From positions 62,001-126,000 of the forward strand of contig JAHJGO010000013.1 in NCBI GenBank assembly GCA_018824405.1: a stretch of DNA of 64,000 nt, read 5' to 3'. This stretch comes from Gammaproteobacteria bacterium (GTDB taxonomy: Bacteria > Pseudomonadota > Gammaproteobacteria > Burkholderiales > Sulfuricellaceae). The translations under genes and the position numbers were made by a program. The notes beneath the pieces were generated by a model. That model had not been told where the DNA came from and made no database searches. It saw only the letters and a list, made by a program, of their open reading frames with translations. Positions 1-64,000 of this stretch are shown piece by piece (position 1 is the first letter of the stretch; every line of letters begins with the position of its first letter).

Positions 1-424
1 AATACTCGGGGCGATCTCCAGCCGGGCGGATGGCGTAATGGGGGTGGCCATTCGGGTCAGTTGAGCGATCATTTCTGATGCTTTCTTCGTGCTGCACTTT
101 GTTATATGTTGCAACGCGCGGAGCAAAGCCGATTACGCGAAAGCCATGAAAGCGCTGTTGCAGATCAAGTTTCATGATGTAGCGGCGGAACTCCGCGCGG
201 CCTACGTCTTCAGAACCATCGAAGTATCCCTGCAGACCGCGCAGCACCTCGGTGTAAGAATCAAGGCGGTGGCGCAGACTCTGGGTGGCGGACTGCATGC
301 GGTATTCGAAAGTGGTTCTGGTTTCCTGTGCCAGGGATTGATTGGCATAACGCCAGCCCAGTAGCGTGGCAACCAATCCCAGCAGCAGGATTCCGAATGA
401 AATGAAGTTGACTGACCGCGTCAC
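1..424 (-). CDS. CHASE-domain membrane sensor protein, N-terminal part (partial)
   Basis: The frame opens with GTG at 424 and stays open to the window edge, so only about the first 141 residues are present. It begins with one hydrophobic segment (about residues 5-25) followed by a region resembling a CHASE domain: LRGLQGYF, then [14 protein letters not shown] and [18 protein letters not shown] domains are extracytoplasmic ligand-sensing modules found ahead of histidine kinase, GGDEF/EAL or cyclase outputs; the output here lies outside the window. The GTG overlaps the moaC stop (GTGA), implying translational coupling. Family assignment is from motif memory, and the effector type is unknown. 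Confidence 0.72.
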
Positions 425-903
425 TTGTCTTCCCTGATCCAGTGCCCGGATTTGCCGCCCTCCTTTTCCAGCAGGCGAATGGCGTCAATCTGCATGCCGC
501 GGTCTACTGCCTTGCACATGTCGTAAATGGTCAGCAGGGCGACACTCACAGCGGTCAGCGCTTCCATTTCGACCCCGGTGCGCCCCAGTGTTTCAGCGGT
601 AATCACACATTCGATCGATGAATTGGCCTGATCAATGTTGAATTCGGCTGCCACCCGGGTGAGTGCCAGCGGATGGCAGAGGGGGATCAGGTCTGCAGTG
701 CGTTTCGATCCCTGAATGGCGGCAATGCGTGCTATGCCGAGGACATCGCCTTTTTTTGCATTGCCGGCAAGAATGAGCTGCAGGGTTTCAGGCTGCATCC
801 GGATATGGCCCGCAGCCCGGGCAATGCGCCGGGTTTCGTCCTTGGCGCCCACATCTACCATGTGAGCCTGGCCTTGCGCGTCGAAATGTGTCAGTGGATT
901 CAC
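421..903 (-). CDS. moaC: Cyclic pyranopterin monophosphate synthase MoaC
   Basis: MoaC acts with MoaA in the first step of molybdenum cofactor synthesis, forming cyclic pyranopterin monophosphate from the rearranged GTP derivative. At 160 residues it has the usual family length and shows family signatures: the N-terminal [14 protein letters not shown], the central [11 protein letters not shown], and [23 protein letters not shown] split by conserved glutamate and aspartate residues. The start is GTG at 903. Its stop overlaps the GTG of the CHASE-domain gene downstream, and it is divergent from the M48 protease gene. Confidence 0.95.
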
Positions 904-949
904 CGCTTTTCCTTATGAACTTATTACCGCGAACGGCTATCATAGCACC

Positions 950-2383
950 ATGAAATTGATTTATTTGTTGCCGTTTCTGGTGGGCTTGATGCCCCATGCA
1001 CTGGCCAGTGAATTACCCGATCTGGGCGAATCTTCTCAGGCCGTATTTTCTTCCCAGCAGGAGCGTCGCATCGGTGAATCCATCATGATGGATATCCGTC
1101 GCAGCCGCGACATGATGGGCGATGCCGAAGTGACGGATTATCTCAATGCGCTGGGTGCGCGCCTGGTCGCCAATAGTCAGGAGTCTTCTCGCAGCTTCGA
1201 GTTTTTTGTCATCCGCGACAGTACTTTGAATGCTTTCGCACTCCCCGGTGGATTCATCGGCGTTCACACCGGCCTGATCTTGTCTGCGCAGAGCGAATCC
1301 GAGCTGGCCAGCGTGCTGGCGCATGAGATTTCCCATGTTACCCAGCGCCACCTGGCGCGGGTGATCGCGGGGACGCAGAAAAACACCTTGACCTCTCTGG
1401 CCGCCCTGGCGGTCGCCATTCTGGCGGCTCGTTCCAATCCCCAGGTAGTAAATGCAGCCTTGGCGACGGCGCAGGCAACAGGTATCCAGAGTCAACTCGA
1501 TTACACGCGCGAGCATGAGCGGGAGGCGGATCGCATCGGTCTGCAGGTTCTGGGTGCATCTGGATTTGACCCGCACGGCATGGCCGATTTTTTCGGACGC
1601 ATGCAGAAATACGGCCGCCTGTATGAAAATAACGCACCGGTGTATTTGCGTACTCACCCACTGACCACCGAACGCATCGCTGATGTACAGAACCGGGTGG
1701 ATGCGCTGCCTTACCGCCAGGTGCCGGACAGTCTGGATTTCCAGCTGGTGCGGGCAAAGCTGGAAGCCGAAGAAGGCTCGGTCCAGAATGCGGTCAAAGT
1801 GTTTGAGGCCGCGCTGGCGGAAAAAAAATACACTAACAAAGCCGCGCAGCATTATGGCTTTGCCAGTGCGCTGCTGCGCAGCAAGGACTACAGCCGGGCG
1901 GAGCGAGAGTTGGCGCTGGCTCGCAAGTCGGGGGCACATCCCATGTTTGACGTGCTGGCGCTGCAGATCAAACTTGCGGCGAGGCAGCCGGGGGCCGCGC
2001 TCGATGTCTGCCGCGGCGGTTTGAAGCATTTTCCCAATCACCGTGCCTTGATCCATGGTTGCGCTGAAACCATGCTGCAGGCCGGTGCGGCCGCGGAGGC
2101 CTTAAGTCTGGTGAGCGCGGCTTTGAAAGGGCGTGATAACGATGTTCACCTGCATATGCTCCAGGCCCAGGCCTATGCTGCCTTGGGAAAGATTGTGCCG
2201 CAGCATCGTGCGCTTGCGGAAGCTTATGTCCTGCAGGGCAATCTGACCGAAGCGGTTGTGCAGTTGCAGATTGCGCTTAAAACCCGGGATGGCGATTTCT
2301 ATCAGCTTTCCATGGCGGAGGCGCGTCTGCGCCAGTTGCGCGCGCTGGAAAAGGAGATGCGCAAGCCGCCTCAGCAGCCTTGA
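950..2383 (+). CDS. bepA: M48-family periplasmic metalloprotease with TPR repeats (BepA/YfgC-like)
   Basis: Probable periplasmic zinc protease and chaperone acting on outer-membrane assembly, like BepA, which degrades or helps fold LptD and BAM-associated proteins. The 477-residue product has a signal peptide (about residues 1-19), an M48 domain with HEISH at about 125-129 and the further zinc-binding glutamate in EADRIG near 192, then a helical TPR-like C-terminal half rich in alanine (about 250-470). BepA of E. coli has similar length and order. The 3' end overlaps the convergent coaE gene by 13 bp. The gene symbol is by similarity of architecture. Confidence 0.88.
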   Translation: MKLIYLLPFLVGLMPHALASELPDLGESSQAVFSSQQERRIGESIMMDIRRSRDMMGDAEVTDYLNALGARLVANSQESSRSFEFFVIRDSTLNAFALPGGFIGVHTGLILSAQSESELASVLAHEISHVTQRHLARVIAGTQKNTLTSLAALAVAILAARSNPQVVNAALATAQATGIQSQLDYTREHEREADRIGLQVLGASGFDPHGMADFFGRMQKYGRLYENNAPVYLRTHPLTTERIADVQNRVDALPYRQVPDSLDFQLVRAKLEAEEGSVQNAVKVFEAALAEKKYTNKAAQHYGFASALLRSKDYSRAERELALARKSGAHPMFDVLALQIKLAARQPGAALDVCRGGLKHFPNHRALIHGCAETMLQAGAAAEALSLVSAALKGRDNDVHLHMLQAQAYAALGKIVPQHRALAEAYVLQGNLTEAVVQLQIALKTRDGDFYQLSMAEARLRQLRALEKEMRKPPQQP

Positions 2384-2979
2384 GCAGCAGCCAGCTTGAT
2401 ATAGCGCTGGTGCAAATGTTCCACTTGCGATCTCAGTGCAGACCGACTGCCGTGATTGTCCACGACGTCGTCTGCCTGGCGCAGCCGTTCCTGAGGCGCG
2501 AGTTGATGGGCCATGATGGCGCGGACCTCAGCTTTGTTCAGGCCATTGCGCGCTATGACCCGCTCCACTTGTTGCGTTTCGCTGCAATCCACGACCAGTA
2601 CCCGTTGAACCATCTCCCGATAAGTGCCGTTTTCAAGTAGCAGCGGTACGGCAACAATGACATAGGGGGATTGTGCGAGCGCAAGACGGCGTCTGACTTC
2701 ATCGCGGATCATGGGATGGAGAATGGCTTCCAGTTTTTTCTTTGCCTCGGGGGTCGAAAAAATGAGATGTCGCAGGCGGGAACGGTTCAGTTCGCCATCC
2801 GGTAGCAGGAAATCCGTGCCAAATGTATTTGCAATGACAGCCAGGGAGGGTTCGCCGGCAGAGGTGAGCTGCCTTGCGATCAGGTCGGTGTCGATAATAG
2901 AAATACCCTGCTCGGTAAACAGATCGGCTACCGCACTCTTGCCACAGCCGACACCGCCGGTCAGTCCTATGACTAGCAC
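2371..2979 (-). CDS. coaE: Dephospho-CoA kinase CoaE
   Basis: Phosphorylates the ribose 3'-hydroxyl of dephospho-CoA, the last step of coenzyme A synthesis. The product is 202 residues with the P-loop GGVGCGKS at residues 8-15 and the family motif DTDLIARQLT shortly after. I chose the GTG at 2979, two bases after the pilD stop, because family members begin within a few residues of the P-loop; the frame stays open further upstream but that part lies inside pilD. Last gene of the pilB-pilC-pilD-coaE run, an order common in beta- and gammaproteobacteria. Confidence 0.93.
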   Translation of the reverse strand: MLVIGLTGGVGCGKSAVADLFTEQGISIIDTDLIARQLTSAGEPSLAVIANTFGTDFLLPDGELNRSRLRHLIFSTPEAKKKLEAILHPMIRDEVRRRLALAQSPYVIVAVPLLLENGTYREMVQRVLVVDCSETQQVERVIARNGLNKAEVRAIMAHQLAPQERLRQADDVVDNHGSRSALRSQVEHLHQRYIKLAAAQGC

Positions 2980-2981
2980 AC

Positions 2982-3869
2982 TTAGAGTGCGACGCCGAGA
3001 TAGGCTTGTGTAATGGATTGCCCCCAGAACAGGGCAATCAAGCCGCCACCAGCGAGATAGGGGCCGAAGGGAATAGGTATCTGGCGGCCGCGACCGGCGA
3101 ACAGGATGAGCGTGATGCCTACCACTGCACCCACTAGAGAGGACAGCAGAATGGTGAGTGGCAGCACCTGCCAGCCAAGCCATGCGCCGATGGCAGCAAG
3201 CAGCTTGAAATCACCAAAACCCATGCCTTCCTTGCCGGTGGTAAGTTTGAACAGCCAGTAAACGCTCCACAGGATGAGATAACCCGCCACTGCACCGATG
3301 ACTGCTGACTGGAGGCTGGTAAAGGTGCCGCTAAAATTGACCAGCAGTCCCAGCCACAGCAGAGGTTGCGTGATGCTGTCAGGCAGCAGTTGAGTGTCGA
3401 AATCGATGAAGGTCAGTGCAATCAACGCCCAGATGAATACTAGAGAAGTCAGTGCAGCGGCACCAAAGCCAAAATGCCAGGCGGCAAAAACACTGAGCCC
3501 ACCGGTCAGCGCTTCCACGATCGGGTAGCGTGGGCTGATGCGGGTTTTGCACTGGGCGCAGCGACCGCGTAGCACCAGGTAGCTCAGCACAGGAATGTTT
3601 TCAATTGCCCGGATCTGGTGTCCGCAGGACGGGCAGGCAGAACGTGGGACAAGTAGGTTGTAGCGTGATCCAGTTTGTGCCGGAGATGTTTGGGCTGGAT
3701 CTGGATCTGCATCCAGTGATGCGCACTGTTCGCGCCACTCCTGCTCCATCATCCTGGGCAGGCGATGGATGACGACATTCAGAAAGCTGCCAACCATCAG
3801 GCCCAGCAGGCCGCACAGGGTAATGAAAACCATGGGAGTGGTTTGGAGGAGTTGCAACAGATCCATCAA
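2982..3869 (-). CDS. pilD: Prepilin leader peptidase / N-methyltransferase PilD
   Basis: Inner-membrane aspartic protease that cleaves the leader of type IV prepilins and N-methylates the new phenylalanine. The 295-residue protein has a first membrane helix, then a cytoplasmic loop with two CxxC pairs (C79/C82 and C104/C107, the zinc-binding set typical of bifunctional enzymes), then the peptidase domain with aspartates in FIDFDTQ (about 154-160) and the FGD signature ending at D220. The likely substrate is the pilin at 18138-18539 plus minor pilins elsewhere. It follows pilC and directly precedes coaE. Confidence 0.96.
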   Translation of the reverse strand: MMDLLQLLQTTPMVFITLCGLLGLMVGSFLNVVIHRLPRMMEQEWREQCASLDADPDPAQTSPAQTGSRYNLLVPRSACPSCGHQIRAIENIPVLSYLVLRGRCAQCKTRISPRYPIVEALTGGLSVFAAWHFGFGAAALTSLVFIWALIALTFIDFDTQLLPDSITQPLLWLGLLVNFSGTFTSLQSAVIGAVAGYLILWSVYWLFKLTTGKEGMGFGDFKLLAAIGAWLGWQVLPLTILLSSLVGAVVGITLILFAGRGRQIPIPFGPYLAGGGLIALFWGQSITQAYLGVAL

Positions 3870-3929
3870 GGGGGTTCCTGAATTGTGAGGTCTGGCTTCG
3901 CCCCTTTATTGGGAGCGAAGCCAGTTTAT

Positions 3930-5144
3930 TTAGATCGCCGCGCCCATTTTGAAGATCGGCAGGTACATGGCGACCACCAGGCCGCCAATGAGAGTGCCGA
4001 GCACGACCATGATGAGCGGTTCCATCAGGCTGGCGAGCGCATCCACGGCATCATCTACTTCCGCTTCATAAAAATCGGCCACCTTGCTCAGCATTGCGTC
4101 CAGAGAGCCGGATTCTTCGCCAATGGATACCATCTGTAGCACCATATTGGGGAACAGGGTGGTGTTTTGCATGGCTACCGTGAGACTGGTGCCGGTGCTG
4201 ACTTCACCCTGAATTTTTTTGGTGGCGTTGTAGTAAACGATGTTGCCAGCCGCGCCTGCCACGGAATCCATGGCTTCCACCAGCGGTACGCCAGCTGCGA
4301 ACATGGTGGCAAGGGTGCGGCTCCAGCGTGCGATGGTGGCTTTTTCGATCACTGGGCCAAACACCGGGATTTTGAGAAACAGTCGATCCATCACTTCCTG
4401 CATTCTGCGCGATCGTTTCCAGGTATAGAAGAAGAACCAGAAGCCGCCGCCTATGCCGCCAAAAATCAGGTACCAATAGGAAACAAAAAAATCGGATACA
4501 GCCATAACGAACAGGGTGGGAGCTGGCAAATCAGCGCCAAAACTGGTGAAGAGAGTTTTGAACGCAGGCACCACGAAAATCATGATCACTGCAGTGATCA
4601 CAAATGCCACCACCACGATCGAGATCGGGTAGAACAGTGCCGCCTTGATCTTGCCCTTGATGGCCTGTATTTTTTCCTTATAGGTGGCAAGACGATCGAG
4701 AATGGTGTCGAGAATACCGGCTTGCTCACCGGCATTGATCAGGTTGCAGTAAAGCGCATCAAAATGCAGAGGATATTTCTTGAACGCCTGGCTCATGCTG
4801 CTGCCGGTGGAGATGTCGGATTTGATATCGAGCAGCAGCTTTTGTACTGCCGGGTTGCTGTGGCCTTTACCCACGATGTCGAAGGACTGCAGCAATGGCA
4901 CGCCAGCTCTCATCATGGTGGAAAGCTGGCGGGTAAAGAGGGTGATGTCTTTGTCAGTGATCCTGCCGCCTCGCGTGCGTTGCTTCTTGACCCGCAGGAC
5001 GTTCAGACCCTGACGGCGCAGCGTGGCTTTAACGACGGTTTCGCTTGCCGCCACCATGTCGCCTTTGATGGTCTTGCCTTTCTTGTCCTTGGCTTCCCAA
5101 CTGAAGTTGTATTCTTTTACAGCTATTCTTTTCGCGACTGCCAT
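3930..5144 (-). CDS. pilC: Type IV pilus inner-membrane platform protein PilC
   Basis: Polytopic platform protein that sits in the inner membrane above the PilB and PilT motors and couples ATP hydrolysis to pilus assembly. The 404-residue sequence has two copies of the T2SSF/GspF cytoplasmic domain (about residues 70-200 and 270-400). Each is followed by hydrophobic helices, such as VVVAFVITAVIMIFVVPAF and the C-terminal PLIMVVLGTLIGGLVVAMY. ATG at 5144 gives the expected N-terminus. It lies 28 bases after pilB in the same orientation. Confidence 0.96.
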   Translation of the reverse strand: MAVAKRIAVKEYNFSWEAKDKKGKTIKGDMVAASETVVKATLRRQGLNVLRVKKQRTRGGRITDKDITLFTRQLSTMMRAGVPLLQSFDIVGKGHSNPAVQKLLLDIKSDISTGSSMSQAFKKYPLHFDALYCNLINAGEQAGILDTILDRLATYKEKIQAIKGKIKAALFYPISIVVVAFVITAVIMIFVVPAFKTLFTSFGADLPAPTLFVMAVSDFFVSYWYLIFGGIGGGFWFFFYTWKRSRRMQEVMDRLFLKIPVFGPVIEKATIARWSRTLATMFAAGVPLVEAMDSVAGAAGNIVYYNATKKIQGEVSTGTSLTVAMQNTTLFPNMVLQMVSIGEESGSLDAMLSKVADFYEAEVDDAVDALASLMEPLIMVVLGTLIGGLVVAMYLPIFKMGAAI

Positions 5145-5172
5145 GGGTGCATTCCTGTTTCGTTGGTCACGC

Positions 5173-6891
5173 TTATTCGTTGGTCACGGCTTCAATTTCT
5201 TCCAGCGAGGTCAGTCCGGCTCTGACCTTGCGCAGCCCGGCCTGGCGTAAATCCTGTACGCCTTCGCGGCGCGCCTGATCGGCAATGTCATGAGCGGTGC
5301 CGTTTTTCATGATGAGCCGGCTCATGTCATCGGTGATCGGCATGACCTGGTAAATACCGACACGGCCCTTGTAGCCTGAACCTTTGCATCTGTCACAGCC
5401 AACGTGGCCATAGGGTTGCCAACTGCCATCCAGTTCTTCCTCGCGAAAGCCTGCCCGTAGCAAAGCTTCACGGGGAATGTCGATGGGTTTTTTGCAACTG
5501 CATAAACGACGCGCCAGTCGCTGTGCGGTGATCATAATTACCGATGAGGCGATATTGAAAGGCGCCACACCCATGTTCATGAGTCGCGTCAGAGTGGCTG
5601 GCGCGTCGTTGGTGTGCAGGGTGGACAGAACCATGTGGCCGGTTTGTGCCGCCTTGATGGCGATGTCGGCCGTTTCCAGGTCGCGGATCTCGCCCACCAT
5701 GATCACGTCCGGATCCTGGCGCAGGAAGGATTTGAGCGCGGCGGCAAAAGTCAGCCCTGCCTTGTCGTTGACATTGACCTGGTTGACGCCGGGCAGGTTG
5801 ATTTCGGCCGGGTCTTCAGCCGTGGAGATGTTGACGCCCGGTTTGTTGAGAATGTTAAGACAGGTATAAAGAGACACGGTTTTGCCGCTACCAGTCGGGC
5901 CGGTAACCAGCACCATGCCATAGGGGCGTTCGACAGCATTGAGCAGGGCTTCCTTCTGATCCGGATCGTAGCCCAAGGCGTCAATCCCCAGGGTGGCGCT
6001 GGAAGGGTCGAGAATACGCATCACAATCTTTTCGCCATACAGCGTAGGCAGAGTGCTGACACGGAAATCGATAGCGCGGCTCTTGGATAGCACCAGTTTC
6101 ATCCGCCCATCCTGGGGGACGCGCTTTTCTGCGATATCCAGTTTGGAAATCACCTTGATGCGCGAGGAGATTTTGTCCTTGATGGCAAGAGGTGGTTGCG
6201 CGACTTCGAATAATATGCCGTCGGTGCGGTAGCGAATGCGATAAAACTTTTCATAGGGCTCAAAGTGAATATCTGATGCGCCGCCATTGATCGCATCCAT
6301 GAGGATTTTATGAAGGTATTTGACTACGGGAGCATCGTCGATCTCTGTGCTGGCGCTTTCGTCCTGTTTTGCAAGCGTCTCGTCATCGGTGAATTCGAGA
6401 TCGCCCATGTCTTCGACATCCAGGCTTTTCATTGAGGTGTCGCTGGATTCGACAAATTTCTCAATCAGTTTGCCGAGCTTGTTATCCTCCACCACCACCT
6501 GTTCGACAGTATGGTTGGTTTGAAAGCGGACATCATTGAGCGTCTGCAGATTGGTGGGGTCGGATGTGGCGATAAACAGGTGGGTGCCGCGCTGGTGCAG
6601 GGCGAGTATGCGCCGGCTTTGAACAATCGAGGGGTCCAGCACGCCCTTGGGCAGATGCTCGACGTCAACCGCGCTCAGGTCGAGCAAGGGGAAGCCGAAA
6701 TTTTGTGAGGCGAATTCGGCCACCTGCAGCGCATTCAGTTTATTGCTTTGAATCAACTGGCTGACAAAGCTGACCTTGGATGCTGCGGCCTGTGCCTGGA
6801 TCGCATCGGCGTCGGCATCAAGCAACAGGCGTTCTTGAACCAGAGCGCGAGCCAGACCGCTTAATCCTGTTGGAACCGTCGCTGCGACCAT
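5173..6891 (-). CDS. pilB: Type IV pilus assembly ATPase PilB
   Basis: Hexameric cytoplasmic ATPase that powers pilus extension. The 572-residue protein has an N-terminal MshEN/T2SSE-N region (about 1-150), the Walker A loop GPTGSGKT at 331-338, a Walker B region with VIMVGEIRDLETADIA, and a C-terminal zinc module with CSCKK and CDRCKGSG cysteine pairs characteristic of PilB rather than PilT. First gene of pilB-pilC-pilD-coaE. No pilA lies next to it; the major-type pilin is about 11 kb away at 18138-18539. Confidence 0.97.
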   Translation of the reverse strand: MVAATVPTGLSGLARALVQERLLLDADADAIQAQAAASKVSFVSQLIQSNKLNALQVAEFASQNFGFPLLDLSAVDVEHLPKGVLDPSIVQSRRILALHQRGTHLFIATSDPTNLQTLNDVRFQTNHTVEQVVVEDNKLGKLIEKFVESSDTSMKSLDVEDMGDLEFTDDETLAKQDESASTEIDDAPVVKYLHKILMDAINGGASDIHFEPYEKFYRIRYRTDGILFEVAQPPLAIKDKISSRIKVISKLDIAEKRVPQDGRMKLVLSKSRAIDFRVSTLPTLYGEKIVMRILDPSSATLGIDALGYDPDQKEALLNAVERPYGMVLVTGPTGSGKTVSLYTCLNILNKPGVNISTAEDPAEINLPGVNQVNVNDKAGLTFAAALKSFLRQDPDVIMVGEIRDLETADIAIKAAQTGHMVLSTLHTNDAPATLTRLMNMGVAPFNIASSVIMITAQRLARRLCSCKKPIDIPREALLRAGFREEELDGSWQPYGHVGCDRCKGSGYKGRVGIYQVMPITDDMSRLIMKNGTAHDIADQARREGVQDLRQAGLRKVRAGLTSLEEIEAVTNE

Positions 6892-6968
6892 CTTAAGTTC
6901 TTTGCCCCATCTGTGGAATGATTTTCAAATGATGCCCTCTGCATGTTTTTTTGTAAAGGAGGGCGTCG

Positions 6969-8246
6969 CTACTGCTCGGGCGTGGTGGCAGGAGGGAAGA
7001 TTCTGACGCCTTTTATTGAGCGGTCCTGGGTTTGCATGATTTCCAGGGTTACACCAACAATTTTCAGGCTGATGCCAGCCTCCGGGATATCTTCCAGATG
7101 CTCGAGAATCAGGCCGTTCAGGGTTTTTGGACCATTCAGCGGAAATTGCAATCCCAGCTTGCGATTCAGGTCGCGCAGCTGACTGCTGCCATCCACCAGC
7201 CAGCTGCCGTCATCCTGGCAGCGGTAGGTGCTGCCTTGTGCCGGTGCATGGGTGGTGAATTCACCCACAATTTCTTCAAGAATATCTTCCAGGCTGACCA
7301 ATCCGAGCAATTCACCATATTCGTCGACGACCATCCCCATGCGGCGATGATTTTCCTGGAAATGTTGCAATTGGGTGAACAGGGCGGTGCTGGCGGGGAT
7401 GAAATAGGGTTCACGCATGATGTCGCGCAACGCATCGGCATCAATCTCGCCGATTTGGGACTGGTGCAGCACTTTACGTGCATGAACCAGGCCGATGATA
7501 TTGTCCGGTTGCCCCTGATAAATCGGGATGCGGGTATGGTGGCTGGTGGAAAGCTGGTGGCGGATTTCTTCCGCCGGCGCATCAATGTCGATGGCCTCGA
7601 TCTGGTTGCGCGGCGTCATGACATCATCCACGGTAATGTTTTCCAGCTCGAACAGGTTGATCAGGATGCTCTGGTGTTTTTGCGGGATATAGTGCCCAGC
7701 CTCCAGAACCATGGTGCGTAACTCCTCCAGGCTCAGGCTGCTGGCTGCTCCAGATCCCGGTTTCAGGCGCAGGATCCACAATAATGCCTGCACGAACAGG
7801 TTGACGAACCATACGACAGGGTAAAACAGCTTCAGCAGGGGGGTCAGCACGAAGCTCAGAGGCAGCGCGATCCGTTCCGGATGGGCTGCTCCCATGACCT
7901 TGGGCGTGATCTCGCTAAATACCAGGATGGCGAAAGTGACCGCCAGCGTGCCTATGGACAGGGCGAGTTCTCCCTCGCCGAGAAGGCGGACGGTAATGAT
8001 GGTCACCAGGGTGGCGCATGCCGCATTGACCAGGTTGTTGCCCAGCAGGATCACGCCAAGCAGTTTGTCGGTTCTGGCCAGCAGTTGAGTGGTGAGTTTT
8101 GCGCCACGGTTGCCGGACTGGGCGAGATGCTTCAGGCGATAACGGTTGAGCGCCATCATGCTGGTTTCGGAGATGGAAAAAAATCCTGACAGGATCAGTA
8201 AAACAATAAGCACGCCTAGCAGCACGCTGATGGGGGTGTCGTCCAA
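6969..8246 (-). CDS. CNNM/CorC-HlyC family transporter-like protein with CBS domains
   Basis: Membrane protein of the CNNM/CorC family, linked in other organisms to magnesium or cobalt efflux. The 425 residues contain a DUF21 membrane domain (about 1-190, with the motif SGFFSISETSMMALN near the start), a pair of CBS domains (about 205-325, with VDDVMTPRNQIEAID) and a C-terminal CorC_HlyC domain (about 340-418). It is similar in layout to YfjD/YtfL. The transported ion cannot be decided from sequence. It is followed on the same strand, across a 77-base gap, by pilB. Confidence 0.88.
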   Translation of the reverse strand: MDDTPISVLLGVLIVLLILSGFFSISETSMMALNRYRLKHLAQSGNRGAKLTTQLLARTDKLLGVILLGNNLVNAACATLVTIITVRLLGEGELALSIGTLAVTFAILVFSEITPKVMGAAHPERIALPLSFVLTPLLKLFYPVVWFVNLFVQALLWILRLKPGSGAASSLSLEELRTMVLEAGHYIPQKHQSILINLFELENITVDDVMTPRNQIEAIDIDAPAEEIRHQLSTSHHTRIPIYQGQPDNIIGLVHARKVLHQSQIGEIDADALRDIMREPYFIPASTALFTQLQHFQENHRRMGMVVDEYGELLGLVSLEDILEEIVGEFTTHAPAQGSTYRCQDDGSWLVDGSSQLRDLNRKLGLQFPLNGPKTLNGLILEHLEDIPEAGISLKIVGVTLEIMQTQDRSIKGVRIFPPATTPEQ

Positions 8247-8308
8247 GGGACGGAATCCTTATGCGATGAAAAACTGGCGTAGTTTTGAGGCCTTGAGCAT
8301 TGCTTTAT

Positions 8309-9133
8309 TCAACGACCAAGAATGATTTCGAGCACGAACTTGCTGCCGATATAAGCCAGAAGCAGAGCCATGAATCCGCTCAGAGTCCAGCGTATGGCTA
8401 TGCGTCCGCGCCAGCCATAACGCAGACGACCACCCAGCAGAGCGGCATAAATCCCCCAGGATATGATGGCAAATATGGTTTTGTGACTGAGTTGCAGCGC
8501 CTTGCCAAACAACTCCTCCGAAAACAGCATGCCGCTGAGCAGGGTCAGGGTGAGCAGGGTAAAGCCAGCCCACAGGATGCGGAATAATAGATGTTCCATG
8601 GTGAGCAGCGGAGGGAGTCTTTGCAGCAAGGTCGAGAGGGGCGAAAGTGCCTTGGAGTGAAGGCGCCGCTCAGCCACCGCCATCAAAAGTGCATGCATGG
8701 CTGCGATGGTAAACAGGCTGTAGGCAAGAATGGCGATGAATAAATGTACCTTGAACAGGGCCTCTTCTGTATGCAGCAGCGTATGGGTGGCGGGAAAGAG
8801 TGAGGGGGCGGCAAGGCTGATTGCAGCAAAGGGCAGCACAAATCCCTGCAAGCCTTCCAGATTGTTACGCAGGCTACCCAGCCAGTAAACCAGTACCGTG
8901 AGCCAGGCAATGGCGGAGACGGCTTGCCCGACACCAAGCTTGATGCCGTCCGGCTGAACGATCAGTTGCAAAAGTAGCCATATGTGGAGCAGCAGTGGCA
9001 CCAGGATGGCGGGTTTTTCCCACGCCTGGGGTGCTGTGGCAGTGTTTTTTTCCAGCCAGAGCCCACGCCAGGAATAGGCGCCAAGTCCGGCGTAGAGAAA
9101 TGCAGTCAGGAAAAGAGGTAATAAATCCGGCAT
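8309..9133 (-). CDS. ypjD: CcsA/HemX-like inner-membrane protein YpjD
   Basis: Integral membrane protein with about eight hydrophobic helices over 274 residues, of the cytochrome c assembly (CcsA/CcmC, HemX) superfamily. YpjD proteins are typically found next to ffh, as here: ffh is divergent, starting 78 bases away. The region around TEEALFKVHLFIAILAYSLF holds the conserved histidine, and further histidines lie in LLTMEHLLFR. Heme handling is suggested by superfamily only; the function is not established. Confidence 0.85.
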   Translation of the reverse strand: MPDLLPLFLTAFLYAGLGAYSWRGLWLEKNTATAPQAWEKPAILVPLLLHIWLLLQLIVQPDGIKLGVGQAVSAIAWLTVLVYWLGSLRNNLEGLQGFVLPFAAISLAAPSLFPATHTLLHTEEALFKVHLFIAILAYSLFTIAAMHALLMAVAERRLHSKALSPLSTLLQRLPPLLTMEHLLFRILWAGFTLLTLTLLSGMLFSEELFGKALQLSHKTIFAIISWGIYAALLGGRLRYGWRGRIAIRWTLSGFMALLLAYIGSKFVLEIILGR

Positions 9134-9211
9134 GGTTTGAGATAAAATTCAATTTTTCCGATTCTACACCAACCGCTTCCATCGGCAACAAGATGAGCAC
9201 TAGGAATTCAA

Positions 9212-10564
9212 ATGTTTGACAACCTCTCGCAGCGCCTTTCCGGCGTCATCAAAAATCTGCGCGGTCAGGCGCGCCTGACTGAAACCAATATCCAGGATGC
9301 TTTGCGTGAAGTGCGCATGGCTTTGCTGGAGGCGGATGTGGCATTACCGGTGGTGAAGGATTTCATTGCCAATGTAAAGGAACGTGCGCTTGGCCAGGAG
9401 GTTCTATCCAGCCTGACGCCGGGCCAGGCAGTGGTGCAGGTGGTTTATGAAGAACTGACTCGCCTGATGGGCGAGCACAACGCTACGCTCGATCTGGCGG
9501 CGCGTCCGCCTGCGGTGATTTTGCTGGCAGGTTTGCAGGGTGCGGGTAAAACCACCACTGCAGGCAAACTGGCGAAGTTTTTGCGCGAGCAGATGAAGAA
9601 GAAAGTATTGCTGACCAGTTGCGACGTATATCGTCCGGCAGCGATCGAGCAGTTGAAAACCCTGGCACAGCAACTGGAAACGGACTTCTTCCCTTCTCAA
9701 ATCGGGCAGCAGCCAGAGCATATCGCCCTGTCGGCAGTGGATTTTGCACGCAAACATTTTCATGATGTCGTGATTGTCGATACGGCTGGTCGCCTGGCGA
9801 TTGATGAAGCCATGATGGATGAGATCAAGCGCCTGCACTCGGCGCTCGATCCGGTCGAGACGCTGTTCGTGGTGGATGCAATGCAGGGTCAGGATGCGGT
9901 GAACACCGCCCGAGCCTTCAGCGAAGCGCTGCCTCTCACTGGCGTCATTCTGACCAAACTGGATGGCGATGCGCGGGGTGGCGCGGCGCTCTCGGTGCGG
10001 CAGGTCACCGGCAAGCCGATCAAGTTTGTCGGCGTAGGCGAGAAATCGAATGGTCTTGAGGCCTTCTATCCGGACCGCATGGCTTCCCGTGTGCTGGGCA
10101 TGGGCGACGTTCTGTCGCTGATCGAGGACGCGCAGCGCGGCGTGGATCAGGACGAGGCGCAAAAGCTGGCGAAGAAGCTTAAGTCCGGCAAGAGTTTCGA
10201 TCTCGAGGACTTCAAGCAGCAGATGCAGCAAATGAAAAAAATGGGCGGCATGGCTGCCCTGATGGACAAACTGCCCGGACAGGTGGGGCAGATGGCAGGC
10301 GACGCCCAGGTCAGCGACAAGATGGTTGCTCGTCTGGAGGGTATTATCAATTCCATGACCCCGCAGGAGAGGCGCAAGCCGGAGCTTATCAAGGCTTCGC
10401 GTAAACGGCGCATTGCTGCGGGAGCAGGGGTTCAGGTGCAGGACGTGAACCGACTGTTAAGCCAGTTCGAGCAAACCCAGAAAATGATGAAAATGTTTTC
10501 CAAGGGCGGGGGAATGGCGAAAATGATGCGCGGCATGAAGGGCGTGCTCCCCGGAATGCGATAA
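9212..10564 (+). CDS. ffh: Signal recognition particle GTPase Ffh
   Basis: Binds 4.5S RNA and signal sequences of nascent inner-membrane proteins and, with FtsY, delivers ribosomes to the translocon. At 450 residues it has the normal length and the N, G and M domains in order: a helical N domain (1-90), G motifs GLQGAGKTTTAGKLA (near 105-119), DTAGRL and TKLDGDARGG, then a methionine-rich M domain (from about 330, with MQQMKKMGGMAALMDKL). The 4.5S RNA gene is not in the window. It is divergent from ypjD and is followed by the rpsP operon. Confidence 0.98.
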   Translation: MFDNLSQRLSGVIKNLRGQARLTETNIQDALREVRMALLEADVALPVVKDFIANVKERALGQEVLSSLTPGQAVVQVVYEELTRLMGEHNATLDLAARPPAVILLAGLQGAGKTTTAGKLAKFLREQMKKKVLLTSCDVYRPAAIEQLKTLAQQLETDFFPSQIGQQPEHIALSAVDFARKHFHDVVIVDTAGRLAIDEAMMDEIKRLHSALDPVETLFVVDAMQGQDAVNTARAFSEALPLTGVILTKLDGDARGGAALSVRQVTGKPIKFVGVGEKSNGLEAFYPDRMASRVLGMGDVLSLIEDAQRGVDQDEAQKLAKKLKSGKSFDLEDFKQQMQQMKKMGGMAALMDKLPGQVGQMAGDAQVSDKMVARLEGIINSMTPQERRKPELIKASRKRRIAAGAGVQVQDVNRLLSQFEQTQKMMKMFSKGGGMAKMMRGMKGVLPGMR

Positions 10565-10569
10565 CATCC

Positions 10570-10599
10570 TTGCAATCCTGTGCTGAAATGTCGTAAAAT
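10570..10599 (+). promoter_or_regulatory. Putative sigma-70 promoter of the rpsP operon
   Basis: A TTGCAA hexamer at 10570-10575 and TAAAAT at 10594-10599 are separated by 18 bases, ahead of rpsP (start 10636). Both resemble the sigma-70 consensus. Assigned by eye only. Confidence 0.5.
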
Positions 10600-10635
10600 C
10601 GCGCTCTTTTTCAAGAATTTAAGCAGGCTGAAACT

Positions 10636-10887
10636 ATGGTTATCATTCGACTCTCCCGTGGTGGCGCCAAAAAGCGCCCATTCTACAACCTGGTAGTGGC
10701 TGATTCTCGCGAACGTCGCGACGGTCGTTTCATCGAGCGCGTGGGTTTCTACAACCCGCTGGCGCCTGAAGGCCAGGAAAGCATGCGCGTCAACTCCGAG
10801 CGCGTGGCCTATTGGCAAAGCAAGGGCGCACAGTTGAGCGACGCAGTGGCGAAGCTGGTCAAGCGCGCCGCTGTCGCAGCAGCTTAA
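10636..10887 (+). CDS. rpsP: 30S ribosomal protein S16
   Basis: Small-subunit ribosomal protein S16, 83 residues, with the family N-terminus [20 protein letters not shown] and the motif [15 protein letters not shown]. It helps fold the 5' domain of 16S rRNA. First gene of the rpsP-rimM-trmD-rplS operon; the gap to rimM is 30 bases. Confidence 0.98.
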
Positions 10888-10917
10888 TAACGGTTTCTGC
10901 CGCAGCCGAAGTAACTG

Positions 10918-11427
10918 GTGTCACAACAACCCGATCACCTGGTTGTCATGGGGCACATTGGTGTCCCGTTCGGAGTGCGTGGCTGGGTCAAGATCTACGC
11001 GCATACCGAATACAGTGACAGCCTGCTCGATTACCCCACATGGTGGCTGGGCAGAAATGGCCAGTGGCGCGAGATCAAGGTGCTGGACTCCGAGGTGCAC
11101 AGCAAATCGCTGGTGGTGCATCTTGCCGGTTGCGATGACCGGGACGCGGCGGTTGCGTTGCGCGGCAGTGAAATTGCGGTGCCTCGCGATGCGCTGCCAG
11201 AGCCGGCGGAGAACGAATATTACTGGTCTGACCTGATCGGTCTGAGCGTGCTCAACACCGAGCAGCAGGTCTTGGGCAAAGTCAGCGAACTGCTGGAAAC
11301 AGGCGCCAATGATGTGCTGGTGGTGCAGGGTGAACGGGAAGTATTGATTCCCTTCGTTCCTCATGTGGTACATGAGGTGGATCTGAAGGCTGGCACAATC
11401 CGGGTGGATTGGGGCCTGGATTGGTGA
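10918..11427 (+). CDS. rimM: Ribosome maturation factor RimM
   Basis: Assists late 30S assembly by binding S19 and the 16S head domain. 169 residues: an N-terminal RimM barrel containing [17 protein letters not shown] and a C-terminal PRC-barrel ending with [13 protein letters not shown] and VDWGLDW, both typical. The start is taken as GTG at 10918. No strong Shine-Dalgarno is visible; an ATG at 10948 is the alternative. Its stop overlaps the trmD start. Confidence 0.95.
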
Positions 11428-12191
11428 ATCCTTACCAGTTCGACGTCGTTACCCTGTTTCCTCCGATGTTTGAAGCCGTCACTGCGAGTGGCATCACGCG
11501 GCGGGCGCAGGAACAGTCAAGCTACCAGTTGCGGCTGTGGAATCCGCGCGATTTCACCAGCAACAATTACCGCACGGTGGACGACCGCCCTTATGGCGGC
11601 GGCCCCGGCATGGTGATGCTGGCGGATCCGCTGGAACAGGCCGTCACGGCGGCTCGGCAGGCGCAAAGCGCGGCGGGTATGGATAAACCACTCGTGGTTT
11701 ATCTCTCGCCTCAGGGGCGTTTGCTTGACCATGCTCTGGTGATGGATCTGGTAAGCACGGGCGGGCTGATTTTACTCGCCGGACGTTACGAAGGGGTGGA
11801 CGAACGTCTCTTGCAGCGCCAGGTGGATGAAGAGATTTCCATCGGCGACTATGTGCTTTCCGGGGGGGAACTCCCGGCCATGGTGCTGATGGATTGCATT
11901 ATCCGGCAATTGCCGGGGGTGCTGGGCGATGCGGAATCGGCCGAGCAGGATTCGTTTGTGAATGGCCTGCTGGATTTTCCGCACTATACCCGGCCCGAAG
12001 TTTATCAGGGCGAGCGTGTCCCGGAGGTGTTGCTGTCCGGTAACCACGCCCTGATACAGAAGTGGCGGCTGAAACAGGCGCTTGGACGCACCTGGCAACG
12101 CCGCCCGGATTTGCTGGCAAAACGCCAGTTGACCAAAGAGGAGTCTCGGCTGCTGACGGAGTATCAGCAGGAACAAGACGCCGTAAAATAA
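11424..12191 (+). CDS. trmD: tRNA (guanine-N1)-methyltransferase TrmD
   Basis: SPOUT-class enzyme that methylates G37 of tRNAs reading CNN codons, preventing frameshifting. The product is 255 residues from GTG at 11424, which overlaps the rimM stop as GTGA and indicates coupled translation. Visible motifs are [13 protein letters not shown] at the start, the catalytic-region [13 protein letters not shown], the knot region [13 protein letters not shown] and [20 protein letters not shown] at 11409 would add five residues and is less likely. Confidence 0.96.
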
Positions 12192-12203
12192 AAGGAAGCA
12201 AAC

Positions 12204-12566
12204 ATGAATATCATCGAACAACTGGAACAGGAAGAAATCGCCCGCCTGGGTAAAACCATTCCTGCTTTTGCCCCCGGCGACACCATCGTCGTTCAGGTCA
12301 AAGTGAAGGAAGGCACACGCGAGCGTCTGCAGGCTTACGAAGGCGTGGTCATCGGCAAGCGTAACCGTGGCCTGAATTCTTCCTTCATCGTGCGCAAGAT
12401 CTCTTCCGGTGAAGGCGTGGAGCGTACTTTCCAGACTTATTCCCCACTGGTGGCTAGCATCGAAGTGAAGCGCCGCGGTGATGTGCGTCGCGCCAAGCTG
12501 TACTACCTGCGCGACCGCTCCGGCAAGTCTGCTCGTATCAAGGAAAAGCTGCCTAACCGCAAGTAA
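12204..12566 (+). CDS. rplS: 50S ribosomal protein L19
   Basis: Large-subunit protein at the 30S-50S interface, 120 residues, with typical stretches [18 protein letters not shown] and [16 protein letters not shown]. Last gene of the operon. An AAGGAAG Shine-Dalgarno precedes the ATG. Confidence 0.98.
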
Positions 12567-12600
12567 GCGGCAGCAGCTTTCCCCCCCGCTGGTTTTCCTC

Positions 12601-12625
12601 CTGCCCGGCCTGCTCCGGGCGGCAG
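12601..12625 (+). terminator. Terminator-like hairpin after rplS
   Basis: GCCCGG (12603-12608) and CCGGGC (12615-12620) form a six-pair GC stem with a six-base loop, 37 bases after the rplS stop. There is no clear T run, so intrinsic termination is uncertain. Confidence 0.35.
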
Positions 12626-12730
12626 GGAAGCCGCACAATTTATCCGGATACATTAGAATGGCGCGATGCGCTATTTTTTTCGCCCTTCTTTTTCAACGCT
12701 ATCCTTTTCTGATTTGCTCCGCGGCCCTGT

Positions 12731-12869
12731 CATTGCGAGCGCAATGGCATTCAATCAACGCGCCCTTAACGTGAAACTTGTGCTGCGAGGCAACATCACT
12801 CTCACCCCACAATCCCCCTTTAGCCCCCCCTTGTCAGGGAGGAGCGGATTGGCTCCTCCCCTGACAAGG
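12731..12869. repeat. Intergenic region with palindromic repeats between rplS and ogt
   Basis: The 392-base gap between rplS and the ogt gene has no convincing gene. It holds a perfect palindrome core CATTGCG-AG-CGCAATG (12731-12746), matching the start of the longer repeat at 23111-23241. It also holds a large hairpin with a left arm at 12829-12845 and a right arm at 12852-12869 (arms of 17 and 18 bases, one extra C, loop GGATTG). The flanks are runs of C and G. It looks like a small repeat of the REP/MITE kind; an open frame across it is attributed to chance. Confidence 0.6.
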
Positions 12870-12958
12870 CGTGGTTGGGAGGGGTTGGAGAGCCTGGCGG
12901 GAAGAGGTCATGGTGAGGAGGGTTTTGTCATGACAGCCTGGATGCAGGAGCCGCAGCC

Positions 12959-13438
12959 TTGAAAATGTACCATGCACGGCTGGCCATGCCTTTCGGCGTG
13001 CTGGGTATCCTGACCGAGAGCGAGTGTCTTACGGGAATCGATTTCCTGCCTGACGAAACCTTGCCCTTGCCGGCGCAAACACCTCTGGCGCAGGAGATTT
13101 GCGCCCAGTTGCAGGCCTATCTCGCCGAGCCGAATTTCCGCTTCGACCTCCCGCTTCTGCCCCAAGGTACGCCTTATCAGCACAGGGTCTGGCAGGCGCT
13201 GCTGGAAATCCCATCTGGCAGGACTGAAAGTTATGGTGCCTTGGCGAAGCATCTCGGCTCCGCCGCGCGTGCAGTGGGCCAGGCCTGCGGCGCCAATCCC
13301 ATTCCAGTGATTATTCCCTGCCACCGCGTACTGGCCAAAGCGGGTCTGGGCGGCTTCATGAATCACACGACTGGCAGTCCGCTACAGGTCAAGCGCTGGT
13401 TGCTGGAGCATGAGCATGCCCTCAGACCTGCTGGATGA
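12959..13438 (+). CDS. ogt: Methylated-DNA--[protein]-cysteine S-methyltransferase (Ogt-type)
   Basis: Suicide DNA repair protein that transfers methyl groups from O6-methylguanine or O4-methylthymine to its own cysteine. 159 residues with the active-site motif PCHRV (Cys121 from the TTG start), the recognition helix GALAKHLGSAARAVG and the downstream GLGGF. TTG at 12959 is preferred because AGGAG lies eight bases upstream; ATG at 12965 is the alternative and removes two residues. It overlaps xerD by 29 bases, so the two are likely co-transcribed. Confidence 0.93.
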   Translation: MKMYHARLAMPFGVLGILTESECLTGIDFLPDETLPLPAQTPLAQEICAQLQAYLAEPNFRFDLPLLPQGTPYQHRVWQALLEIPSGRTESYGALAKHLGSAARAVGQACGANPIPVIIPCHRVLAKAGLGGFMNHTTGSPLQVKRWLLEHEHALRPAG

Positions 13439-14306
13439 ATTTTGTGACGCGCTGTGGCTCGAAGAGGGCCTGGCGCGCAACACGCTGGAAAGCTACCGGC
13501 GCGATCTGGATCAGTTTGCCGCGTGGCTTGGACGTGAACGACATCTGAACCTGCTCGATGCGGGACAGGCTGATTTGCTGGCCTACCTTTCGCAGCGCTT
13601 CTCTGCACACGTCAAGGCGGCGACAAGCAGTCGCCTGCTCTCCAGTCTGCGGCGCTTTTACCGCTATCAGTTGCGCCAGGGAAAAATCCAGAAGGATCCC
13701 ACGCTGCAGATTGAAATGCCAAAACTGCCCCGAATCCTGCCAAAATCACTGAGCGAAGCGGATGTGGAAGCGCTGCTGAATGCACCCTGTGTCGGCGAAT
13801 CGCTCGGACTGCGCGACCGCGCCATGCTGGAAATTCTCTATGCTACCGGGCTGCGTGTATCCGAACTGGTGACCTTGCCGTTACAGGGGCTTAGTTTGGA
13901 GATGGGCGTGGTGCGGGTAATGGGGAAGGGTTCCAAGGAGCGTCTGGTGCCATTGGGTGCAGAAGCGGTGGACTGGCTGCAACGCTATCTGGCTGAGGCT
14001 CGGCCTGATTTGTTGGCCGGGAAACCCAGCTCTGCGGTGTTCGTCACCCAGCGCGGTGGCGCCATGACACGCCAGGCATTCTGGTATCTCATCAAACGCT
14101 ATGCTGCCCAGGCAGGCTTGGCCAGCGCACTCTCGCCGCATACTCTGCGCCATGCTTTCGCAACCCATTTGCTCAACCACGGCGCCGATTTGAGAGTGGT
14201 GCAGATGCTGCTAGGGCACTCGGATATTTCCACGACCCAGATTTATACCCATGTTGCGCGGGAGCGGTTGAAGCAGCTGCATGCCGTACACCATCCGCGC
14301 GGGTAA
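13410..14306 (+). CDS. xerD: Site-specific tyrosine recombinase XerD
   Basis: Works with XerC at dif to resolve chromosome dimers. 298 residues: a SAM-like core-binding N-terminal domain (about 1-105), then the catalytic domain with R149 (ATGLRVSEL), K173 (MGKGSKER), H244 and R247 (HTLRH), H270 ([10 protein letters not shown]) and the nucleophile Y279 (IYTHV). All catalytic residues are present. The last ~235 bp recur in diverged form at 15198-15414 on the far side of the decayed mntA-hepT pair. Confidence 0.96.
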   Translation: MSMPSDLLDEFCDALWLEEGLARNTLESYRRDLDQFAAWLGRERHLNLLDAGQADLLAYLSQRFSAHVKAATSSRLLSSLRRFYRYQLRQGKIQKDPTLQIEMPKLPRILPKSLSEADVEALLNAPCVGESLGLRDRAMLEILYATGLRVSELVTLPLQGLSLEMGVVRVMGKGSKERLVPLGAEAVDWLQRYLAEARPDLLAGKPSSAVFVTQRGGAMTRQAFWYLIKRYAAQAGLASALSPHTLRHAFATHLLNHGADLRVVQMLLGHSDISTTQIYTHVARERLKQLHAVHHPRG

Positions 14307-14376
14307 TGCCAAAATGCTGGCATTCAAAACCTCAAATCAGGCACCCTCCGGAGCTCCTGGTTACCATGGCAAATAA

Positions 14377-14769
14377 ATGACTCCCATCGAGACCTCGATT
14401 CAGGCCGCTCTGGCGCGGCATCCAGAGATCCGTCTTGCCATTCTTTTCGGCTCTTTGGCTACAGGCGAGGCGCGCCCTGACAGCGATGTTGACTTGGCGT
14501 TGATGCGGAGCGGCAGTTTGATGGGGCGTCAAAAATGTTGTTGATGGCAGAAATCGCAGAATGTACCGGCCACCCCGTTGATCTTGTCGACCCCAGGATC
14601 ACAGGCGAGCCTCTGCTCGGCCAAATTCTCAAGTACGGGAAGCGGATTCTGGGAAAAGACAGTGCCTATGCCGAACTTATCAAGCGACACGTGTTTGATG
14701 AGGCGGCATTTTATGCCTTGCTATCGTGGAATTCTCAGGGAAAGGCGGAATGCATGGATAGGGAAGTGA
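14377..14769 (+). pseudogene. mntA: MntA-type nucleotidyltransferase antitoxin, frameshifted
   Basis: MntA antitoxins AMPylate the HepT toxin. Translation from ATG 14377 gives FGSLATG...SDVDLAL, fitting the GSX10DXD motif, but the frame ends in TGA shortly after 14530. One extra A in the five-A run near 14526-14531 would restore the frame into MAEIAECTGHPVDLVD. A second shift near the TTTT at 14709-14712 is needed to reach the expected end (ILRERRNAWIGK, stop at 14769). Both sites are short homopolymers, so sequencing error must be considered, but the partner gene is also broken. It overlaps hepT by 16 bases. Confidence 0.8.
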
Positions 14770-15296
14770 TTGAGCAGAAGCTGGGGTCTCTTCGTCGTTG
14801 TCTCCAGCGAACCCAGCAATAATGCCCTGCATCTGCCGAAGTGCTGGCCGGGGATTTTGACCTACAAGACATTGTGGCTCTCAGTCTGACACGAGCCATC
14901 CAGCTTTGCGTGGATATCGGTGCGTATCTTATCGCCGGAACGGATGCCTTGCCCCCTGTCACCATGGAACAAACCTTTGATGTACTCGCCGAGCTTGGCT
15001 ACTTTCACCCCGAACTGGTTCTCCACATGAAGAATGCGGTGGGTTTTCGCAATGTCTCTGTTCACAATTATGAAGCAATCAACTGGCAAATCGTTTATGC
15101 CATCGCAACCCGCCACCTAAGTGATTTCAGGGATTTCGCACAGGAAGTCGTCCATAACCGGATTCTGAATATCGAGCCCATGAGGTGGCCTGCAGCCGGC
15201 ATTCTGGTATCAAGCGCTATGCTGCACAGGCGGGTTTGGCCAGCACGCTCCCATGCGCCATGCCTTTGCTACCCTCCTGCTCAACCACGGAGCTGA
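14754..15296 (+). pseudogene. hepT: HepT-type toxin (HEPN ribonuclease), interrupted by a stop codon
   Basis: HepT toxins are HEPN-fold RNases with an RX4HXY motif, neutralised by MntA. The frame starts at ATG 14754 (MDREVIEQKL) and meets TAA at 14820-14822, then continues in the same frame with CPASAEVLAGDFDLQDIVAL and the intact motif RNVSVHNY. The stop probably replaced a lysine AAA. After DFRDFAQEVV, where family members normally end, the frame runs on into the xerD fragment until 15296, so the native stop also seems lost. A GTG at 14841 could start an N-terminally truncated protein. Confidence 0.8.
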
Positions 15297-15414
15297 CCTG
15301 AGAGTGGTGCAGATGCTGCTGGGGCATTCGGATATTTCCACGACCCAGATTTACACCCATATGGCGCGGGAGCGCTTGAAGCAGCTGCATGCCGAACATC
15401 ATCCGCGCGGGTGA
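15198..15414 (+). pseudogene. Duplicated 3' fragment of xerD
   Basis: Starting at GGCATTCTGGTATC, this segment repeats the end of xerD (about 14073-14306). The last ~145 bp match at roughly nine bases in ten by eye, including [17 protein letters not shown] and the HHPRG tail plus stop. The earlier part has two small deletions relative to xerD that break the frame. No promoter or 5' half is present. Together with complete xerD it forms a direct repeat around the mntA-hepT remnant. Confidence 0.88.
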
Positions 15415-15552
15415 AGGGCCGCGGTTTGCCGGTCAGAAAATGGAAGAGTCGCCGCGATTGTGCTTGTCGAGACTGATCATTCCCACTTTTATGGAAGCCT
15501 TCTACAACCGGAAATGGTTACCTCGACCCTTTGTTACAATTGGCCCCAGGTG

Positions 15553-17412
15553 TTACTGCTCAATGGGGCGCATATATGCTGATGTTGCACCAGGAAGCAC
15601 TCGCAAGCGCCAGCCCCGCTTGTGCTCAAGTGGCACTTTCTCTGATAGATTCAGCCTTTCATTTGGATCCGCGCTGAGATTAAAAACCTTTTCTTTACCG
15701 GTTTTTGTGTTAATCCAGTATTTAAAAAGTGATTTTCTATCTTGATAGTCAATCAGGCCAACATCCCAGCCTTGTTGGAAATAAGACAAATCCCGAATCC
15801 CTGTTTCTTGTAATGGGGAGCCCGCCCAGGTTTTTGGACGGGGTATGTCAAGTTCAGCCAGTATGGTGGGCGCGATGTCAACTTGGGAATTGGTTGGTTT
15901 CTGGTTGATGTGTTTAAGTGGCTTGTGGCCAAATGGAATCATGATGAAGGGGATACGCAGAAGTTCCTCTTGCACACTATTCGCGTGCATGTAAAGCCCA
16001 TGTTCGCCCAGTGCCTCGCCATGATCTGCCGTAATCACGACGATGGTGTTTTGCATATAACCCTTTTGTACAAGCTTGTTAAGAACATCGTTAATCACGG
16101 CATCGGCATTATAAACTCCGTTGTCATAGAAATTAATGGCCTTCTGGTCAAGTTCTTTATTGGACTTGTGAGCGCGATTCTCAGGTCGAAGATAATTCGC
16201 GGCGGGGGTGTATTGAATTCTACTTTCCTGGTTTTTACGCAGGATATGGGAAGACATCAGGTGAAACTGGATCATCACAGGCGTGCCATTCCATGTTGGG
16301 AACTTGTCCAGGTAGTCAAGCACGAGTTGATCGTCATTCATGTAGTAATTGCGTGCAGATGCGCCATCGTAATAGCTGTCCACCTTGCCGTAAATTTTCC
16401 TTAATCCATAGAAATTCGTATGGTCGCCACTCAGGATCATGTGAACGGCATAGCCATGAATTTTCAGTACTTCCTGCAAAGTGATGGGTCGGTAGGAAAA
16501 TTGATGAACAAATTTCGAACTGGCGAGGCTCAGCAATCCGCATGCAGAGTCACCGCAAGTTGAGTGCAAGGAAACGGACTTGCTCATGGGAACTCGTTTG
16601 CTTAGATTGGGAGTCGTGTCGCGGTCATACCCCAACATCCCCATATGATCCGGACGCAGTGCGTCAACCACGATCAGAATCACATTTTTGCGATCAGCCT
16701 GCAGGTTGGGGGAGTAGGCTGTGCGAGTTTCATCTTCTAGTTGATCCTGCCTTGCAGCGCCAAGTTTGTCGATGGAGTTTCCCATTAAGCTCCAGGCTGA
16801 CTGCGTGGGGAAAAGTGTCAGGCTTACCGGTTCCCCCTCCGTGACCCACGGATGTATCGTGAAATTATTAACTTGGACAAAGCACAACAGACACCCGGAA
16901 AATACAAGAACCCCCTGAAACTTTCTAGACGTGATCGACGAGAAACGCGGCGTCCAGTCAAACTTCCCGAGATAAAACCAGGTGGCTGCAAGCAAGGACA
17001 TGTAGGCCAGAGCGATGCCTGATGCCGCTATGAAAAGAGGAATTTCGAGCGCATCAAGAAGTTGCGGAATCTGTGAGGAATAGCTCGTGATCAAATCCCA
17101 TGAAATCACCCGTCCCCATGACTGAATGCCAATTAACACTAGACAATAGTAAACAATCATGATGGCCAGCATGGCCGAGGTCAGCAGTGATGATGCCAGC
17201 TGCGCCCAGGCCTGCGCCGGAATCATCCAGAACATTGCCAGTCTGAGCGTAACCAGAGTCAGGAACGCCAAACCTACAAGATAGAAATGCGGCAACACGC
17301 CAACGCTTGGCGCAGAGAACAGGGTGACGTAGGCAAACAGAAAAGCTGCGGGCAGCGCAAACCAGGCGGCGATGTCTAGACCGATACGGGGAAAAATGTA
17401 CCTGGTATGCAT
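15553..17412 (-). CDS. Membrane-anchored sulfatase/phosphoethanolamine-transferase-like enzyme
   Basis: 619 residues: about five membrane helices in the first 180 residues, then a periplasmic alkaline-phosphatase-superfamily domain (Pfam Sulfatase type) with NVILIVVDALRPDH (metal-ligand Asp250), a nucleophile region STCGDSACGLL (284-294) and the metal-ligand motif DHGEALGEHG (463-472). The layout matches EptA/LTA-synthase-like enzymes that move phospho-substituents onto lipids, glycans or pilins. No CxPSR sulfatase signature is visible, so a phosphotransferase role is favoured by inference. It starts three bases after the methyltransferase stop, so the two are likely co-transcribed. Confidence 0.82.
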   Translation of the reverse strand: MHTRYIFPRIGLDIAAWFALPAAFLFAYVTLFSAPSVGVLPHFYLVGLAFLTLVTLRLAMFWMIPAQAWAQLASSLLTSAMLAIMIVYYCLVLIGIQSWGRVISWDLITSYSSQIPQLLDALEIPLFIAASGIALAYMSLLAATWFYLGKFDWTPRFSSITSRKFQGVLVFSGCLLCFVQVNNFTIHPWVTEGEPVSLTLFPTQSAWSLMGNSIDKLGAARQDQLEDETRTAYSPNLQADRKNVILIVVDALRPDHMGMLGYDRDTTPNLSKRVPMSKSVSLHSTCGDSACGLLSLASSKFVHQFSYRPITLQEVLKIHGYAVHMILSGDHTNFYGLRKIYGKVDSYYDGASARNYYMNDDQLVLDYLDKFPTWNGTPVMIQFHLMSSHILRKNQESRIQYTPAANYLRPENRAHKSNKELDQKAINFYDNGVYNADAVINDVLNKLVQKGYMQNTIVVITADHGEALGEHGLYMHANSVQEELLRIPFIMIPFGHKPLKHINQKPTNSQVDIAPTILAELDIPRPKTWAGSPLQETGIRDLSYFQQGWDVGLIDYQDRKSLFKYWINTKTGKEKVFNLSADPNERLNLSEKVPLEHKRGWRLRVLPGATSAYMRPIEQ

Positions 17413-17415
17413 GTT

Positions 17416-18036
17416 TTAGGTATTACGAATAACAACCAGTTTGGATAATCCGAGGAAATTGACTTTTCTTACCGAGAGAACTTCCCAGTCATGCTTGAGA
17501 ATTTGTTCGGAAAAGCAGAAATCCGAGCGAAATCCGATTCTGTTTGCCATTGATCTCACCGTGCGCTCTAGAAGCCACCAGAAGCGGCTGCCACTGAAAT
17601 GGTTGAGAATCAATATGGTCCCGTCTTTCCGGCATACTCGCCGAATCTCGGACACAAGCCGCTCCGGATTGGGTGTCACGGAAAGGACGTAAGGAATGGT
17701 GATGCATTCAAAGTAATCATCGGGGAAATCCAGTGCCTCGGCATCCATGGCTTCTAGGCGGATTTCGCGCTCGATAAGCAGAGCCGCGCGTTGCCGGGCT
17801 ATTTCAAGCATTTCCTGGGAAATGTCAATGCCAACAATGCTTGATGAGGCCGGGTAACGTTCCAGTGTCAAACCGGTGCCAACTCCCACCTCCAGCACCG
17901 AGGCGGGCATTACGGAGTTGACGGTTTCAGTAAGCGCGCGTCTGCCCGGCTCGAGTACGGCTCCAAAGAGAAGGTCATAAAGCGGCGCATAAAAGCGATA
18001 GGTACGGATAACGTTGTCTTGGGAGATCGGTTTCAT
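17416..18036 (-). CDS. Class I SAM-dependent methyltransferase, PmtA-like
   Basis: 206 residues from ATG 18036; a longer frame runs upstream into pilA and is rejected because the family begins near this methionine. It has the SAM-binding motif LEVGVGTG (48-55), the acidic residue D71 in GIDIS, and YAPLYDLLFGAVLEPGRR near the N-terminus. That last stretch resembles Rhodobacter-type phosphatidylethanolamine N-methyltransferases (PmtA). The substrate could be a phospholipid, but this is inference. It sits between pilA and the sulfatase-like gene, behind a terminator. Confidence 0.8.
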   Translation of the reverse strand: MKPISQDNVIRTYRFYAPLYDLLFGAVLEPGRRALTETVNSVMPASVLEVGVGTGLTLERYPASSSIVGIDISQEMLEIARQRAALLIEREIRLEAMDAEALDFPDDYFECITIPYVLSVTPNPERLVSEIRRVCRKDGTILILNHFSGSRFWWLLERTVRSMANRIGFRSDFCFSEQILKHDWEVLSVRKVNFLGLSKLVVIRNT

Positions 18037-18061
18037 TTGTTGTGCCGGGAAGAAAACAGAA

Positions 18062-18087
18062 AAAACCCCGGTCAGAGCCGGGGTTTT
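18062..18087 (-). terminator. Intrinsic terminator of pilA
   Basis: AAAACCCCGG and CCGGGGTTTT form a ten-pair stem around TCAGAG, 51 bases beyond the pilA stop. On the minus strand it is followed by a T-rich run. It should separate highly expressed pilA from the methyltransferase gene, allowing some read-through. Confidence 0.88.
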
Positions 18088-18137
18088 GAAGGGGATATCG
18101 ATGTGCTGTAAACACACCGATTGCCTAATATGCCTAA

Positions 18138-18539
18138 TTACGCACGGCACTCCGATGGGACGTATTTCACATCGCTTGCGTTGGTGCAATCCCATTCGAC
18201 ACCGCCGGTGGTGGCGTTAACCGTGGGTACGAGATCGACAGTGACGGTCACTGCGTTGATTCCGGTGGCGACAGAAGCGCTAATGGTACCTGCGAGGCAG
18301 GAGATCGTGCTCAGTCCAGTTGTACCAACGCTGACGCCTGCACAGTTGTCGGCTGCGCCATTGGCGATATTTTCGGATACCGTGGCTTTGGCAGAACTTG
18401 CAAGGCCAAGACCTTCAGTCACTTTTGCGCGGATCGTGTAGTCAGTATAAGCAGGTAGTGCGATCGCGGCCAGAATGCCGATAATGGCGATAACGATCAT
18501 CAGTTCGATCAGGGTAAAACCTTGTTGTACTTTTTTCAT
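18138..18539 (-). CDS. pilA: Type IV pilin (PilA-like major pilin)
   Basis: 133 residues with the class III prepilin leader MKKVQQG cleaved before Phe8, the conserved glutamate at mature position 5 (Glu12), and the hydrophobic assembly helix to about residue 30. Cysteines at 66 and 81, and at 118 and 131, suggest two disulfides; the last pair would close the C-terminal loop. It would be processed by PilD and assembled by PilB/PilC encoded at 2982-6891. A sigma-54 promoter lies upstream and a strong terminator downstream, so it is probably monocistronic and abundant. Confidence 0.96.
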
Positions 18540-18599
18540 GATATTTTTCCTCGAGTTGTTTTAGATAAACAAAACACAGAAGTGTTTGTAGAGGAGTAG

Positions 18600-18615
18600 A
18601 GCACGATGCGTGCCA
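18600..18615 (-). promoter_or_regulatory. Sigma-54 (RpoN) promoter of pilA
   Basis: On the minus strand the sequence reads TGGCACGCATCGTGCT: the -24 element TGGCACG is perfect, and the -12 element GTGC differs from TTGC by one base, with correct spacing. The predicted start is about 50 bases before the pilA ATG. pilA is RpoN/PilR-dependent in many proteobacteria; no pilSR pair is in this window. Confidence 0.75.
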
Positions 18616-18736
18616 GCTACGTTTGATCCATTAGGAATGGCAGTGTGGCTATAGGGTTTTGTTTTAGTATGAATAAGGGTGGTTTCGTTTTTACCATGTA
18701 ATTATTTTAAGATGATGTTCGCATGGGGGGGCAGGA

Positions 18737-18755
18737 TGTGACGTTTTGCGTCACA
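18737..18755. other. Palindrome TGTGACG-N5-CGTCACA upstream of pilA
   Basis: A perfect seven-base inverted repeat with loop TTTTG, in the 296-base gap between pilA and the AbiEii-like gene. It lies about 120 bases upstream of the sigma-54 promoter, where an enhancer-binding protein could sit. It may equally serve the end of the AbiEii-like gene. The spacing does not fit a CRP site. Role unknown. Confidence 0.45.
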
Positions 18756-18835
18756 TGGGCGGGCGCTGGGAAGGGGGTAGACTCGATCCCCGCCGGGCAT
18801 CTTTGTTGCCAGGTTTTACAGCAGAAATTAGGTTT

Positions 18836-19525
18836 TTACTTCCCGGTCAAGGCGGCGAGGTTGAAAATCTGTGGAATGCGTTGCAGCCAGGAATCATCCA
18901 TTTGGAGCTTCTTCAGGCATGCGGCAAGGTGTCCGGGGTGGGCCATCATCGCGATGGCATTGTTAAAGGCTTTGCCCGCACTTTCGCCGTAGGCATTTCT
19001 GACCTTTTTCCATGCACTTTCAGGAATGGGGCCCCAGTTCTGGATCATGAGTGCCAAGTCGATTATGTCCCGGCTGGCGGTCGAGATGTCTGTATATCGA
19101 TCGGTATTCGCCAGCAATTTCTCAGCGTACATGTCCGTCCGGCATAACACCGGGATGCCCCAGAGCGAATTCATTTCTCCTGATAAAGGGATGCGGTCTT
19201 CGCGAATGATTTCAAATTTTATGGGTGTATTGTCAATTTCAACAAAGGTGCGAATGCCGTAACGGTCTGCCTTTAAATCACGGAGTTGTTTTGGCGCCTC
19301 CGTAAAGAAACCGGCCAGGCCCCGGTCATAGGCAATGTTTCTCAGAACGCGGTAACCCTCTGCTGATGCGCAGATCAGGTCAACATCAACAGACTCCCGA
19401 TATTCATCGAGCAAAAGCACAATGGCCGTGCCGCCGCCAAAGTAGCACTCTGTTTGCTCAAGTAATGTGCCGTCGAGGGCCTGCATAAGCTTGAAAACAC
19501 GCTGGTGATGCGCTCGCTTACACAT
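18836..19525 (-). CDS. AbiEii/AbiGii-like nucleotidyltransferase, putative toxin
   Basis: 229 residues with a nucleotidyltransferase signature: GGGTAIVLLL at about 30-39 followed by VDVDL (D47 and D49). This resembles the AbiEii/AbiGii toxin family, whose members inhibit growth by nucleotidylating targets and act in abortive infection or toxin-antitoxin pairs. The start overlaps the end of a 66-residue gene by eight bases, suggesting a two-gene unit. Toxicity and pairing are inferred from family and layout; no classical AbiEi winged-helix antitoxin is present. Confidence 0.7.
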   Translation of the reverse strand: MCKRAHHQRVFKLMQALDGTLLEQTECYFGGGTAIVLLLDEYRESVDVDLICASAEGYRVLRNIAYDRGLAGFFTEAPKQLRDLKADRYGIRTFVEIDNTPIKFEIIREDRIPLSGEMNSLWGIPVLCRTDMYAEKLLANTDRYTDISTASRDIIDLALMIQNWGPIPESAWKKVRNAYGESAGKAFNNAIAMMAHPGHLAACLKKLQMDDSWLQRIPQIFNLAALTGK

Positions 19526-19718
19526 TCAGGACGCCATGCCCATATTGCCGAATGAGGCGCTGCAGAAGTTGGCGCTCGGGCTCATCCATTTGTTCGGGGG
19601 CCACGAAACGCCAGTTCGCTTCATAAAGTGCAAGTGCCTCTTGTTCTTCGACAAGATCATCCTCGCAACGATTCCACGCGATAAGGTGCAGTTGAGGATA
19701 GTCGGCCAAGGCAATCAT
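19518..19718 (-). CDS. Small acidic protein, probable partner of the AbiEii-like gene
   Basis: 66 residues, rich in Glu, Gln and Leu (NRCEDDLVEEQEALALYEAN), with no domain I recognise and no signal peptide or membrane helix. It starts at ATG 19718 and overlaps the nucleotidyltransferase start by eight bases. By position it could be the antitoxin or an accessory subunit of a toxin-antitoxin-like pair; this is inference from gene order alone. Confidence 0.6.
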   Translation of the reverse strand: MIALADYPQLHLIAWNRCEDDLVEEQEALALYEANWRFVAPEQMDEPERQLLQRLIRQYGHGVLNV

Positions 19719-19871
19719 GGGCTAAATGTAAGGCGGTTTCCTTAAGGCGTCAATCGTGCGCCGCATAGAGTACCCTCCTTCCTGCCTCCCCATGTCGCCC
19801 GCAAGACCGCAGGGGGCTTCACCGTAGTTGTATTCCACTGAAGCGGAACAACGCACGCGAAGGAGTGTCCC

Positions 19872-19905
19872 CGCCGAGAGTGGCAGCAAGCTGCTCACTC
19901 TGGCG
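19872..19905 (-). terminator. Hairpin downstream of dnaJ
   Basis: Nested arms AGAGTG-GCAGC and GCTGC-T-CACTCT with outer CGCC/GGCG make a long stem 34-67 bases beyond the dnaJ stop, in a 220-base gap that holds no gene I can support. There is no T run. It is probably a terminator or 3' stabiliser of the grpE-dnaK-dnaJ message. Confidence 0.4.
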
Positions 19906-19938
19906 AGACAGGGGAGGGTCACCCCCCCGCCATGTGCG

Positions 19939-21072
19939 TTACGGGCCGAAAAACGCCTTGACCTTGTCCATCCACGATTTGGCGCGCGGATTGTGGCGGT
20001 CGCCATCGGCCAGGTTGAGATCTTCAAGTTCGCGTAGCAATTCCTTTTGCCGCTCGGTCAGGCTGACCGGCGTTTCCACGATGACGTGGCACATCAGGTC
20101 GCCGTGATGCTGGCTGCGCACGCCCTTGATGCCTTTGCCGCGCAGGCGGAATACCTTGCCGCTCTGGGTTTCGGCGGGAATCTTGATCTTGGCGTGGCCG
20201 TCCAGGGTGGGGATGTCGATTTCTCCGCCCAGCGCGGCAACAGTGAAGCTGATCGGCATTTCGCAGTGCAGGTCGTCGTGGTCGCGCTGGAACACGCCGT
20301 GCGCCTTGATCTGGATGACGACGTAGAGGTCGCCTGGTGGGCCGCCGTTGACGCCGTCCTCACCCTCGCCGGAGAGGCGGATGCGGTCTCCTTCGTCCAC
20401 GCCGGATGGAATCTTGACTACCAGCGTCTTGTGCTGCTTGACGCGCCCGGAGCCCTGACAGGTTCCGCAGGGACTTTGCACCATCTTGCCGCTGCCGTGG
20501 CAGCGCGGGCAGGTTTGCTGGATCGAGAAGAAGCCCTGCTGCATCCTGACCTGGCCATGGCCGCCGCAGGTGGTGCAGGTGGTCGGCTGGGTACCGGGCT
20601 TGGCGCCGCTGCCTTTACAGGTGTCGCAGTTCTCCATGGTGGGGATGCGGATCTTGGTTTCCGCGCCTCGCGCTGCATCTTCCAGAGAGATTTCCAGGTT
20701 GTAGCGCAGGTCGGCGCCGCGATAGACGTTGGAGCGTCCGCCGCGCCCGCCGCCACCACCGCCAAAGATGTCGCCAAAGATGTCGCCGAAAGCATCGGCG
20801 AAACCGCCCATGCCCGCCCCGCCCGCGCCACCCATGCCGGCCTGCGGGTCCACTCCGGCATGGCCGTACTGGTCATAAGCACCGCGCTTGCCGCTGTCCG
20901 AGAGTATCTCGTAGGCTTCCTTGGCTTCCTTGAAGTGTTCTTCCGCCTTGGGGTTGTCCGGATTGCGGTCCGGATGGTATTTCATTGCCAGCTTGCGGTA
21001 GGCTTTCTTGATCTCATCATCCGAGGCGTCGCGGTTGACGCCGAGGATTTCGTAATAGTCGCGTTTTGACAT
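19939..21072 (-). CDS. dnaJ: Chaperone DnaJ (Hsp40)
   Basis: Co-chaperone that delivers clients to DnaK and stimulates its ATPase. 377 residues in the type I order: a J domain with YHPDRNPD, a glycine-rich linker (about 75-115), four CxxCxGxG zinc repeats ([32 protein letters not shown]) and the client-binding C-terminal domains. Third gene of the grpE-dnaK-dnaJ unit, separated from dnaK by a 72-base repeat-rich gap with no obvious Shine-Dalgarno. Confidence 0.98.
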
Positions 21073-21079
21073 TTGTTGT

Positions 21080-21141
21080 GATGGGGAATGGGGAATGGGG
21101 AATGGGGAAAACCCCCATCACCCATCACTCATTACCCATTT
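21080..21141. repeat. Short tandem and inverted repeat between dnaJ and dnaK
   Basis: Four tandem copies of ATGGGGA-type heptamers (21081-21108) are followed by CCCATCACCCATCACTCATT and CCCATTTCCC, the complementary motif. The string ACCCATCACTCATT also occurs in the ftsH-folP gap (45385-45398). In RNA the two halves can fold on each other. This is a dispersed repeat, not a gene. Confidence 0.7.
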
Positions 21142-21144
21142 CCC

Positions 21145-23055
21145 TCACTTTTTCTCGTCCTTGACTTCTTCGAACTCGGCGTCCACCACGTTGTCGTCTT
21201 CAGGCTTGTGTTCGCCGCCTGCGGCCTGGCCCGGTTGCTGTTCGGCATACATCTTTTCAGCCAGCTTGTGCGAGGCTTCGGCAAGCGCCTTGGTCTTGGC
21301 TTCGATCGTGTCCTTATCGTTGCCTTTAAGTGCCTCTTCCGCATCCTTCAGGGCTGCTTCGATCGCGGCTTTCTCGTCGGCGCTGATCTTGTCGCCGTAT
21401 TCGCCCAGCGATTTCTTCACAGAGTGAATCATGGAGTCGCACTGGTTGCGGGTGTTGACCAGTTCCACGGTCTTGCGGTCGTCCTCGGCGTGGGCCTCGG
21501 CGTCCTGCTCCATGCGGCGGATTTCCTCATCGGAAAGGCCGGAGCTGGCCTGGATCTTGATCTTGTTTTCCTTGCCGGTGGCCTTGTCCTTGGCAGATAC
21601 GTGCAGGATGCCGTTAGCGTCGATGTCGAATGTGACCTCGATCTGCGGCATACCGCGCGGTGCAGGCGGGATGTCGGAGAGGTTGAACTGGCCCAGGCTC
21701 TTGTTGCCGGAAGCCACATCGCGCTCACCCTGCAGCACATGGATGGTCACGGCATTCTGGTTGTCGTCGGCGGTGGAAAACACCTGCGAGGCCTTGGTCG
21801 GGATGGTGGTGTTTTTCTGGATCAGCTTGGTCATCACGCCGCCCATGGTCTCGATGCCCAGAGACAATGGGGTCACGTCGAGCAGCAGCACGTCCTTGAC
21901 TTCGCCCTGCAGCACGCCGCCCTGGATGGATGCGCCGACAGCCACGGCTTCGTCCGGGTTCACGTCCTTGCGCGGCTCCTTGCCGAAGAATTCCTTGACC
22001 TTCTCCTGCACCAGCGGCATGCGGCTCTGGCCGCCGACCAGGATGATGTCCTCGATATCGGTGATCTTGACGCCGGCATCCTTGATGGCTTGTTTGCAAG
22101 GCGCGATGGTGCGTTCGATCAGGTCTTCCACCAGCGATTCGAATTTTGCACGGGTGATCTTGACCACCAGATGCTTCGGCCCGCTCGCATCGGCGGTGAT
22201 GTAAGGCAGGTTGACTTCCGTCTGCTGGCTGGAGGACAGTTCGATCTTGGCCTTCTCTGCGGCTTCCTTCAGGCGTTGCTTGGCCAGCAGGTCGTTGCGC
22301 AGGTCGATGCCCTGTTCTTTCTTGAATTCGTCGGCCAGGTAGTCGATGACGCGGTTGTCGAAATCTTCGCCGCCGAGGAAGGTGTCGCCGTTGGTGGAGA
22401 GCACTTCGAACTGGTGCTCGCCGTCGATTTCGGCGATCTCGATGATGGAGATGTCGAACGTGCCGCCGCCCAGGTCATATACCGCGATTTTGCGGTCGCC
22501 TTCCTTCTTGTCCATGCCGAAAGCCAGCGCGGCCGCGGTCGGCTCGTTGATGATGCGCTTGACTTCCAGACCGGCGATGCGGCCGGCGTCCTTGGTGGCT
22601 TGGCGCTGGCTGTCGTTGAAGTAGGCTGGCACGGTGATGACGGCTTCGGTCACTTCTTCGCCCAGATAATCCTCGGCGGTTTTCTTCATCTTGCGCAGCA
22701 CTTGCGCGGAAACTTCCGGCGGGGCCATTTTCTTGCCGCGCACTTCCACCCAGGCATCGCCGTTGTCGGCCTTGACGATGGAGTAGGGCATCAGGCCGAT
22801 GTCCTTCTGCACTTCTTTCTCATCGAAGCGGCGTCCGATCAGGCGCTTGACCGCATACAGGGTGTTCTTGGGGTTGGTCACTGCCTGACGCTTGGCGGGC
22901 GCGCCAGCCAGAATTTCGCCGTCTTCGGCGTAAGCTACTATTGAGGGCGTGGTGCGCGTGCCTTCGGAGTTTTCGATTACCTTGGGCTGGCCGCCTTCCA
23001 TGACGGATACGCAGGAGTTGGTGGTGCCCAGGTCAATACCGATGATTTTTCCCAT
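21145..23055 (-). CDS. dnaK: Chaperone DnaK (Hsp70)
   Basis: Central ATP-dependent folding chaperone. 636 residues: an actin-like nucleotide-binding domain (about 1-380, beginning [14 protein letters not shown] and containing [12 protein letters not shown]), the substrate-binding domain (about 390-505) and a helical lid ending in the conserved acidic tail with [13 protein letters not shown]. Middle gene of grpE-dnaK-dnaJ. Its 5' side carries a palindromic repeat element (23111-23241), so transcripts from the grpE promoter must cross it. Confidence 0.99.
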
Positions 23056-23110
23056 GATTATTCCTTAATTTAATTAAGCAAATTCAAAATTCGTTGTGGT
23101 GTGCTGCTTA

Positions 23111-23241
23111 GTCATTGCGAGCAAAGCGAAGCAATCTCGCTTCTGTTTAAGTACAGATTGCTTCGTCGCTTTGCTCCTCGTTTACGATTCCACACGAACT
23201 TCAGTTCGTAGTGGATCGGAATCCCCTTGTGGGGCAATGAC
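23111..23241. repeat. Complex palindromic repeat between dnaK and grpE
   Basis: A nested inverted repeat. Outer arms are GTCATTGC (23111-23118) and GCAATGAC (23234-23241). Next are an arm at 23119-23136, starting GAGCAAAGCG, and its complement at 23156-23176. An inner hairpin ACGAAC-TTCA-GTTCGT lies at 23194-23209, with GATTCCAC/GTGGATC around it. The unit CATTGCGAGC also appears at 12731. This is the look of a mobile, non-coding intergenic repeat (REP/BIME/MITE class) placed inside an essential operon. Confidence 0.78.
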
Positions 23242-23310
23242 CGTGTACCTAAAAAAACCCTTGCTGCTAAAGTGGGGTTGAGTGCGCGACTTTCAAGCGT
23301 CTTATTCGCT

Positions 23311-23859
23311 TCAGGCTTCGCGGTTTTTCGCAACCATCACCAGCGCCGGGCGCAGGATGCGGTCGTGCAACTGGTAGCCTTTCTGCAATACCGTGACCAC
23401 CGTATTGGGTTCGGCGTCGCTATCCACCATGCTGATGGCCTGATGCTTGTGCGGGTCGAATTTCTCGCCGGCCGGGTTGAGTTCCGCGATGCTGGATTTT
23501 TCAAAGGCGGAAACCAGCTGCTTCAGGGTCAGCTCTACGCCGCTCTTGAGGCTCTCGATAGTGGCCGTTTCCACTGCCAGGGCCGCTTCCAGACTGTCTT
23601 TCACAGCCAGCAGTTCGTTGGAAAAGGTTTCCACAGCGTATTTGTGCGCATTGGTGACATCGGCTTGCGAACGCTTGCGGATGTTCTCGGCATCGGCCTT
23701 GGCACGCAGCCAGGCATCGTGGTGTTCCTGGGCGGCGAGTTCGGCCTGCTTCAGAAGCTCTTCCATGCTGGGCATGGTTTCCACGAGATTGTCGGCATCC
23801 GGGGTTTGCGTGATTCCGTCTTTCTGTTCCAGTTCGGGTGTGTTGTGTTCGTCTTGCAT
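23311..23859 (-). CDS. grpE: Nucleotide exchange factor GrpE
   Basis: Releases ADP from DnaK. 182 residues from ATG 23859 (AGGAG lies seven bases upstream; a TTG one codon earlier is possible). It has an acidic disordered start, a long coiled coil (about 30-90), and the C-terminal beta domain with [11 protein letters not shown] and [20 protein letters not shown]. First gene of the operon, behind the sigma-32 promoter. Confidence 0.97.
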
Positions 23860-23887
23860 CAACGGGCTCCTTGGTCAACTGGGAGCG

Positions 23888-23915
23888 ATATGGGAACGGA
23901 CTTTCCCATTTCAAG
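23888..23915 (-). promoter_or_regulatory. Sigma-32 heat-shock promoter of grpE-dnaK-dnaJ
   Basis: On the minus strand CTTGAAA (23915-23909), a 14-base spacer and CCCATAT (23894-23888) match the RpoH consensus almost exactly. It lies about 30 bases before the grpE ATG. The rest of the 309-base gap (to 24168) shows no gene or clear structure. HrcA is encoded at 31495-32511, but no CIRCE operator was seen here. Confidence 0.85.
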
Positions 23916-24168
23916 CGTAGGGATAAAAGAAATTACCAAGGAAGCGGTGTTGGATAACGCGAAATATCAAGCAAATCCAACAGCTTGATCATTGAAATTC
24001 AATTTCGGAATGGATGGGAGATTTTATTTCAATCGCAAGTGCCCTGGTTTTCTTGTTTCAGTAAGGCTGTGTTTCATGGGGCGGTCCGGCTATTGCCATG
24101 GGCGCGATTGCAATCCATGTTTACAGGCATGAGGAGCAACAGAATTTTCCTGATGCTGAAGCCAGGCA

Positions 24169-25605
24169 TTAAGGATTTCCGCTGGAAAATCCAAGCGGAA
24201 TTGGGTTGCTCCACGATAGACTCAAGGCGGATTTTTCTGTCTGGCGCAGCAGTATTTGGCCAATGCTTTTGGCTGACATCGGGGGAAAGAAGTAATAGCC
24301 CTGCACTTCGTGGCACTGGTAAGAACGCAGAAAAATGAGCTGTTTTTCATTTTCCACGCCTTCTGCCACCACCCGAACGCCGAGGTTCTGCGCCATGGCG
24401 ATCACCGCGCGTGTAATGGCCGCATCGCTGGAATTGGTGGTGATGCCGCCGACAAAGGAGCGATCAATTTTGATGCTGTGGATGGGGAAGTACCTGAGGT
24501 AGCTGAGGGAAGAATAACCGGTGCCGAAATCATCGATGGCAAGCCTGACGCCCATGTTTTTGAGGACTTTCAGGGTTTCGATGGCTGCATCGATGTCGTG
24601 CAGGGCAATGGTTTCGGTCAGTTCCAGTTCTAGCCAGCGCGGCGCCAGGCCGCTTTTCTCCAGGACTCCATGCACCAGTTGGTCGAGCCCGGGCTTGCTG
24701 AATTGCTGCGCCGACAGATTGACCGCCATGCGCAGGCTGGTGTGTCCCTGTTTGTGCCAGGTGCTGTTCTGGGTGCAGGCGGTATGCAGCACCCACTCGC
24801 TGATGGGATGGATGAGTCCGGTTTCTTCCGCCAGCGGAATGAATTCCGTGGGTGAGATTGTGCCCAGTTCTGGATGGTTCCAGCGCAGCAGGGCTTCAAC
24901 GCCGCGCACTTCGCCGTTGTCAAGGTCGATTTGCGGCTGATAGAGCAAAACCAGCTGTTCTTTTTCCAGTGCGTGGTGCAAGGCACGCTCCAGTACGGCA
25001 CGGCGAGTCGAGCGGCGGCTCTGGTGCCGTTCCGGGTCGAAAAACAGATGGCTGTCACGTCCGTGGTCCTTGATCTGATCCATCGCAGTCTTGGCGTTGG
25101 CGATCAGCTCGCAGACGGATTTTCCCTGGCCCGGATAGTGGCTGATGCCGATACTGGCGGTGATGAAGGCTTCTTCTCCTTCGATCAGGAAAGGCGCGGA
25201 AAGGCTCTGATTGATGCGTTCAGCCAGGGCGGAAACCGCTTGGCCGTCGGCAGGGATTTCCACGGCCAGAGCAAAGGAGTCACCGCCCAGGCGGGCCAAG
25301 GCGCAATGCCCGGTCAGGAATGCTGCAAGGCGCCTGGAGCTGGCTTGCAGCACCAGATCTCCGGCTGCATAGCCGTATGTATCGTTGATCTGCTTGAAAC
25401 GATCTAGCCCGATAACCATAACGGCGAGTTCTTGTGACTTGTGTTCGGCGCGAGACAGGCATAACTCAAGCTGATTTCTGAACAGCGCGTAGTTGGGCAG
25501 GCTGGTCAATGCGTCGAGAAATGCGGGCGCATCAGGCAGGTTCAAATCAGGCAGCTGCTCCGGTTGAGCTTCAATGCTGGCGGCGGTGTTGTTTAGAAAT
25601 TGCAT
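24169..25605 (-). CDS. Degenerate GGDEF plus EAL domain protein, probable c-di-GMP phosphodiesterase
   Basis: 478 residues, no signal peptide or membrane helix. The GGDEF domain (about 30-190) has GGDSF at 107-111 instead of GGDEF, so diguanylate cyclase activity is doubtful. The EAL domain (about 200-450) keeps EALLR (237-241), NLSAQQF, ELTET, DDFGTGYSSL (358-367), KIDRSF, AEGVE and QGYYF, so phosphodiesterase activity is expected. The degenerate GGDEF may bind GTP as an allosteric module, as in some related proteins. The leader upstream is highly structured (25621-25687). Confidence 0.92.
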   Translation of the reverse strand: MQFLNNTAASIEAQPEQLPDLNLPDAPAFLDALTSLPNYALFRNQLELCLSRAEHKSQELAVMVIGLDRFKQINDTYGYAAGDLVLQASSRRLAAFLTGHCALARLGGDSFALAVEIPADGQAVSALAERINQSLSAPFLIEGEEAFITASIGISHYPGQGKSVCELIANAKTAMDQIKDHGRDSHLFFDPERHQSRRSTRRAVLERALHHALEKEQLVLLYQPQIDLDNGEVRGVEALLRWNHPELGTISPTEFIPLAEETGLIHPISEWVLHTACTQNSTWHKQGHTSLRMAVNLSAQQFSKPGLDQLVHGVLEKSGLAPRWLELELTETIALHDIDAAIETLKVLKNMGVRLAIDDFGTGYSSLSYLRYFPIHSIKIDRSFVGGITTNSSDAAITRAVIAMAQNLGVRVVAEGVENEKQLIFLRSYQCHEVQGYYFFPPMSAKSIGQILLRQTEKSALSLSWSNPIPLGFSSGNP

Positions 25606-25620
25606 CGAGTGGCTCAGTAA

Positions 25621-25687
25621 TCGGACAAGGCTATCCCGAACGTAAGGATAGGGGTTTGTCCCCGGCAGTGCTGCCGGAGTAGTCCGA
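25621..25687 (-). promoter_or_regulatory. Structured leader with alternative pairings ahead of the GGDEF-EAL gene
   Basis: On the minus strand the order is TCGGAC, the hairpin CCGGCAG-CA-CTGCCGG, then GGACAA, CTATCC, a nine-base loop, GGATAG and TTGTCCGA, ending 16 bases before the ATG. The final GTCC can pair either with the nearby GGAC of GGACAA or with the first GGAC, giving mutually exclusive folds. It does not match the GEMM c-di-GMP riboswitch consensus I know. It could also be a terminator of the response regulator gene 50 bases upstream. Confidence 0.45.
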
Positions 25688-25736
25688 AAGGATTGCAGGG
25701 ATTATCTGTCTGAGTATAGGAATAATCCTGCATGGT

Positions 25737-26366
25737 TTAGTCGAAAAGTTGATGTTCGAGGGCGTAACGAATCAATTCGGCATTGTTCGTCATGCCCATT
25801 TTTTCCAGCAGGCGTGTGCGATAGGTGCTGATGGTCTTGATGCTGAGTGAAAGCGTCTGGGCAATTTCGGTGAGGGATTTGCCTGCCACGATATGACGGA
25901 AAACCAGATGTTCCCGGTCGGATAGCAGAGTGTGCAGTTGCTGTCTGTTGCCATAAAGCGAATGCAGCAGGTGGTCTGCCAGGGTGCGGCTGGCGTACCT
26001 GCCGCCAGCTGCAGCTTTGCGAATGGCGATGAGCAGCTCATCGGCGTCGGTGTCCTTGGAAAGGTATCCGGCTGCACCGAGTTTGATGGCCCGTATCGCA
26101 TATTGCTCCTCGGGATACATGCTGAGAATGAGTACCGGCAGATCGGTTTTTTCCAACTTGATCTGTTTCAGTACGTCCAGCCCGGATTTCCCCGGCAGGT
26201 TGATATCCAGCACCACCACATCCCAGTCTTGGTTGCGCATCAGCTCGAGTGCTTCATGGCCGCTGCCAGCCTCGGCGCCGACCCGGATGTCAGGAGTGTC
26301 GGCTAAGATACGCTTCAAACCGGCGCGAAAAATATTGTGATCATCGGCGATGAGGAGATTGATCAT
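25737..26366 (-). CDS. NarL/FixJ-family response regulator
   Basis: 209 residues: a receiver domain with acidic pocket D8/D9, phospho-acceptor D54 (VVLDINLP) and K104 (LSKDT), then a LuxR-type helix-turn-helix (about 145-205, with LSDREHLVFRHIVAGKSLTEIA). The layout resembles GacA/UvrY. Its ATG overlaps the stop of the histidine kinase gene as ATGA, so the two are a coupled two-component pair. Targets are unknown. Confidence 0.94.
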   Translation of the reverse strand: MINLLIADDHNIFRAGLKRILADTPDIRVGAEAGSGHEALELMRNQDWDVVVLDINLPGKSGLDVLKQIKLEKTDLPVLILSMYPEEQYAIRAIKLGAAGYLSKDTDADELLIAIRKAAAGGRYASRTLADHLLHSLYGNRQQLHTLLSDREHLVFRHIVAGKSLTEIAQTLSLSIKTISTYRTRLLEKMGMTNNAELIRYALEHQLFD

Positions 26367-27448
26367 GGTGTCGTGTTATCCACAAGGGAGGAAGGGACAT
26401 GCAGATAGACGGTAGTGCCATGACCTGGCGTGCTGCTGATGCTCAGTTCGCCCCCCAGTTGCTTGGCGCGTTCCTGCATGCCGAGGATGCCGTAGGATTG
26501 GAAAGATGGAATCCGTTCCGGATCCATTCCGTTGCCATTATCGCTGATGGAGATGGTCAGGCCGTCAGGAGCAAGCATAAGCCCAATTTCCACAGAACTT
26601 GCAGCGGCATGGCGTACAACATTGGTGAGAGATTCCTGAAAAATGCGGAAAATGGCAGTGGCGTGCTGGTCGTCCAGCACTACTTCCTGTAGTGGCGGGG
26701 TGAAGCTGTAGGCGATTCCCCGTTGGCCAAGTAGTGTTGCAGAATGTTCCTCGATTGCCGCTGCCAGGCCCAGATTGTCCAGTGCCGCAGGGCGCAGGTC
26801 TGCTGCGACGCGTCGTGCGGTATGCAGCGCTTCCATGGTCAGCTGCGACATGGCTTGAGTGCGTTCCAGCAATACCGGATCGTGCATGCGTTTGGCCAGC
26901 CAGCCCAGATCCATCTTCAAGGTGCTGAGGATGCCGCCCAGTTCGTCGTGAATTTCCCGCGCGATCTTGGTGCGCTCGTCCTCCCGTGCGCTTTGGACGT
27001 GACCGGACAGTTTTTCCAGCAATTCCCGTGCATGTTGGCTTTCATCCTCACGCTGCTTGGACAGGGTGATGTTGAGAATAATGCCGTCCCAAATGGTGGC
27101 GCCGTCTGCCAAGGTGCGTGGCACGGCTCGCAGGTTAATCCATTTGACGTCCCCCGGAGGAACGATGACACGGCCTTCCCAGTTCCAGTGCGTGTGTTTC
27201 TGAGCGGAAAGACGCATCGCGGCAAAGAAAGATTCATGGTCGTCGGGGTGCAGGTTGCTGACGCAGGGAAGCCAGGGAATGTCAGAAACCGGGCACGGTT
27301 CGCCGCATACGGCGGTCACCGCCTTGCTGGTAAATAGCGACTTGAGGCTGCCATCGGTACATTGCTGCAGTTGGAATACCAGGGCAGGGACGTTGGCAGT
27401 GATGGCCTCGATCCGTAATCCATCATCGTGCAATGAGATATCCTGCAT
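26363..27448 (-). CDS. Soluble PAS-containing histidine kinase (HisKA_3/NarX-type)
   Basis: 361 residues from ATG 27448; a longer frame reaches 27592 inside the MCP gene and is rejected. No membrane helix. A PAS fold (about 30-130, with LHPDDHESFFAAM and WEGRVIVPPGDVKWIN) precedes the HisKA_3 dimerisation domain with phospho-acceptor H167 (AREIHDELGG). A HATPase domain follows, with IFQESLTNVVRHA, ISDNGNG and GILGMQERA. The cognate partner is the overlapping response regulator. It starts 16 bases after the MCP stop, so it may receive input from that receptor. Confidence 0.93.
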   Translation of the reverse strand: MQDISLHDDGLRIEAITANVPALVFQLQQCTDGSLKSLFTSKAVTAVCGEPCPVSDIPWLPCVSNLHPDDHESFFAAMRLSAQKHTHWNWEGRVIVPPGDVKWINLRAVPRTLADGATIWDGIILNITLSKQREDESQHARELLEKLSGHVQSAREDERTKIAREIHDELGGILSTLKMDLGWLAKRMHDPVLLERTQAMSQLTMEALHTARRVAADLRPAALDNLGLAAAIEEHSATLLGQRGIAYSFTPPLQEVVLDDQHATAIFRIFQESLTNVVRHAAASSVEIGLMLAPDGLTISISDNGNGMDPERIPSFQSYGILGMQERAKQLGGELSISSTPGHGTTVYLHVPSSLVDNTTP

Positions 27449-27464
27449 GCTGATCGGCGCGCCC

Positions 27465-29105
27465 TTAAACCTTGAAGCGGCTAACCATGTTTTGCAGGTC
27501 TTCCGCCAGTTGCTCCAGATGTTGCGCGGCGTTGGCGGTCTGACCCACGGCCAGACTGTTTTCTGCGGCCATGGCGGCGATGGCCTCGACATTGGCGCTC
27601 ACTTCATTGCTGGCGGTGCGCTGGTGTTCTGTAATGATGGCCACATCGGCGACCTTGCTGCCGACACTATTGACCGCACTATTGGCCTCGGATAAAACCA
27701 CGGCCACGGTTTCCATCGAATCCTGGCTGGAAAGCAGGTGGGACAGACCCCTCTCGATGGCTTTGTCCACCACGACGGATTGTTGGGCAAGTGACTGGGT
27801 GACGGTATCAATCTGGCTGGCAGAGTGAGAGGATTTTTCAGCAAGTTTTCGCACTTCATCGGCGACCACGGCAAAGCCGCGCCCCTGTTCTCCGGCGCGC
27901 GCAGCCTCGATTGCGGCGTTGAGTGCGAGCAGATTTGTCTGCTCGGCAATGTCCTTCACCTGCCTGGTCATGGCGTGAATGGAGGTGGTGCTGCGAGTGA
28001 ACTCATTCACAGCGGCAGCGATTTCCTTGACTGCGGATTCGACCTGGTCGATTTCGCCCACCAGCACGGAAATGCTTTCATTGCCCTGGTGTGAACGTTC
28101 CAGGCTTTGCTCCGAAAGCTGTTGCACTTCGTCCGTGCTTTGCGCCACCGTGGAAATGCTGGCAGCCATTTCCTCCACGGCTGCGGCCGTGGCGGCGGAT
28201 TTATCGCGTTGCTGCGCGGATCCGTCTGCTACCTGCTGCGCACCCAGCGCGAGTTGTCGTGCCGCTGCGGAAACCTGAAGTGCCAAGTGATCGACTTCGC
28301 GTACCAAGTGGCTGAATTTTTCCATGACCTGATTGAACAGGCCGGATGCCTCACCGATTTCGTCTGTGCTGCGTACTTTCAGGCGACGCGTCAAATCACC
28401 TTCGCCTTCGGCAATGTCATGCAGGCCGTGGGTCATTTCCTCCAGTGGCTTGGTGACGAAATGGCGAATGAAAAGATAGATAAAAGCCAGTAGCGGCAGA
28501 CTGATCAACACAGCGGCAAAGAAAATCTTGGTTCTGAAATCCGCCACGGACTGGTTGACCTTGTCGAGGGAGATTTTCATGCTGACTGCGCCGAGTACTG
28601 TGCCTTCAGGCACGGTATGGCACATCAGACAATCCTTGCCAAGGTAGTTCTTGGCTGCGGTGACGGGAATCACGGCGCGCAGGCTTTCCTTGTCTTGGCC
28701 ATTGTCCTCTAGAACCTGAAAGTAGGGCTTTGCACTTTGCAGGACCTGCATTTCCAGCTCGTCAGCACCACCTTCCTCTGCGCTTCCCTGGCCGAACTGT
28801 TTGGTGACCGCCTCGCCCCGCAGCACTTTCAGGGAGGTAATGTTGTCGGCCTGCTTGACCTGGTCGAGGAACACCGCGCGTTGCGCGATGGTGCCGGTAA
28901 GCATCATGCCGGTCAGGCTGGACATGGTCATCTGATGAATGGCGAGAGAGAAGCCCTTGGCTTCCTCAATGGCGGTTGCGCGCTGCGAATTTGAGGCCCA
29001 GAAAATCATCCCGCCCCAAGCCAGCACCAGCATCAGCCAGATTACGCCCACCAGACGGATCCATATTTTAAGGTTCTTTATATTGCCGATGCTTGCGCCG
29101 AACAT
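27465..29105 (-). CDS. Methyl-accepting chemotaxis protein with periplasmic c-type heme motif
   Basis: 546 residues from ATG 29105 (GAGGA nine bases upstream). One helix (about 12-37), a periplasmic domain (about 38-190), a second helix (about 193-214), a HAMP domain with [12 protein letters not shown], and a cytoplasmic coiled coil with the signalling tip [19 protein letters not shown]. The periplasmic domain contains CLMCH at 159-163, a CXXCH site for covalent heme, in a setting like the PAS-type heme sensor domains described in Geobacter chemoreceptors. A redox or gas input is inferred. It is the first gene of MCP-kinase-regulator. Confidence 0.93.
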
Positions 29106-29228
29106 GGTCAATGATCCTCGAAGGAGTCAGGGAAAAGCAGATTAAGCCGGGTACTATAACAGCCCTTCAGGTGGAATGGGGGGGTGGCAGAAAGACGCAC
29201 GAGACCTGTGGCACGCCTGTCCGGAAGT

Positions 29229-30290
29229 TCAGATGGCGAGATCGATTTGCTGCAGGCTGCCGACGGAGCCGTTTTCTCTGAGGTAGATGCCGGTAGCGCG
29301 GACCTGACCGTCAAGGCGGTTGCTGGCATCCTTTAAACTGAATTCAGTTGACGCATTGCCCAGAAACAGCGCCCCCACGCCGGCTGCTTTCAGAGAGGCG
29401 AGCTGGTCTTTGCCCTCGGCATCCTTGCTCCAGATCTTGAGCTGTGCGAACACGGCATCGTTCTCGTCAATCCACTGGTTGCCGTCCTGATCGTAGGCGG
29501 CCAGTTCGCTGAAGCCGTTGCCGCTGGCCGCACCGAACAGTTCGCTGCCATTGTTGATCCTGCCGTCCTGGTTCTTGTCGAGCGCCAGAAATCCGCTGCC
29601 GGGGGCGACGAAGGAAATCTGCTCGGCGCTACCGTCGGCATCGAGGTCGAAACTGAATTTGGCGGCGGTCAATTGAGCTGCGCTGCCGCTGAAGTTGATC
29701 ACCAGCGGATCTTTTACCTGTCGCGCCGCGTCGCCCAGACGCACGCTGACGTCGCTTTGCTCCAGATGCTCGCGGCTCATGGAGAGTTGCAGATTGAATG
29801 CAATTTCCCTGCCATCGGCGGTTTTAACGATGCCCTGGGCCTGGAAGCGGGTCTGCTCGGCTTCGTAATGGGTTTCGTGGCGTTCATATTCGATGCCGTA
29901 ACCTGAAGGCCGTGATGCGGGTTGTTCCCCGTTTGCCCTGGTGTCCTGCGGTTGATCCGGCTGCGGCGTGTTGATGGCCTGCAGGTCTTTTAGCGACATG
30001 ATGCGAATTTTTCTGCCGGTCATGGCTTCCACCATGCCGATCAGCAGTTGCATGCGCGGGTCGTTTTCCAGTGCATCCTGCGTCTCCGAAACCGCATCCG
30101 ATTTCTGTGCCGCCTTGCCTTGTGCGGAAATGGAAACCGTCTCAGCTGCCGGGCGGTTAATTGGCCTGCCGCGCCCTTCGAAATCCGGGCGCTCCGAGCC
30201 TACCCAGGCGCGTAAAGATTCACGCAGCGAGTGTTGTTCCACGCTGGCGTGCTGGCTGCTTAGTAAAATTTCCGAGCTTGCGATTTTCAT
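29229..30290 (-). CDS. Protein with EF-hand-like calcium-binding motifs, function unknown
   Basis: 353 residues from ATG 30290 (AGGGA upstream; a TTG two codons earlier is also in frame). No signal peptide or membrane helix. The N-terminal third is low complexity and polar. The C-terminal half has three Asp-rich loops: DLDADGS (about 215-221), DKNQDGRINNGSE (238-250) and DQDGNQWIDEND (267-278), followed by FAQLKIW. I recognise this combination only as a recurrent family of unknown function, sometimes exported without a classical signal. It lies 123 bases upstream of the MCP gene on the same strand. Confidence 0.75.
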   Translation of the reverse strand: MKIASSEILLSSQHASVEQHSLRESLRAWVGSERPDFEGRGRPINRPAAETVSISAQGKAAQKSDAVSETQDALENDPRMQLLIGMVEAMTGRKIRIMSLKDLQAINTPQPDQPQDTRANGEQPASRPSGYGIEYERHETHYEAEQTRFQAQGIVKTADGREIAFNLQLSMSREHLEQSDVSVRLGDAARQVKDPLVINFSGSAAQLTAAKFSFDLDADGSAEQISFVAPGSGFLALDKNQDGRINNGSELFGAASGNGFSELAAYDQDGNQWIDENDAVFAQLKIWSKDAEGKDQLASLKAAGVGALFLGNASTEFSLKDASNRLDGQVRATGIYLRENGSVGSLQQIDLAI

Positions 30291-30396
30291 GATCAATCCC
30301 TTTAAAGAAAGCGCAAGTTTCCTGCTTTTTTTTGGGATTGTTGGATGGGAAAGCTTGCCTCTGTCTTAGCGGCAAGGAAAAGAAAAACTTGAGGAT

Positions 30397-31488
30397 CTAA
30401 TCCTTTGCACCCATGGCTATCGCCCGGGCTTTGCTTTCCTGTTCGGAGGCCGGGTTGGGCGTCTCCCGCAGCCAGCCTTGCAGGTGCTTGAGGGCAATGT
30501 CGCAGAGGGCGCGGATCCAGTCGTCGCGCTCGTTGAGACAGGGGATGTAATGAAATTCCTGGCCACCGGCATTGAGGAAATCCGCCTTGCATTCCATGGC
30601 GATTTCTTCCAGGGTTTCCAGGCAGTCGGCGGCAAAACCAGGGCAGATCACGTCCACCCGTTTGACACCTTTCTTGCCCAGCATTTGCAGGGTGGGCGCC
30701 GTGTAGGGCTGTATCCATTCGGCGCGGCCGAAGCGCGACTGGAAGGTGATCAGGAACTGGCCGGATTTGAGGCCCAGTGCTTCAGCCAGCAGGCGCCCGG
30801 TTTTGTGGCATTCGCAGTGGTAGGGGTCGCCCTTGTCCAGCGTGTACCTGGGCACGCCGTGAAAGCTCATGATCAATTGGTCCGGGCGGCCATGCTGCTG
30901 CCAGTGGTCGCGCACGCTGTTGGCCAGTGCGTCTATATAGCCCGGGTGATCGTGGTAGTGCTTCACGGTCCGCAATTCCGGCATGTTGCGGCTCTGCTGC
31001 AGCGTCTCGAACACCGCGTCCAGCGCGGATGCCGTGCTGCTGGCCGCATATTGCGGATACAGCGGCAGGGCAAGAATGCGCTCGCAGCCCTGTTTTCGGA
31101 GCGAGGCAATGGCGGATGGCACGGAAGGGTTGCCGTAGCGCATGGCGAATTCGATCGCCAGCGGCGCCTTTGTGCGTTCGCCCAGATAGCCTTGCAGCAT
31201 TTTCGCCTGCTTCTTGGTGTGGGCGAGCAGGGGTGAGCCTTCTGCCGTCCATATCTGGGCGTACTTCTGTGCCGATTTTCCGGGGCGGGTGTTGAGAATG
31301 ATGCCGTTGAGAATCAGCCACCACAGCAAACGCGGAATCTCGACCACGCGCGGGTCGCTCAGGAACTGCTTGAGATAGGGCCGCAGCGCCTGCCGGGTAG
31401 GTGCGTCCGGAGTGCCGAGATTGATCAGCAGGATGCCGGTTTTGCCTGGAATGCCGTGTGTGTGTGGCGGCTCTGGAAGGAAGGGCAT
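30397..31488 (-). CDS. hemH: Ferrochelatase HemH
   Basis: Inserts ferrous iron into protoporphyrin IX, the last step of heme b synthesis. 363 residues with [14 protein letters not shown] at the start, the signature [20 protein letters not shown] around the catalytic histidine, and [14 protein letters not shown] in the second half. It starts six bases after the hrcA stop on the same strand, so the two are likely co-transcribed. Confidence 0.97.
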
Positions 31489-31494
31489 TTTTTC

Positions 31495-32511
31495 TCAGTG
31501 ATAGGAAAGCGCGCTGCCAAGCAGCTTGGCGGTGACATCCACGATCGGGATGATGCGTTCGTAGGCCATTCGGGTCGGGCCAATGACGCCCAGGGTGCCG
31601 ACCACCTGACCATCCACTTCATAGGGAGCTGTGACGACGCTGCATTCATCGAGCGGGACGTGGCCGGATTCTCCGCCGATGAATATCTGCACGCCCTGTG
31701 CGCCCTGGCTGACATCCAGCAACTGGATCAGCGTGGTTTTCTGCTCGAAGGCATCAAACAGCTTGCGCAAGGAGGTCATGTTGGAAGACAGGTCTTCCAC
31801 ATGCAGCAGGTTTTTTTCGCCTGACAGGACGTAGCCCTCGCTGGGTTGCAGCGCCTGGCTGCTGGCATCGAGGGCCGCAGACATGAGCGTGGTCATGTTG
31901 AGGTGCAGGCGTTTCAGCTCTTCCTGCATGCGGGTGCGAGCGGCTTCCAGCGTGCAGCCGGCATAATTCTGGTTGAAGAAATTGGCCGCCTGGGTAAGTT
32001 CGGATGCGGAATAGGGTTTGTCGGTCAGGAGGATGCGGTTCTGAACATTGTCGTCGGTAGTGACGATAATAAGCAGAATACGTTTCTCCGACAGCGGCAG
32101 AAACTCCAGGTGGCGGAAAGTCGGTGAGTGGCGCTTGGGTGTCATCACGATACCCGCGAACTGGGTCAGGTCCGATAATAGTCGCGAGGCCGAACCGATA
32201 AGCTGTTGCTTGTCTGCCGGATGCAGCTGATTTTCAAGTTGGTGCATTTGGACTGCATCAAGAGGCTGGATTTTGAGCAGGGTGTCGACAAAGAAGCGGT
32301 AGCCGCGCGGCGTCGGTATCCTTCCTGCGGAAGTGTGCGGGCTGATGATGAAGCCCATTTCTTCCAGGTCCGCCATGGCGTTGCGGATGGTGGCGGCGGA
32401 GAGATCGAGGCCGGAATATTTGGACAGCGTGCGCGAGCCGACCGGTTGACCTTCCGCGATATAGCGTTCGATCAGGGTCTTGAGCAGGAGTTGTGAGCGT
32501 TCGTTCAGCAT
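31495..32511 (-). CDS. hrcA: Heat-inducible transcription repressor HrcA
   Basis: Represses groESL-type operons through CIRCE operators, with GroEL as feedback chaperone. 338 residues: an N-terminal winged helix ([40 protein letters not shown]) and the GAF-like C-terminal region. No CIRCE element was found in this window, so its targets, probably groESL, lie elsewhere; grpE-dnaK-dnaJ here carries a sigma-32 promoter instead. Divergent from nadK. Confidence 0.96.
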
Positions 32512-32563
32512 TGCCTCATTCTACTGATGACCTTATCTTCCAGGCAAGGCTATAATTCATGCC

Positions 32564-33436
32564 ATGAAAACTCCCTTCAAGACTGTTGCCCTGATAGGCA
32601 AATACAATAGTGCCGAGCTTAGTGAGCCGTTGTTGCGTCTGGCGTCTTTCCTCAAGCAGCGCAATCTTGAGGTATTGCTGGCGCAACAGACTGCTGAGCG
32701 CATCGGGTCGGTTCCTTATGCTGCAGTGAGCATGGCGGAGATCGGCGCGCGCGCCGATCTGGCCGTGGTCATGGGGGGGGATGGCACGATGCTGAATGTT
32801 GCGCGCGAGATGATCGAATTCGATGTGCCGCTGGTGGGGGTGAATCAGGGGCGTCTGGGTTTCCTCACGGACGTTTCCATTGAAGACATGCTGGAAACCA
32901 TGGATGAGATTCTCGAGGGCGAATATGCCGCCGAGGAGCGTTTCCTGCTCCATACGGCCGTGCGTCGCCAGGGACAGATCATTTCCCAGGCCTATGCTTT
33001 TAATGATGTGGTGGTGAGCAAGGGGGTGTCCGGGCGTCTGATCGAGCTGGAAGTGTTCATTGATGGGCAGTTTGTCTATAGCCAGCGCTCCGATGGTCTG
33101 GTGGTGGCCACGCCAACCGGGTCTACAGCTTATGCCTTGTCCGCCGGCGGACCCATTCTGCACCCCACGCTGGAGGCGATGGTGTTGGTGCCGATTTGTC
33201 CGCACACTTTGAGCAACCGGCCGATTGCGGTCAATAGCCACAGTGTGATGGAAATTCTGGTGCTGCACGCAGTTGATGTGAGTGTTAACTTCGATGGGCA
33301 GAGTCACATGGATTTGCAGCAGAACGATTGGGTGGTGGTGCGCCGCTCCGAGAATAATATCCGTCTGCTCCATCCCCTGGGGCATAGTTATTACGATACT
33401 TTGCGCCAGAAATTGCGCTGGGGCGAGAAGCTTTAA
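32564..33436 (+). CDS. nadK: NAD kinase NadK
   Basis: Phosphorylates NAD to NADP. 290 residues with the GGDGTMLN motif (near 68-75), LGFLTD, and the second conserved block TPTGSTAYALSAGGPIL. The stop is immediately followed by the recN ATG, so the two genes are translated back to back. Confidence 0.97.
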   Translation: MKTPFKTVALIGKYNSAELSEPLLRLASFLKQRNLEVLLAQQTAERIGSVPYAAVSMAEIGARADLAVVMGGDGTMLNVAREMIEFDVPLVGVNQGRLGFLTDVSIEDMLETMDEILEGEYAAEERFLLHTAVRRQGQIISQAYAFNDVVVSKGVSGRLIELEVFIDGQFVYSQRSDGLVVATPTGSTAYALSAGGPILHPTLEAMVLVPICPHTLSNRPIAVNSHSVMEILVLHAVDVSVNFDGQSHMDLQQNDWVVVRRSENNIRLLHPLGHSYYDTLRQKLRWGEKL

Positions 33437-35092
33437 ATGCTGCTTTCCTTAGGCATCCGAGATTTTGTCATAGTTGACCGACTGGAACTTGAATTCAAGC
33501 CAGGTTTCACGGTGTTGACCGGTGAAACCGGTGCCGGAAAATCCATTCTGATTGACGCCCTGGCCCTTGTGCTGGGAGAGCGGGGCGACGCCGGGGTGGT
33601 GCGCGCAGGTTGTCAGCGGGCTGAATTATCGGCCGAATTCGATAGCTCGAAAATTCCCTTACTCGAAGCGTGGCTGGACGAAAATGGCTTGGCGGATGAG
33701 CCCGGCGTGTGCTTGATGCGTCGTGTAATCGATGCAAGTGGGCGCTCACGTGCTTTCATTAATGGCAGTGCCGCGACTCTGCAGCAGCTACGCGAGGCGG
33801 GGGAATGCCTGGTCGATATTCACGGCCAGCACGCGCACCAGTCCCTGCTCAAGCCTGCGGCACAGCGCGATCTTCTTGATGGCTATGCCGGTCTCGGAGA
33901 GTTGGCGCGCGAGGTGGCCCAGGACTACCGCGACTGGCAGGTTCTGCATGAACGCTGTCTGGCATGGGAAAAGGATTCTGCTGCTGCGGCGGTTGAGCTG
34001 GAACAGCTCGAATGGCAGGTGCGTGAGTTGCAGGCGCTGGATCTGGGGCCGGAGGAGTGGTCGGAACTGCAGGTTGAACATGCCCGACTCGCTCATTCCG
34101 CGAGCCTGCTGGAAAATGCTCAATATGCGGTGGACCTGCTCGCCGAAGGCGATCAGGCCCTGTTGTCCCAGCTTAATGGTCTGATCGGGCGGATCAACAG
34201 GGTGGTGGAGTTTGATTCCGCTCTGGGTGAGCCCTTGGAGATTCTTGACTCGGCTGCCGCGCAGATGCAGGAGGCGGCGTACGGTCTGCGTCATTATGTG
34301 CAGCGTCTGGATATGGACCCGGATCGTCTGCGTCAGGCCGAGCAGCGACTGGAGCAGGTGCATGACATGGCGCGCAAGTACCGGATAGCGGCGGAGCAAC
34401 TGCCGCTCTTGTTGCGGGAGAGTGCTGCCCGGCTGGCTGAATTGCAGCAGCTTGGCTCGGCGGAAACGTTGCAGCGCCAGGAAGCGGACGCGCGCGCAGT
34501 CTATCAGACCAAAGCAGGGGAGTTGAGTTCGGTTCGGCAACTCATGGCGCAGGAGCTGGGATCAAGAGTGAGCGAAGCGATGCAGCAGCTGGCGATGGAG
34601 GGCGGTCGTGTTGAAGTGGCGCTTCATGCGCTGGCAGAAGGCAACGCGCATGGTCTTGAGCAGGTGGAGTTTCTGGTGAGCTCACATTCCAGCCTGGCGC
34701 CGAAACCGCTTGTCAAAGTGGCTTCGGGCGGTGAATTGTCGCGCATCAGTCTGGCGATTCAGGTGGTGACCAGCAAGGTGGCGGCGGTGCCTACCCTGAT
34801 ATTCGATGAAGTGGATGTGGGGATCGGCGGCGGTGTGGCGGAAGTGGTGGGGAAAATGCTGCAGAGCCTGGGTGCCGAGCGCCAGGTGTTATGTATTACC
34901 CACTTGCCTCAGGTGGCGGCGCTGGGGCATCAGCATTGGCAGGTGAGCAAGGATGTGCAAGACGGTCAGGTGGTGAGCCAGATTGCGGTTCTTGATCGGC
35001 GGCAACGAATCGAGGAAGTGGCCCGCATGCTGGGTGGTGTGACCATTACAGATACGACCCGGCAGCATGCCGCGGAGATGCTTGGGGTGTAG
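33437..35092 (+). CDS. recN: DNA repair protein RecN
   Basis: SMC-like ATPase that acts on DNA double-strand breaks. 551 residues: the N-terminal head with Walker A GETGAGKSILIDAL (near 31-44), a coiled coil (about 160-370), and the C-terminal head with KVASGGELSRISLAI signature and Walker B TLIFDEVDVGIGGG. It directly follows nadK. No LexA box was identified ahead of it. Confidence 0.97.
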   Translation: MLLSLGIRDFVIVDRLELEFKPGFTVLTGETGAGKSILIDALALVLGERGDAGVVRAGCQRAELSAEFDSSKIPLLEAWLDENGLADEPGVCLMRRVIDASGRSRAFINGSAATLQQLREAGECLVDIHGQHAHQSLLKPAAQRDLLDGYAGLGELAREVAQDYRDWQVLHERCLAWEKDSAAAAVELEQLEWQVRELQALDLGPEEWSELQVEHARLAHSASLLENAQYAVDLLAEGDQALLSQLNGLIGRINRVVEFDSALGEPLEILDSAAAQMQEAAYGLRHYVQRLDMDPDRLRQAEQRLEQVHDMARKYRIAAEQLPLLLRESAARLAELQQLGSAETLQRQEADARAVYQTKAGELSSVRQLMAQELGSRVSEAMQQLAMEGGRVEVALHALAEGNAHGLEQVEFLVSSHSSLAPKPLVKVASGGELSRISLAIQVVTSKVAAVPTLIFDEVDVGIGGGVAEVVGKMLQSLGAERQVLCITHLPQVAALGHQHWQVSKDVQDGQVVSQIAVLDRRQRIEEVARMLGGVTITDTTRQHAAEMLGV

Positions 35093-35103
35093 TCAATCTC
35101 TGG

Positions 35104-35529
35104 TTACACCTTGTGCGGGCACTTATCCTTGATGCAGTCGGCGTAGAGATAAAGCGAGTGTTCCTGAATGCGGAAGCCGCGCTCTTTGGCGATTTGTTCC
35201 TGGCGCCGTTCGATTTCAGGATCGTAAAATTCTTCCACCAGGCCGCATTGCAAACATACCAGATGGTCGTGGTGATGGCCCTGGTTCAGTTCGAACACCG
35301 CCTTGCCGCCCTCAAAGTGGTGGCGCATCAGCAAACCTGCCGCCTCGAACTGGGTCAGAACCCGATAAACTGTTGCCAGGCCAACATCCACGTCTTCAGC
35401 AAGCAGAATGCGATACACGTCTTCCGCCGTCAGGTGGCGTACTTCGCTGGTCTCAAACAGGTTGAGGATCTTGAGTCGCGGGAGCGTGGCCTTGAGGCCG
35501 ACGTTCTTCAGGTCGTTGGGTTGGCTCAT
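35104..35529 (-). CDS. fur: Ferric uptake regulator Fur
   Basis: Iron-responsive repressor, 141 residues: a winged-helix N-terminal domain ([16 protein letters not shown]) and a metal-binding C-terminal domain with [12 protein letters not shown] and CIKDKCPHK. It is convergent with recN (11-base gap) and divergent from bamE. The 77-base shared region is A/T-rich (TTAATTTAAGCTATCATAAT) and could hold both promoters; no clear Fur box was seen. Confidence 0.97.
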
Positions 35530-35606
35530 ATTGACTGGCTCGATGTGCCCGGAGGATTAATTTAAGCTATCATAATATAACCTTTTTGGACAACAAAAGC
35601 TCATTC

Positions 35607-36821
<1,215 letters not shown>

Positions 36822-36839
36822 TTCACGCAGTTAGTGCAG

Positions 36840-36895
36840 GCGGGATGGGCGGAAAGCCCGTCCCGCTTTGCATGTCCGGGGCCGGTTCGGGCCCC
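36840..36895 (+). promoter_or_regulatory. Two-hairpin leader of carA
   Basis: The first hairpin has arms GCGGGATGGGC (36840-36850) and GCCCGTCCCGC (36856-36866) with loop GGAAA and one T/G mismatch. The second has GGGGCC (36878-36883) and GGCCCC (36890-36895). An ATG at 36845 inside the first stem is in frame with carA. Candidate attenuator or translation control; no T run follows the second stem. Confidence 0.5.
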
Positions 36896-36919
36896 TCGAT
36901 ACAAATTCGGAGAGTTCTT

Positions 36920-38050
36920 GTGCCGCAACACCAGCCAGCCATACTCGTGCTCGCAGATGGGACAGTGTTTCGCGGTGTTTCCATTGGTGCGACAGGCCAT
37001 TCCGTAGGTGAAGTAGTATTCAACACTGCACTGACCGGCTACCAGGAAATTCTTAGCGATCCCTCCTACTGCCGTCAGATTGTTACCCTGACTTACCCTC
37101 ATATCGGTAACACCGGCACCAATCCTGAGGATGCCGAGTCCGGAGAGGTTCATGCGGCCGGGCTGGTTATCCGTGACCTGCCCTTGCTATCCAGCAACTG
37201 GCGTGAAACGGAAACTCTGCCGCAATACCTTCAGCGCAATAATGTCGTTGCGATTGCCGATGTCGATACCCGCAAACTGACGCGAATTCTGCGCGACAAG
37301 GGCGCCCAGAGCGGTTGTCTGATGGCCGGAGAGGTGGATGAGGCCAAGGCGCTGGAGCTGGCGCGTGGCTTTGCCGGCCTGTCCGGCATGGATCTCGCCA
37401 AGGTGGTGACGCGTACCCAGAGCGAAGTCTGGATTGAAGGCGAGTGGAAACTCGAAGGCGGATTTGGCCAACAGGCCGCGCCCGAATTCCATGTCGTGGC
37501 CTACGATTTTGGCGTCAAGCGCAATATTCTGCGCATGCTCGCAGAACGCGGCTGCAAGGTTACCGTGCTGCCGGCGCAAACCCCGGTTGAAGAGGTCTTC
37601 AAGCTCAATCCGGATGGCGTGTTCCTGTCCAACGGCCCGGGTGATCCGGAGCCATGCGATTACGCCATCAATGCGATCCAGAAAGTGTTGGAGAAGAAAA
37701 TCCCCACTTTTGGCATCTGTCTCGGTCACCAGTTGCTGGCGCTGGCCTCTGGCGCAAAAACCATGAAAATGAAATTCGGCCATCATGGCGCGAACCATCC
37801 GGTGCAGGATCTGGATAGCGGACGGGTGATGATTACCAGCCAGAACCATGGTTTTGCGGTGGATCCAGCCACGTTGCCTGGCAATCTGCGTGTAACACAT
37901 AAATCCCTGTTTGACGGCAGCAACCAGGGGATTGCCCGCACCGATGTGCCGGCGTTCAGTTTCCAGGGGCACCCTGAAGCGAGTCCGGGGCCGCATGATG
38001 TGGCTTACCTTTTCGACCGTTTCATCGGCCTGATGCAGCAACACAAGTGA
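36920..38050 (+). CDS. carA: Carbamoyl-phosphate synthase small subunit CarA
   Basis: Glutaminase subunit that feeds ammonia to CarB for arginine and pyrimidine synthesis. 376 residues from GTG 36920, preceded by CGGAGAG; this gives the usual N-terminus [14 protein letters not shown]. An in-frame ATG at 36845 would add 25 residues encoded in leader hairpins and is less likely. The class I amidotransferase motif [13 protein letters not shown] holds the catalytic cysteine, and [10 protein letters not shown] the catalytic histidine. Confidence 0.97.
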
Positions 38051-38121
38051 GGAGTCAGGGGCGGGCGTGAGGCGTAACGGGTTTTGCCCTTTGCTCCTCA
38101 CCTTCATCCCTCGCCAACGAA

Positions 38122-41100
38122 ATGCCAAAACGTACCGACATAAAATCCATTCTTATCATAGGTGCCGGCCCGATCGTCATCGGCCAGGCCTGCGAATTTG
38201 ATTACTCCGGCGCCCAGGCGTGCAAAGCCTTGCGTGAGGAAGGTTACCGCGTCATTCTGGTGAACTCCAACCCTGCCACCATCATGACCGACCCAGGCAT
38301 GGCAGATGCTACCTACATCGAGCCGATCACCTGGCAGGTGGTGGAAAAAATCATCGAGAAAGAGCACCCTGACGTGCTGCTACCGACCATGGGCGGTCAG
38401 ACGGCATTGAATTGCGCGCTGGATCTTGCCAGGCACGGCGTGCTGGAAAAATACTCGGTGGAGATGATCGGCGCGACGCGCGAGGCGATCGACAAGGCCG
38501 AGGATCGTGAGAAATTCAAGAAGGCGATGGAGAAAATCGGCCTTGCCTGCCCGCGCGCCGCGATTGCCCACAGCCTGGAAGAAGCTTTTCAGGTGCAGGC
38601 CATGGTGGGCTATCCCACCATTATTCGCCCGTCCTTTACCATGGGCGGTTCCGGCGGCGGCATTGCCTACAACAAGGAAGAATTTGTCGCCATCTGCGAG
38701 CGGGGTCTGGAGGCGTCTCCTACCCGTGAGCTGCTGATCGAGGAATCGGTGATCGGCTGGAAAGAATACGAAATGGAGGTGGTGCGGGACAAGAAGGACA
38801 ACTGCATCATCATCTGCTCGATCGAGAACTTCGACGCCATGGGCGTGCATACTGGTGACTCCATCACTGTTGCGCCGGCCCAGACCCTGACCGACCGCGA
38901 ATACCAGATTATGCGCAATGCCTCGCTGGCAGTGCTGCGTGAAATCGGTGTGGAAACTGGCGGTTCCAACGTGCAGTTCGGCATCAACCCGAAAAATGGC
39001 CAGATGGTTGTGATCGAGATGAATCCGCGCGTGTCGCGTTCCTCGGCGCTGGCATCCAAGGCGACCGGATTTCCTATCGCCAAGGTGGCGGCCAAACTGG
39101 CAATCGGTTACACACTGGACGAGTTGCAGAACGAAATTACTGGTGGTGCCACGCCAGCCTCGTTCGAGCCCAGCATCGATTACGTGGTGACCAAGATACC
39201 TCGTTTCGCCTTCGAAAAATTTCCCCAGGCTGATGATCGCCTGACCACCCAGATGAAATCGGTGGGTGAAGTGATGGCGATGGGTCGCACGTTCCAGGAG
39301 TCATTGCAGAAGGCGCTGCGCGGCCTTGAAACCGGCAATGACGGGCTGGATGAAAAGACCACGGATACTGACGTACTGGAAACCGAACTGGGCGAACCCG
39401 GCCCGGAACGTATCTGGTATATCGCGGATGCCATGCGTTGCGGCATGACGCAGGAGCAGATTTACCAGCTGACTCATGTCGACCCTTGGTTCCTGGCACA
39501 AATGAAGGATCTGGTCGAGCAGGAACAGGCGCTCTCCGGGCGCAAGCTGGTCGACCTCTCCCGCGACGAGATGCGGCGCCTCAAGCGCAGCGGTTTCTCG
39601 GATAGCCGCCTGGCCAAACTGCTGGGCGTGACCCAACATGAAGTGCGCAGTGCCCGCCATGCGCTGAGCGTGCGCCCGGTATACAAGCGCGTGGATACCT
39701 GCGCTGCAGAATTTTCCACGCATACCGCGTACATGTATTCGAGTTACGAGGAAGAGTGCGAGTCCGTGCCCACGGGCAATAAAAAGATCATGGTGCTGGG
39801 CGGTGGCCCCAACCGGATCGGTCAGGGCATCGAATTCGACTACTGCTGCGTGCATGCGGCACTGGCGATGCGCGAAGATGGTTATGAGACCATCATGGTC
39901 AACTGCAATCCGGAAACCGTTTCCACCGACTATGACACTTCTGATCGCCTGTATTTCGAGCCATTGACGCTGGAAGACGTGCTGGAAATCGTTCACGTCG
40001 AGAAGCCTTACGGCGTGATCGTGCAGTATGGCGGCCAGACGCCGCTCAAGCTGGCGCGCGACCTGGAGGCCAACGGGGTGCCCATCATCGGCACCACGCC
40101 GGACATGATCGACGCAGCCGAGGATCGCGAACGCTTCCAGAAGCTGTTGCACGACCTCAAACTCAAACAGCCGCCCAACCGCACGGCACGGGCGCCGGAG
40201 GCTGCCATCAAGGCGGCGGAAGAGATTGGTTACCCTCTGGTGGTGCGCCCTTCTTACGTTCTCGGTGGCCGTGCCATGGAAATCGTGCACCAGCAGTCCG
40301 ATCTCGAGCGCTACATGCGCGAGGCCGTCAAGGTTTCCAACGACTCTCCGGTGCTGCTGGACCGTTTCCTCAATGATGCTACCGAAGTGGACGTGGATGC
40401 CATTTGCGACGGTACCGACGTGCTGATCGGCGGCATCATGGAGCATATCGAGGAGGCTGGTGTGCATTCCGGCGACTCGGCGTGCTCACTGCCTCCCTAT
40501 AGCTTGTCGCAGGAAATCCAGGACGAATTGCGGCGCCAGACGGTCGCCATGGCCAAGGGCCTGAACGTGATCGGGCTGATGAATGTCCAGTTCGCCATTC
40601 AGGGCCAGACGGTCTACGTGCTGGAAGTCAATCCGCGTGCTTCGCGCACCGTGCCCTTCGTTTCCAAGGCCACAGGCGTACCGCTGGCCAAAGTCGCAGC
40701 GCGCTGCATGGTAGGGCAGACTCTGAAGCAGCAGGGCGTGACGCGCGAAGTGATTCCGCCTTTCTACTCGGTGAAGGAAGCGGTATTTCCCTTCATCAAG
40801 TTTCCCGGCGTGGACCCTATCCTCGGCCCGGAAATGAAATCTACCGGCGAGGTCATGGGCGTGGGTAATACCTTTGCAGAGGCCTTCCTCAAGTCTCAGA
40901 TGGCTGCGAGCGTAAAGCTGCCTTCCGGCGGCAAAGTGCTGATCAGCGTCAAAGGCTCGGACAAAGAAAGGGTGGTGGATATCGCCCGTAATCTGGCTGA
41001 CCTCGGTTTTGGCCTCTATGCTACGCGCGGTACTGCGGCGGCAATTCAGGAAGCTGGAATCGCGGTAACATCAGTCAATAAAGTGCATGAAGGCCGCCCG

Positions 41101-41325
41101 CATATTGTGGATCTGATCAAAAACGGCGAAATCAACCTGATCATCAACACCGTAGAGGACAGGCGTGCGGTTCAGGATTCCTACGCTATCCGTAATGCTA
41201 CCCTGCAGCAGCGGATCACCTATTACACGACTCTTTCCGGCGCGCGCGCTGCATGTATCGGCATGCAGCACATGAAGGAGTTGCAGGTATACGGTCTGCA
41301 GGAATTGCACCAGCGTCTGGTTTAA
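38122..41325 (+). CDS. carB: Carbamoyl-phosphate synthase large subunit CarB
   Basis: Makes carbamoyl phosphate from bicarbonate, ammonia and two ATP. 1067 residues with two homologous ATP-grasp halves (from about 1 and 550, each opening with an [10 protein letters not shown] or [10 protein letters not shown] type motif), an oligomerisation domain between them, and a C-terminal MGS-like regulatory domain (about 935-1067). It follows carA after 71 bases. Confidence 0.99.
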
Positions 41326-41384
41326 TCCGACTGGAAGTTGAAATTGTGCGGATTGGGGCGACCTGATCCGCATTGTTATTTAAC

Positions 41385-41456
41385 CCCCCTTGAGTCCCTC
41401 TTTGTTTGGGGGAGTCCGCACCCTCTTCATCTGACAATGGGGGGGAGAAGGTAAGG
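41385..41456. repeat. C/G-run intergenic repeat between carB and greA
   Basis: The 159-base carB-greA gap contains CCCCCCTTGAGTCCCTC, then GTTTGGGGGAGTC, then a GGGGGGG run. The first two can pair (GACTCCCCC against a C run). Its pattern recalls the hairpin at 12829-12869 but the copies are not close. No gene. Confidence 0.4.
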
Positions 41457-41484
41457 GTGGATTGGCACAAGGGAATATAAAGTG

Positions 41485-41961
41485 ATGAACAAAGTACCAT
41501 TGACTGTACTCGGAGCAGAATTATTGCGTGCGGAATTGCAGAATCTGAAAAATGTAGAACGGCCCAATGTCATCGCGGCCATCGCAGAAGCAAGGTCTCA
41601 CGGCGATTTGTCTGAAAACGCCGAATACGATGCGGCCAAGGAGCGCCAGAGCTTTGTTGAAGGGCGCATTGCCGAAGTCGAAGGAAAGCTTTCCAATGCA
41701 CAGATCATCGACCCGCAGCTACTGGATGCGGAAGGCCGCTGCGTGTTCGGCGCAACGGTGGAACTGGAGGACATGGAGGGCGGTGACAAGTCCACTTACC
41801 AGATCGTGGGTGATGATGAAGCCGACATCAAGCAGGGCAAGATTTCAATCGGATCGCCGATAGCGCGTGCCCTGATTGGCAAGCATGCTGGTGATGTGGC
41901 AGAAGTTCAGGCGCCTGGCGGCGTACGTGAATATGAAATTCTGGATGTGAAATACATCTGA
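41485..41961 (+). CDS. greA: Transcription elongation factor GreA
   Basis: Rescues backtracked RNA polymerase by stimulating transcript cleavage. 158 residues from ATG 41485 (a GTG one codon earlier is in frame): an N-terminal coiled coil with [18 protein letters not shown] carrying the two acidic tip residues, and a C-terminal FKBP-like domain. Its stop overlaps the start of the DUF4149 gene (ATGA). Confidence 0.97.
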
Positions 41962-42416
41962 TGAATCGTTTTGCCGACAAGCTGGCTATTATCGCTATCA
42001 CGATGTGGGTGGGCGCTTTGTGGGCAATCGGCTATCTGGCTGCGCCAACGCTTTTTTCGGCCCTGGCTGACAAAAGTATGGCGGGAATGCTGGCTGGAAA
42101 GATGTTTGCCCTTGTTGCCTACATCGGCATGGTGTGTGGGACTTTCCTGCTGATTCACCGTCTGGCGAGTTATGGTGGTGGCGCACTGAAACAGGGATTT
42201 TTCTGGGCTGTGCTGGTGATGTTGCTTCTGGTTATCGGCGGGCAATTCGGAATTCAGCCAATTCTGGAAGGGCTTAAAGAGCAGGCGTTACCCAAGGGTG
42301 TAATGGAAAGCATGTTCCGCGACCGCTTTGCGCGCTGGCACGGCATTTCAAGTGTCGTGTACCTGGTGCAGAGCTTGCTTGGGCTGGCCTTGGTGCTGGC
42401 GCCGCGCAAATCCTAA
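41961..42416 (+). CDS. DUF4149-family membrane protein
   Basis: 151 residues with about four hydrophobic helices (near 8-30, 45-65, 78-98 and 130-147). The N-terminal AIITMWVGALWAIGYLAAP pattern and the FGIQP and RFARWHGIS motifs fit DUF4149/TMEM205-like proteins. Function unknown. It is translationally coupled to greA, an adjacency I recall in other betaproteobacteria. The 3' end overlaps convergent yhbY by a few bases. Confidence 0.82.
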   Translation: MNRFADKLAIIAITMWVGALWAIGYLAAPTLFSALADKSMAGMLAGKMFALVAYIGMVCGTFLLIHRLASYGGGALKQGFFWAVLVMLLLVIGGQFGIQPILEGLKEQALPKGVMESMFRDRFARWHGISSVVYLVQSLLGLALVLAPRKS

Positions 42417-42712
42417 CTTTTCGGCAGGATGAGTCGGGGTTTCTTTGCAGGCTTGTAAATCACCAGGGTTTTGCCGATATGCTGTACCGGCGCGGTTTCA
42501 AGCACGGTGCATATCTCCGTCAGCATGTTTTCCCGTAGACCGCGGTCGTTTCCGGCAACTTTGATCTTGAGCAGTTCGTGGCTGTTCAGGCTGTGCTCTA
42601 TTTCCTTCATGACGCCAGCTGTTAGTCCGGCATCGCCGATCAAGATCACTGGGCTGAGCGAGTGGGCCTGAGCACGCAGAAAGCGGCGCTGACCTGAAGT
42701 AAGATTCAACAT
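42413..42712 (-). CDS. yhbY: RNA-binding CRM-domain protein YhbY
   Basis: 99 residues forming a single CRM domain: [21 protein letters not shown], then KIKVAGNDR and [11 protein letters not shown]. YhbY associates with pre-50S ribosomal particles. It is divergent from rlmE with a 34-base gap. Confidence 0.93.
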
Positions 42713-42746
42713 TCTTGATGATCCAAAAAATGCGACAGTTTACTCC

Positions 42747-43370
42747 ATGAAACGAACCCGAACCAGCAAAGGCTGGATGCGCGAGCACGTCAACGATCCC
42801 TACGTGCTGTTGGCGAAGAAAGAGGGCTACCGTTCTCGTGCGGCCTACAAGCTGATGGAACTGGACGAACGCGATCATTTGCTCAAGCCGGGCATGATCG
42901 TGTTAGACCTGGGCGCCGCACCTGGCGGCTGGACCCAGGTGGCGGCGAAGAAGATTGGGCCATCTGGTGCGCTGGTCGCATTCGATATTTTGCCTATGGA
43001 CCCCGTGCATGGGGCGATCTTCATTCAAGGCGATTTTCGCGAGGATGCTGCGCTGACCCAGCTCGACACTGCACTGAAGGGGAGATCGGTGGATCTTGTG
43101 ATTTCTGACATGGCCCCCAATATCAGTGGTATTGGGGTGACAGATCAGGCGAGAAGCATGCTTCTCGCCGAGCTGGCTCTGGAGTTTTCGTGCCAACACC
43201 TGAAACCGGGCGGCAATTTTCTGGTCAAAGTCTTTCAGGGCGATGGCTTTGACGATTATGTGCGCGAAATGCGTAAATATTTTTCCCAGGTTCTGGTGCG
43301 CAAACCTAAAGCATCAAGAGACCGTAGCACCGAGGTCTATATGCTGGGTAAAGGCTTGCATGAGCAATAA
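42747..43370 (+). CDS. rlmE: 23S rRNA (uridine-2'-O)-methyltransferase RlmE
   Basis: Heat-shock-linked enzyme that 2'-O-methylates U2552 of 23S rRNA. 207 residues with [13 protein letters not shown], the SAM motif [15 protein letters not shown], and SDMAPNISG, together with the K-D-K-E type catalytic residues (VKVFQGDGF near the third). rlmE-ftsH is a conserved pair in proteobacteria. Confidence 0.97.
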
Positions 43371-43436
43371 ATCTTACCGGCACACAAGTAAAGCGTTTAA
43401 AATTAACGAAATTATGTTTTTTTGCAAGGAATTAGC

Positions 43437-45332
43437 TTGAATAATCTGATGAAGAATGTGGCCATCTGGCTGGTGATCGCTCTGGTTCTGATGACCGTGT
43501 TTAACCAGTTCGGTGCACGGCAGACGGCACAGAGCCAGATAGAGTATTCCCAGTTTATCGATGAAGTGAAAAGCGGGAAAATCGCCAAGGTGACGATCGA
43601 AGGCCATGTCCTGAAAAGCGTAACCAACGACGGCAAACGTTTTACGACCTACGCGCCTTCTGATCCATGGCTGGTTTCCGACATGCTCAAGAGTGGTGTG
43701 GTGGTGGAAGCCAAGCCAGAGGAAGAGCCTTCCTTCCTGATGAATATCTTTGTGTCCTGGTTCCCCATGCTGCTCCTGATTGGAGTATGGGTGTTTTTCA
43801 TGCGCCAGATGCAGGGCGGCGGAAAAGGAGGCGCTTTTTCCTTCGGCAAGAGCAAGGCACGTCTTCTGGATGAGGCCACAAATACCGTAACTTTCGCCGA
43901 TGTTGCCGGCTGCGATGAGGCCAAGGAAGAGGTTTCAGAGCTGGTCGAGTTCCTGCGCGATCCGAGCAAGTTTCAGAAATTGGGCGGAAGGATTCCGCGC
44001 GGCGTTCTGATGGTGGGTAACCCCGGTACTGGTAAAACGCTACTGGCGAAAGCGATTGCCGGTGAGGCAAAAGTGCCGTTCTTCAGTATTTCCGGTTCCG
44101 ACTTCGTTGAAATGTTTGTGGGCGTTGGCGCAGCACGTGTGCGCGATATGTTCGAACAGGCCAAGAAGAATTCACCTTGTATCATCTTTATCGACGAGAT
44201 CGATGCCGTGGGACGCCAGCGTGGCGCCGGCCTGGGTGGCGGCAATGACGAACGCGAACAGACATTGAACCAGTTGCTGGTGGAAATGGATGGATTCGAA
44301 GGCACCTCTGGCGTGATCGTGGTTGCCGCGACCAACCGCCCCGATGTGCTGGACCCTGCCCTGTTGCGGCCGGGCCGTTTTGACCGCCAGGTGGTGGTGC
44401 CTTTGCCGGATATACGCGGTCGCGAACAGATTCTTATGGTGCACATGCGCAAGGTGCCGATCGCACCCGATGTGAAGGCCGATATTCTGGCACGTGGCAC
44501 GCCCGGCATGTCCGGTGCGGATCTGGCGAATCTGGTGAACGAAGCGGCCCTGTTTGCCGCACGCTTCAACAAGCGCCTGGTGGATATGGATGACTTCGAA
44601 AAGGCCAAGGACAAGATCATCATGGGCGCCGAACGTCGTTCCATCGTGATGCCAGAAGAAGAGCGCAAAAATACTGCCTATCACGAGTCCGGCCACGCTG
44701 TGGTGGCACGTCTGCTGCCCAAGACCGATCCGGTGCATAAAGTCACCATCATTCCGCGTGGACGCGCCCTGGGCGTAACCATGCAATTGCCGGTTGAAGA
44801 TCGTTACAGCCTGAATAGCGAAGGCATCCTGCAGAACATTGCCGTGCTGTTCGGCGGCCGTATTGCCGAAGAGGTGTTCATGGGGCAGATGACCACCGGC
44901 GCCAGCAACGATTTCGAGCGTGCCACTGAAATGGCGCGGCGCATGGTGACGCAGTGGGGTATGAGCGATGCCTTGGGGCCGATGGTCTATGGCGAGAATG
45001 AAGGCGAAGTTTTCCTTGGCCGTTCAGTGACGACGCACAAGAATGTCTCCGAAGCCACCATGCAGCAGGTGGACAAGGAAATCCGCCGCATCATCGACCA
45101 ACAGTACGCCTTGGCGCGCAAGCTGATCGAGGACAACCGCGACAAGATCGAGGCGATGGCAAAAGCCCTGCTGGAATGGGAAACCATCGATGCCGAGCAG
45201 ATCGGCGATATCATGGAAGGGAAGTCGCCGCGCCCCCCCAAGCCAAGTCAGGGTAGCGCTACCCCGCCACCCCAGGACAATACGCCCAGCGCGCCGGCCA
45301 CTAACACCAATACGCCGGCACAGGAAGCCTGA
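43437..45332 (+). CDS. ftsH: ATP-dependent zinc metalloprotease FtsH
   Basis: Hexameric inner-membrane AAA+ protease that removes damaged membrane proteins and regulators such as sigma-32 and LpxC. I start it at TTG 43437 because AAGGA lies seven bases upstream and the product opens [13 protein letters not shown]; a TTG at 43422 is in frame but overlaps that ribosome site. 631 residues: two membrane helices (about 5-24 and 98-118), Walker A GNPGTGKT, Walker [10 protein letters not shown], the SRH region and HESGH zinc site. The C-terminal tail is rich in Pro, Thr and Ala. Confidence 0.97.
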
Positions 45333-45340
45333 AAAGCAGG

Positions 45341-45404
45341 TAATGAGTGATGGGTAATGAGTGACGGGGAATCTCCTCCCATTACCCATCACTCATTGCT
45401 CATG
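45341..45404. repeat. Dispersed repeat between ftsH and folP
   Basis: Two direct copies of TAATGAGTGATGGG/TAATGAGTGACGGG are followed by CCCATTACCCATCACTCATT, the inverted copy. The arms can fold around AATCTCCT. The motif ACCCATCACTCATT is shared with the dnaJ-dnaK gap (21080-21141). It extends to the folP start codon, so its fold could affect folP translation. Confidence 0.72.
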
Positions 45405-46226
45405 ACCAGAATGTTCCACTGCGGCCGTTTTACCCTTTCTCTCGATCGCCCTCTCATCATGGGCATCGTCAACATCACCCCCGATTCCTTTTCGGACGGC
45501 GGTCATTTCTATTCCCCTGAACTCGCTATCGAACACGCCATAAAACTCATTGCCCAGGGCGCTGACCTGCTGGATATTGGCGGTGAATCGACACGTCCGG
45601 GTGCGCAGGCTGTTGGCGTCGAGGAAGAGCTGCAACGTGTTTTGCCTGTGCTCGAGGGATTGCGCGAATGTGGTGTTCCGCTTTCGGTGGATACGCTGAA
45701 ACCCGAAGTCATGCGCGCAGCAATTCGGGCGGGCGCGGACATGATCAACGATGTCAATGCGCTGCGTGCCGAGGGCGCCCTGCAGGCAGTTGCGGATTCT
45801 GCAGCTGCCATATGTCTGATGCACATGCAGGGAGAGCCGCGAACCATGCAACAGGGCCCCTTCTATCAGGATGTGGTTGCTGAGGTAAAAGCCTTTCTGG
45901 ATGAGCGTATCGCGGCTGCAGAACAAGCAGGCATTGAACGCAAACGCATCGTTATCGATCCGGGCTTCGGCTTTGGCAAGACGCTGGAACATAATGTTGG
46001 CATGCTGAGACAGTTGGATGCTTTTGCCGAGCTGGGGGTGCCGCTGTTGACCGGTCTATCGCGCAAATCGATGTTGGGTGCTTTGACCGGCTTGCCAGTA
46101 GAGGAAAGAATGGTGCCCAGTGTTGCCGCAGCAGTGGTTGCAGCCATGAAGGGCGCAAAAATCTTTCGGGTGCATGATGTGAAAGAAACCAGACAGGCGC
46201 TGCAGATCGTCAGTGCGTTAACGTGA
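45402..46226 (+). CDS. folP: Dihydropteroate synthase FolP
   Basis: Condenses p-aminobenzoate with hydroxymethyl-dihydropterin pyrophosphate in folate synthesis; the target of sulfonamides. 274 residues from ATG 45402 (another ATG at 45411), with IMGIVNITPDSFSDGG, LDIGGESTRPGA and IDPGFGFGKT. The frame remains open upstream through the repeat, but that part is not folP-like. ftsH-folP-glmM is a common order. Confidence 0.96.
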   Translation: MTRMFHCGRFTLSLDRPLIMGIVNITPDSFSDGGHFYSPELAIEHAIKLIAQGADLLDIGGESTRPGAQAVGVEEELQRVLPVLEGLRECGVPLSVDTLKPEVMRAAIRAGADMINDVNALRAEGALQAVADSAAAICLMHMQGEPRTMQQGPFYQDVVAEVKAFLDERIAAAEQAGIERKRIVIDPGFGFGKTLEHNVGMLRQLDAFAELGVPLLTGLSRKSMLGALTGLPVEERMVPSVAAAVVAAMKGAKIFRVHDVKETRQALQIVSALT

Positions 46227-46248
46227 AACTCGCAAAGCGAACCAGCGT

Positions 46249-46284
46249 CCCTCTCTCCCTCTGGGAGAGAGCAAGGAGAGAGGG
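46249..46284. repeat. Purine/pyrimidine palindrome between folP and glmM
   Basis: CCCTCTCTCC (46249-46258) and GGAGAGAGGG (46275-46284) form perfect arms, and CTCTCTCCC-TCT-GGGAGAGAG inside offers an alternative hairpin. It is possibly a terminator for folP or another intergenic repeat. No T run follows. Confidence 0.55.
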
Positions 46285-46353
46285 AAACGGGCATAGTGAA
46301 GCGCTGTTTCTTGATTTGGGGCGGCGATTCGCCATGCCAGTTAGGAGATTGAG

Positions 46354-47706
46354 ATGAGCAGGAAATATTTTGGCACTGACGGAATTCGCGGCAAGGTGGG
46401 TGAGGCGCCCATTACCCCGGATTTCGTCATGCGCCTGGGCTATGCGGCAGGGCGTGTTCTGGCGCAGGCAGGGCAGGGGGAGCGCGCCAGCGTGCTGATC
46501 GGCAAAGACACGCGTATTTCCGGCTATATGCTGGAGTCGGCGCTGGAAGCGGGTCTGTCTGCCGCCGGTGTGGATGTGCTGCTGCTTGGACCCATGCCGA
46601 CACCAGGAGTGGCTTATCTCACCCGCGCTCTGCGCGCTCAGGCGGGGATCGTGATTTCAGCATCGCATAATCCATTTGAGGATAATGGCATCAAATTTTT
46701 CTCTGCCAGCGGCAACAAGCTATCCGACCTGATCGAACTGGCTATCGAGGCTGAACTTGAACAGCCCATGCGTACCATGCCTTCAGCCCAGTTGGGCAAG
46801 GCCAAGCGGATAAACGATGCGGCCGGGCGCTATATCGAGTTCTGCAAGAGTGCATTCCCCAGTGAACTTGATTTGCGCGGCATGAAGATCGTGGTGGATT
46901 GTGCCCATGGTGCAACCTATCATGTCGCGCCACCAGTTTTTCATGAGCTTGGCGCAGAGGTCATAGCAGTGGGCAACTTGCCGGATGGCCTGAATATCAA
47001 CCAGGATTGCGGTTCGACCAAGCCTGAAGCGTTGATGGCTGCGGTTCAGGAACATGGCGCTGATCTTGGTATCGCCCTGGATGGCGATGGCGACCGGGTC
47101 ATGATGGCCGATCGTTCTGGCAGCTTGTTCGACGGTGATCAACTGGTCTATGCAATTGCAAAATTTCGTCAGGAGCAGGGGTTTCTCAAGGGCGGGGTGG
47201 TCGGAACATTAATGACCAATCTGGCCATGGAGCACGCCCTTGCAAAACTGGGTATCCCATTTGCACGCGCCAGGGTTGGTGATCGCTACGTTCTGGAACT
47301 GATGCAGGAGCGCGGCTGGATGCTTGGGGGAGAGAACTCCGGACACATTTTGTGCCTCGATCGTCACACCACCGGGGATGGCATCATTTCAGCCTTGCAG
47401 GTATTGGAAGCGCTTAAACTGAGTGGCAAGAGCCTGTCCGAGTTTACTCAGGAACTGGTGCTTTACCCGCAGGTTCTGATCAACGTGCGGGTTGAAAAGG
47501 GTTTCGATTTCAAATCCAGCATTCCGGTCCTGGACGTGCTGGCGCAGGCCGAGCAGGCACTGGACGGAGAAGGGCGGGTGCTGCTGCGCCCGTCTGGTAC
47601 GGAACCCTTGTTACGGGTCATGGTGGAGGGCAAGGAGGAGGCGAAAGTACGCCACTGGGCGGAAACTCTGGCTACCAAGGTGCGTGAATCTGCGATGCAA
47701 CCGTAA
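46354..47706 (+). CDS. glmM: Phosphoglucosamine mutase GlmM
   Basis: Converts glucosamine-6-phosphate to glucosamine-1-phosphate for peptidoglycan and LPS precursors. 450 residues with [12 protein letters not shown] at the start, the phosphoserine loop [12 protein letters not shown] (Ser104), the metal loop DGDGDR and the phosphate-binding [12 protein letters not shown] near the C-terminus. It is convergent with pstB. Confidence 0.98.
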
Positions 47707-47710
47707 ACTG

Positions 47711-47734
47711 CGCCACAGATTCTGCGCGGTGGCG
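47711..47734. terminator. Weak bidirectional hairpin between glmM and pstB
   Basis: CGCCAC (47711-47716) pairs with GTGGCG (47729-47734) in the 53-base convergent gap. The stem is short and there is no clear T run. Confidence 0.35.
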
Positions 47735-47759
47735 GGATAAATGGGTTTATTGGGGCGAA

Positions 47760-48533
47760 TTAGCCAAACTTGCCAGTAATGTAGTCCTCAGTGGCTTTCT
47801 GCTTGGGCGTAGTGAAAATGGTGTCGGTGTCGCCAAATTCGATCAGTTCGCCCAGGTACATGTAGGCGGTGTAGTCAGATACGCGCGCCGCCTGTTGCAT
47901 GTTATGCGTCACGATCACGATGGTGTAGTCCTCCTTGAGCTCGAAGATCAGTTCTTCGATGCGCGCGGTGGAGATCGGGTCGAGTGCGGAGGCGGGTTCG
48001 TCGAGCAGCACCACTTCCGGTTTGACCGCGATCCCGCGAGCGATGCACAGGCGTTGCTGCTGACCGCCGGAGAGACTGGTGCCGCTCTGGCCCAGCTTGT
48101 CCTTGACTTCGTCCCACAGCGCCGCTTTGCGCAGTGCCCATTCAACGCGTTCGGCCAGTTCGCGGCGGCTCATGCTTTCATACAGTTTGACGCCGAAGGC
48201 CACGTTGTCAAAAATTGACATCGGGAATGGGGTCGGCTTCTGGAATACCATGCCCATTTTCGCGCGCAGGATGTTGAGGTCCTGCTTTGCATCGAGAATA
48301 TTTTTTCCGTCGAGCAGAATTTCGCCCTTGGCTTCCTGGCCCGGGTAGAGTTGATACATGCGGTTGAATACGCGCAGCAGTGTTGACTTGCCGCAGCCGG
48401 AAGGGCCGATGAAAGCAGTAACTTTTTTTTCCGGAATGTCCAGGTTGATGTTTTTCAGGGCCTGGAACTTGCCATAGAAGAAATTCAGGTCACGCACAGT
48501 GACTTTTGGCGGTGTAACGTGAGAGTTGGGCAT
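47760..48533 (-). CDS. pstB: Phosphate ABC transporter ATPase PstB
   Basis: 257 residues with Walker [13 protein letters not shown] signature [10 protein letters not shown], Walker [13 protein letters not shown] and the switch histidine in VTHNMQ. It energises phosphate import through PstC/PstA. Last gene of pstSCAB; phoU, often next, is not here. Confidence 0.98.
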
Positions 48534-48547
48534 GCTGATCCCGGGTT

Positions 48548-49393
48548 CTAGTTAAACGATGATTTTTTGCGGAACATGACGCGAGCCACGATATTCAGGC
48601 CCAGCACCCCGACAGTAATCAGGAGAGCGCCGGCCCAGGCAAGTTTTTGCCAGTCTTCATAGGGACTCATGGCGAACTGGAAAATGACCACCGGCAGGTT
48701 GGCCATTGGTTTGTTCATGTCGGCGCTCCAGAACTGGTTGTTGAGCGCCGTGAATAGCAGCGGAGCGGTTTCGCCGCTGATGCGTGCCACTGCCAGTAAC
48801 ACGCCGGTAACCATGCCGGCCTTGGATGCACGCCAGGTCACCAGCGTGACCACTTTCCACTGCGGTGCGCCGAGCGCTGCAGCCGCTTCGCGCAGTCCAT
48901 TGGGCACCAGACGCAGCATGTCCTCGGTGGTGCGCACCACCACAGGAATAACGATCAGGGATAGCGCCAGCGTGCCAGCCCAGCCGGAAAAATTACCGAC
49001 CTTGGCAACATAGACGGTGTAGATGAAAAGGCCGATTACGATGGACGGTGCAGACAAAAGAATATCGTTGATGAAGCGGGTGGTGGGGGCAAGCCAGCCG
49101 CGCTGGCCGAATTCTGCCAGATAGGTGCCGGCCATGATGCCTATCGGTGTGCCGATAATGGTGGCGAGGGTGGCCATCACCACGCTGCCAGCGATGGCGT
49201 TGAGCAATCCGCCTGCGCTGCCCGGTGGTGGCGTCATCTGGGTGAAGAGAGCGATGCTGACGCCGCCCAGGCCTTTTTGCAGCAGGGTGAATAGAATCCA
49301 GCTCAGCCAGAACAGACCGAATGCCATGGCAAGCATGGAAGCGGTCAGGTTGAAGGCATTGATGATGCGGCGTCGTGTGTAGATGGAAATCAT
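48548..49393 (-). CDS. pstA: Phosphate ABC transporter permease PstA
   Basis: 281 residues with six predicted membrane helices and the BPD_transp_1 loop ([19 protein letters not shown]) that contacts PstB. It lies between pstC and pstB with gaps of 9 and 14 bases. Confidence 0.97.
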
Positions 49394-49402
49394 GGGCTGT
49401 CT

Positions 49403-50365
49403 CTAGGTAACCTTGCCTTCACGTTTCTTGAGCTGGGCGAGCAGTAATTTTGAACTGGCCAGCACAATGAAGGTGATGCAGAACAGGATCAGGCCAAGTT
49501 CGATCAGCGCCGATGTGTAAAGCTCTCCATCGGCCTCGGTAAACTCGTTGGCCAGGGCAGAGGCAATACTGTTGCCGGGCTTGAACAGCGAGGCATGCAG
49601 CTGGTGTGCATTGCCGATCACAAAGGTGACCGCCATGGTTTCTCCCAGGGCGCGGCCGAGGCCGAGCATGATGCCGCCGGCCACACCGATCTTGGTGTAG
49701 GGAAGTACCACATTCCATACCACTTCCCAGGTTGTGGCACCGAGTCCATAGGCGGATTCCTTGAGCATGGGCGGGACGATCTCGAACACGTCGCGCATCA
49801 CAGCGGCGATGAATGGAATCACCATGATGGCCAGGATAATCCCCGCAGTCAGCATGCCAATCCCCATCGGCGCGCCTTCAAACAGCAGGCCAATCATTGG
49901 GATATCGCCGAAAGTGGCTTTGAGCCAGGGTTGTACATGCTGGGCAAAGACCGGAGCAAACACGAACAGGCCCCACATGCCGTAAATGATGCTGGGAATG
50001 CCAGCCAGCAGTTCAACTGCGGTGCCTAGTGGGCGGCGCAGCCATGGGGGCGACATTTCGGTGAGAAACAGGGCAATGCCGAAGCTGACCGGAATGCCAA
50101 TTGCCAGGGCGATAATGGAAGTAACCAGCGTGCCGACGATGGGAACCAGTGCGCCGAATTTTTCTGTGACCGGATTCCATTCCGCACTGACCAGGAAGCC
50201 CAGGCCAAATTCCTTGATCGCAGGCATGCTGCCAATAATGAGGGAAGTGATGATGCCGGCGAGCAGTGCGAAAACGAGAAAAGCAAAAAAAAGAGTTGTA
50301 TAGCGAAAAACCTGATCAAACAGATGATGCCTGTTAAGGGGGGCTGTAGAGAGTGTTTTTGACAT
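49403..50365 (-). CDS. pstC: Phosphate ABC transporter permease PstC
   Basis: 320 residues from ATG 50365 ([11 protein letters not shown]); the frame extends 15 codons upstream without support. Six membrane helices and the permease loop [20 protein letters not shown]. It is separated from pstS by 232 bases containing a strong hairpin, so pstS is probably made in excess of the permease. Confidence 0.95.
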
Positions 50366-50548
50366 TGTCTGGCTTCGCTGAACTGAAGAATGCGCTGCTT
50401 TGGGCAGCAAGCTGGTAATTATAACCAGTTTGAGCTGTTGGGCTAGCTGTTGCCTGGTAATTTGTTGTGCTCACAAACATGGCTCTGAAGCATTTCCGGC
50501 GCTATTGCAGCCTGGGTGCCGGAAATGATTCAGGGTCATGAACATGAA

Positions 50549-50580
50549 GCAGGCCGGGTGTGTTGCTTTGCCCGGCCTGC
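50549..50580 (-). terminator. Hairpin between pstS and pstC
   Basis: GCAGGCCGGG (50549-50558) and CCCGGCCTGC (50571-50580) form a ten-pair stem 18 bases after the pstS stop, in the 232-base pstS-pstC gap. Without a T run it is likely a partial terminator or mRNA-stabilising hairpin. The rest of the gap shows no gene. Confidence 0.6.
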
Positions 50581-50597
50581 CGCTCATGATGCCTGTT

Positions 50598-51641
50598 TTA
50601 ATAAACAGCTTTTCCGTCAGTGCCTTTGATGTTGGCTTTCCAGGAGCCCTGGATCAGCTTCACCACGCTGTCTGGCATGGGGATGTAATCCAGTTCCAGT
50701 GCCATGTTGTCGCCACTGGCATAAGCCCATTCAAAGAACTTCAGCACATCGGCTGCTTGCGCCGGGGAAGCCTGTGATTTGTGCATCAGGATGAAGGTGG
50801 CGCCGGTGATGGGCCAGCTGGCTTTGCCAGGCTCGTCGGTCAGGATTTCATAGAAACCGGGAGCCTTGTCCCACTGCGCGTTGGCGGCTGCAGCCTTGAA
50901 GTTATCCTCGGTCGGAGAAACGAATACGCCATCCTTGTTTTGCAACTGGGCGAAGTTCATCTTGTTCTGCTTGGCATAAGCGAACTCGACGTAGCCAATC
51001 GAGCCTTTGATCTGTTTCACGAAATTGGCCACACCTTCGTTACCCTTGCCGCCTGTGCCGACCGGCCATGCCACGGAAGCTTCGCTGCCGACCTTGTCTT
51101 TCCACTCAGGACTGACCTTGGTCAGGTAGTTTGTGAACAGGAAGGTGGTGCCGGAACCGTCAGAGCGGTGTACCACAGTGATTTCACCGGCAGGCAGGGC
51201 GACGCCCTTGTTCAAGCCGGCGATGGCAGGGTCATTCCATTTCTTGATCTTGCCCATGAAGATATCGGCCAGAACAGCACCGGTCAGTTTGATCTGACCT
51301 TCCTTGATGCCATCCACGTTGATGACCGGTACTACACCGCCCATCACGGTCGGGAACTGGGTCAGGCCATATTTTTCCAGTTCTTCCGGGGTGAGCGGTT
51401 TGTCAGAGGCGCCGAAATCCACGGTCTTGGCCTTGATCTGCTTGATGCCACCACCAGAGCCGATGGACTGGTAGTTCATGCCGATATTGGTTTTGGCTTT
51501 ATAGGCTTCTGCCCATTTCGCGTAAACAGGATAGGGGAACGTTGCGCCTGCGCCAGTGATGTCGGAGGCGAAAGCGGAGGCGGAGGCGCTCAGAGAAAGC
51601 ACCGCAGCAGCGATCAGGGTACGGCCGAATTGCAGTTTCAT
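50598..51641 (-). CDS. pstS: Periplasmic phosphate-binding protein PstS
   Basis: 347 residues: a signal peptide (about 1-25, ending SASAFA), then the binding fold with ITGAGATFPYPVYAKWAEAY, SIGSGGGIKQI, and VHRSDGSGTTFLFTNYL, which contains phosphate contacts. It delivers phosphate to PstCA. A Pho box sits 63-80 bases upstream. Confidence 0.97.
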   Translation of the reverse strand: MKLQFGRTLIAAAVLSLSASASAFASDITGAGATFPYPVYAKWAEAYKAKTNIGMNYQSIGSGGGIKQIKAKTVDFGASDKPLTPEELEKYGLTQFPTVMGGVVPVINVDGIKEGQIKLTGAVLADIFMGKIKKWNDPAIAGLNKGVALPAGEITVVHRSDGSGTTFLFTNYLTKVSPEWKDKVGSEASVAWPVGTGGKGNEGVANFVKQIKGSIGYVEFAYAKQNKMNFAQLQNKDGVFVSPTEDNFKAAAANAQWDKAPGFYEILTDEPGKASWPITGATFILMHKSQASPAQAADVLKFFEWAYASGDNMALELDYIPMPDSVVKLIQGSWKANIKGTDGKAVY

Positions 51642-51703
51642 GGATGACTCCTGTTGGTTAAGCGTTGCAGAATCAGAAAGTGCAGGCAGTTTATGTCGGA
51701 AAT

Positions 51704-51721
51704 GTTACAGAATTATGAATG
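51704..51721 (-). promoter_or_regulatory. Pho box (PhoB site) upstream of pstS
   Basis: On the minus strand CATTCAT-AATT-CTGTAAC matches the PhoB box CTGTCAT-AWAW-CTGTCAY at 5 of 7 and 6 of 7 bases with the correct four-base spacer. A possible -10 (CATAAA) follows eight bases later. It implies induction by phosphate starvation. Confidence 0.7.
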
Positions 51722-51738
51722 TCGGCGTTGCGCCGACA
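51720..51738 (-). terminator. Hairpin after dctM, abutting the Pho box
   Basis: TGTCGGCG-TTG-CGCCGACA is a perfect eight-pair hairpin three bases after the dctM stop. On the minus strand it is followed by TTCATAATT, part of the Pho box. It should shield pstS from read-through. Confidence 0.6.
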
Positions 51739-51740
51739 GT

Positions 51741-53030
51741 TCAACGGTAAAGCAGGTTGGGTAGCCACAGTGAAATCGCAGGCACATAAGTGATCAGGCC
51801 CAGATAGAGCAACATCACTCCCACCCACGGCAGGGCAGCGATTGAAACCTCTGTCAGGCCCATCTTGGCGAGATGGCTGGCAACGAAGAGATTCAGTCCG
51901 ACTGGCGGATGAATCATGCCGATTTCCATATTCACCACCATGATGATGCCCAGGTGGATCGGATCTATGCCCAGGATCTTTGCGATGGGCAGGAACAGGG
52001 GTGCCAGAATCAGCACGATGGAGCTGGGTTCCATGAATTGCCCTGCAACCAGCAGGGTGAGATTCACCACCAGCAGGAACATCCAGGGCTCGAGGTTCTG
52101 CGCCAGCACCCAGGCGGACATTGCCTGCGGGATCTGTTCCGAGGTAAGCAGGAATGAGAACAGAATGGCGTTGGTAATGATGTAAAGCAACATTGCACTG
52201 GTATTGGCGGCATTCAGCAACACCTTGGGGATGTCCTTCCATTTCAGGTCGCCGTAGAAAAACTTCGCCGCAAGAAAGGCGTAAACGGCGGCAACCGCGG
52301 CAGCTTCAGTAGGGGTGAAAATGCCGCCGTAAATCCCCCCGATAATGATGACGACGAGAAGCAGGCCGCCCCAGGCATCCTTGAACGACTCCCAGAATTC
52401 CCTGGCCGTCGGTTTGGGTTGGGTCGGAAAGTCATGGCGTTTTGCCTGGATGAAAACCAATCCCATCATGATGGTTGCGAGCAGGATGCCAGGCACAATG
52501 CCCGCGATGAACATCTTGCCGGCGCTTTCCGAGGTGGCGACAGCATAAATGATCATCACGATGGAAGGAGGAATCAGGATGCCCAGCGAGCCTGAGGAAG
52601 CGATGACGCCAACGCTGAAGCGTTTCGGATAACCGGCTTTCACCATGGCGGGCAGCATGACCGAACCGATTGCCATGACCGTGGCGGGACTGGAACCGGA
52701 AATTGTAGCGAAGAAAGCGCACGCCAGCACCGCGGCCATCGCCATGCCACCCGGCATCCAGCCTACCAGGTTGTTGGCGAAACGGATAATGCGTGAGGCG
52801 ATTTTGCCGTCGATCAGAAACTGCCCTGACAGAACGAAGAACGGCACTGCCATGATGGCAAAGCTTTCCAGACCGGTGAACAGGCGCTGGGAAATAATGT
52901 TGACAGTGTCAAACGAGAAGGAGGAGAAGCCCAGCAGGAACACCAGCACGGTCATGCCCAACGCAATCGAAATCGGTGTGCTGGTCATGAGCAGCAGCAG
53001 CAGGATGGAGATGATCAGCAGGAAGGTCAT
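51741..53030 (-). CDS. dctM: TRAP transporter large permease DctM
   Basis: 429 residues, about twelve hydrophobic helices, DctM family (TISGSSPATVMAIGSVMLPAM split by conserved glycines; IPPSIVMIIYAVAT). It forms the sodium-coupled channel of a tripartite transporter. The ATG overlaps the dctQ stop by four bases. Confidence 0.95.
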   Translation of the reverse strand: MTFLLIISILLLLLMTSTPISIALGMTVLVFLLGFSSFSFDTVNIISQRLFTGLESFAIMAVPFFVLSGQFLIDGKIASRIIRFANNLVGWMPGGMAMAAVLACAFFATISGSSPATVMAIGSVMLPAMVKAGYPKRFSVGVIASSGSLGILIPPSIVMIIYAVATSESAGKMFIAGIVPGILLATIMMGLVFIQAKRHDFPTQPKPTAREFWESFKDAWGGLLLVVIIIGGIYGGIFTPTEAAAVAAVYAFLAAKFFYGDLKWKDIPKVLLNAANTSAMLLYIITNAILFSFLLTSEQIPQAMSAWVLAQNLEPWMFLLVVNLTLLVAGQFMEPSSIVLILAPLFLPIAKILGIDPIHLGIIMVVNMEIGMIHPPVGLNLFVASHLAKMGLTEVSIAALPWVGVMLLYLGLITYVPAISLWLPNLLYR

Positions 53031-53554
53031 GGCAGCGCTTTCTGCTCTTCTTCGAAAGTATCCGCCGTGCCATGGTAGTGGCTATGCAGTTGACCTGTTT
53101 TCAGGAAAAAGATCATTGCCTGGACGAAGCGGTAGCACATCAGGCTGGAACCGAGCGGGATTGCCAGATAAATGATCCACATTGGCCATTCCAGGTCGGG
53201 CGAAACCTGCCCTGTTCCGTAGATGAAAATCACCCAGCGTGCGCCAAAAAAAGCGATAACACTGGTGAATGTCACGCCCAAAGACATGGCGGAGATAATC
53301 AGAATGCGCTTGATAGCAGGGTTCGCTGCATTCACCACGAAATCCACACCGATATGGATGCCGGTCCGTACGCCGTAAGCGGCACCAAATTTCGCCATCC
53401 AGATAAAGAGATAGATGGTGAGTTCCTGTGCCCAGCTAATGCCGCTACCCGTGGTGTATCGCATGGCCACAGCCGTAAACGCCACCAAGGTAGCAGCAGC
53501 CATGAGGGCGCTAATTAGCCACTCTTCGAGGTGGTCGAGAAGACGGTTGAACAT
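53027..53554 (-). CDS. dctQ: TRAP transporter small permease DctQ
   Basis: 175 residues with four membrane helices and the DctQ motif ELTIYLFIWMAKFGAAYGVR. It pairs with DctM. It lies 41 bases after dctP in the same direction. The acidic C-terminal tail (DTFEEEQKALP) is cytoplasmic by prediction. Confidence 0.93.
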   Translation of the reverse strand: MFNRLLDHLEEWLISALMAAATLVAFTAVAMRYTTGSGISWAQELTIYLFIWMAKFGAAYGVRTGIHIGVDFVVNAANPAIKRILIISAMSLGVTFTSVIAFFGARWVIFIYGTGQVSPDLEWPMWIIYLAIPLGSSLMCYRFVQAMIFFLKTGQLHSHYHGTADTFEEEQKALP

Positions 53555-53595
53555 GATGTTTTACGGCATCTCCAGCCCGAGGCCGGAGATGCAAC

Positions 53596-54612
53596 CTACT
53601 TGCCGGCCGCTTTTTCTTTTTGCACTTGAGCGGCAATTGTGTAGGACATCTGGATCAGGTCCCTGCCGATTGAGCCTTCAAATTCCTTGTGTACCGGCAG
53701 CAGCGCAGCATGCCACTTGGCGCGCTCCTCGTTGGGGAGAATATAGACTTCAGTGGTTTTTGCGGCGCGAACCTTGTTAAGGGCTTCGTCGTTTTCGGTC
53801 TTGGCGATGCCGCGTTCAAAAACAGTGGCTTCTTTCATGGCCTGCTCAAGCGTGGCGCGAATGTCTGCAGGGAGGGCTTCCCAGAATTTCTTGTTGACGA
53901 TTACGGCATAGCCCAGAAAACCATGATCAGACACGGTCAGGTGCTTCTGGACTTCGTGCATCTTCTGCGTGTAAAGATTGTCCGGGGGGTTCTCCGTGCC
54001 ATCCACCACGCCCTGTTGAAGCGCGGTATAAACTTCGGAGAAAGCCATGACCTGCGGGTTTGCCCCCAGCGCTTTCATCTGGGCATCTAGCACCTTGGAG
54101 GACTGAATACGCATTTTCAGCCCCTTGAAATCGGCAACGGATCGAAGAGGCTTGTTAGCACTCATCTGCTTGAAGCCGTTGTCCCAGAAGGCCAGGCCGA
54201 TGAGACCTTTGGTTTCCAGTTTGTCAAACATGCGTTTGCCAATTTCTCCATCCATGACGCGATGAACTGTCTCGTAGTTGGGAAAGATGTAGGGCAGGTC
54301 AAATAGCTCGAACTCGGCTGCGCCCATGGGGCGAAATTTTGACAGGGAAGGGGCCAGCATCTGCACAGCGCCTAGCTGCAGTGCTTCCATTTCCTCGCGG
54401 TCCTTGTAGAGCTGGCTGTTGGGGTACACCTCGACCTTGACCTTGCCTTTGGTGCGTTCTTCGGTCAACTGCTTGAATTTTTCTGCCGCTCGTCCCTTGG
54501 GTGTATCCGGAGCTACCACGTGGCTGAACTTGATCACGATTTCATCAGCGGCCAGCGCCATGCTGCTTGCGCTTAGTGCCAGAATCATCAGTAGCGTTGT
54601 GCCTAGTTTCAT
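53596..54612 (-). CDS. dctP: TRAP transporter substrate-binding protein DctP
   Basis: 338 residues: a signal peptide (about 1-21), then the DctP fold with IKFSHVVAPDTPKGRAAEKF, PNSQLYKDREEMEAL and, near the hinge, LKMRIQSSKVLDAQMKALGA holding the conserved arginine that binds a carboxylate. FSEVYTALQQGVVDGTENPP is a strong family signature. C4-dicarboxylates are the likely ligand, but other organic acids are possible. Confidence 0.95.
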   Translation of the reverse strand: MKLGTTLLMILALSASSMALAADEIVIKFSHVVAPDTPKGRAAEKFKQLTEERTKGKVKVEVYPNSQLYKDREEMEALQLGAVQMLAPSLSKFRPMGAAEFELFDLPYIFPNYETVHRVMDGEIGKRMFDKLETKGLIGLAFWDNGFKQMSANKPLRSVADFKGLKMRIQSSKVLDAQMKALGANPQVMAFSEVYTALQQGVVDGTENPPDNLYTQKMHEVQKHLTVSDHGFLGYAVIVNKKFWEALPADIRATLEQAMKEATVFERGIAKTENDEALNKVRAAKTTEVYILPNEERAKWHAALLPVHKEFEGSIGRDLIQMSYTIAAQVQKEKAAGK

Positions 54613-54656
54613 TTTCTTCTCCTGATCTTGTATTTAGGCGAGCTTGCTGCTCGGTG

Positions 54657-56018
54657 TTATCGAGATACTGAACTCTGATCAAGCCTTCCATTCGCTTTCC
54701 ATTCAAGCATGATGCCAGGCTCGTCAGGGTGTGCCTGAAAGTTGCAGTCTATCCCTATTCCAAGTCCGGCGGCTAGACTTTCTCCGCTAAAAAGCAAAGG
54801 TAGTGTTTCGCGTGTCCAGGGCGGAATTCCCGCTTCCTGAAAGAGGTTTTTCAGACTCCGCCTGGGTCGTTTGCAATCTGGCTGCAGACGCTCACCACCT
54901 TGACGAAGACGCAGGGTGACTGGGGCTTGCTCGAGCCGTGTGCGGCTTATGCCTTGGCCGTGCACAGGCCAGAATTTCAAGGTGCCGCCCAGTTCATTCA
55001 GTACAAGCTCATTTTCGCCCCGCCACAGGTAATTCAGACGGGTGGAGTCGGGTCGCCCTGGTGCAGGAATCAGCCAGGCTCTGCCGAGGAAGCGGCGTAG
55101 TTCGAAAGATTCAAGCGGAATTTTGATTTGAGCATCTGGTTTGGCGCTCAATAACTGGTGCAGCATGTCTTCGAGGCGCGTTGCGCTGGGTGCGGAGATG
55201 CCATGCAGTTTCAGAAATTGGCGCAGCAGGTTTTTTGCACGGGGTGTGGAGAGATGTGCGAGCGTCTGTACAGAGAGTTTCTTCTCATGTATCGCAGTGC
55301 TTGCGTCATGGTTAGCGAGTTCTTTCAGTAACAGGGCGCTTTCGGAAAAATTGCGGCTGGCACGCAGAAAGGTTTCTCGATAGGCGGGAAAGCGCTCAGA
55401 CAGCACGGGCAGTACCCGGTGGCGCAAAAAATTGCGGTCGAAACGGGTGTCCATATTGCTCTCGTCCTCTACCCAGCTCAGGCCCCGGTGGCGGGCATAT
55501 TGCTCAAGCTGGATGCGGGAGGCGTTCAGAAGCGGGCGTAGTTGCCGGCCATTCTGTTCGGCCATGGCGCTGGCGCCATCCACGCCGCAACCCCGCAGGA
55601 GTTGTAGCAGCAGGGTTTCTGCCTGATCGTCGAGATGGTGGGCCAGTACAATAAAGTCTGCAGTGGAGCGTGCTAATGCTTCGTGGCGCGCAATACGGGC
55701 AACCGCTTCCAGACTGTCACCAGGCTGGAAGGGAACTTGCACCGCTACTACGTCGAGTGGAATCTCGCAGGACGTACAGAGTTTGCAGCAAAAGGCAGCC
55801 CAGTCCCCGGCATGGGGGCTAAGCTGGTGATTGACGTGAATGGCGGAAAGCCGAAATTGCAGGGGGTGCTGCAGTTGTACCAGCAGGTCAAGAAGAACGA
55901 CTGAATCCAGACCGCCTGAAAGTCCAAGTGTGAGGTGTTGGCCGGGGTGTACCCGCTGGCTTAATACTTGTGCGACTTGAGTGACAAGAGCATCAGGCAG
56001 TTTCTTTGAACTTGCCAT
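54657..56018 (-). CDS. tilS: tRNA(Ile)-lysidine synthetase TilS
   Basis: Converts C34 of the CAU tRNA-Ile to lysidine so it reads AUA. 453 residues: a PP-loop ATPase domain with [16 protein letters not shown] (near 31-46), [19 protein letters not shown], the TilS substrate-binding domain and the C-terminal domain. Its start overlaps the accA 3' end by 26 bases, a conserved accA-tilS arrangement. Confidence 0.96.
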
Positions 56019-56958
56019 AGCTCATCAGTCGCCGGTAACGGGCTTTCAGCAATTCGTCCAGAGATGGATTTTCCTGAATCTGGTTCATGCTTTCCTGCAG
56101 CGCTTTTTTGAGCGTCTGCATCATGGTGTCCGGGTCGCGATGGGCGCCACCGATGGGCTCGCTGACAATTTTGTCGATCAATCCCAGAGACTTGAGGCGA
56201 TTGGCGGTGATGCCCAGCGTTTCAGCCGCCATGGGGGCCTTGTCCGCGCTCTTCCACAGGATCGACGCGCATCCTTCTGGGGAAATAACGGAGTAGCTTG
56301 AATATTGCAGCATCAGGGTAACATCACCAACACCGATTGCCAGCGCGCCGCCGGAGCCGCCTTCGCCGATAATGGTACAGATGATCGGGGTACGCAATTC
56401 GGACATGACGTAGAGGTTGCGTGCAATGGCTTCGGATTGCCCGCGTTCTTCGGCCCCAATGCCGGGATAGGCACCCGGGGTGTCAATAAAGGTCATTACC
56501 GGGACACCGAATTTTTCTGCCAGACGCATCAGGCGTAGAGCCTTGCGGTAGCCTTCAGGGCGGGGCATACCGAAATTGCGGTAAATTTTTTCCTTGGTAT
56601 CGCGGCCCTTCTGGTGGCCGATCACCATAACCGACTGACCGTCAAAGCGCGCCAGTCCTCCGACAATGGCGGGGTCATCGGAGTAGGCGCGGTCGCCATG
56701 CAATTCTTCAAAGTCAGTAAAAATATTCTGCAGATAGTCCAGTGTGTAGGGGCGCTGCGCGTGACGCGCTACCTGGGATATCTGCCAGGCGCCAAGCTTG
56801 CTGTAGATGTCCTTGGTGAGCGTCTGGCTTTTCTTGTTCAGGCGGGAGATTTCTTCTGAAATATCCAGATCAGAATCGTCGTGAACATTTTGGAGTTCTT
56901 CGATCTTTGATTCTAGCTCGGCGATTGGCTGTTCAAAATCGAGAAAAATGGTTTTCAT
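55993..56958 (-). CDS. accA: Acetyl-CoA carboxylase carboxyltransferase subunit alpha AccA
   Basis: With AccD transfers carboxyl from biotin to acetyl-CoA, the first step of fatty acid synthesis. 321 residues, beginning [18 protein letters not shown] and including [36 protein letters not shown] and the oxyanion-type [15 protein letters not shown]. It overlaps tilS. Confidence 0.98.
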
Positions 56959-57011
56959 GGTCAGGGTAAATTCTGGTTAACGAAATTCATAATACAGAGG
57001 TGACGGGCAAA

Positions 57012-57037
57012 AAAGAAGGGGCGTGAAGCCCCTCTTT
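57012..57037 (-). terminator. Intrinsic terminator after lysC
   Basis: GAAGGGGC and GCCCCTC flank GTGAA, and on the minus strand the stem is followed by a TTCTTTTTT run. It lies 17-42 bases beyond the lysC stop and separates lysC from accA. Confidence 0.85.
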
Positions 57038-57053
57038 GGGGGAAGACTCCTGT

Positions 57054-58295
57054 TTACACCAAGACGGGGGAGCCGCTCTGCTCAAGATTGAACGCCTTGT
57101 GCAGGACGCGTACCGCCAGTTCCAGGTATTTCTCGTCAATCACCACAGAAATCTTGATCTCGGAGGTGGAAATCATCTGGATGTTGATTCCTTCCTCGGC
57201 CAAGGTGCGGAACATGGCGCTGGCTATGCCGACATGCGAGCGCATGCCAACGCCGACTACCGACACCTTGGCAATTTTGTCATCGCCGCTGACTTCGCGC
57301 GCGCCAATGTGAGTTTGGACTTTCCTGAGGATTTCGATGGCCTTGGCGTACTCGTTGCGGTGCACGGTAAAGGTGAAGTCGGTGCTGCCGTCCGCGCCAA
57401 CGTTCTGGATGATCATGTCTACGTCAATATTGGCTTCTGCGACTGGACCCAGAATCTGATAGGCGATGCCGGGCTTGTCAGGTACACCCAGCACGGTGAT
57501 CTTGGCTTCGTCGCGGTTGAATGCGATGCCCGAAATAATCGCTTTTTCCATGTTGTCGTCATCCTCGAATGTGATCAGCGTGCCGTCTCCGCCTTCTTCA
57601 AAGCTGGATAGCACACGCAGTTTTACTTTGTATTTTCCGGCAAACTCGACCGAACGTATCTGTAATACCTTGGAACCCAGGCTGGCCAGTTCGAGCATCT
57701 CTTCAAAAGTGATGGTTGCGAGGCGGCGCGCTTCCGGCACGATGCGCGGGTCGGTAGTGTAAACACCGTCCACATCGGTGTAGATCTGGCATTCGTCCGC
57801 CTTGAGTGCTGCAGCCAGCGCAACACCAGTAGTGTCCGAGCCACCACGACCCAGCGTGGTAATGTTGCCGTTTTCGTCCACCCCCTGGAAGCCGGCGACT
57901 ACCACCACATGTCCTTCATTCAGATCGGCGCGGATGTTTGCCTCGTCGATGGAAAGAATGCGTGCCTTGGTGTGGGCATTGTCGGTGACGATGCGGACTT
58001 GGGCGCCAGTATAACTCTTTGCCTTGACGCCGATTTCCTTGAGCGTCATGGCGAGAAGGGCGATAGTGACTTGCTCGCCGGTCGAAACCATGACGTCCAG
58101 TTCGCGTGGGTCAGGATGGGCCTGGACTGACTTGGCCAGTGCGATAAGGCGGTTGGTTTCACCGCTCATGGCGGAAACTACTACCACGACCTGGTGTCCC
58201 ATACTTTGGAAGCGGGCGACACGGTGCGCGACGTTTTTGATCCGTTCAGGGTCGCCAACCGAGGTGCCGCCATATTTTTGTACGATCAATGCCAT
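57054..58295 (-). CDS. lysC: Aspartate kinase LysC
   Basis: Phosphorylates aspartate at the entry to lysine, threonine and methionine synthesis. 413 residues: a kinase domain with [11 protein letters not shown] at the start, [16 protein letters not shown] and the active-site [17 protein letters not shown]-type segment, then two ACT domains (about 265-413) for feedback control. The single-function, ~410-residue form is usual for betaproteobacteria. A promoter should lie in the 224-base gap to the HTH gene; none was firmly identified. Confidence 0.97.
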
Positions 58296-58461
58296 TGCAA
58301 GCTCTGCAAAAAGTGTGGATTTTAGCTTAATTGCTTATGGAAAACGAGGGGATTGATGTCTGATGGGAGAAAGAGAGGGCATGACCTGAGTCAAGGAATA
58401 TGAAAAAACTTATTCTGTCTATAGGGGAAACCATTATTCTGTGGTAATATTTTCATGTCAT

Positions 58462-58479
58462 TTTCGGCATTGTCCGAAA
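58462..58479. promoter_or_regulatory. Palindrome upstream of the small HTH gene
   Basis: TTTCGG-CATTGT-CCGAAA is a perfect six-base inverted repeat 41 bases before the HTH gene start, next to a repeated TTATTCTGT motif (58410-58440 region). It could be an operator for the HTH protein itself; unproven. Confidence 0.4.
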
Positions 58480-58519
58480 TAATCCATTTGAATCATTTAT
58501 TTAATAGAGGTGTTAAGCC

Positions 58520-58825
58520 ATGAAACTTTTTGACAAGGTTGCCAATCCCCGCGAGATCCGGCGCAAACTGGGCATGAATCAGCAGGAGTTCTGGACCAAA
58601 ATTGGTGTGACGCAGAGCGGTGGGTCGCGCTATGAGAGCGGGCGCGATATGCCCAAGCCGGTGCGCGAGTTGCTGCGCCTGGTGCATATGGAGCATGTTG
58701 ATCTGACCAAAGTGAAGCGCGAAGATTTCGAGATTGTGGAATATATGAAGCAGTCTCATGCCGATCTTTACAAAAGCATGAAGAAAGCCGTGCGCTCTAC
58801 CCACAAGGCAGGGGAAACGCATTAA
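58520..58825 (+). CDS. Small helix-turn-helix protein, XRE-like
   Basis: 101 residues. A helix-turn-helix spans about residues 9-50: REIRRKLGMNQQEFWTKIGVTQSGGSRYE split around the turn, with MNQQEFWTKIGVTQS as the recognisable XRE pattern. The C-terminal half is a basic helix (YKSMKKAVRSTHKAG). It is probably a DNA-binding regulator of unknown target. The stop shares a TTAA palindrome with the stop of the convergent radical SAM gene. Confidence 0.82.
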   Translation: MKLFDKVANPREIRRKLGMNQQEFWTKIGVTQSGGSRYESGRDMPKPVRELLRLVHMEHVDLTKVKREDFEIVEYMKQSHADLYKSMKKAVRSTHKAGETH

Positions 58826-59682
58826 GCGCTGCTTTTCGTCTCCAGTCCCAGCGCCCTGATGTCCGAAGCAAAGGCATCGATCCAGGCTTGGGGCAGGGGC
58901 GACAGGCGTTGTGCTTCTGGCTGCATTGAAGGGCGCGCCAAGCTATATAGCAATACGCCCCGCAATGGGGTGCCATGATCCTGGCAGTGCGATAGAAAGT
59001 TCAGATAGGCTTCACGTTCTCTCATTTCTGGGGGCTGACCGTCGAGCGCAAAAACCGCGGTCTGAATCCAGGTGGGGCAAAGCCTTGCTGCCGTGTTCAG
59101 GTTGGTCATGGCTGTTTCTGGTTTCTGGCGACTATGGTTGATGCGTAGCCGCCCTTCCGAAGTGGCGCTGTCGAGTTTGAACCAGATTTCCCCATTCAGC
59201 TGCGCCATTTTCCTGATCCCCCTGCGCACATTTGGTCGGTGCATCAGGCTACCATTTGTGATTAATACCAACTTGATACGGTTAGTGAGCCTGAACTCAC
59301 CCAGTATCTGCCCGATCAGTTCGATGACCTGTTCGAACTCTGCGGCGCTTGTCGGTTCGCCATTGCCGGAGAGTGCAATATCATTCAGACGTCGTTCTTC
59401 CGGATTTACATGCTCAGTCATGAAACTGCCATGTAGCAGTTCGTGCAGAAATTCACGCAACTCCTTCCCCAATAATGACAAGTCGACTGGCGGCGCACTG
59501 CCGCGGCGCAGATTCGGCACCTGGCAATAAATGCAGCGCCAGTTACAGGCGTTATTGGTATTTAAATTGATGCCTATGGATACGCCTCCGGCACGACGCG
59601 ATATAACGGGGTAGACATAGGTCAGTCCCACGCTGTCGCGGCTGTGGTCGTGAGTGCTAAGTGGGGGCAGACGCTGGTGCAT
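58822..59682 (-). CDS. Radical SAM protein of unknown specificity
   Basis: About 286 residues from ATG 59682 (a GTG at 59700 would add six). The cluster motif CNWRCIYC supplies three cysteines for a 4Fe-4S cluster. It follows GVSIGINLNTNNA, and LSGNGEPTSAAEF and ITNGSLMHRPN fit the SAM-binding barrel. No extra Fe-S or SPASM domain is apparent. It resembles a widespread COG-level Fe-S oxidoreductase family; the substrate is unknown. Divergent from queD, which is itself linked to radical SAM chemistry (QueE), but this is not a typical QueE. Confidence 0.82.
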   Translation of the reverse strand: MHQRLPPLSTHDHSRDSVGLTYVYPVISRRAGGVSIGINLNTNNACNWRCIYCQVPNLRRGSAPPVDLSLLGKELREFLHELLHGSFMTEHVNPEERRLNDIALSGNGEPTSAAEFEQVIELIGQILGEFRLTNRIKLVLITNGSLMHRPNVRRGIRKMAQLNGEIWFKLDSATSEGRLRINHSRQKPETAMTNLNTAARLCPTWIQTAVFALDGQPPEMREREAYLNFLSHCQDHGTPLRGVLLYSLARPSMQPEAQRLSPLPQAWIDAFASDIRALGLETKSSA

Positions 59683-59722
59683 GGAGAACGATTGAACCAC
59701 TGAACGCCGCTTCGGGCAAGAA

Positions 59723-59752
59723 TGCTATAATCAGCGCTCATTGTTCGAGCGC
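59723..59752 (+). promoter_or_regulatory. queD promoter with leader hairpin
   Basis: An extended -10 TGCTATAAT ends at 59731, with no good -35. The next bases form GCGCTC (59734-59739) and GAGCGC (59747-59752), a six-pair hairpin eight bases before the ATG, where no Shine-Dalgarno is visible. The transcript would have a very short leader. Confidence 0.5.
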
Positions 59753-59760
59753 ACTATTTC

Positions 59761-60201
59761 ATGCTGATTACCCGCAGACTGGAGTTCGATGCAGGCCACC
59801 GCATCCCTAACCACAACAGCCAGTGTCGCCATCTTCATGGTCATCGTTATGCGATCGAGATCACCTTGTCGGGCCAGATAATCGATACCGAGGGCGTATC
59901 CGAGCAGGGCATGGTAATGGATTTTTCCGAAGTAAAAACCATTGCTCAGGAAGCGGTGGTCAACCAGTGGGATCATGCATTTCTGGTTTACCGGGGAGAT
60001 GTCGCCGTCGTGGATTTTCTTGCAACTTTACCTGGACACAAGACGGTGGCGCTGGATGTGGTACCCACAGCAGAAAATCTTGCTGCAATCGCATTTCGTA
60101 TGCTCGATGCCGCCTATGTCGATCGTTTTGCCAACCAGCTTCTGCTGGAACGGGTGCGCTTGTATGAAACGCCGAATAATTGGGCAGATGCACGGCGTTA
60201 A
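59761..60201 (+). CDS. queD: 6-carboxy-5,6,7,8-tetrahydropterin synthase QueD
   Basis: Makes carboxytetrahydropterin from dihydroneopterin triphosphate on the way to preQ0 and queuosine in tRNA. 146 residues with FDAGHRI, the catalytic cysteine and zinc histidines in SQCRHLHGH, GMVMDFSEVK, a conserved DHAF, and the C-terminal LYETPNNWA. It is closer to QueD than to PTPS by length and by the CxxxHGH spacing. Ends 106 bases before the slt ATG. Confidence 0.94.
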   Translation: MLITRRLEFDAGHRIPNHNSQCRHLHGHRYAIEITLSGQIIDTEGVSEQGMVMDFSEVKTIAQEAVVNQWDHAFLVYRGDVAVVDFLATLPGHKTVALDVVPTAENLAAIAFRMLDAAYVDRFANQLLLERVRLYETPNNWADARR

Positions 60202-60307
60202 TCTGAAGCGAGTTCAGTCCCAGTTGTGTATTGGCTGTCGTATCTGTGCTATCCCCAAGGCACGTCACACTACCCTTTGCGCCCGCTGCGCAACTGCACC
60301 AGGATTA

Positions 60308-62281
60308 ATGTATTTCGCGATGTTCAAACCAATATTTCTGTTTTTATCCCTGTATCTGTTTTCTCTGATGAATGCTGTGGCTGGCGACGCTGATGATGAA
60401 TTTCTCTCTGCGCGCGAGGCGTTCCGCAAGGGAGACGCGGCCCGTCTGAATGTGGCCGCAAAGCGCCTCGAGCATCATGTTCTGGCGCCATATCTGAATT
60501 ATTACCAGCTCCTGATGCGGCTCAAGGATGCTTCCCCTGCAGAGGTGCGTGGTTTTATTTCTGCCAATGCAGACTCCTATCTTTCGGGGCGGTTGCAGGC
60601 AGACTGGCTCAAGATTCTGGGGCAGAAGCAGGAATGGACGCTTTTTCTGGAAGAGTATCCCATGCTGAAGGGTAATGATGATGCTGAGCTTGCCTGTTTT
60701 GCTTTGCAGGCAAGGTTGCAACGCAACGACCCTGGCGCGTTCCAGGAGGGGCGGCGCAGGTGGTTGAGCGGGACGGAATCTGCCGCGTCGTGCAGGCCTG
60801 TTTTCGATGCAATGATTGCCGCAGGCGAGTTGAATGTGGAGGATGTCTGGTCACGTATTCGTCTTGCGCTGGAATTGGGAAATATCAGCGTGGCACGTCA
60901 GGCGGCTGAGGATTTGCCCCAGGGACAGAGATACGCTTTTAGACCCATGGAGAAAGTAGCGGAAAATCCTCAACGTTTTCTTGACGCCAGTAGCAGTGCT
61001 GAATTGCATACCCGTCCCGAGCGTGAGCTGACCATGTTTGCCGTCTATCGCCTGGCACGCAGCCAGCCGTCTGCTGCCCTGATCTACTGGAATCGAATGC
61101 GCCCACAGCTCAGTCTGGAGGAGCAGCGCTATGTGTGGGGGCAGATGGCCTTCCACGCTGCCCGCAAGCATGATCCTGTTGCACTGCATTGGTTTCGTGA
61201 GGCGGGGGAGACTCCCTTGAATGAGCTCCAGCTGACATGGCGCGTTCGTGCAGCATTGCGCGCACAGGACTGGCAGCAGGTGTTGTCCGGAATCGCGGAG
61301 ATGCCGGAGGAGTTGCAGAATCAGGGTGTCTGGCGCTACTGGAAGGCGCGCGGACTCAAATCAAATGGCAAAACCGCGGCTGCAAATATCATTCTGGCGC
61401 CATTGTCGCTGGAACATAATTTTTATGGTCAGATGGCTCTTGAGGATCTGGGCTCGGTGGTCAGCAACCCTCTTTCCACTTATGCGCCCAGTGAAGATAG
61501 ACTCAGGGAAGTCAGAGCCATCCCCGGTATTCAGCGCGCGCTGGCACTCTACCGGCTCGACCTGAGAACTGAGGCTAACCGGGAATGGCTGTGGGCGAGC
61601 CGTAATTTCGATGACGAGCAGATGCTGGCAGCGGCAGAGCTGGCGAAGCGCAATAACTGGCTTGATCGCGCCATCAATACGGCTGACAAAACCCGGACCC
61701 TGCATGATTTTAGCCTGCGCTACCCGGCGCCTCACCGTGACTTGATGCAGGTTTACGCCCAGGAGCATGGACTGGATGAGGCGTGGGTGTATGGTCTGAT
61801 TCGGCAGGAAAGCCGTTTCGTGCAACAGGCGCGCTCCAGTGTGGGGGCCTCCGGTTTGATGCAGCTGATGCCGGCCACGGCCAAATGGATTGCCAGTCGG
61901 ATGGGCATGAAGCACTTTCGTCAGAGCCAGGTCAATCAGATCGACACTAATATTTCCTTCGGTACGTATTATCTGAAATACGTGCTCGACACCAATAATG
62001 GTCAGCCTGTGCTCGCCACGGCATCCTACAATGCAGGGCCTTCACGTGCCCGGCGCTGGAAGGATGAGAAAGCGCTGGAAGGTGCGATTTATGCTGAATC
62101 CATACCGTTCACGGAAACCCGTGGCTATGTCCAGAAAGTCTTGAGTAACGCCACTTATTATGCGAATCGCTTTGAACGCCAAGTGGTGTCATTGAGGCAG
62201 CGTTTGGGGACAGTTTCAGGCAAGGGCGCGAATAATGAGTGCCAGAATCCGGATGAACGGAGCCCTTCCTGCGATCCGTGA
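60308..62281 (+). CDS. slt: Soluble lytic murein transglycosylase Slt
   Basis: Cleaves glycan strands of peptidoglycan with 1,6-anhydro product formation in the periplasm. 657 residues from ATG 60308 (ATG 60320 also fits), with a signal peptide of about 25-30 residues, a long helical superhelix domain (about 35-450), and the catalytic SLT domain with LIRQESRF (catalytic Glu), SSVGASGLMQLMPATA and TASYNAGPSRARRW. The frame is open upstream with a cysteine-rich stretch, treated separately. Confidence 0.94.
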   Translation: MYFAMFKPIFLFLSLYLFSLMNAVAGDADDEFLSAREAFRKGDAARLNVAAKRLEHHVLAPYLNYYQLLMRLKDASPAEVRGFISANADSYLSGRLQADWLKILGQKQEWTLFLEEYPMLKGNDDAELACFALQARLQRNDPGAFQEGRRRWLSGTESAASCRPVFDAMIAAGELNVEDVWSRIRLALELGNISVARQAAEDLPQGQRYAFRPMEKVAENPQRFLDASSSAELHTRPERELTMFAVYRLARSQPSAALIYWNRMRPQLSLEEQRYVWGQMAFHAARKHDPVALHWFREAGETPLNELQLTWRVRAALRAQDWQQVLSGIAEMPEELQNQGVWRYWKARGLKSNGKTAAANIILAPLSLEHNFYGQMALEDLGSVVSNPLSTYAPSEDRLREVRAIPGIQRALALYRLDLRTEANREWLWASRNFDDEQMLAAAELAKRNNWLDRAINTADKTRTLHDFSLRYPAPHRDLMQVYAQEHGLDEAWVYGLIRQESRFVQQARSSVGASGLMQLMPATAKWIASRMGMKHFRQSQVNQIDTNISFGTYYLKYVLDTNNGQPVLATASYNAGPSRARRWKDEKALEGAIYAESIPFTETRGYVQKVLSNATYYANRFERQVVSLRQRLGTVSGKGANNECQNPDERSPSCDP

Positions 62282-62428
62282 CGGGCAGACGGTATCAGGC
62301 TAGAATCACTCTCTATAAATTTATATGCCCGGTTTGGGTAATTTTGTTTCAAATGTTGGCGCGGTTTTAGTGGTCGAGTCACCGGCAAAACAGATGTGGA
62401 CAAACTCTACAGAAAGCGACAAAACGTT

Positions 62429-63457
62429 ATGAATATCAAGAAAATATGTGTCTTGGGCGGCGCTGGTTTTGTCGGCACCCATATGGTGAACAAGCTGGAA
62501 ATGGCGGGTTACGCAGTTCGTGTCCTGACCAGCAAGCGTGACCATGCCAAGAATGTTTCCGTTCTGCCCAAGGTGGAAGTAGTTGAGGCCAACATTTTTG
62601 ACTCGTCTGAGTTGAGTCGGCATTTTTCCGGTATGGATGCCGTTGTCAATCTGGTGGGCATATTGAACGAAGGAAAAGCAGGCCGAGTGGATAAACCCAT
62701 GGCGCGACGCGGGGATTTTCATGAAGTGCATGTGGAATTGCCGCGGAAGGTCGTTCATGCTTGCGCAGCCACGGGGGTCAAGCGTTTGCTGCACATGAGC
62801 GCGCTCAACGCCGATCCCAATGCGCCTAGCGCTTATCTCCGCTCCAAGGGGCTGGGTGAGGCGATCGTGCGTGAATCTGGCATGCAGCACAGCGAAAATG
62901 AGAACTGGTATCTAAATGGACCGAAATTTGTTCATGGTTATGGGTTGGCAGTAACCGTGTTCAGGCCTTCCGTGATTTTTGGGCGCGAGGATAGCTTCAC
63001 CAACATGTTTGCCCGCTTGCTCAAAATTGCACCCGTGCTGCCGTTAGCCAGTCCAGGCGCTAAATTTCAGCCTGTTTTTGTAGAAGATGTGGCACAGGCT
63101 TTTGTGGCAAGTCTCAATAACCAGGCAACTTTCGGTCAGCGCTATGATTTGTGCGGCCCCAAGGTTTACACCTTGCGCGAGCTGGTCGATCTGGTCGCCA
63201 GGATAACCGGGCGTAACAGCAAAATCATCAATCTATCTCCGCAACTGTCATATCTGATGGCGATGGTAATGGAGTGGATACCGGGCCCCAAACTGATGAC
63301 GCGCGACAATTATTTATCGATGCAAGTCGATTCTGTTTGCGACTGCGAATTCCCAAGGATTTTTGATGTCAAACCTCGTGCGCTGGAGGCTATTGCGCCG
63401 GATTATCTTTCTCAATCCCATCACTATCATGGGTTCCGCTCTGCAGCGGGCCGCTGA
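62429..63457 (+). CDS. NAD(P)-binding oxidoreductase, complex I NDUFA9-like
   Basis: 342 residues from ATG 62429; an upstream in-frame ATG at 62396 lacks support. Extended SDR fold with the Rossmann motif CVLGGAGFVGTHMVNKL and VVNLVGILNE, then VFRPSVIFGREDSF and FVEDVAQAFV. It resembles the atypical SDRs related to the mitochondrial NDUFA9 39 kDa subunit, commonly upstream of cca in betaproteobacteria. The active-site YxxxK is replaced by YLRSK in the expected region. Exact reaction unknown. Confidence 0.85.
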   Translation: MNIKKICVLGGAGFVGTHMVNKLEMAGYAVRVLTSKRDHAKNVSVLPKVEVVEANIFDSSELSRHFSGMDAVVNLVGILNEGKAGRVDKPMARRGDFHEVHVELPRKVVHACAATGVKRLLHMSALNADPNAPSAYLRSKGLGEAIVRESGMQHSENENWYLNGPKFVHGYGLAVTVFRPSVIFGREDSFTNMFARLLKIAPVLPLASPGAKFQPVFVEDVAQAFVASLNNQATFGQRYDLCGPKVYTLRELVDLVARITGRNSKIINLSPQLSYLMAMVMEWIPGPKLMTRDNYLSMQVDSVCDCEFPRIFDVKPRALEAIAPDYLSQSHHYHGFRSAAGR

Positions 63458-63463
63458 GTTGCA

Positions 63464-64000
63464 ATGCAAGTCTATCAGGTAGGCGGGGCGGTACGTGATG
63501 AACTGCTCGGTCTGCCGGTGCAGGACCGGGATTATGTAGTGGTGGGCGCTACACCCGAGGAGATGGTGAAGCAGGGGTTCCGACCGGTGGGTAAGGATTT
63601 TCCGGTTTTTTTGCATCCCCGTACTCATGAGGAATATGCGCTTGCCCGAACCGAGCGCAAGACGGCTCTGGGATATAAAGGTTTTCAGATCCATGCTGAG
63701 CCGGAGGTAACTCTGGAACAGGACCTTGCACGGCGTGACCTCACCATTAATGCCATCGCACGGGATGACGCAGGTCGCATCATTGATCCCCATCATGGCG
63801 TTAGCGACATCAAGGCGGGAATTCTGCGCCATGTCAGCCGGGCTTTTGTCGAAGATCCCGTGCGAATTTTACGCTTGGCGCGCTTTGCGGCGCGGTTCGA
63901 ACAATTTTCCATTGCACCCGAAACGCTCGAATTGATGCGGGAAATGGTCCGCAATGGTGAAGTCGATGCACTGGTTCCGGAGCGGGTGTGGCAGGAGCTT
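63464..64000 (+). CDS. cca: tRNA nucleotidyltransferase (CCA-adding enzyme), N-terminal part (partial)
   Basis: Adds or repairs the 3'-CCA of tRNAs. The frame opens at ATG 63464 and runs off the window, giving 179 residues. It shows [15 protein letters not shown], the metal-binding [15 protein letters not shown], the [10 protein letters not shown] motif and [16 protein letters not shown], the class II nucleotidyltransferase set. Only six bases separate it from the NDUFA9-like gene. Confidence 0.95.

Follow-up and report, generated by a model that had tools for sequence, protein, structure and literature searches.

Does a redox or gas signal perceived by a heme-type chemoreceptor feed both gene regulation and c-di-GMP turnover? 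The question is raised by four adjoining genes in a relative of Sulfuricella, all on the minus strand of the window (the whole 64,000-nucleotide stretch of DNA that was analysed) and read in the order MCP, kinase, regulator, GGDSF/EAL protein:

27465..29105, minus strand: MCP of 546 aa, with TM1, a periplasmic Cache-like domain carrying CLMCH, TM2, HAMP and an MCP signalling domain
26363..27448, minus strand: soluble PAS-HisKA_3-HATPase_c histidine kinase of 361 aa
25737..26366, minus strand: NarL/FixJ-type response regulator, receiver plus GerE (Response_reg 101.6 bits and GerE 57.2 bits, over the cut-off)
24169..25605, minus strand: protein of 478 aa with a degenerate GGDEF domain (GGDSF) and an EAL domain

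The MCP stop codon and the kinase ATG are separated by 16 bases, the kinase and regulator genes overlap by 4 bases, and 131 bp lie between the regulator and the GGDEF/EAL gene. A longer open frame exists for the kinase; the short ATG start was chosen, in agreement with the orthologues. Both the coordinates and the domain searches bear out the layout given in an earlier note, namely, four consecutive same-strand genes for a CLMCH MCP, a PAS kinase 16 bases on, an overlapping regulator, and a degenerate-GGDEF/EAL protein. We consider the chances somewhat better than even that this is a genus-restricted cluster that expresses a soluble PAS kinase and a NarL-type regulator together with an sCache_heme-like chemoreceptor, which probably responds to NO, to redox state, or to both. 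It is a compact case in which a probable heme chemoreceptor with a periplasmic sensor, a kinase-regulator pair for transcription, and a predicted c-di-GMP phosphodiesterase are encoded side by side. The combination hints that movement, gene expression, and c-di-GMP could all answer to a single cue.

The MCP has the TM-HAMP-MCPsignal architecture of a methyl-accepting chemotaxis protein, with HAMP and MCPsignal scores of 41.7 and 122.4 bits, both above cut-off; by simple hydropathy, its two hydrophobic stretches are placed near residues 11 and 190. Its sensor domain carries the CXXCH heme c motif of sCache_heme domains as CLMCH at residues 159 to 163, and Met68, C159, C162, and H163 are invariant in 21/21 homologues. 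The structure model of this domain (mean pLDDT, 82) is a Cache domain with predicted strands at residues 89 to 96, 128 to 133, 140 to 149, and 170 to 179, and the motif falls between the last two, that is, in a beta3-beta4 insertion of the predicted fold. The same position has been reported for sCache_heme (PMC12889525). Foldseek returned GSU0935 (3b42), a Geobacter heme-c chemoreceptor, as the top match (E 3.1e-5), at an rmsd of 13.8. Tll0287 (5b82) matched with a Z of 10.1 and an rmsd of 3.6 over 121 residues; in the VIA list it is outranked by heme-free WalK domains (Z 11.8 to 13.4).

Sequence searches did not place the domain. Against PF11845 it scored 12.9 bits, under the gathering cut-off of 24.1, and 8 of the 21 homologues matched this family weakly (best E, 0.045). 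The best subthreshold Pfam match was T4SS_pilin (E 0.0029, residues 9 to 50), which is not a heme family; Pfam at E 0.01 gave nothing useful, and PDB sequence searches with phmmer and with a profile found no credible match. The placement thus came only from fold comparison: the Cache model with CXXCH between strands 3 and 4, together with GSU0935 as the best PDB match, is the ground for the resemblance to sCache_heme, and since the score is below the Pfam cut-off, the domain is named sCache_heme-like on account of its fold and motif, without assignment to PF11845. The window MCP has the predicted Cache fold, the beta3-beta4 CXXCH, the TM-HAMP-MCP architecture, and a candidate distal Met in common with the sCache_heme/Tll0287-like systems (PF11845), among them the Geobacter heme MCPs GSU0582 and GSU0935. 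Unlike these systems, its sequence lies under the Pfam cut-off, and its gene has a kinase, a regulator, and an EAL gene as partners. Another MCP with c-type heme, proposed to sense oxygen or redox potential, is DcrA of Desulfovibrio vulgaris, a likeness drawn from its description. On the predicted model, the window MCP is a probable heme-based gas or redox chemoreceptor.

Judged from fold and motif, CLMCH would bind heme c with His163 as the proximal ligand, and Met68 is a candidate distal ligand that could be displaced by NO or by oxidation. Recently, sCache_heme domains have been reported to bind NO, and in GSU0935 the ligand Met60 is displaced by NO and CO (PMC8396549). Genes of the Cytochrom_D1 family are found in 8/8 genomes of the genus; this family also covers relatives of the nitrite reductase, so that NO production in the genus is only suggested. 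The MCP would then signal in the usual manner, most likely to a CheA encoded elsewhere: CheA-type dimerisation domains occur at three places in the genome, one of them barely at the cut-off (23.1 versus 23 bits).

The kinase lacks a hydrophobic stretch (simple hydropathy). Its HisKA_3 (47.6 bits) and HATPase_c (60.9 bits) domains score above cut-off, PAS_3 falls just below (23.4 versus 25.6), and the phosphoacceptor His167 is invariant in 19/19 homologues, as expected of a HisKA_3 histidine kinase. The structure model (mean pLDDT, 78; pTM, 0.43) has the PAS, DHp, and catalytic domains as expected. The PAS residues Cys48 and Cys62 are retained in four cluster orthologues, and the PAS domain, perhaps by means of these cysteines, may read a related cytoplasmic cue, upon which the kinase would phosphorylate the regulator encoded by the overlapping gene. 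The pair has the same HisKA_3 plus HATPase_c and receiver-GerE tandem as kinases of the UhpB/NarX/NarQ type with a NarL-type regulator; in contrast to that type, the window kinase has no membrane sensor, and NCBIfam scores are well below the cut-offs (UhpB, 142.5/408; NarQ, 99.1/553; NarX, 71.4/578; NarL, 129.7/250 bits).

Comparative genomics shows that the cluster is conserved, within limits. The gene order is present in four of the eight genomes of the genus (G000, G015, G016, and G019) and was not found in the remainder of a 399-genome sample of the taxonomic order; all four cluster genomes belong to one genus. The component parts are of known kinds; among the genomes searched, their combination was met in one genus only. 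In the three other cluster genomes, the MCP-kinase gap is 4 to 19 bases (counted in G015 from a GTG that we chose as the kinase start), and the kinase and regulator genes overlap by 4 bases. All four genes are under purifying selection, as estimated from dN/dS values of 0.07 to 0.23 against these genomes, and because order and junctions are retained as well, the cluster is judged to be more than chance. A possible -10 element of the MCP gene is identical in the five genomes with the MCP gene in this hemH-grpE interval:

29153..29158, minus strand: TATAGT, possible -10 of the MCP gene, a putative promoter element not picked up by the sigma-70 consensus scan

The contents of the hemH-grpE site vary within the genus, and the genes might be neighbours by history at a permissive site, co-transcribed but with independent signals and outputs. 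G017, G020, and G021 have neither the MCP nor the kinase, regulator, and EAL genes there, and G018 has the MCP alone, without the kinase. A fifth gene, present in G015 (encoding an 898-aa PAS-PAS-GGDEF-EAL protein) and also in G019, survives in the window only as relics:

24132..24170, minus strand: relic of the 5' end of the fifth gene
24040..24084, minus strand: relic of the 3' end of the same gene

However, the short MCP-kinase gap, the 4-base overlap, and the spacing of a box ahead of the EAL gene (below) have been retained although the cluster genomes differ from the window by a synonymous divergence of 0.56 to 1.33, which makes a purely historical association doubtful.

The last gene of the cluster probably encodes a c-di-GMP phosphodiesterase, as predicted from its motifs. 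The EAL domain scores 258.3 bits and has the catalytic motifs EALLR, NLS, ELTE, DDFGTGY, IKID, EGVE, and QGY; they are complete in all four orthologues. The other domain reads GGDSF in the window protein and GGDTF in the three orthologues, with no RxxD before either (4/4), and therefore has neither the GGDEF/GGEEF nor the I-site of a diguanylate cyclase.

Several short elements lie between the regulator and this gene:

25717..25730, minus strand: operator-like inverted repeat CAGGATTATTCCTA (the box), 6 bp past the stop codon of the regulator gene and 111 bp ahead of the EAL start codon
25671..25688, minus strand: conserved block TTCGGACTACTCCGGCAG, the end of which can pair with the following bases CCGGCAGCACTGCCGG
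25645-25650, minus strand: TATCCT, possible -10 downstream of the block, a putative promoter element

In each of the four cluster genomes, the box precedes the EAL start by 111 to 112 bp. A shuffle test in these genomes is circular, as the consensus was drawn from them, and the G016 box, with 4 mismatches to that consensus, was equalled by 114 of 2,000 shuffles. Outside the cluster, when as many as 3 mismatches were allowed and the 160 bp past the regulator gene were searched, the box follows related regulators at 6/32 loci in a first set and at 7/37 in a second, later set, compared with 0.6% and 1.2%, respectively, of random windows of the loci, which may overlap the box site. The first set was reduced from 35 loci by dropping L071 and L080 (no regulator match reaching the C terminus) and L065 (2 bp after the regulator); of the 40 loci of the second, those 37 were used in which a regulator is followed by 100 bp or more. 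The total of 13/69 does not represent 13 independent events, because there are near-copies among these loci (L075/L078 and L136/L195). In the window's own genome, box-like sites showed no excess: 3 places, versus 9 for the backwards control. One of the 3 falls within a Cytochrom_D1 match (C24:44317-45396), and no regulon could be drawn. The block has one perfect copy in the genome, in the window, and weak copies number 40 forward and 29 reverse, versus 14 and 12 for the backwards control. A sigma-70 consensus scan found no site (shuffles, 2.2), and a literature search on the letters of the box gave no related report.

The box, newly noted here, suggests from its position and conservation that the regulator controls the phosphodiesterase gene, and it is a testable candidate operator for a widespread NarL-type regulator family that elsewhere lies beside chemosensory gene clusters. 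Comparative sequence data are consistent with a last step in which the regulator would bind the palindromic box after its own gene and control the adjacent gene, changing c-di-GMP. The repeat could instead be a transcription terminator or RNA hairpin: at L136 its G-C arms are longer and T residues follow, a hairpin and T-run that could terminate transcription, and by our reading several loci also have, after the box, a TCAGC...GCTGA hairpin that carries a T-run. However, the repeat of the window genus is A+T-rich and lacks a T-run, the other loci have a better terminator in their separate downstream hairpin, and a further TTCCTAC-like half-site, read by eye and without statistics, lies about 20 bases on at several loci. 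A terminator is thus unlikely. The earlier proposal of a heme signal feeding gene regulation and c-di-GMP is partly supported, on three points: a heme-type sensor by predicted fold and CXXCH place, a conserved cluster, and a plausible link through the conserved box.

Whether the MCP itself addresses the kinase is a separate matter. It might serve the soluble kinase as a sensor in trans, the heme signal being passed on by contact with the MCP or its array and CheA being bypassed. The kinase lacks a TM or periplasmic sensor of its own, its immediate upstream neighbour in all four genomes with this kinase orthologue is the MCP gene (4 to 19 bases away), and related kinase-regulator pairs recur near MCP genes. 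Against this, CheW-like and Hpt domains are missing from the kinase, which carries its own PAS, the MCP signalling domain is ordinary, CheA-type genes are available in the genome, and short kinase homologues occur without an MCP within 1.5 kb (L085 and L087, open frames of 389 and 412 aa). The heme MCP is found without the kinase in G018, at the same site, and in other genera, and pairs of this family without a heme MCP occur elsewhere; each being found without the other, the coupling is not obligatory. We regard this route as quite unlikely, and as slightly less likely still the fuller version in which an NO or redox signal drives taxis via CheA and, by kinase contact and the regulator's operator, controls c-di-GMP breakdown; if true, a chemoreceptor would act directly on a transcriptional two-component pair. 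The kinase as a CheA variant was rejected, as Hpt, H-kinase_dim, and CheW-like domains are lacking and Pfam at E 0.01 gave HATPase_c, HisKA_3, HATPase_c_2, and PAS_3 only.

The linkage of an MCP to a NarL-type pair had been called unusual, which is not supported as it stands: at least 10 of 71 other related loci have the pair within about 3 kb of an MCP, and cheA is present at 5 of those 10, so linkage alone is not unusual and its uniqueness is weakened. Nothing on point was found among the papers listed in literature searches on coupling between an MCP and a NarL-type pair (including PMC8199190) and on the genus and chemotaxis. Clusters of kinase, regulator, MCP, and CheA (L052, L061, L229, L230, and L235, from the order and sister genomes) have the same kinase-regulator family near MCP genes, and a box lies behind the regulator gene in L052, L061, L229 (= L196), and L235 (= L075) but not in L230 (= L137), which has 7 mismatches. 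The window cluster differs from these: it lacks cheA, its heme MCP gene precedes that of the kinase, its EAL gene comes after the box, and its regulators form a separate clade (support, 100/99).

The four consecutive genes of the signaling cluster, encoding an MCP, a kinase, a NarL-type regulator, and a GGDSF/EAL protein, lie on the minus strand at 29105-24169 as the earlier note described them and are most likely coexpressed, with two parallel outputs. These genes and the features adjoining them, with Pfam domains in parentheses, are as follows.

29105-27465, minus strand, MCP (HAMP, MCPsignal)
27448-26363, minus strand, kinase (HisKA_3, HATPase_c; PAS_3 slightly below its cut-off)
26366-25737, minus strand, regulator (Response_reg, GerE)
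25605-24169, minus strand, GGDSF/EAL protein (GGDEF, EAL)
24132-24170, relic of one end of a fifth gene (score of 38 against G019)
24040-24084, relic of the other end of the fifth gene (score of 44 against G015)
29229-30296, ORF355, 355-aa protein adjoining hemH

The kinase ATG at 27448 lies 16 bases past the MCP stop, the regulator gene overlaps the kinase gene by 4 bases, and the EAL gene begins 131 bp beyond the regulator gene. The MCP has two hydrophobic stretches and the kinase none. The cluster, on contig C20 of the 3.0-Mb genome, is flanked by ORF355 and hemH on one side and by grpE-dnaK-dnaJ on the other (named by eye from translations). The 355-aa protein has no Pfam match at an E value of 0.01; it is found beside hemH in six of the eight genomes of the genus, the exceptions being G018 and G019, in which the search of the site did not reveal it. 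Elsewhere in the window, an AbiEii-type nucleotidyltransferase (18836-19525; PF08843, 71.9 bits) may belong to a type IV toxin-antitoxin pair.

Comparison of the hemH-grpE site across the eight genomes shows the order MCP-kinase-regulator-EAL in four of them (G000, which is the window's own genome, G015, G016, and G019). G018 has the MCP alone, and none of the four genes is at this site in G017, G020, and G021. The four genes have dN/dS values of 0.07 to 0.23. In G015, an intact fifth gene follows, encoding an 898-aa PAS-PAS-GGDEF-EAL protein, and G019 retains its EAL part together with the same 5′ end. The alignments of the window indicate that its fifth gene has undergone an internal deletion that left both ends as relics (24040-24170); the best of 100 shuffles, compared with the G015 gene only, scored 26. 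Among 399 genomes of the order, kinase-like matches (E values up to 1e-60) occur in 107 and MCP-sensor matches (up to 1e-45) in 32, although homologues may be missed because at most five and seven candidates, respectively, were scored per genome. Going by the coordinates of the listed matches, kinase and MCP sensor are neighbors in G000, G015, G016, and G019 only; in G341, they share a contig about 15 kb apart.

The sequence of the MCP sensor domain falls below the cut-off for the Tll0287-like family PF11845 (12.9 bits versus 24.1). Among 21 sensor homologues, PF11845 was found in 8 (best E value, 0.045), the chemoreceptor sensor family PF21563 in 7 (0.0017), and T4SS_pilin in 8 (0.00077), all under the family cut-offs; T4SS_pilin is also the top match of the window sensor, at residues 9 to 50, which is the membrane segment. 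A structure model built from the 21 homologues (mean pLDDT, 82) has as its top Foldseek match the heme-c chemoreceptor domain of GSU0935 (3b42; E value, 3.1e-5; rmsd, 13.8), the crystal of which is a swapped dimer according to PMC3460858. The VIA list has Tll0287 (5b82) in fifth place (Z, 10.1), below heme-free WalK entries (Z, 11.8 to 13.4). In the model, the CXXCH motif lies between predicted strands 140-149 and 170-179, which is where a preprint (PMC12889525) puts it in sCache_heme. Met68 is invariant in all 21 homologues. The distal ligand of GSU0935 is Met60, which NO and CO displace (PMC8396549), and we infer that Met68 is its equivalent. The same preprint reports that a signaling-type sCache_heme member from Pseudomonas azotoformans binds NO, releases it slowly, and forms no stable oxygen complex. 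Cytochrom_D1-family genes, candidates for a nitrite reductase, are present in all eight genomes of the genus, which makes denitrification-derived NO a reasonable cue for the sensor.

Cys48 and Cys62 of the kinase PAS domain are kept in all four cluster orthologues; among 14 other kinase homologues, Cys48 is found in three and Cys62 in none. The kinase model places Cys48 at the end of a short helix and Cys62 within the next helix, and a redox, NO, or metal role for the pair would be a guess. In all four cluster genomes, the EAL protein has complete EAL motifs and a GGDSF or GGDTF motif without RxxD, and it is therefore predicted to be a phosphodiesterase, not a cyclase.

Alignment of the regulator-EAL gap reveals a near-palindrome, CAGGATTATTCCTA, which ends 111 to 112 bp upstream of the EAL start in all four genomes. 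It differs from the consensus TAGGAATATTCCTA by 2, 3, 4, and 3 mismatches, and 0, 6, 114, and 3 of 2,000 shuffles were as good, counts that are circular because the consensus was drawn from these genomes. With up to 3 mismatches and within 160 bp past the regulator, the box is found in 6 of 32 loci of other kinase-regulator homologues (random same-locus windows, 0.6%) and in 7 of 37 loci of a second set fetched afterwards (1.2%), the independent cases being fewer because L075/L078 and L136/L195 are near-copies. In most of these loci (56 of 69), it is absent at this threshold. The gene past the box often encodes a receiver, an MCP, or a CRP-like protein (mostly by eye; L052 and the L196 MCP by Pfam). 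The box may resemble those of RcsB/BvgA-type regulators. We read it as a putative operator through which the regulator would control the next gene, here that of the phosphodiesterase. A terminator is retained as a rival reading because of L136. A wider regulon is unsupported, since the box was found at only 3 places in the genome versus 9 for a backwards control. A conserved block, TTYVGAYTRCTCCGGCAG, has 69 weak matches in the genome versus 26 for its backwards control.

Linkage of an MCP to a NarL-type pair is less unusual than had been claimed. The 75 loci with kinase homologues yielded 71 alignable regulators (75 with the 4 from the window cluster; near-copies kept), and an MCP signaling domain is encoded no more than about 3 kb from the regulator in at least 10 of the 71 (L052, L061, L075, L078, L137, L189, L191, L196, L197, and L202), a lower bound because many loci have short flanks. 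CheA is found at five of the ten (L052, L061, L229 [the same locus as L196], L230 [L137], and L235 [L075]); the other five have little further flank. The five loci with CheA are chemosensory kinase-regulator-MCP-CheA clusters with a NarL-type pair, and the box follows the regulator in four of them; the order in L052 is kinase, regulator, box, receiver, MCP, CheA, MCP. In contrast, the window cluster has a heme MCP upstream of the kinase, lacks cheA, and has an EAL gene past the box. Its regulators form one clade (100/99) outside the MCP-near regulators. The parts of the cluster are of known kinds, and their arrangement is a new variation on them.

The MCP could conceivably also signal directly to the kinase, which would be a novelty. 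With two parallel outputs, the likeliest reading, the heme MCP would act on a CheA encoded elsewhere in the genome, and the kinase-regulator pair would act on the phosphodiesterase gene via the box. H-kinase_dim matches are found on contigs C16, C15, and C17, the last just at the cut-off.

Three more proteins of this genome exceed the PF11845 cut-off, with their Tll0287-like domains (L127-L129, wider in L133-L135) at the following positions.

C15:122577, Tll0287-like domain
C10:40830, Tll0287-like domain
C3:97324, Tll0287-like domain

Heme-Cache homologues at L033, L034, and L037 have open frames of 487 to 506 aa, with a C-terminal part that is neither MCP- nor GGDEF-like by eye. The C15 and C3 domains are parts of open frames of 855 and 1000 aa, and EAL similarity is seen a short way downstream; these proteins are therefore probably heme-Cache-GGDEF/EAL fusions.
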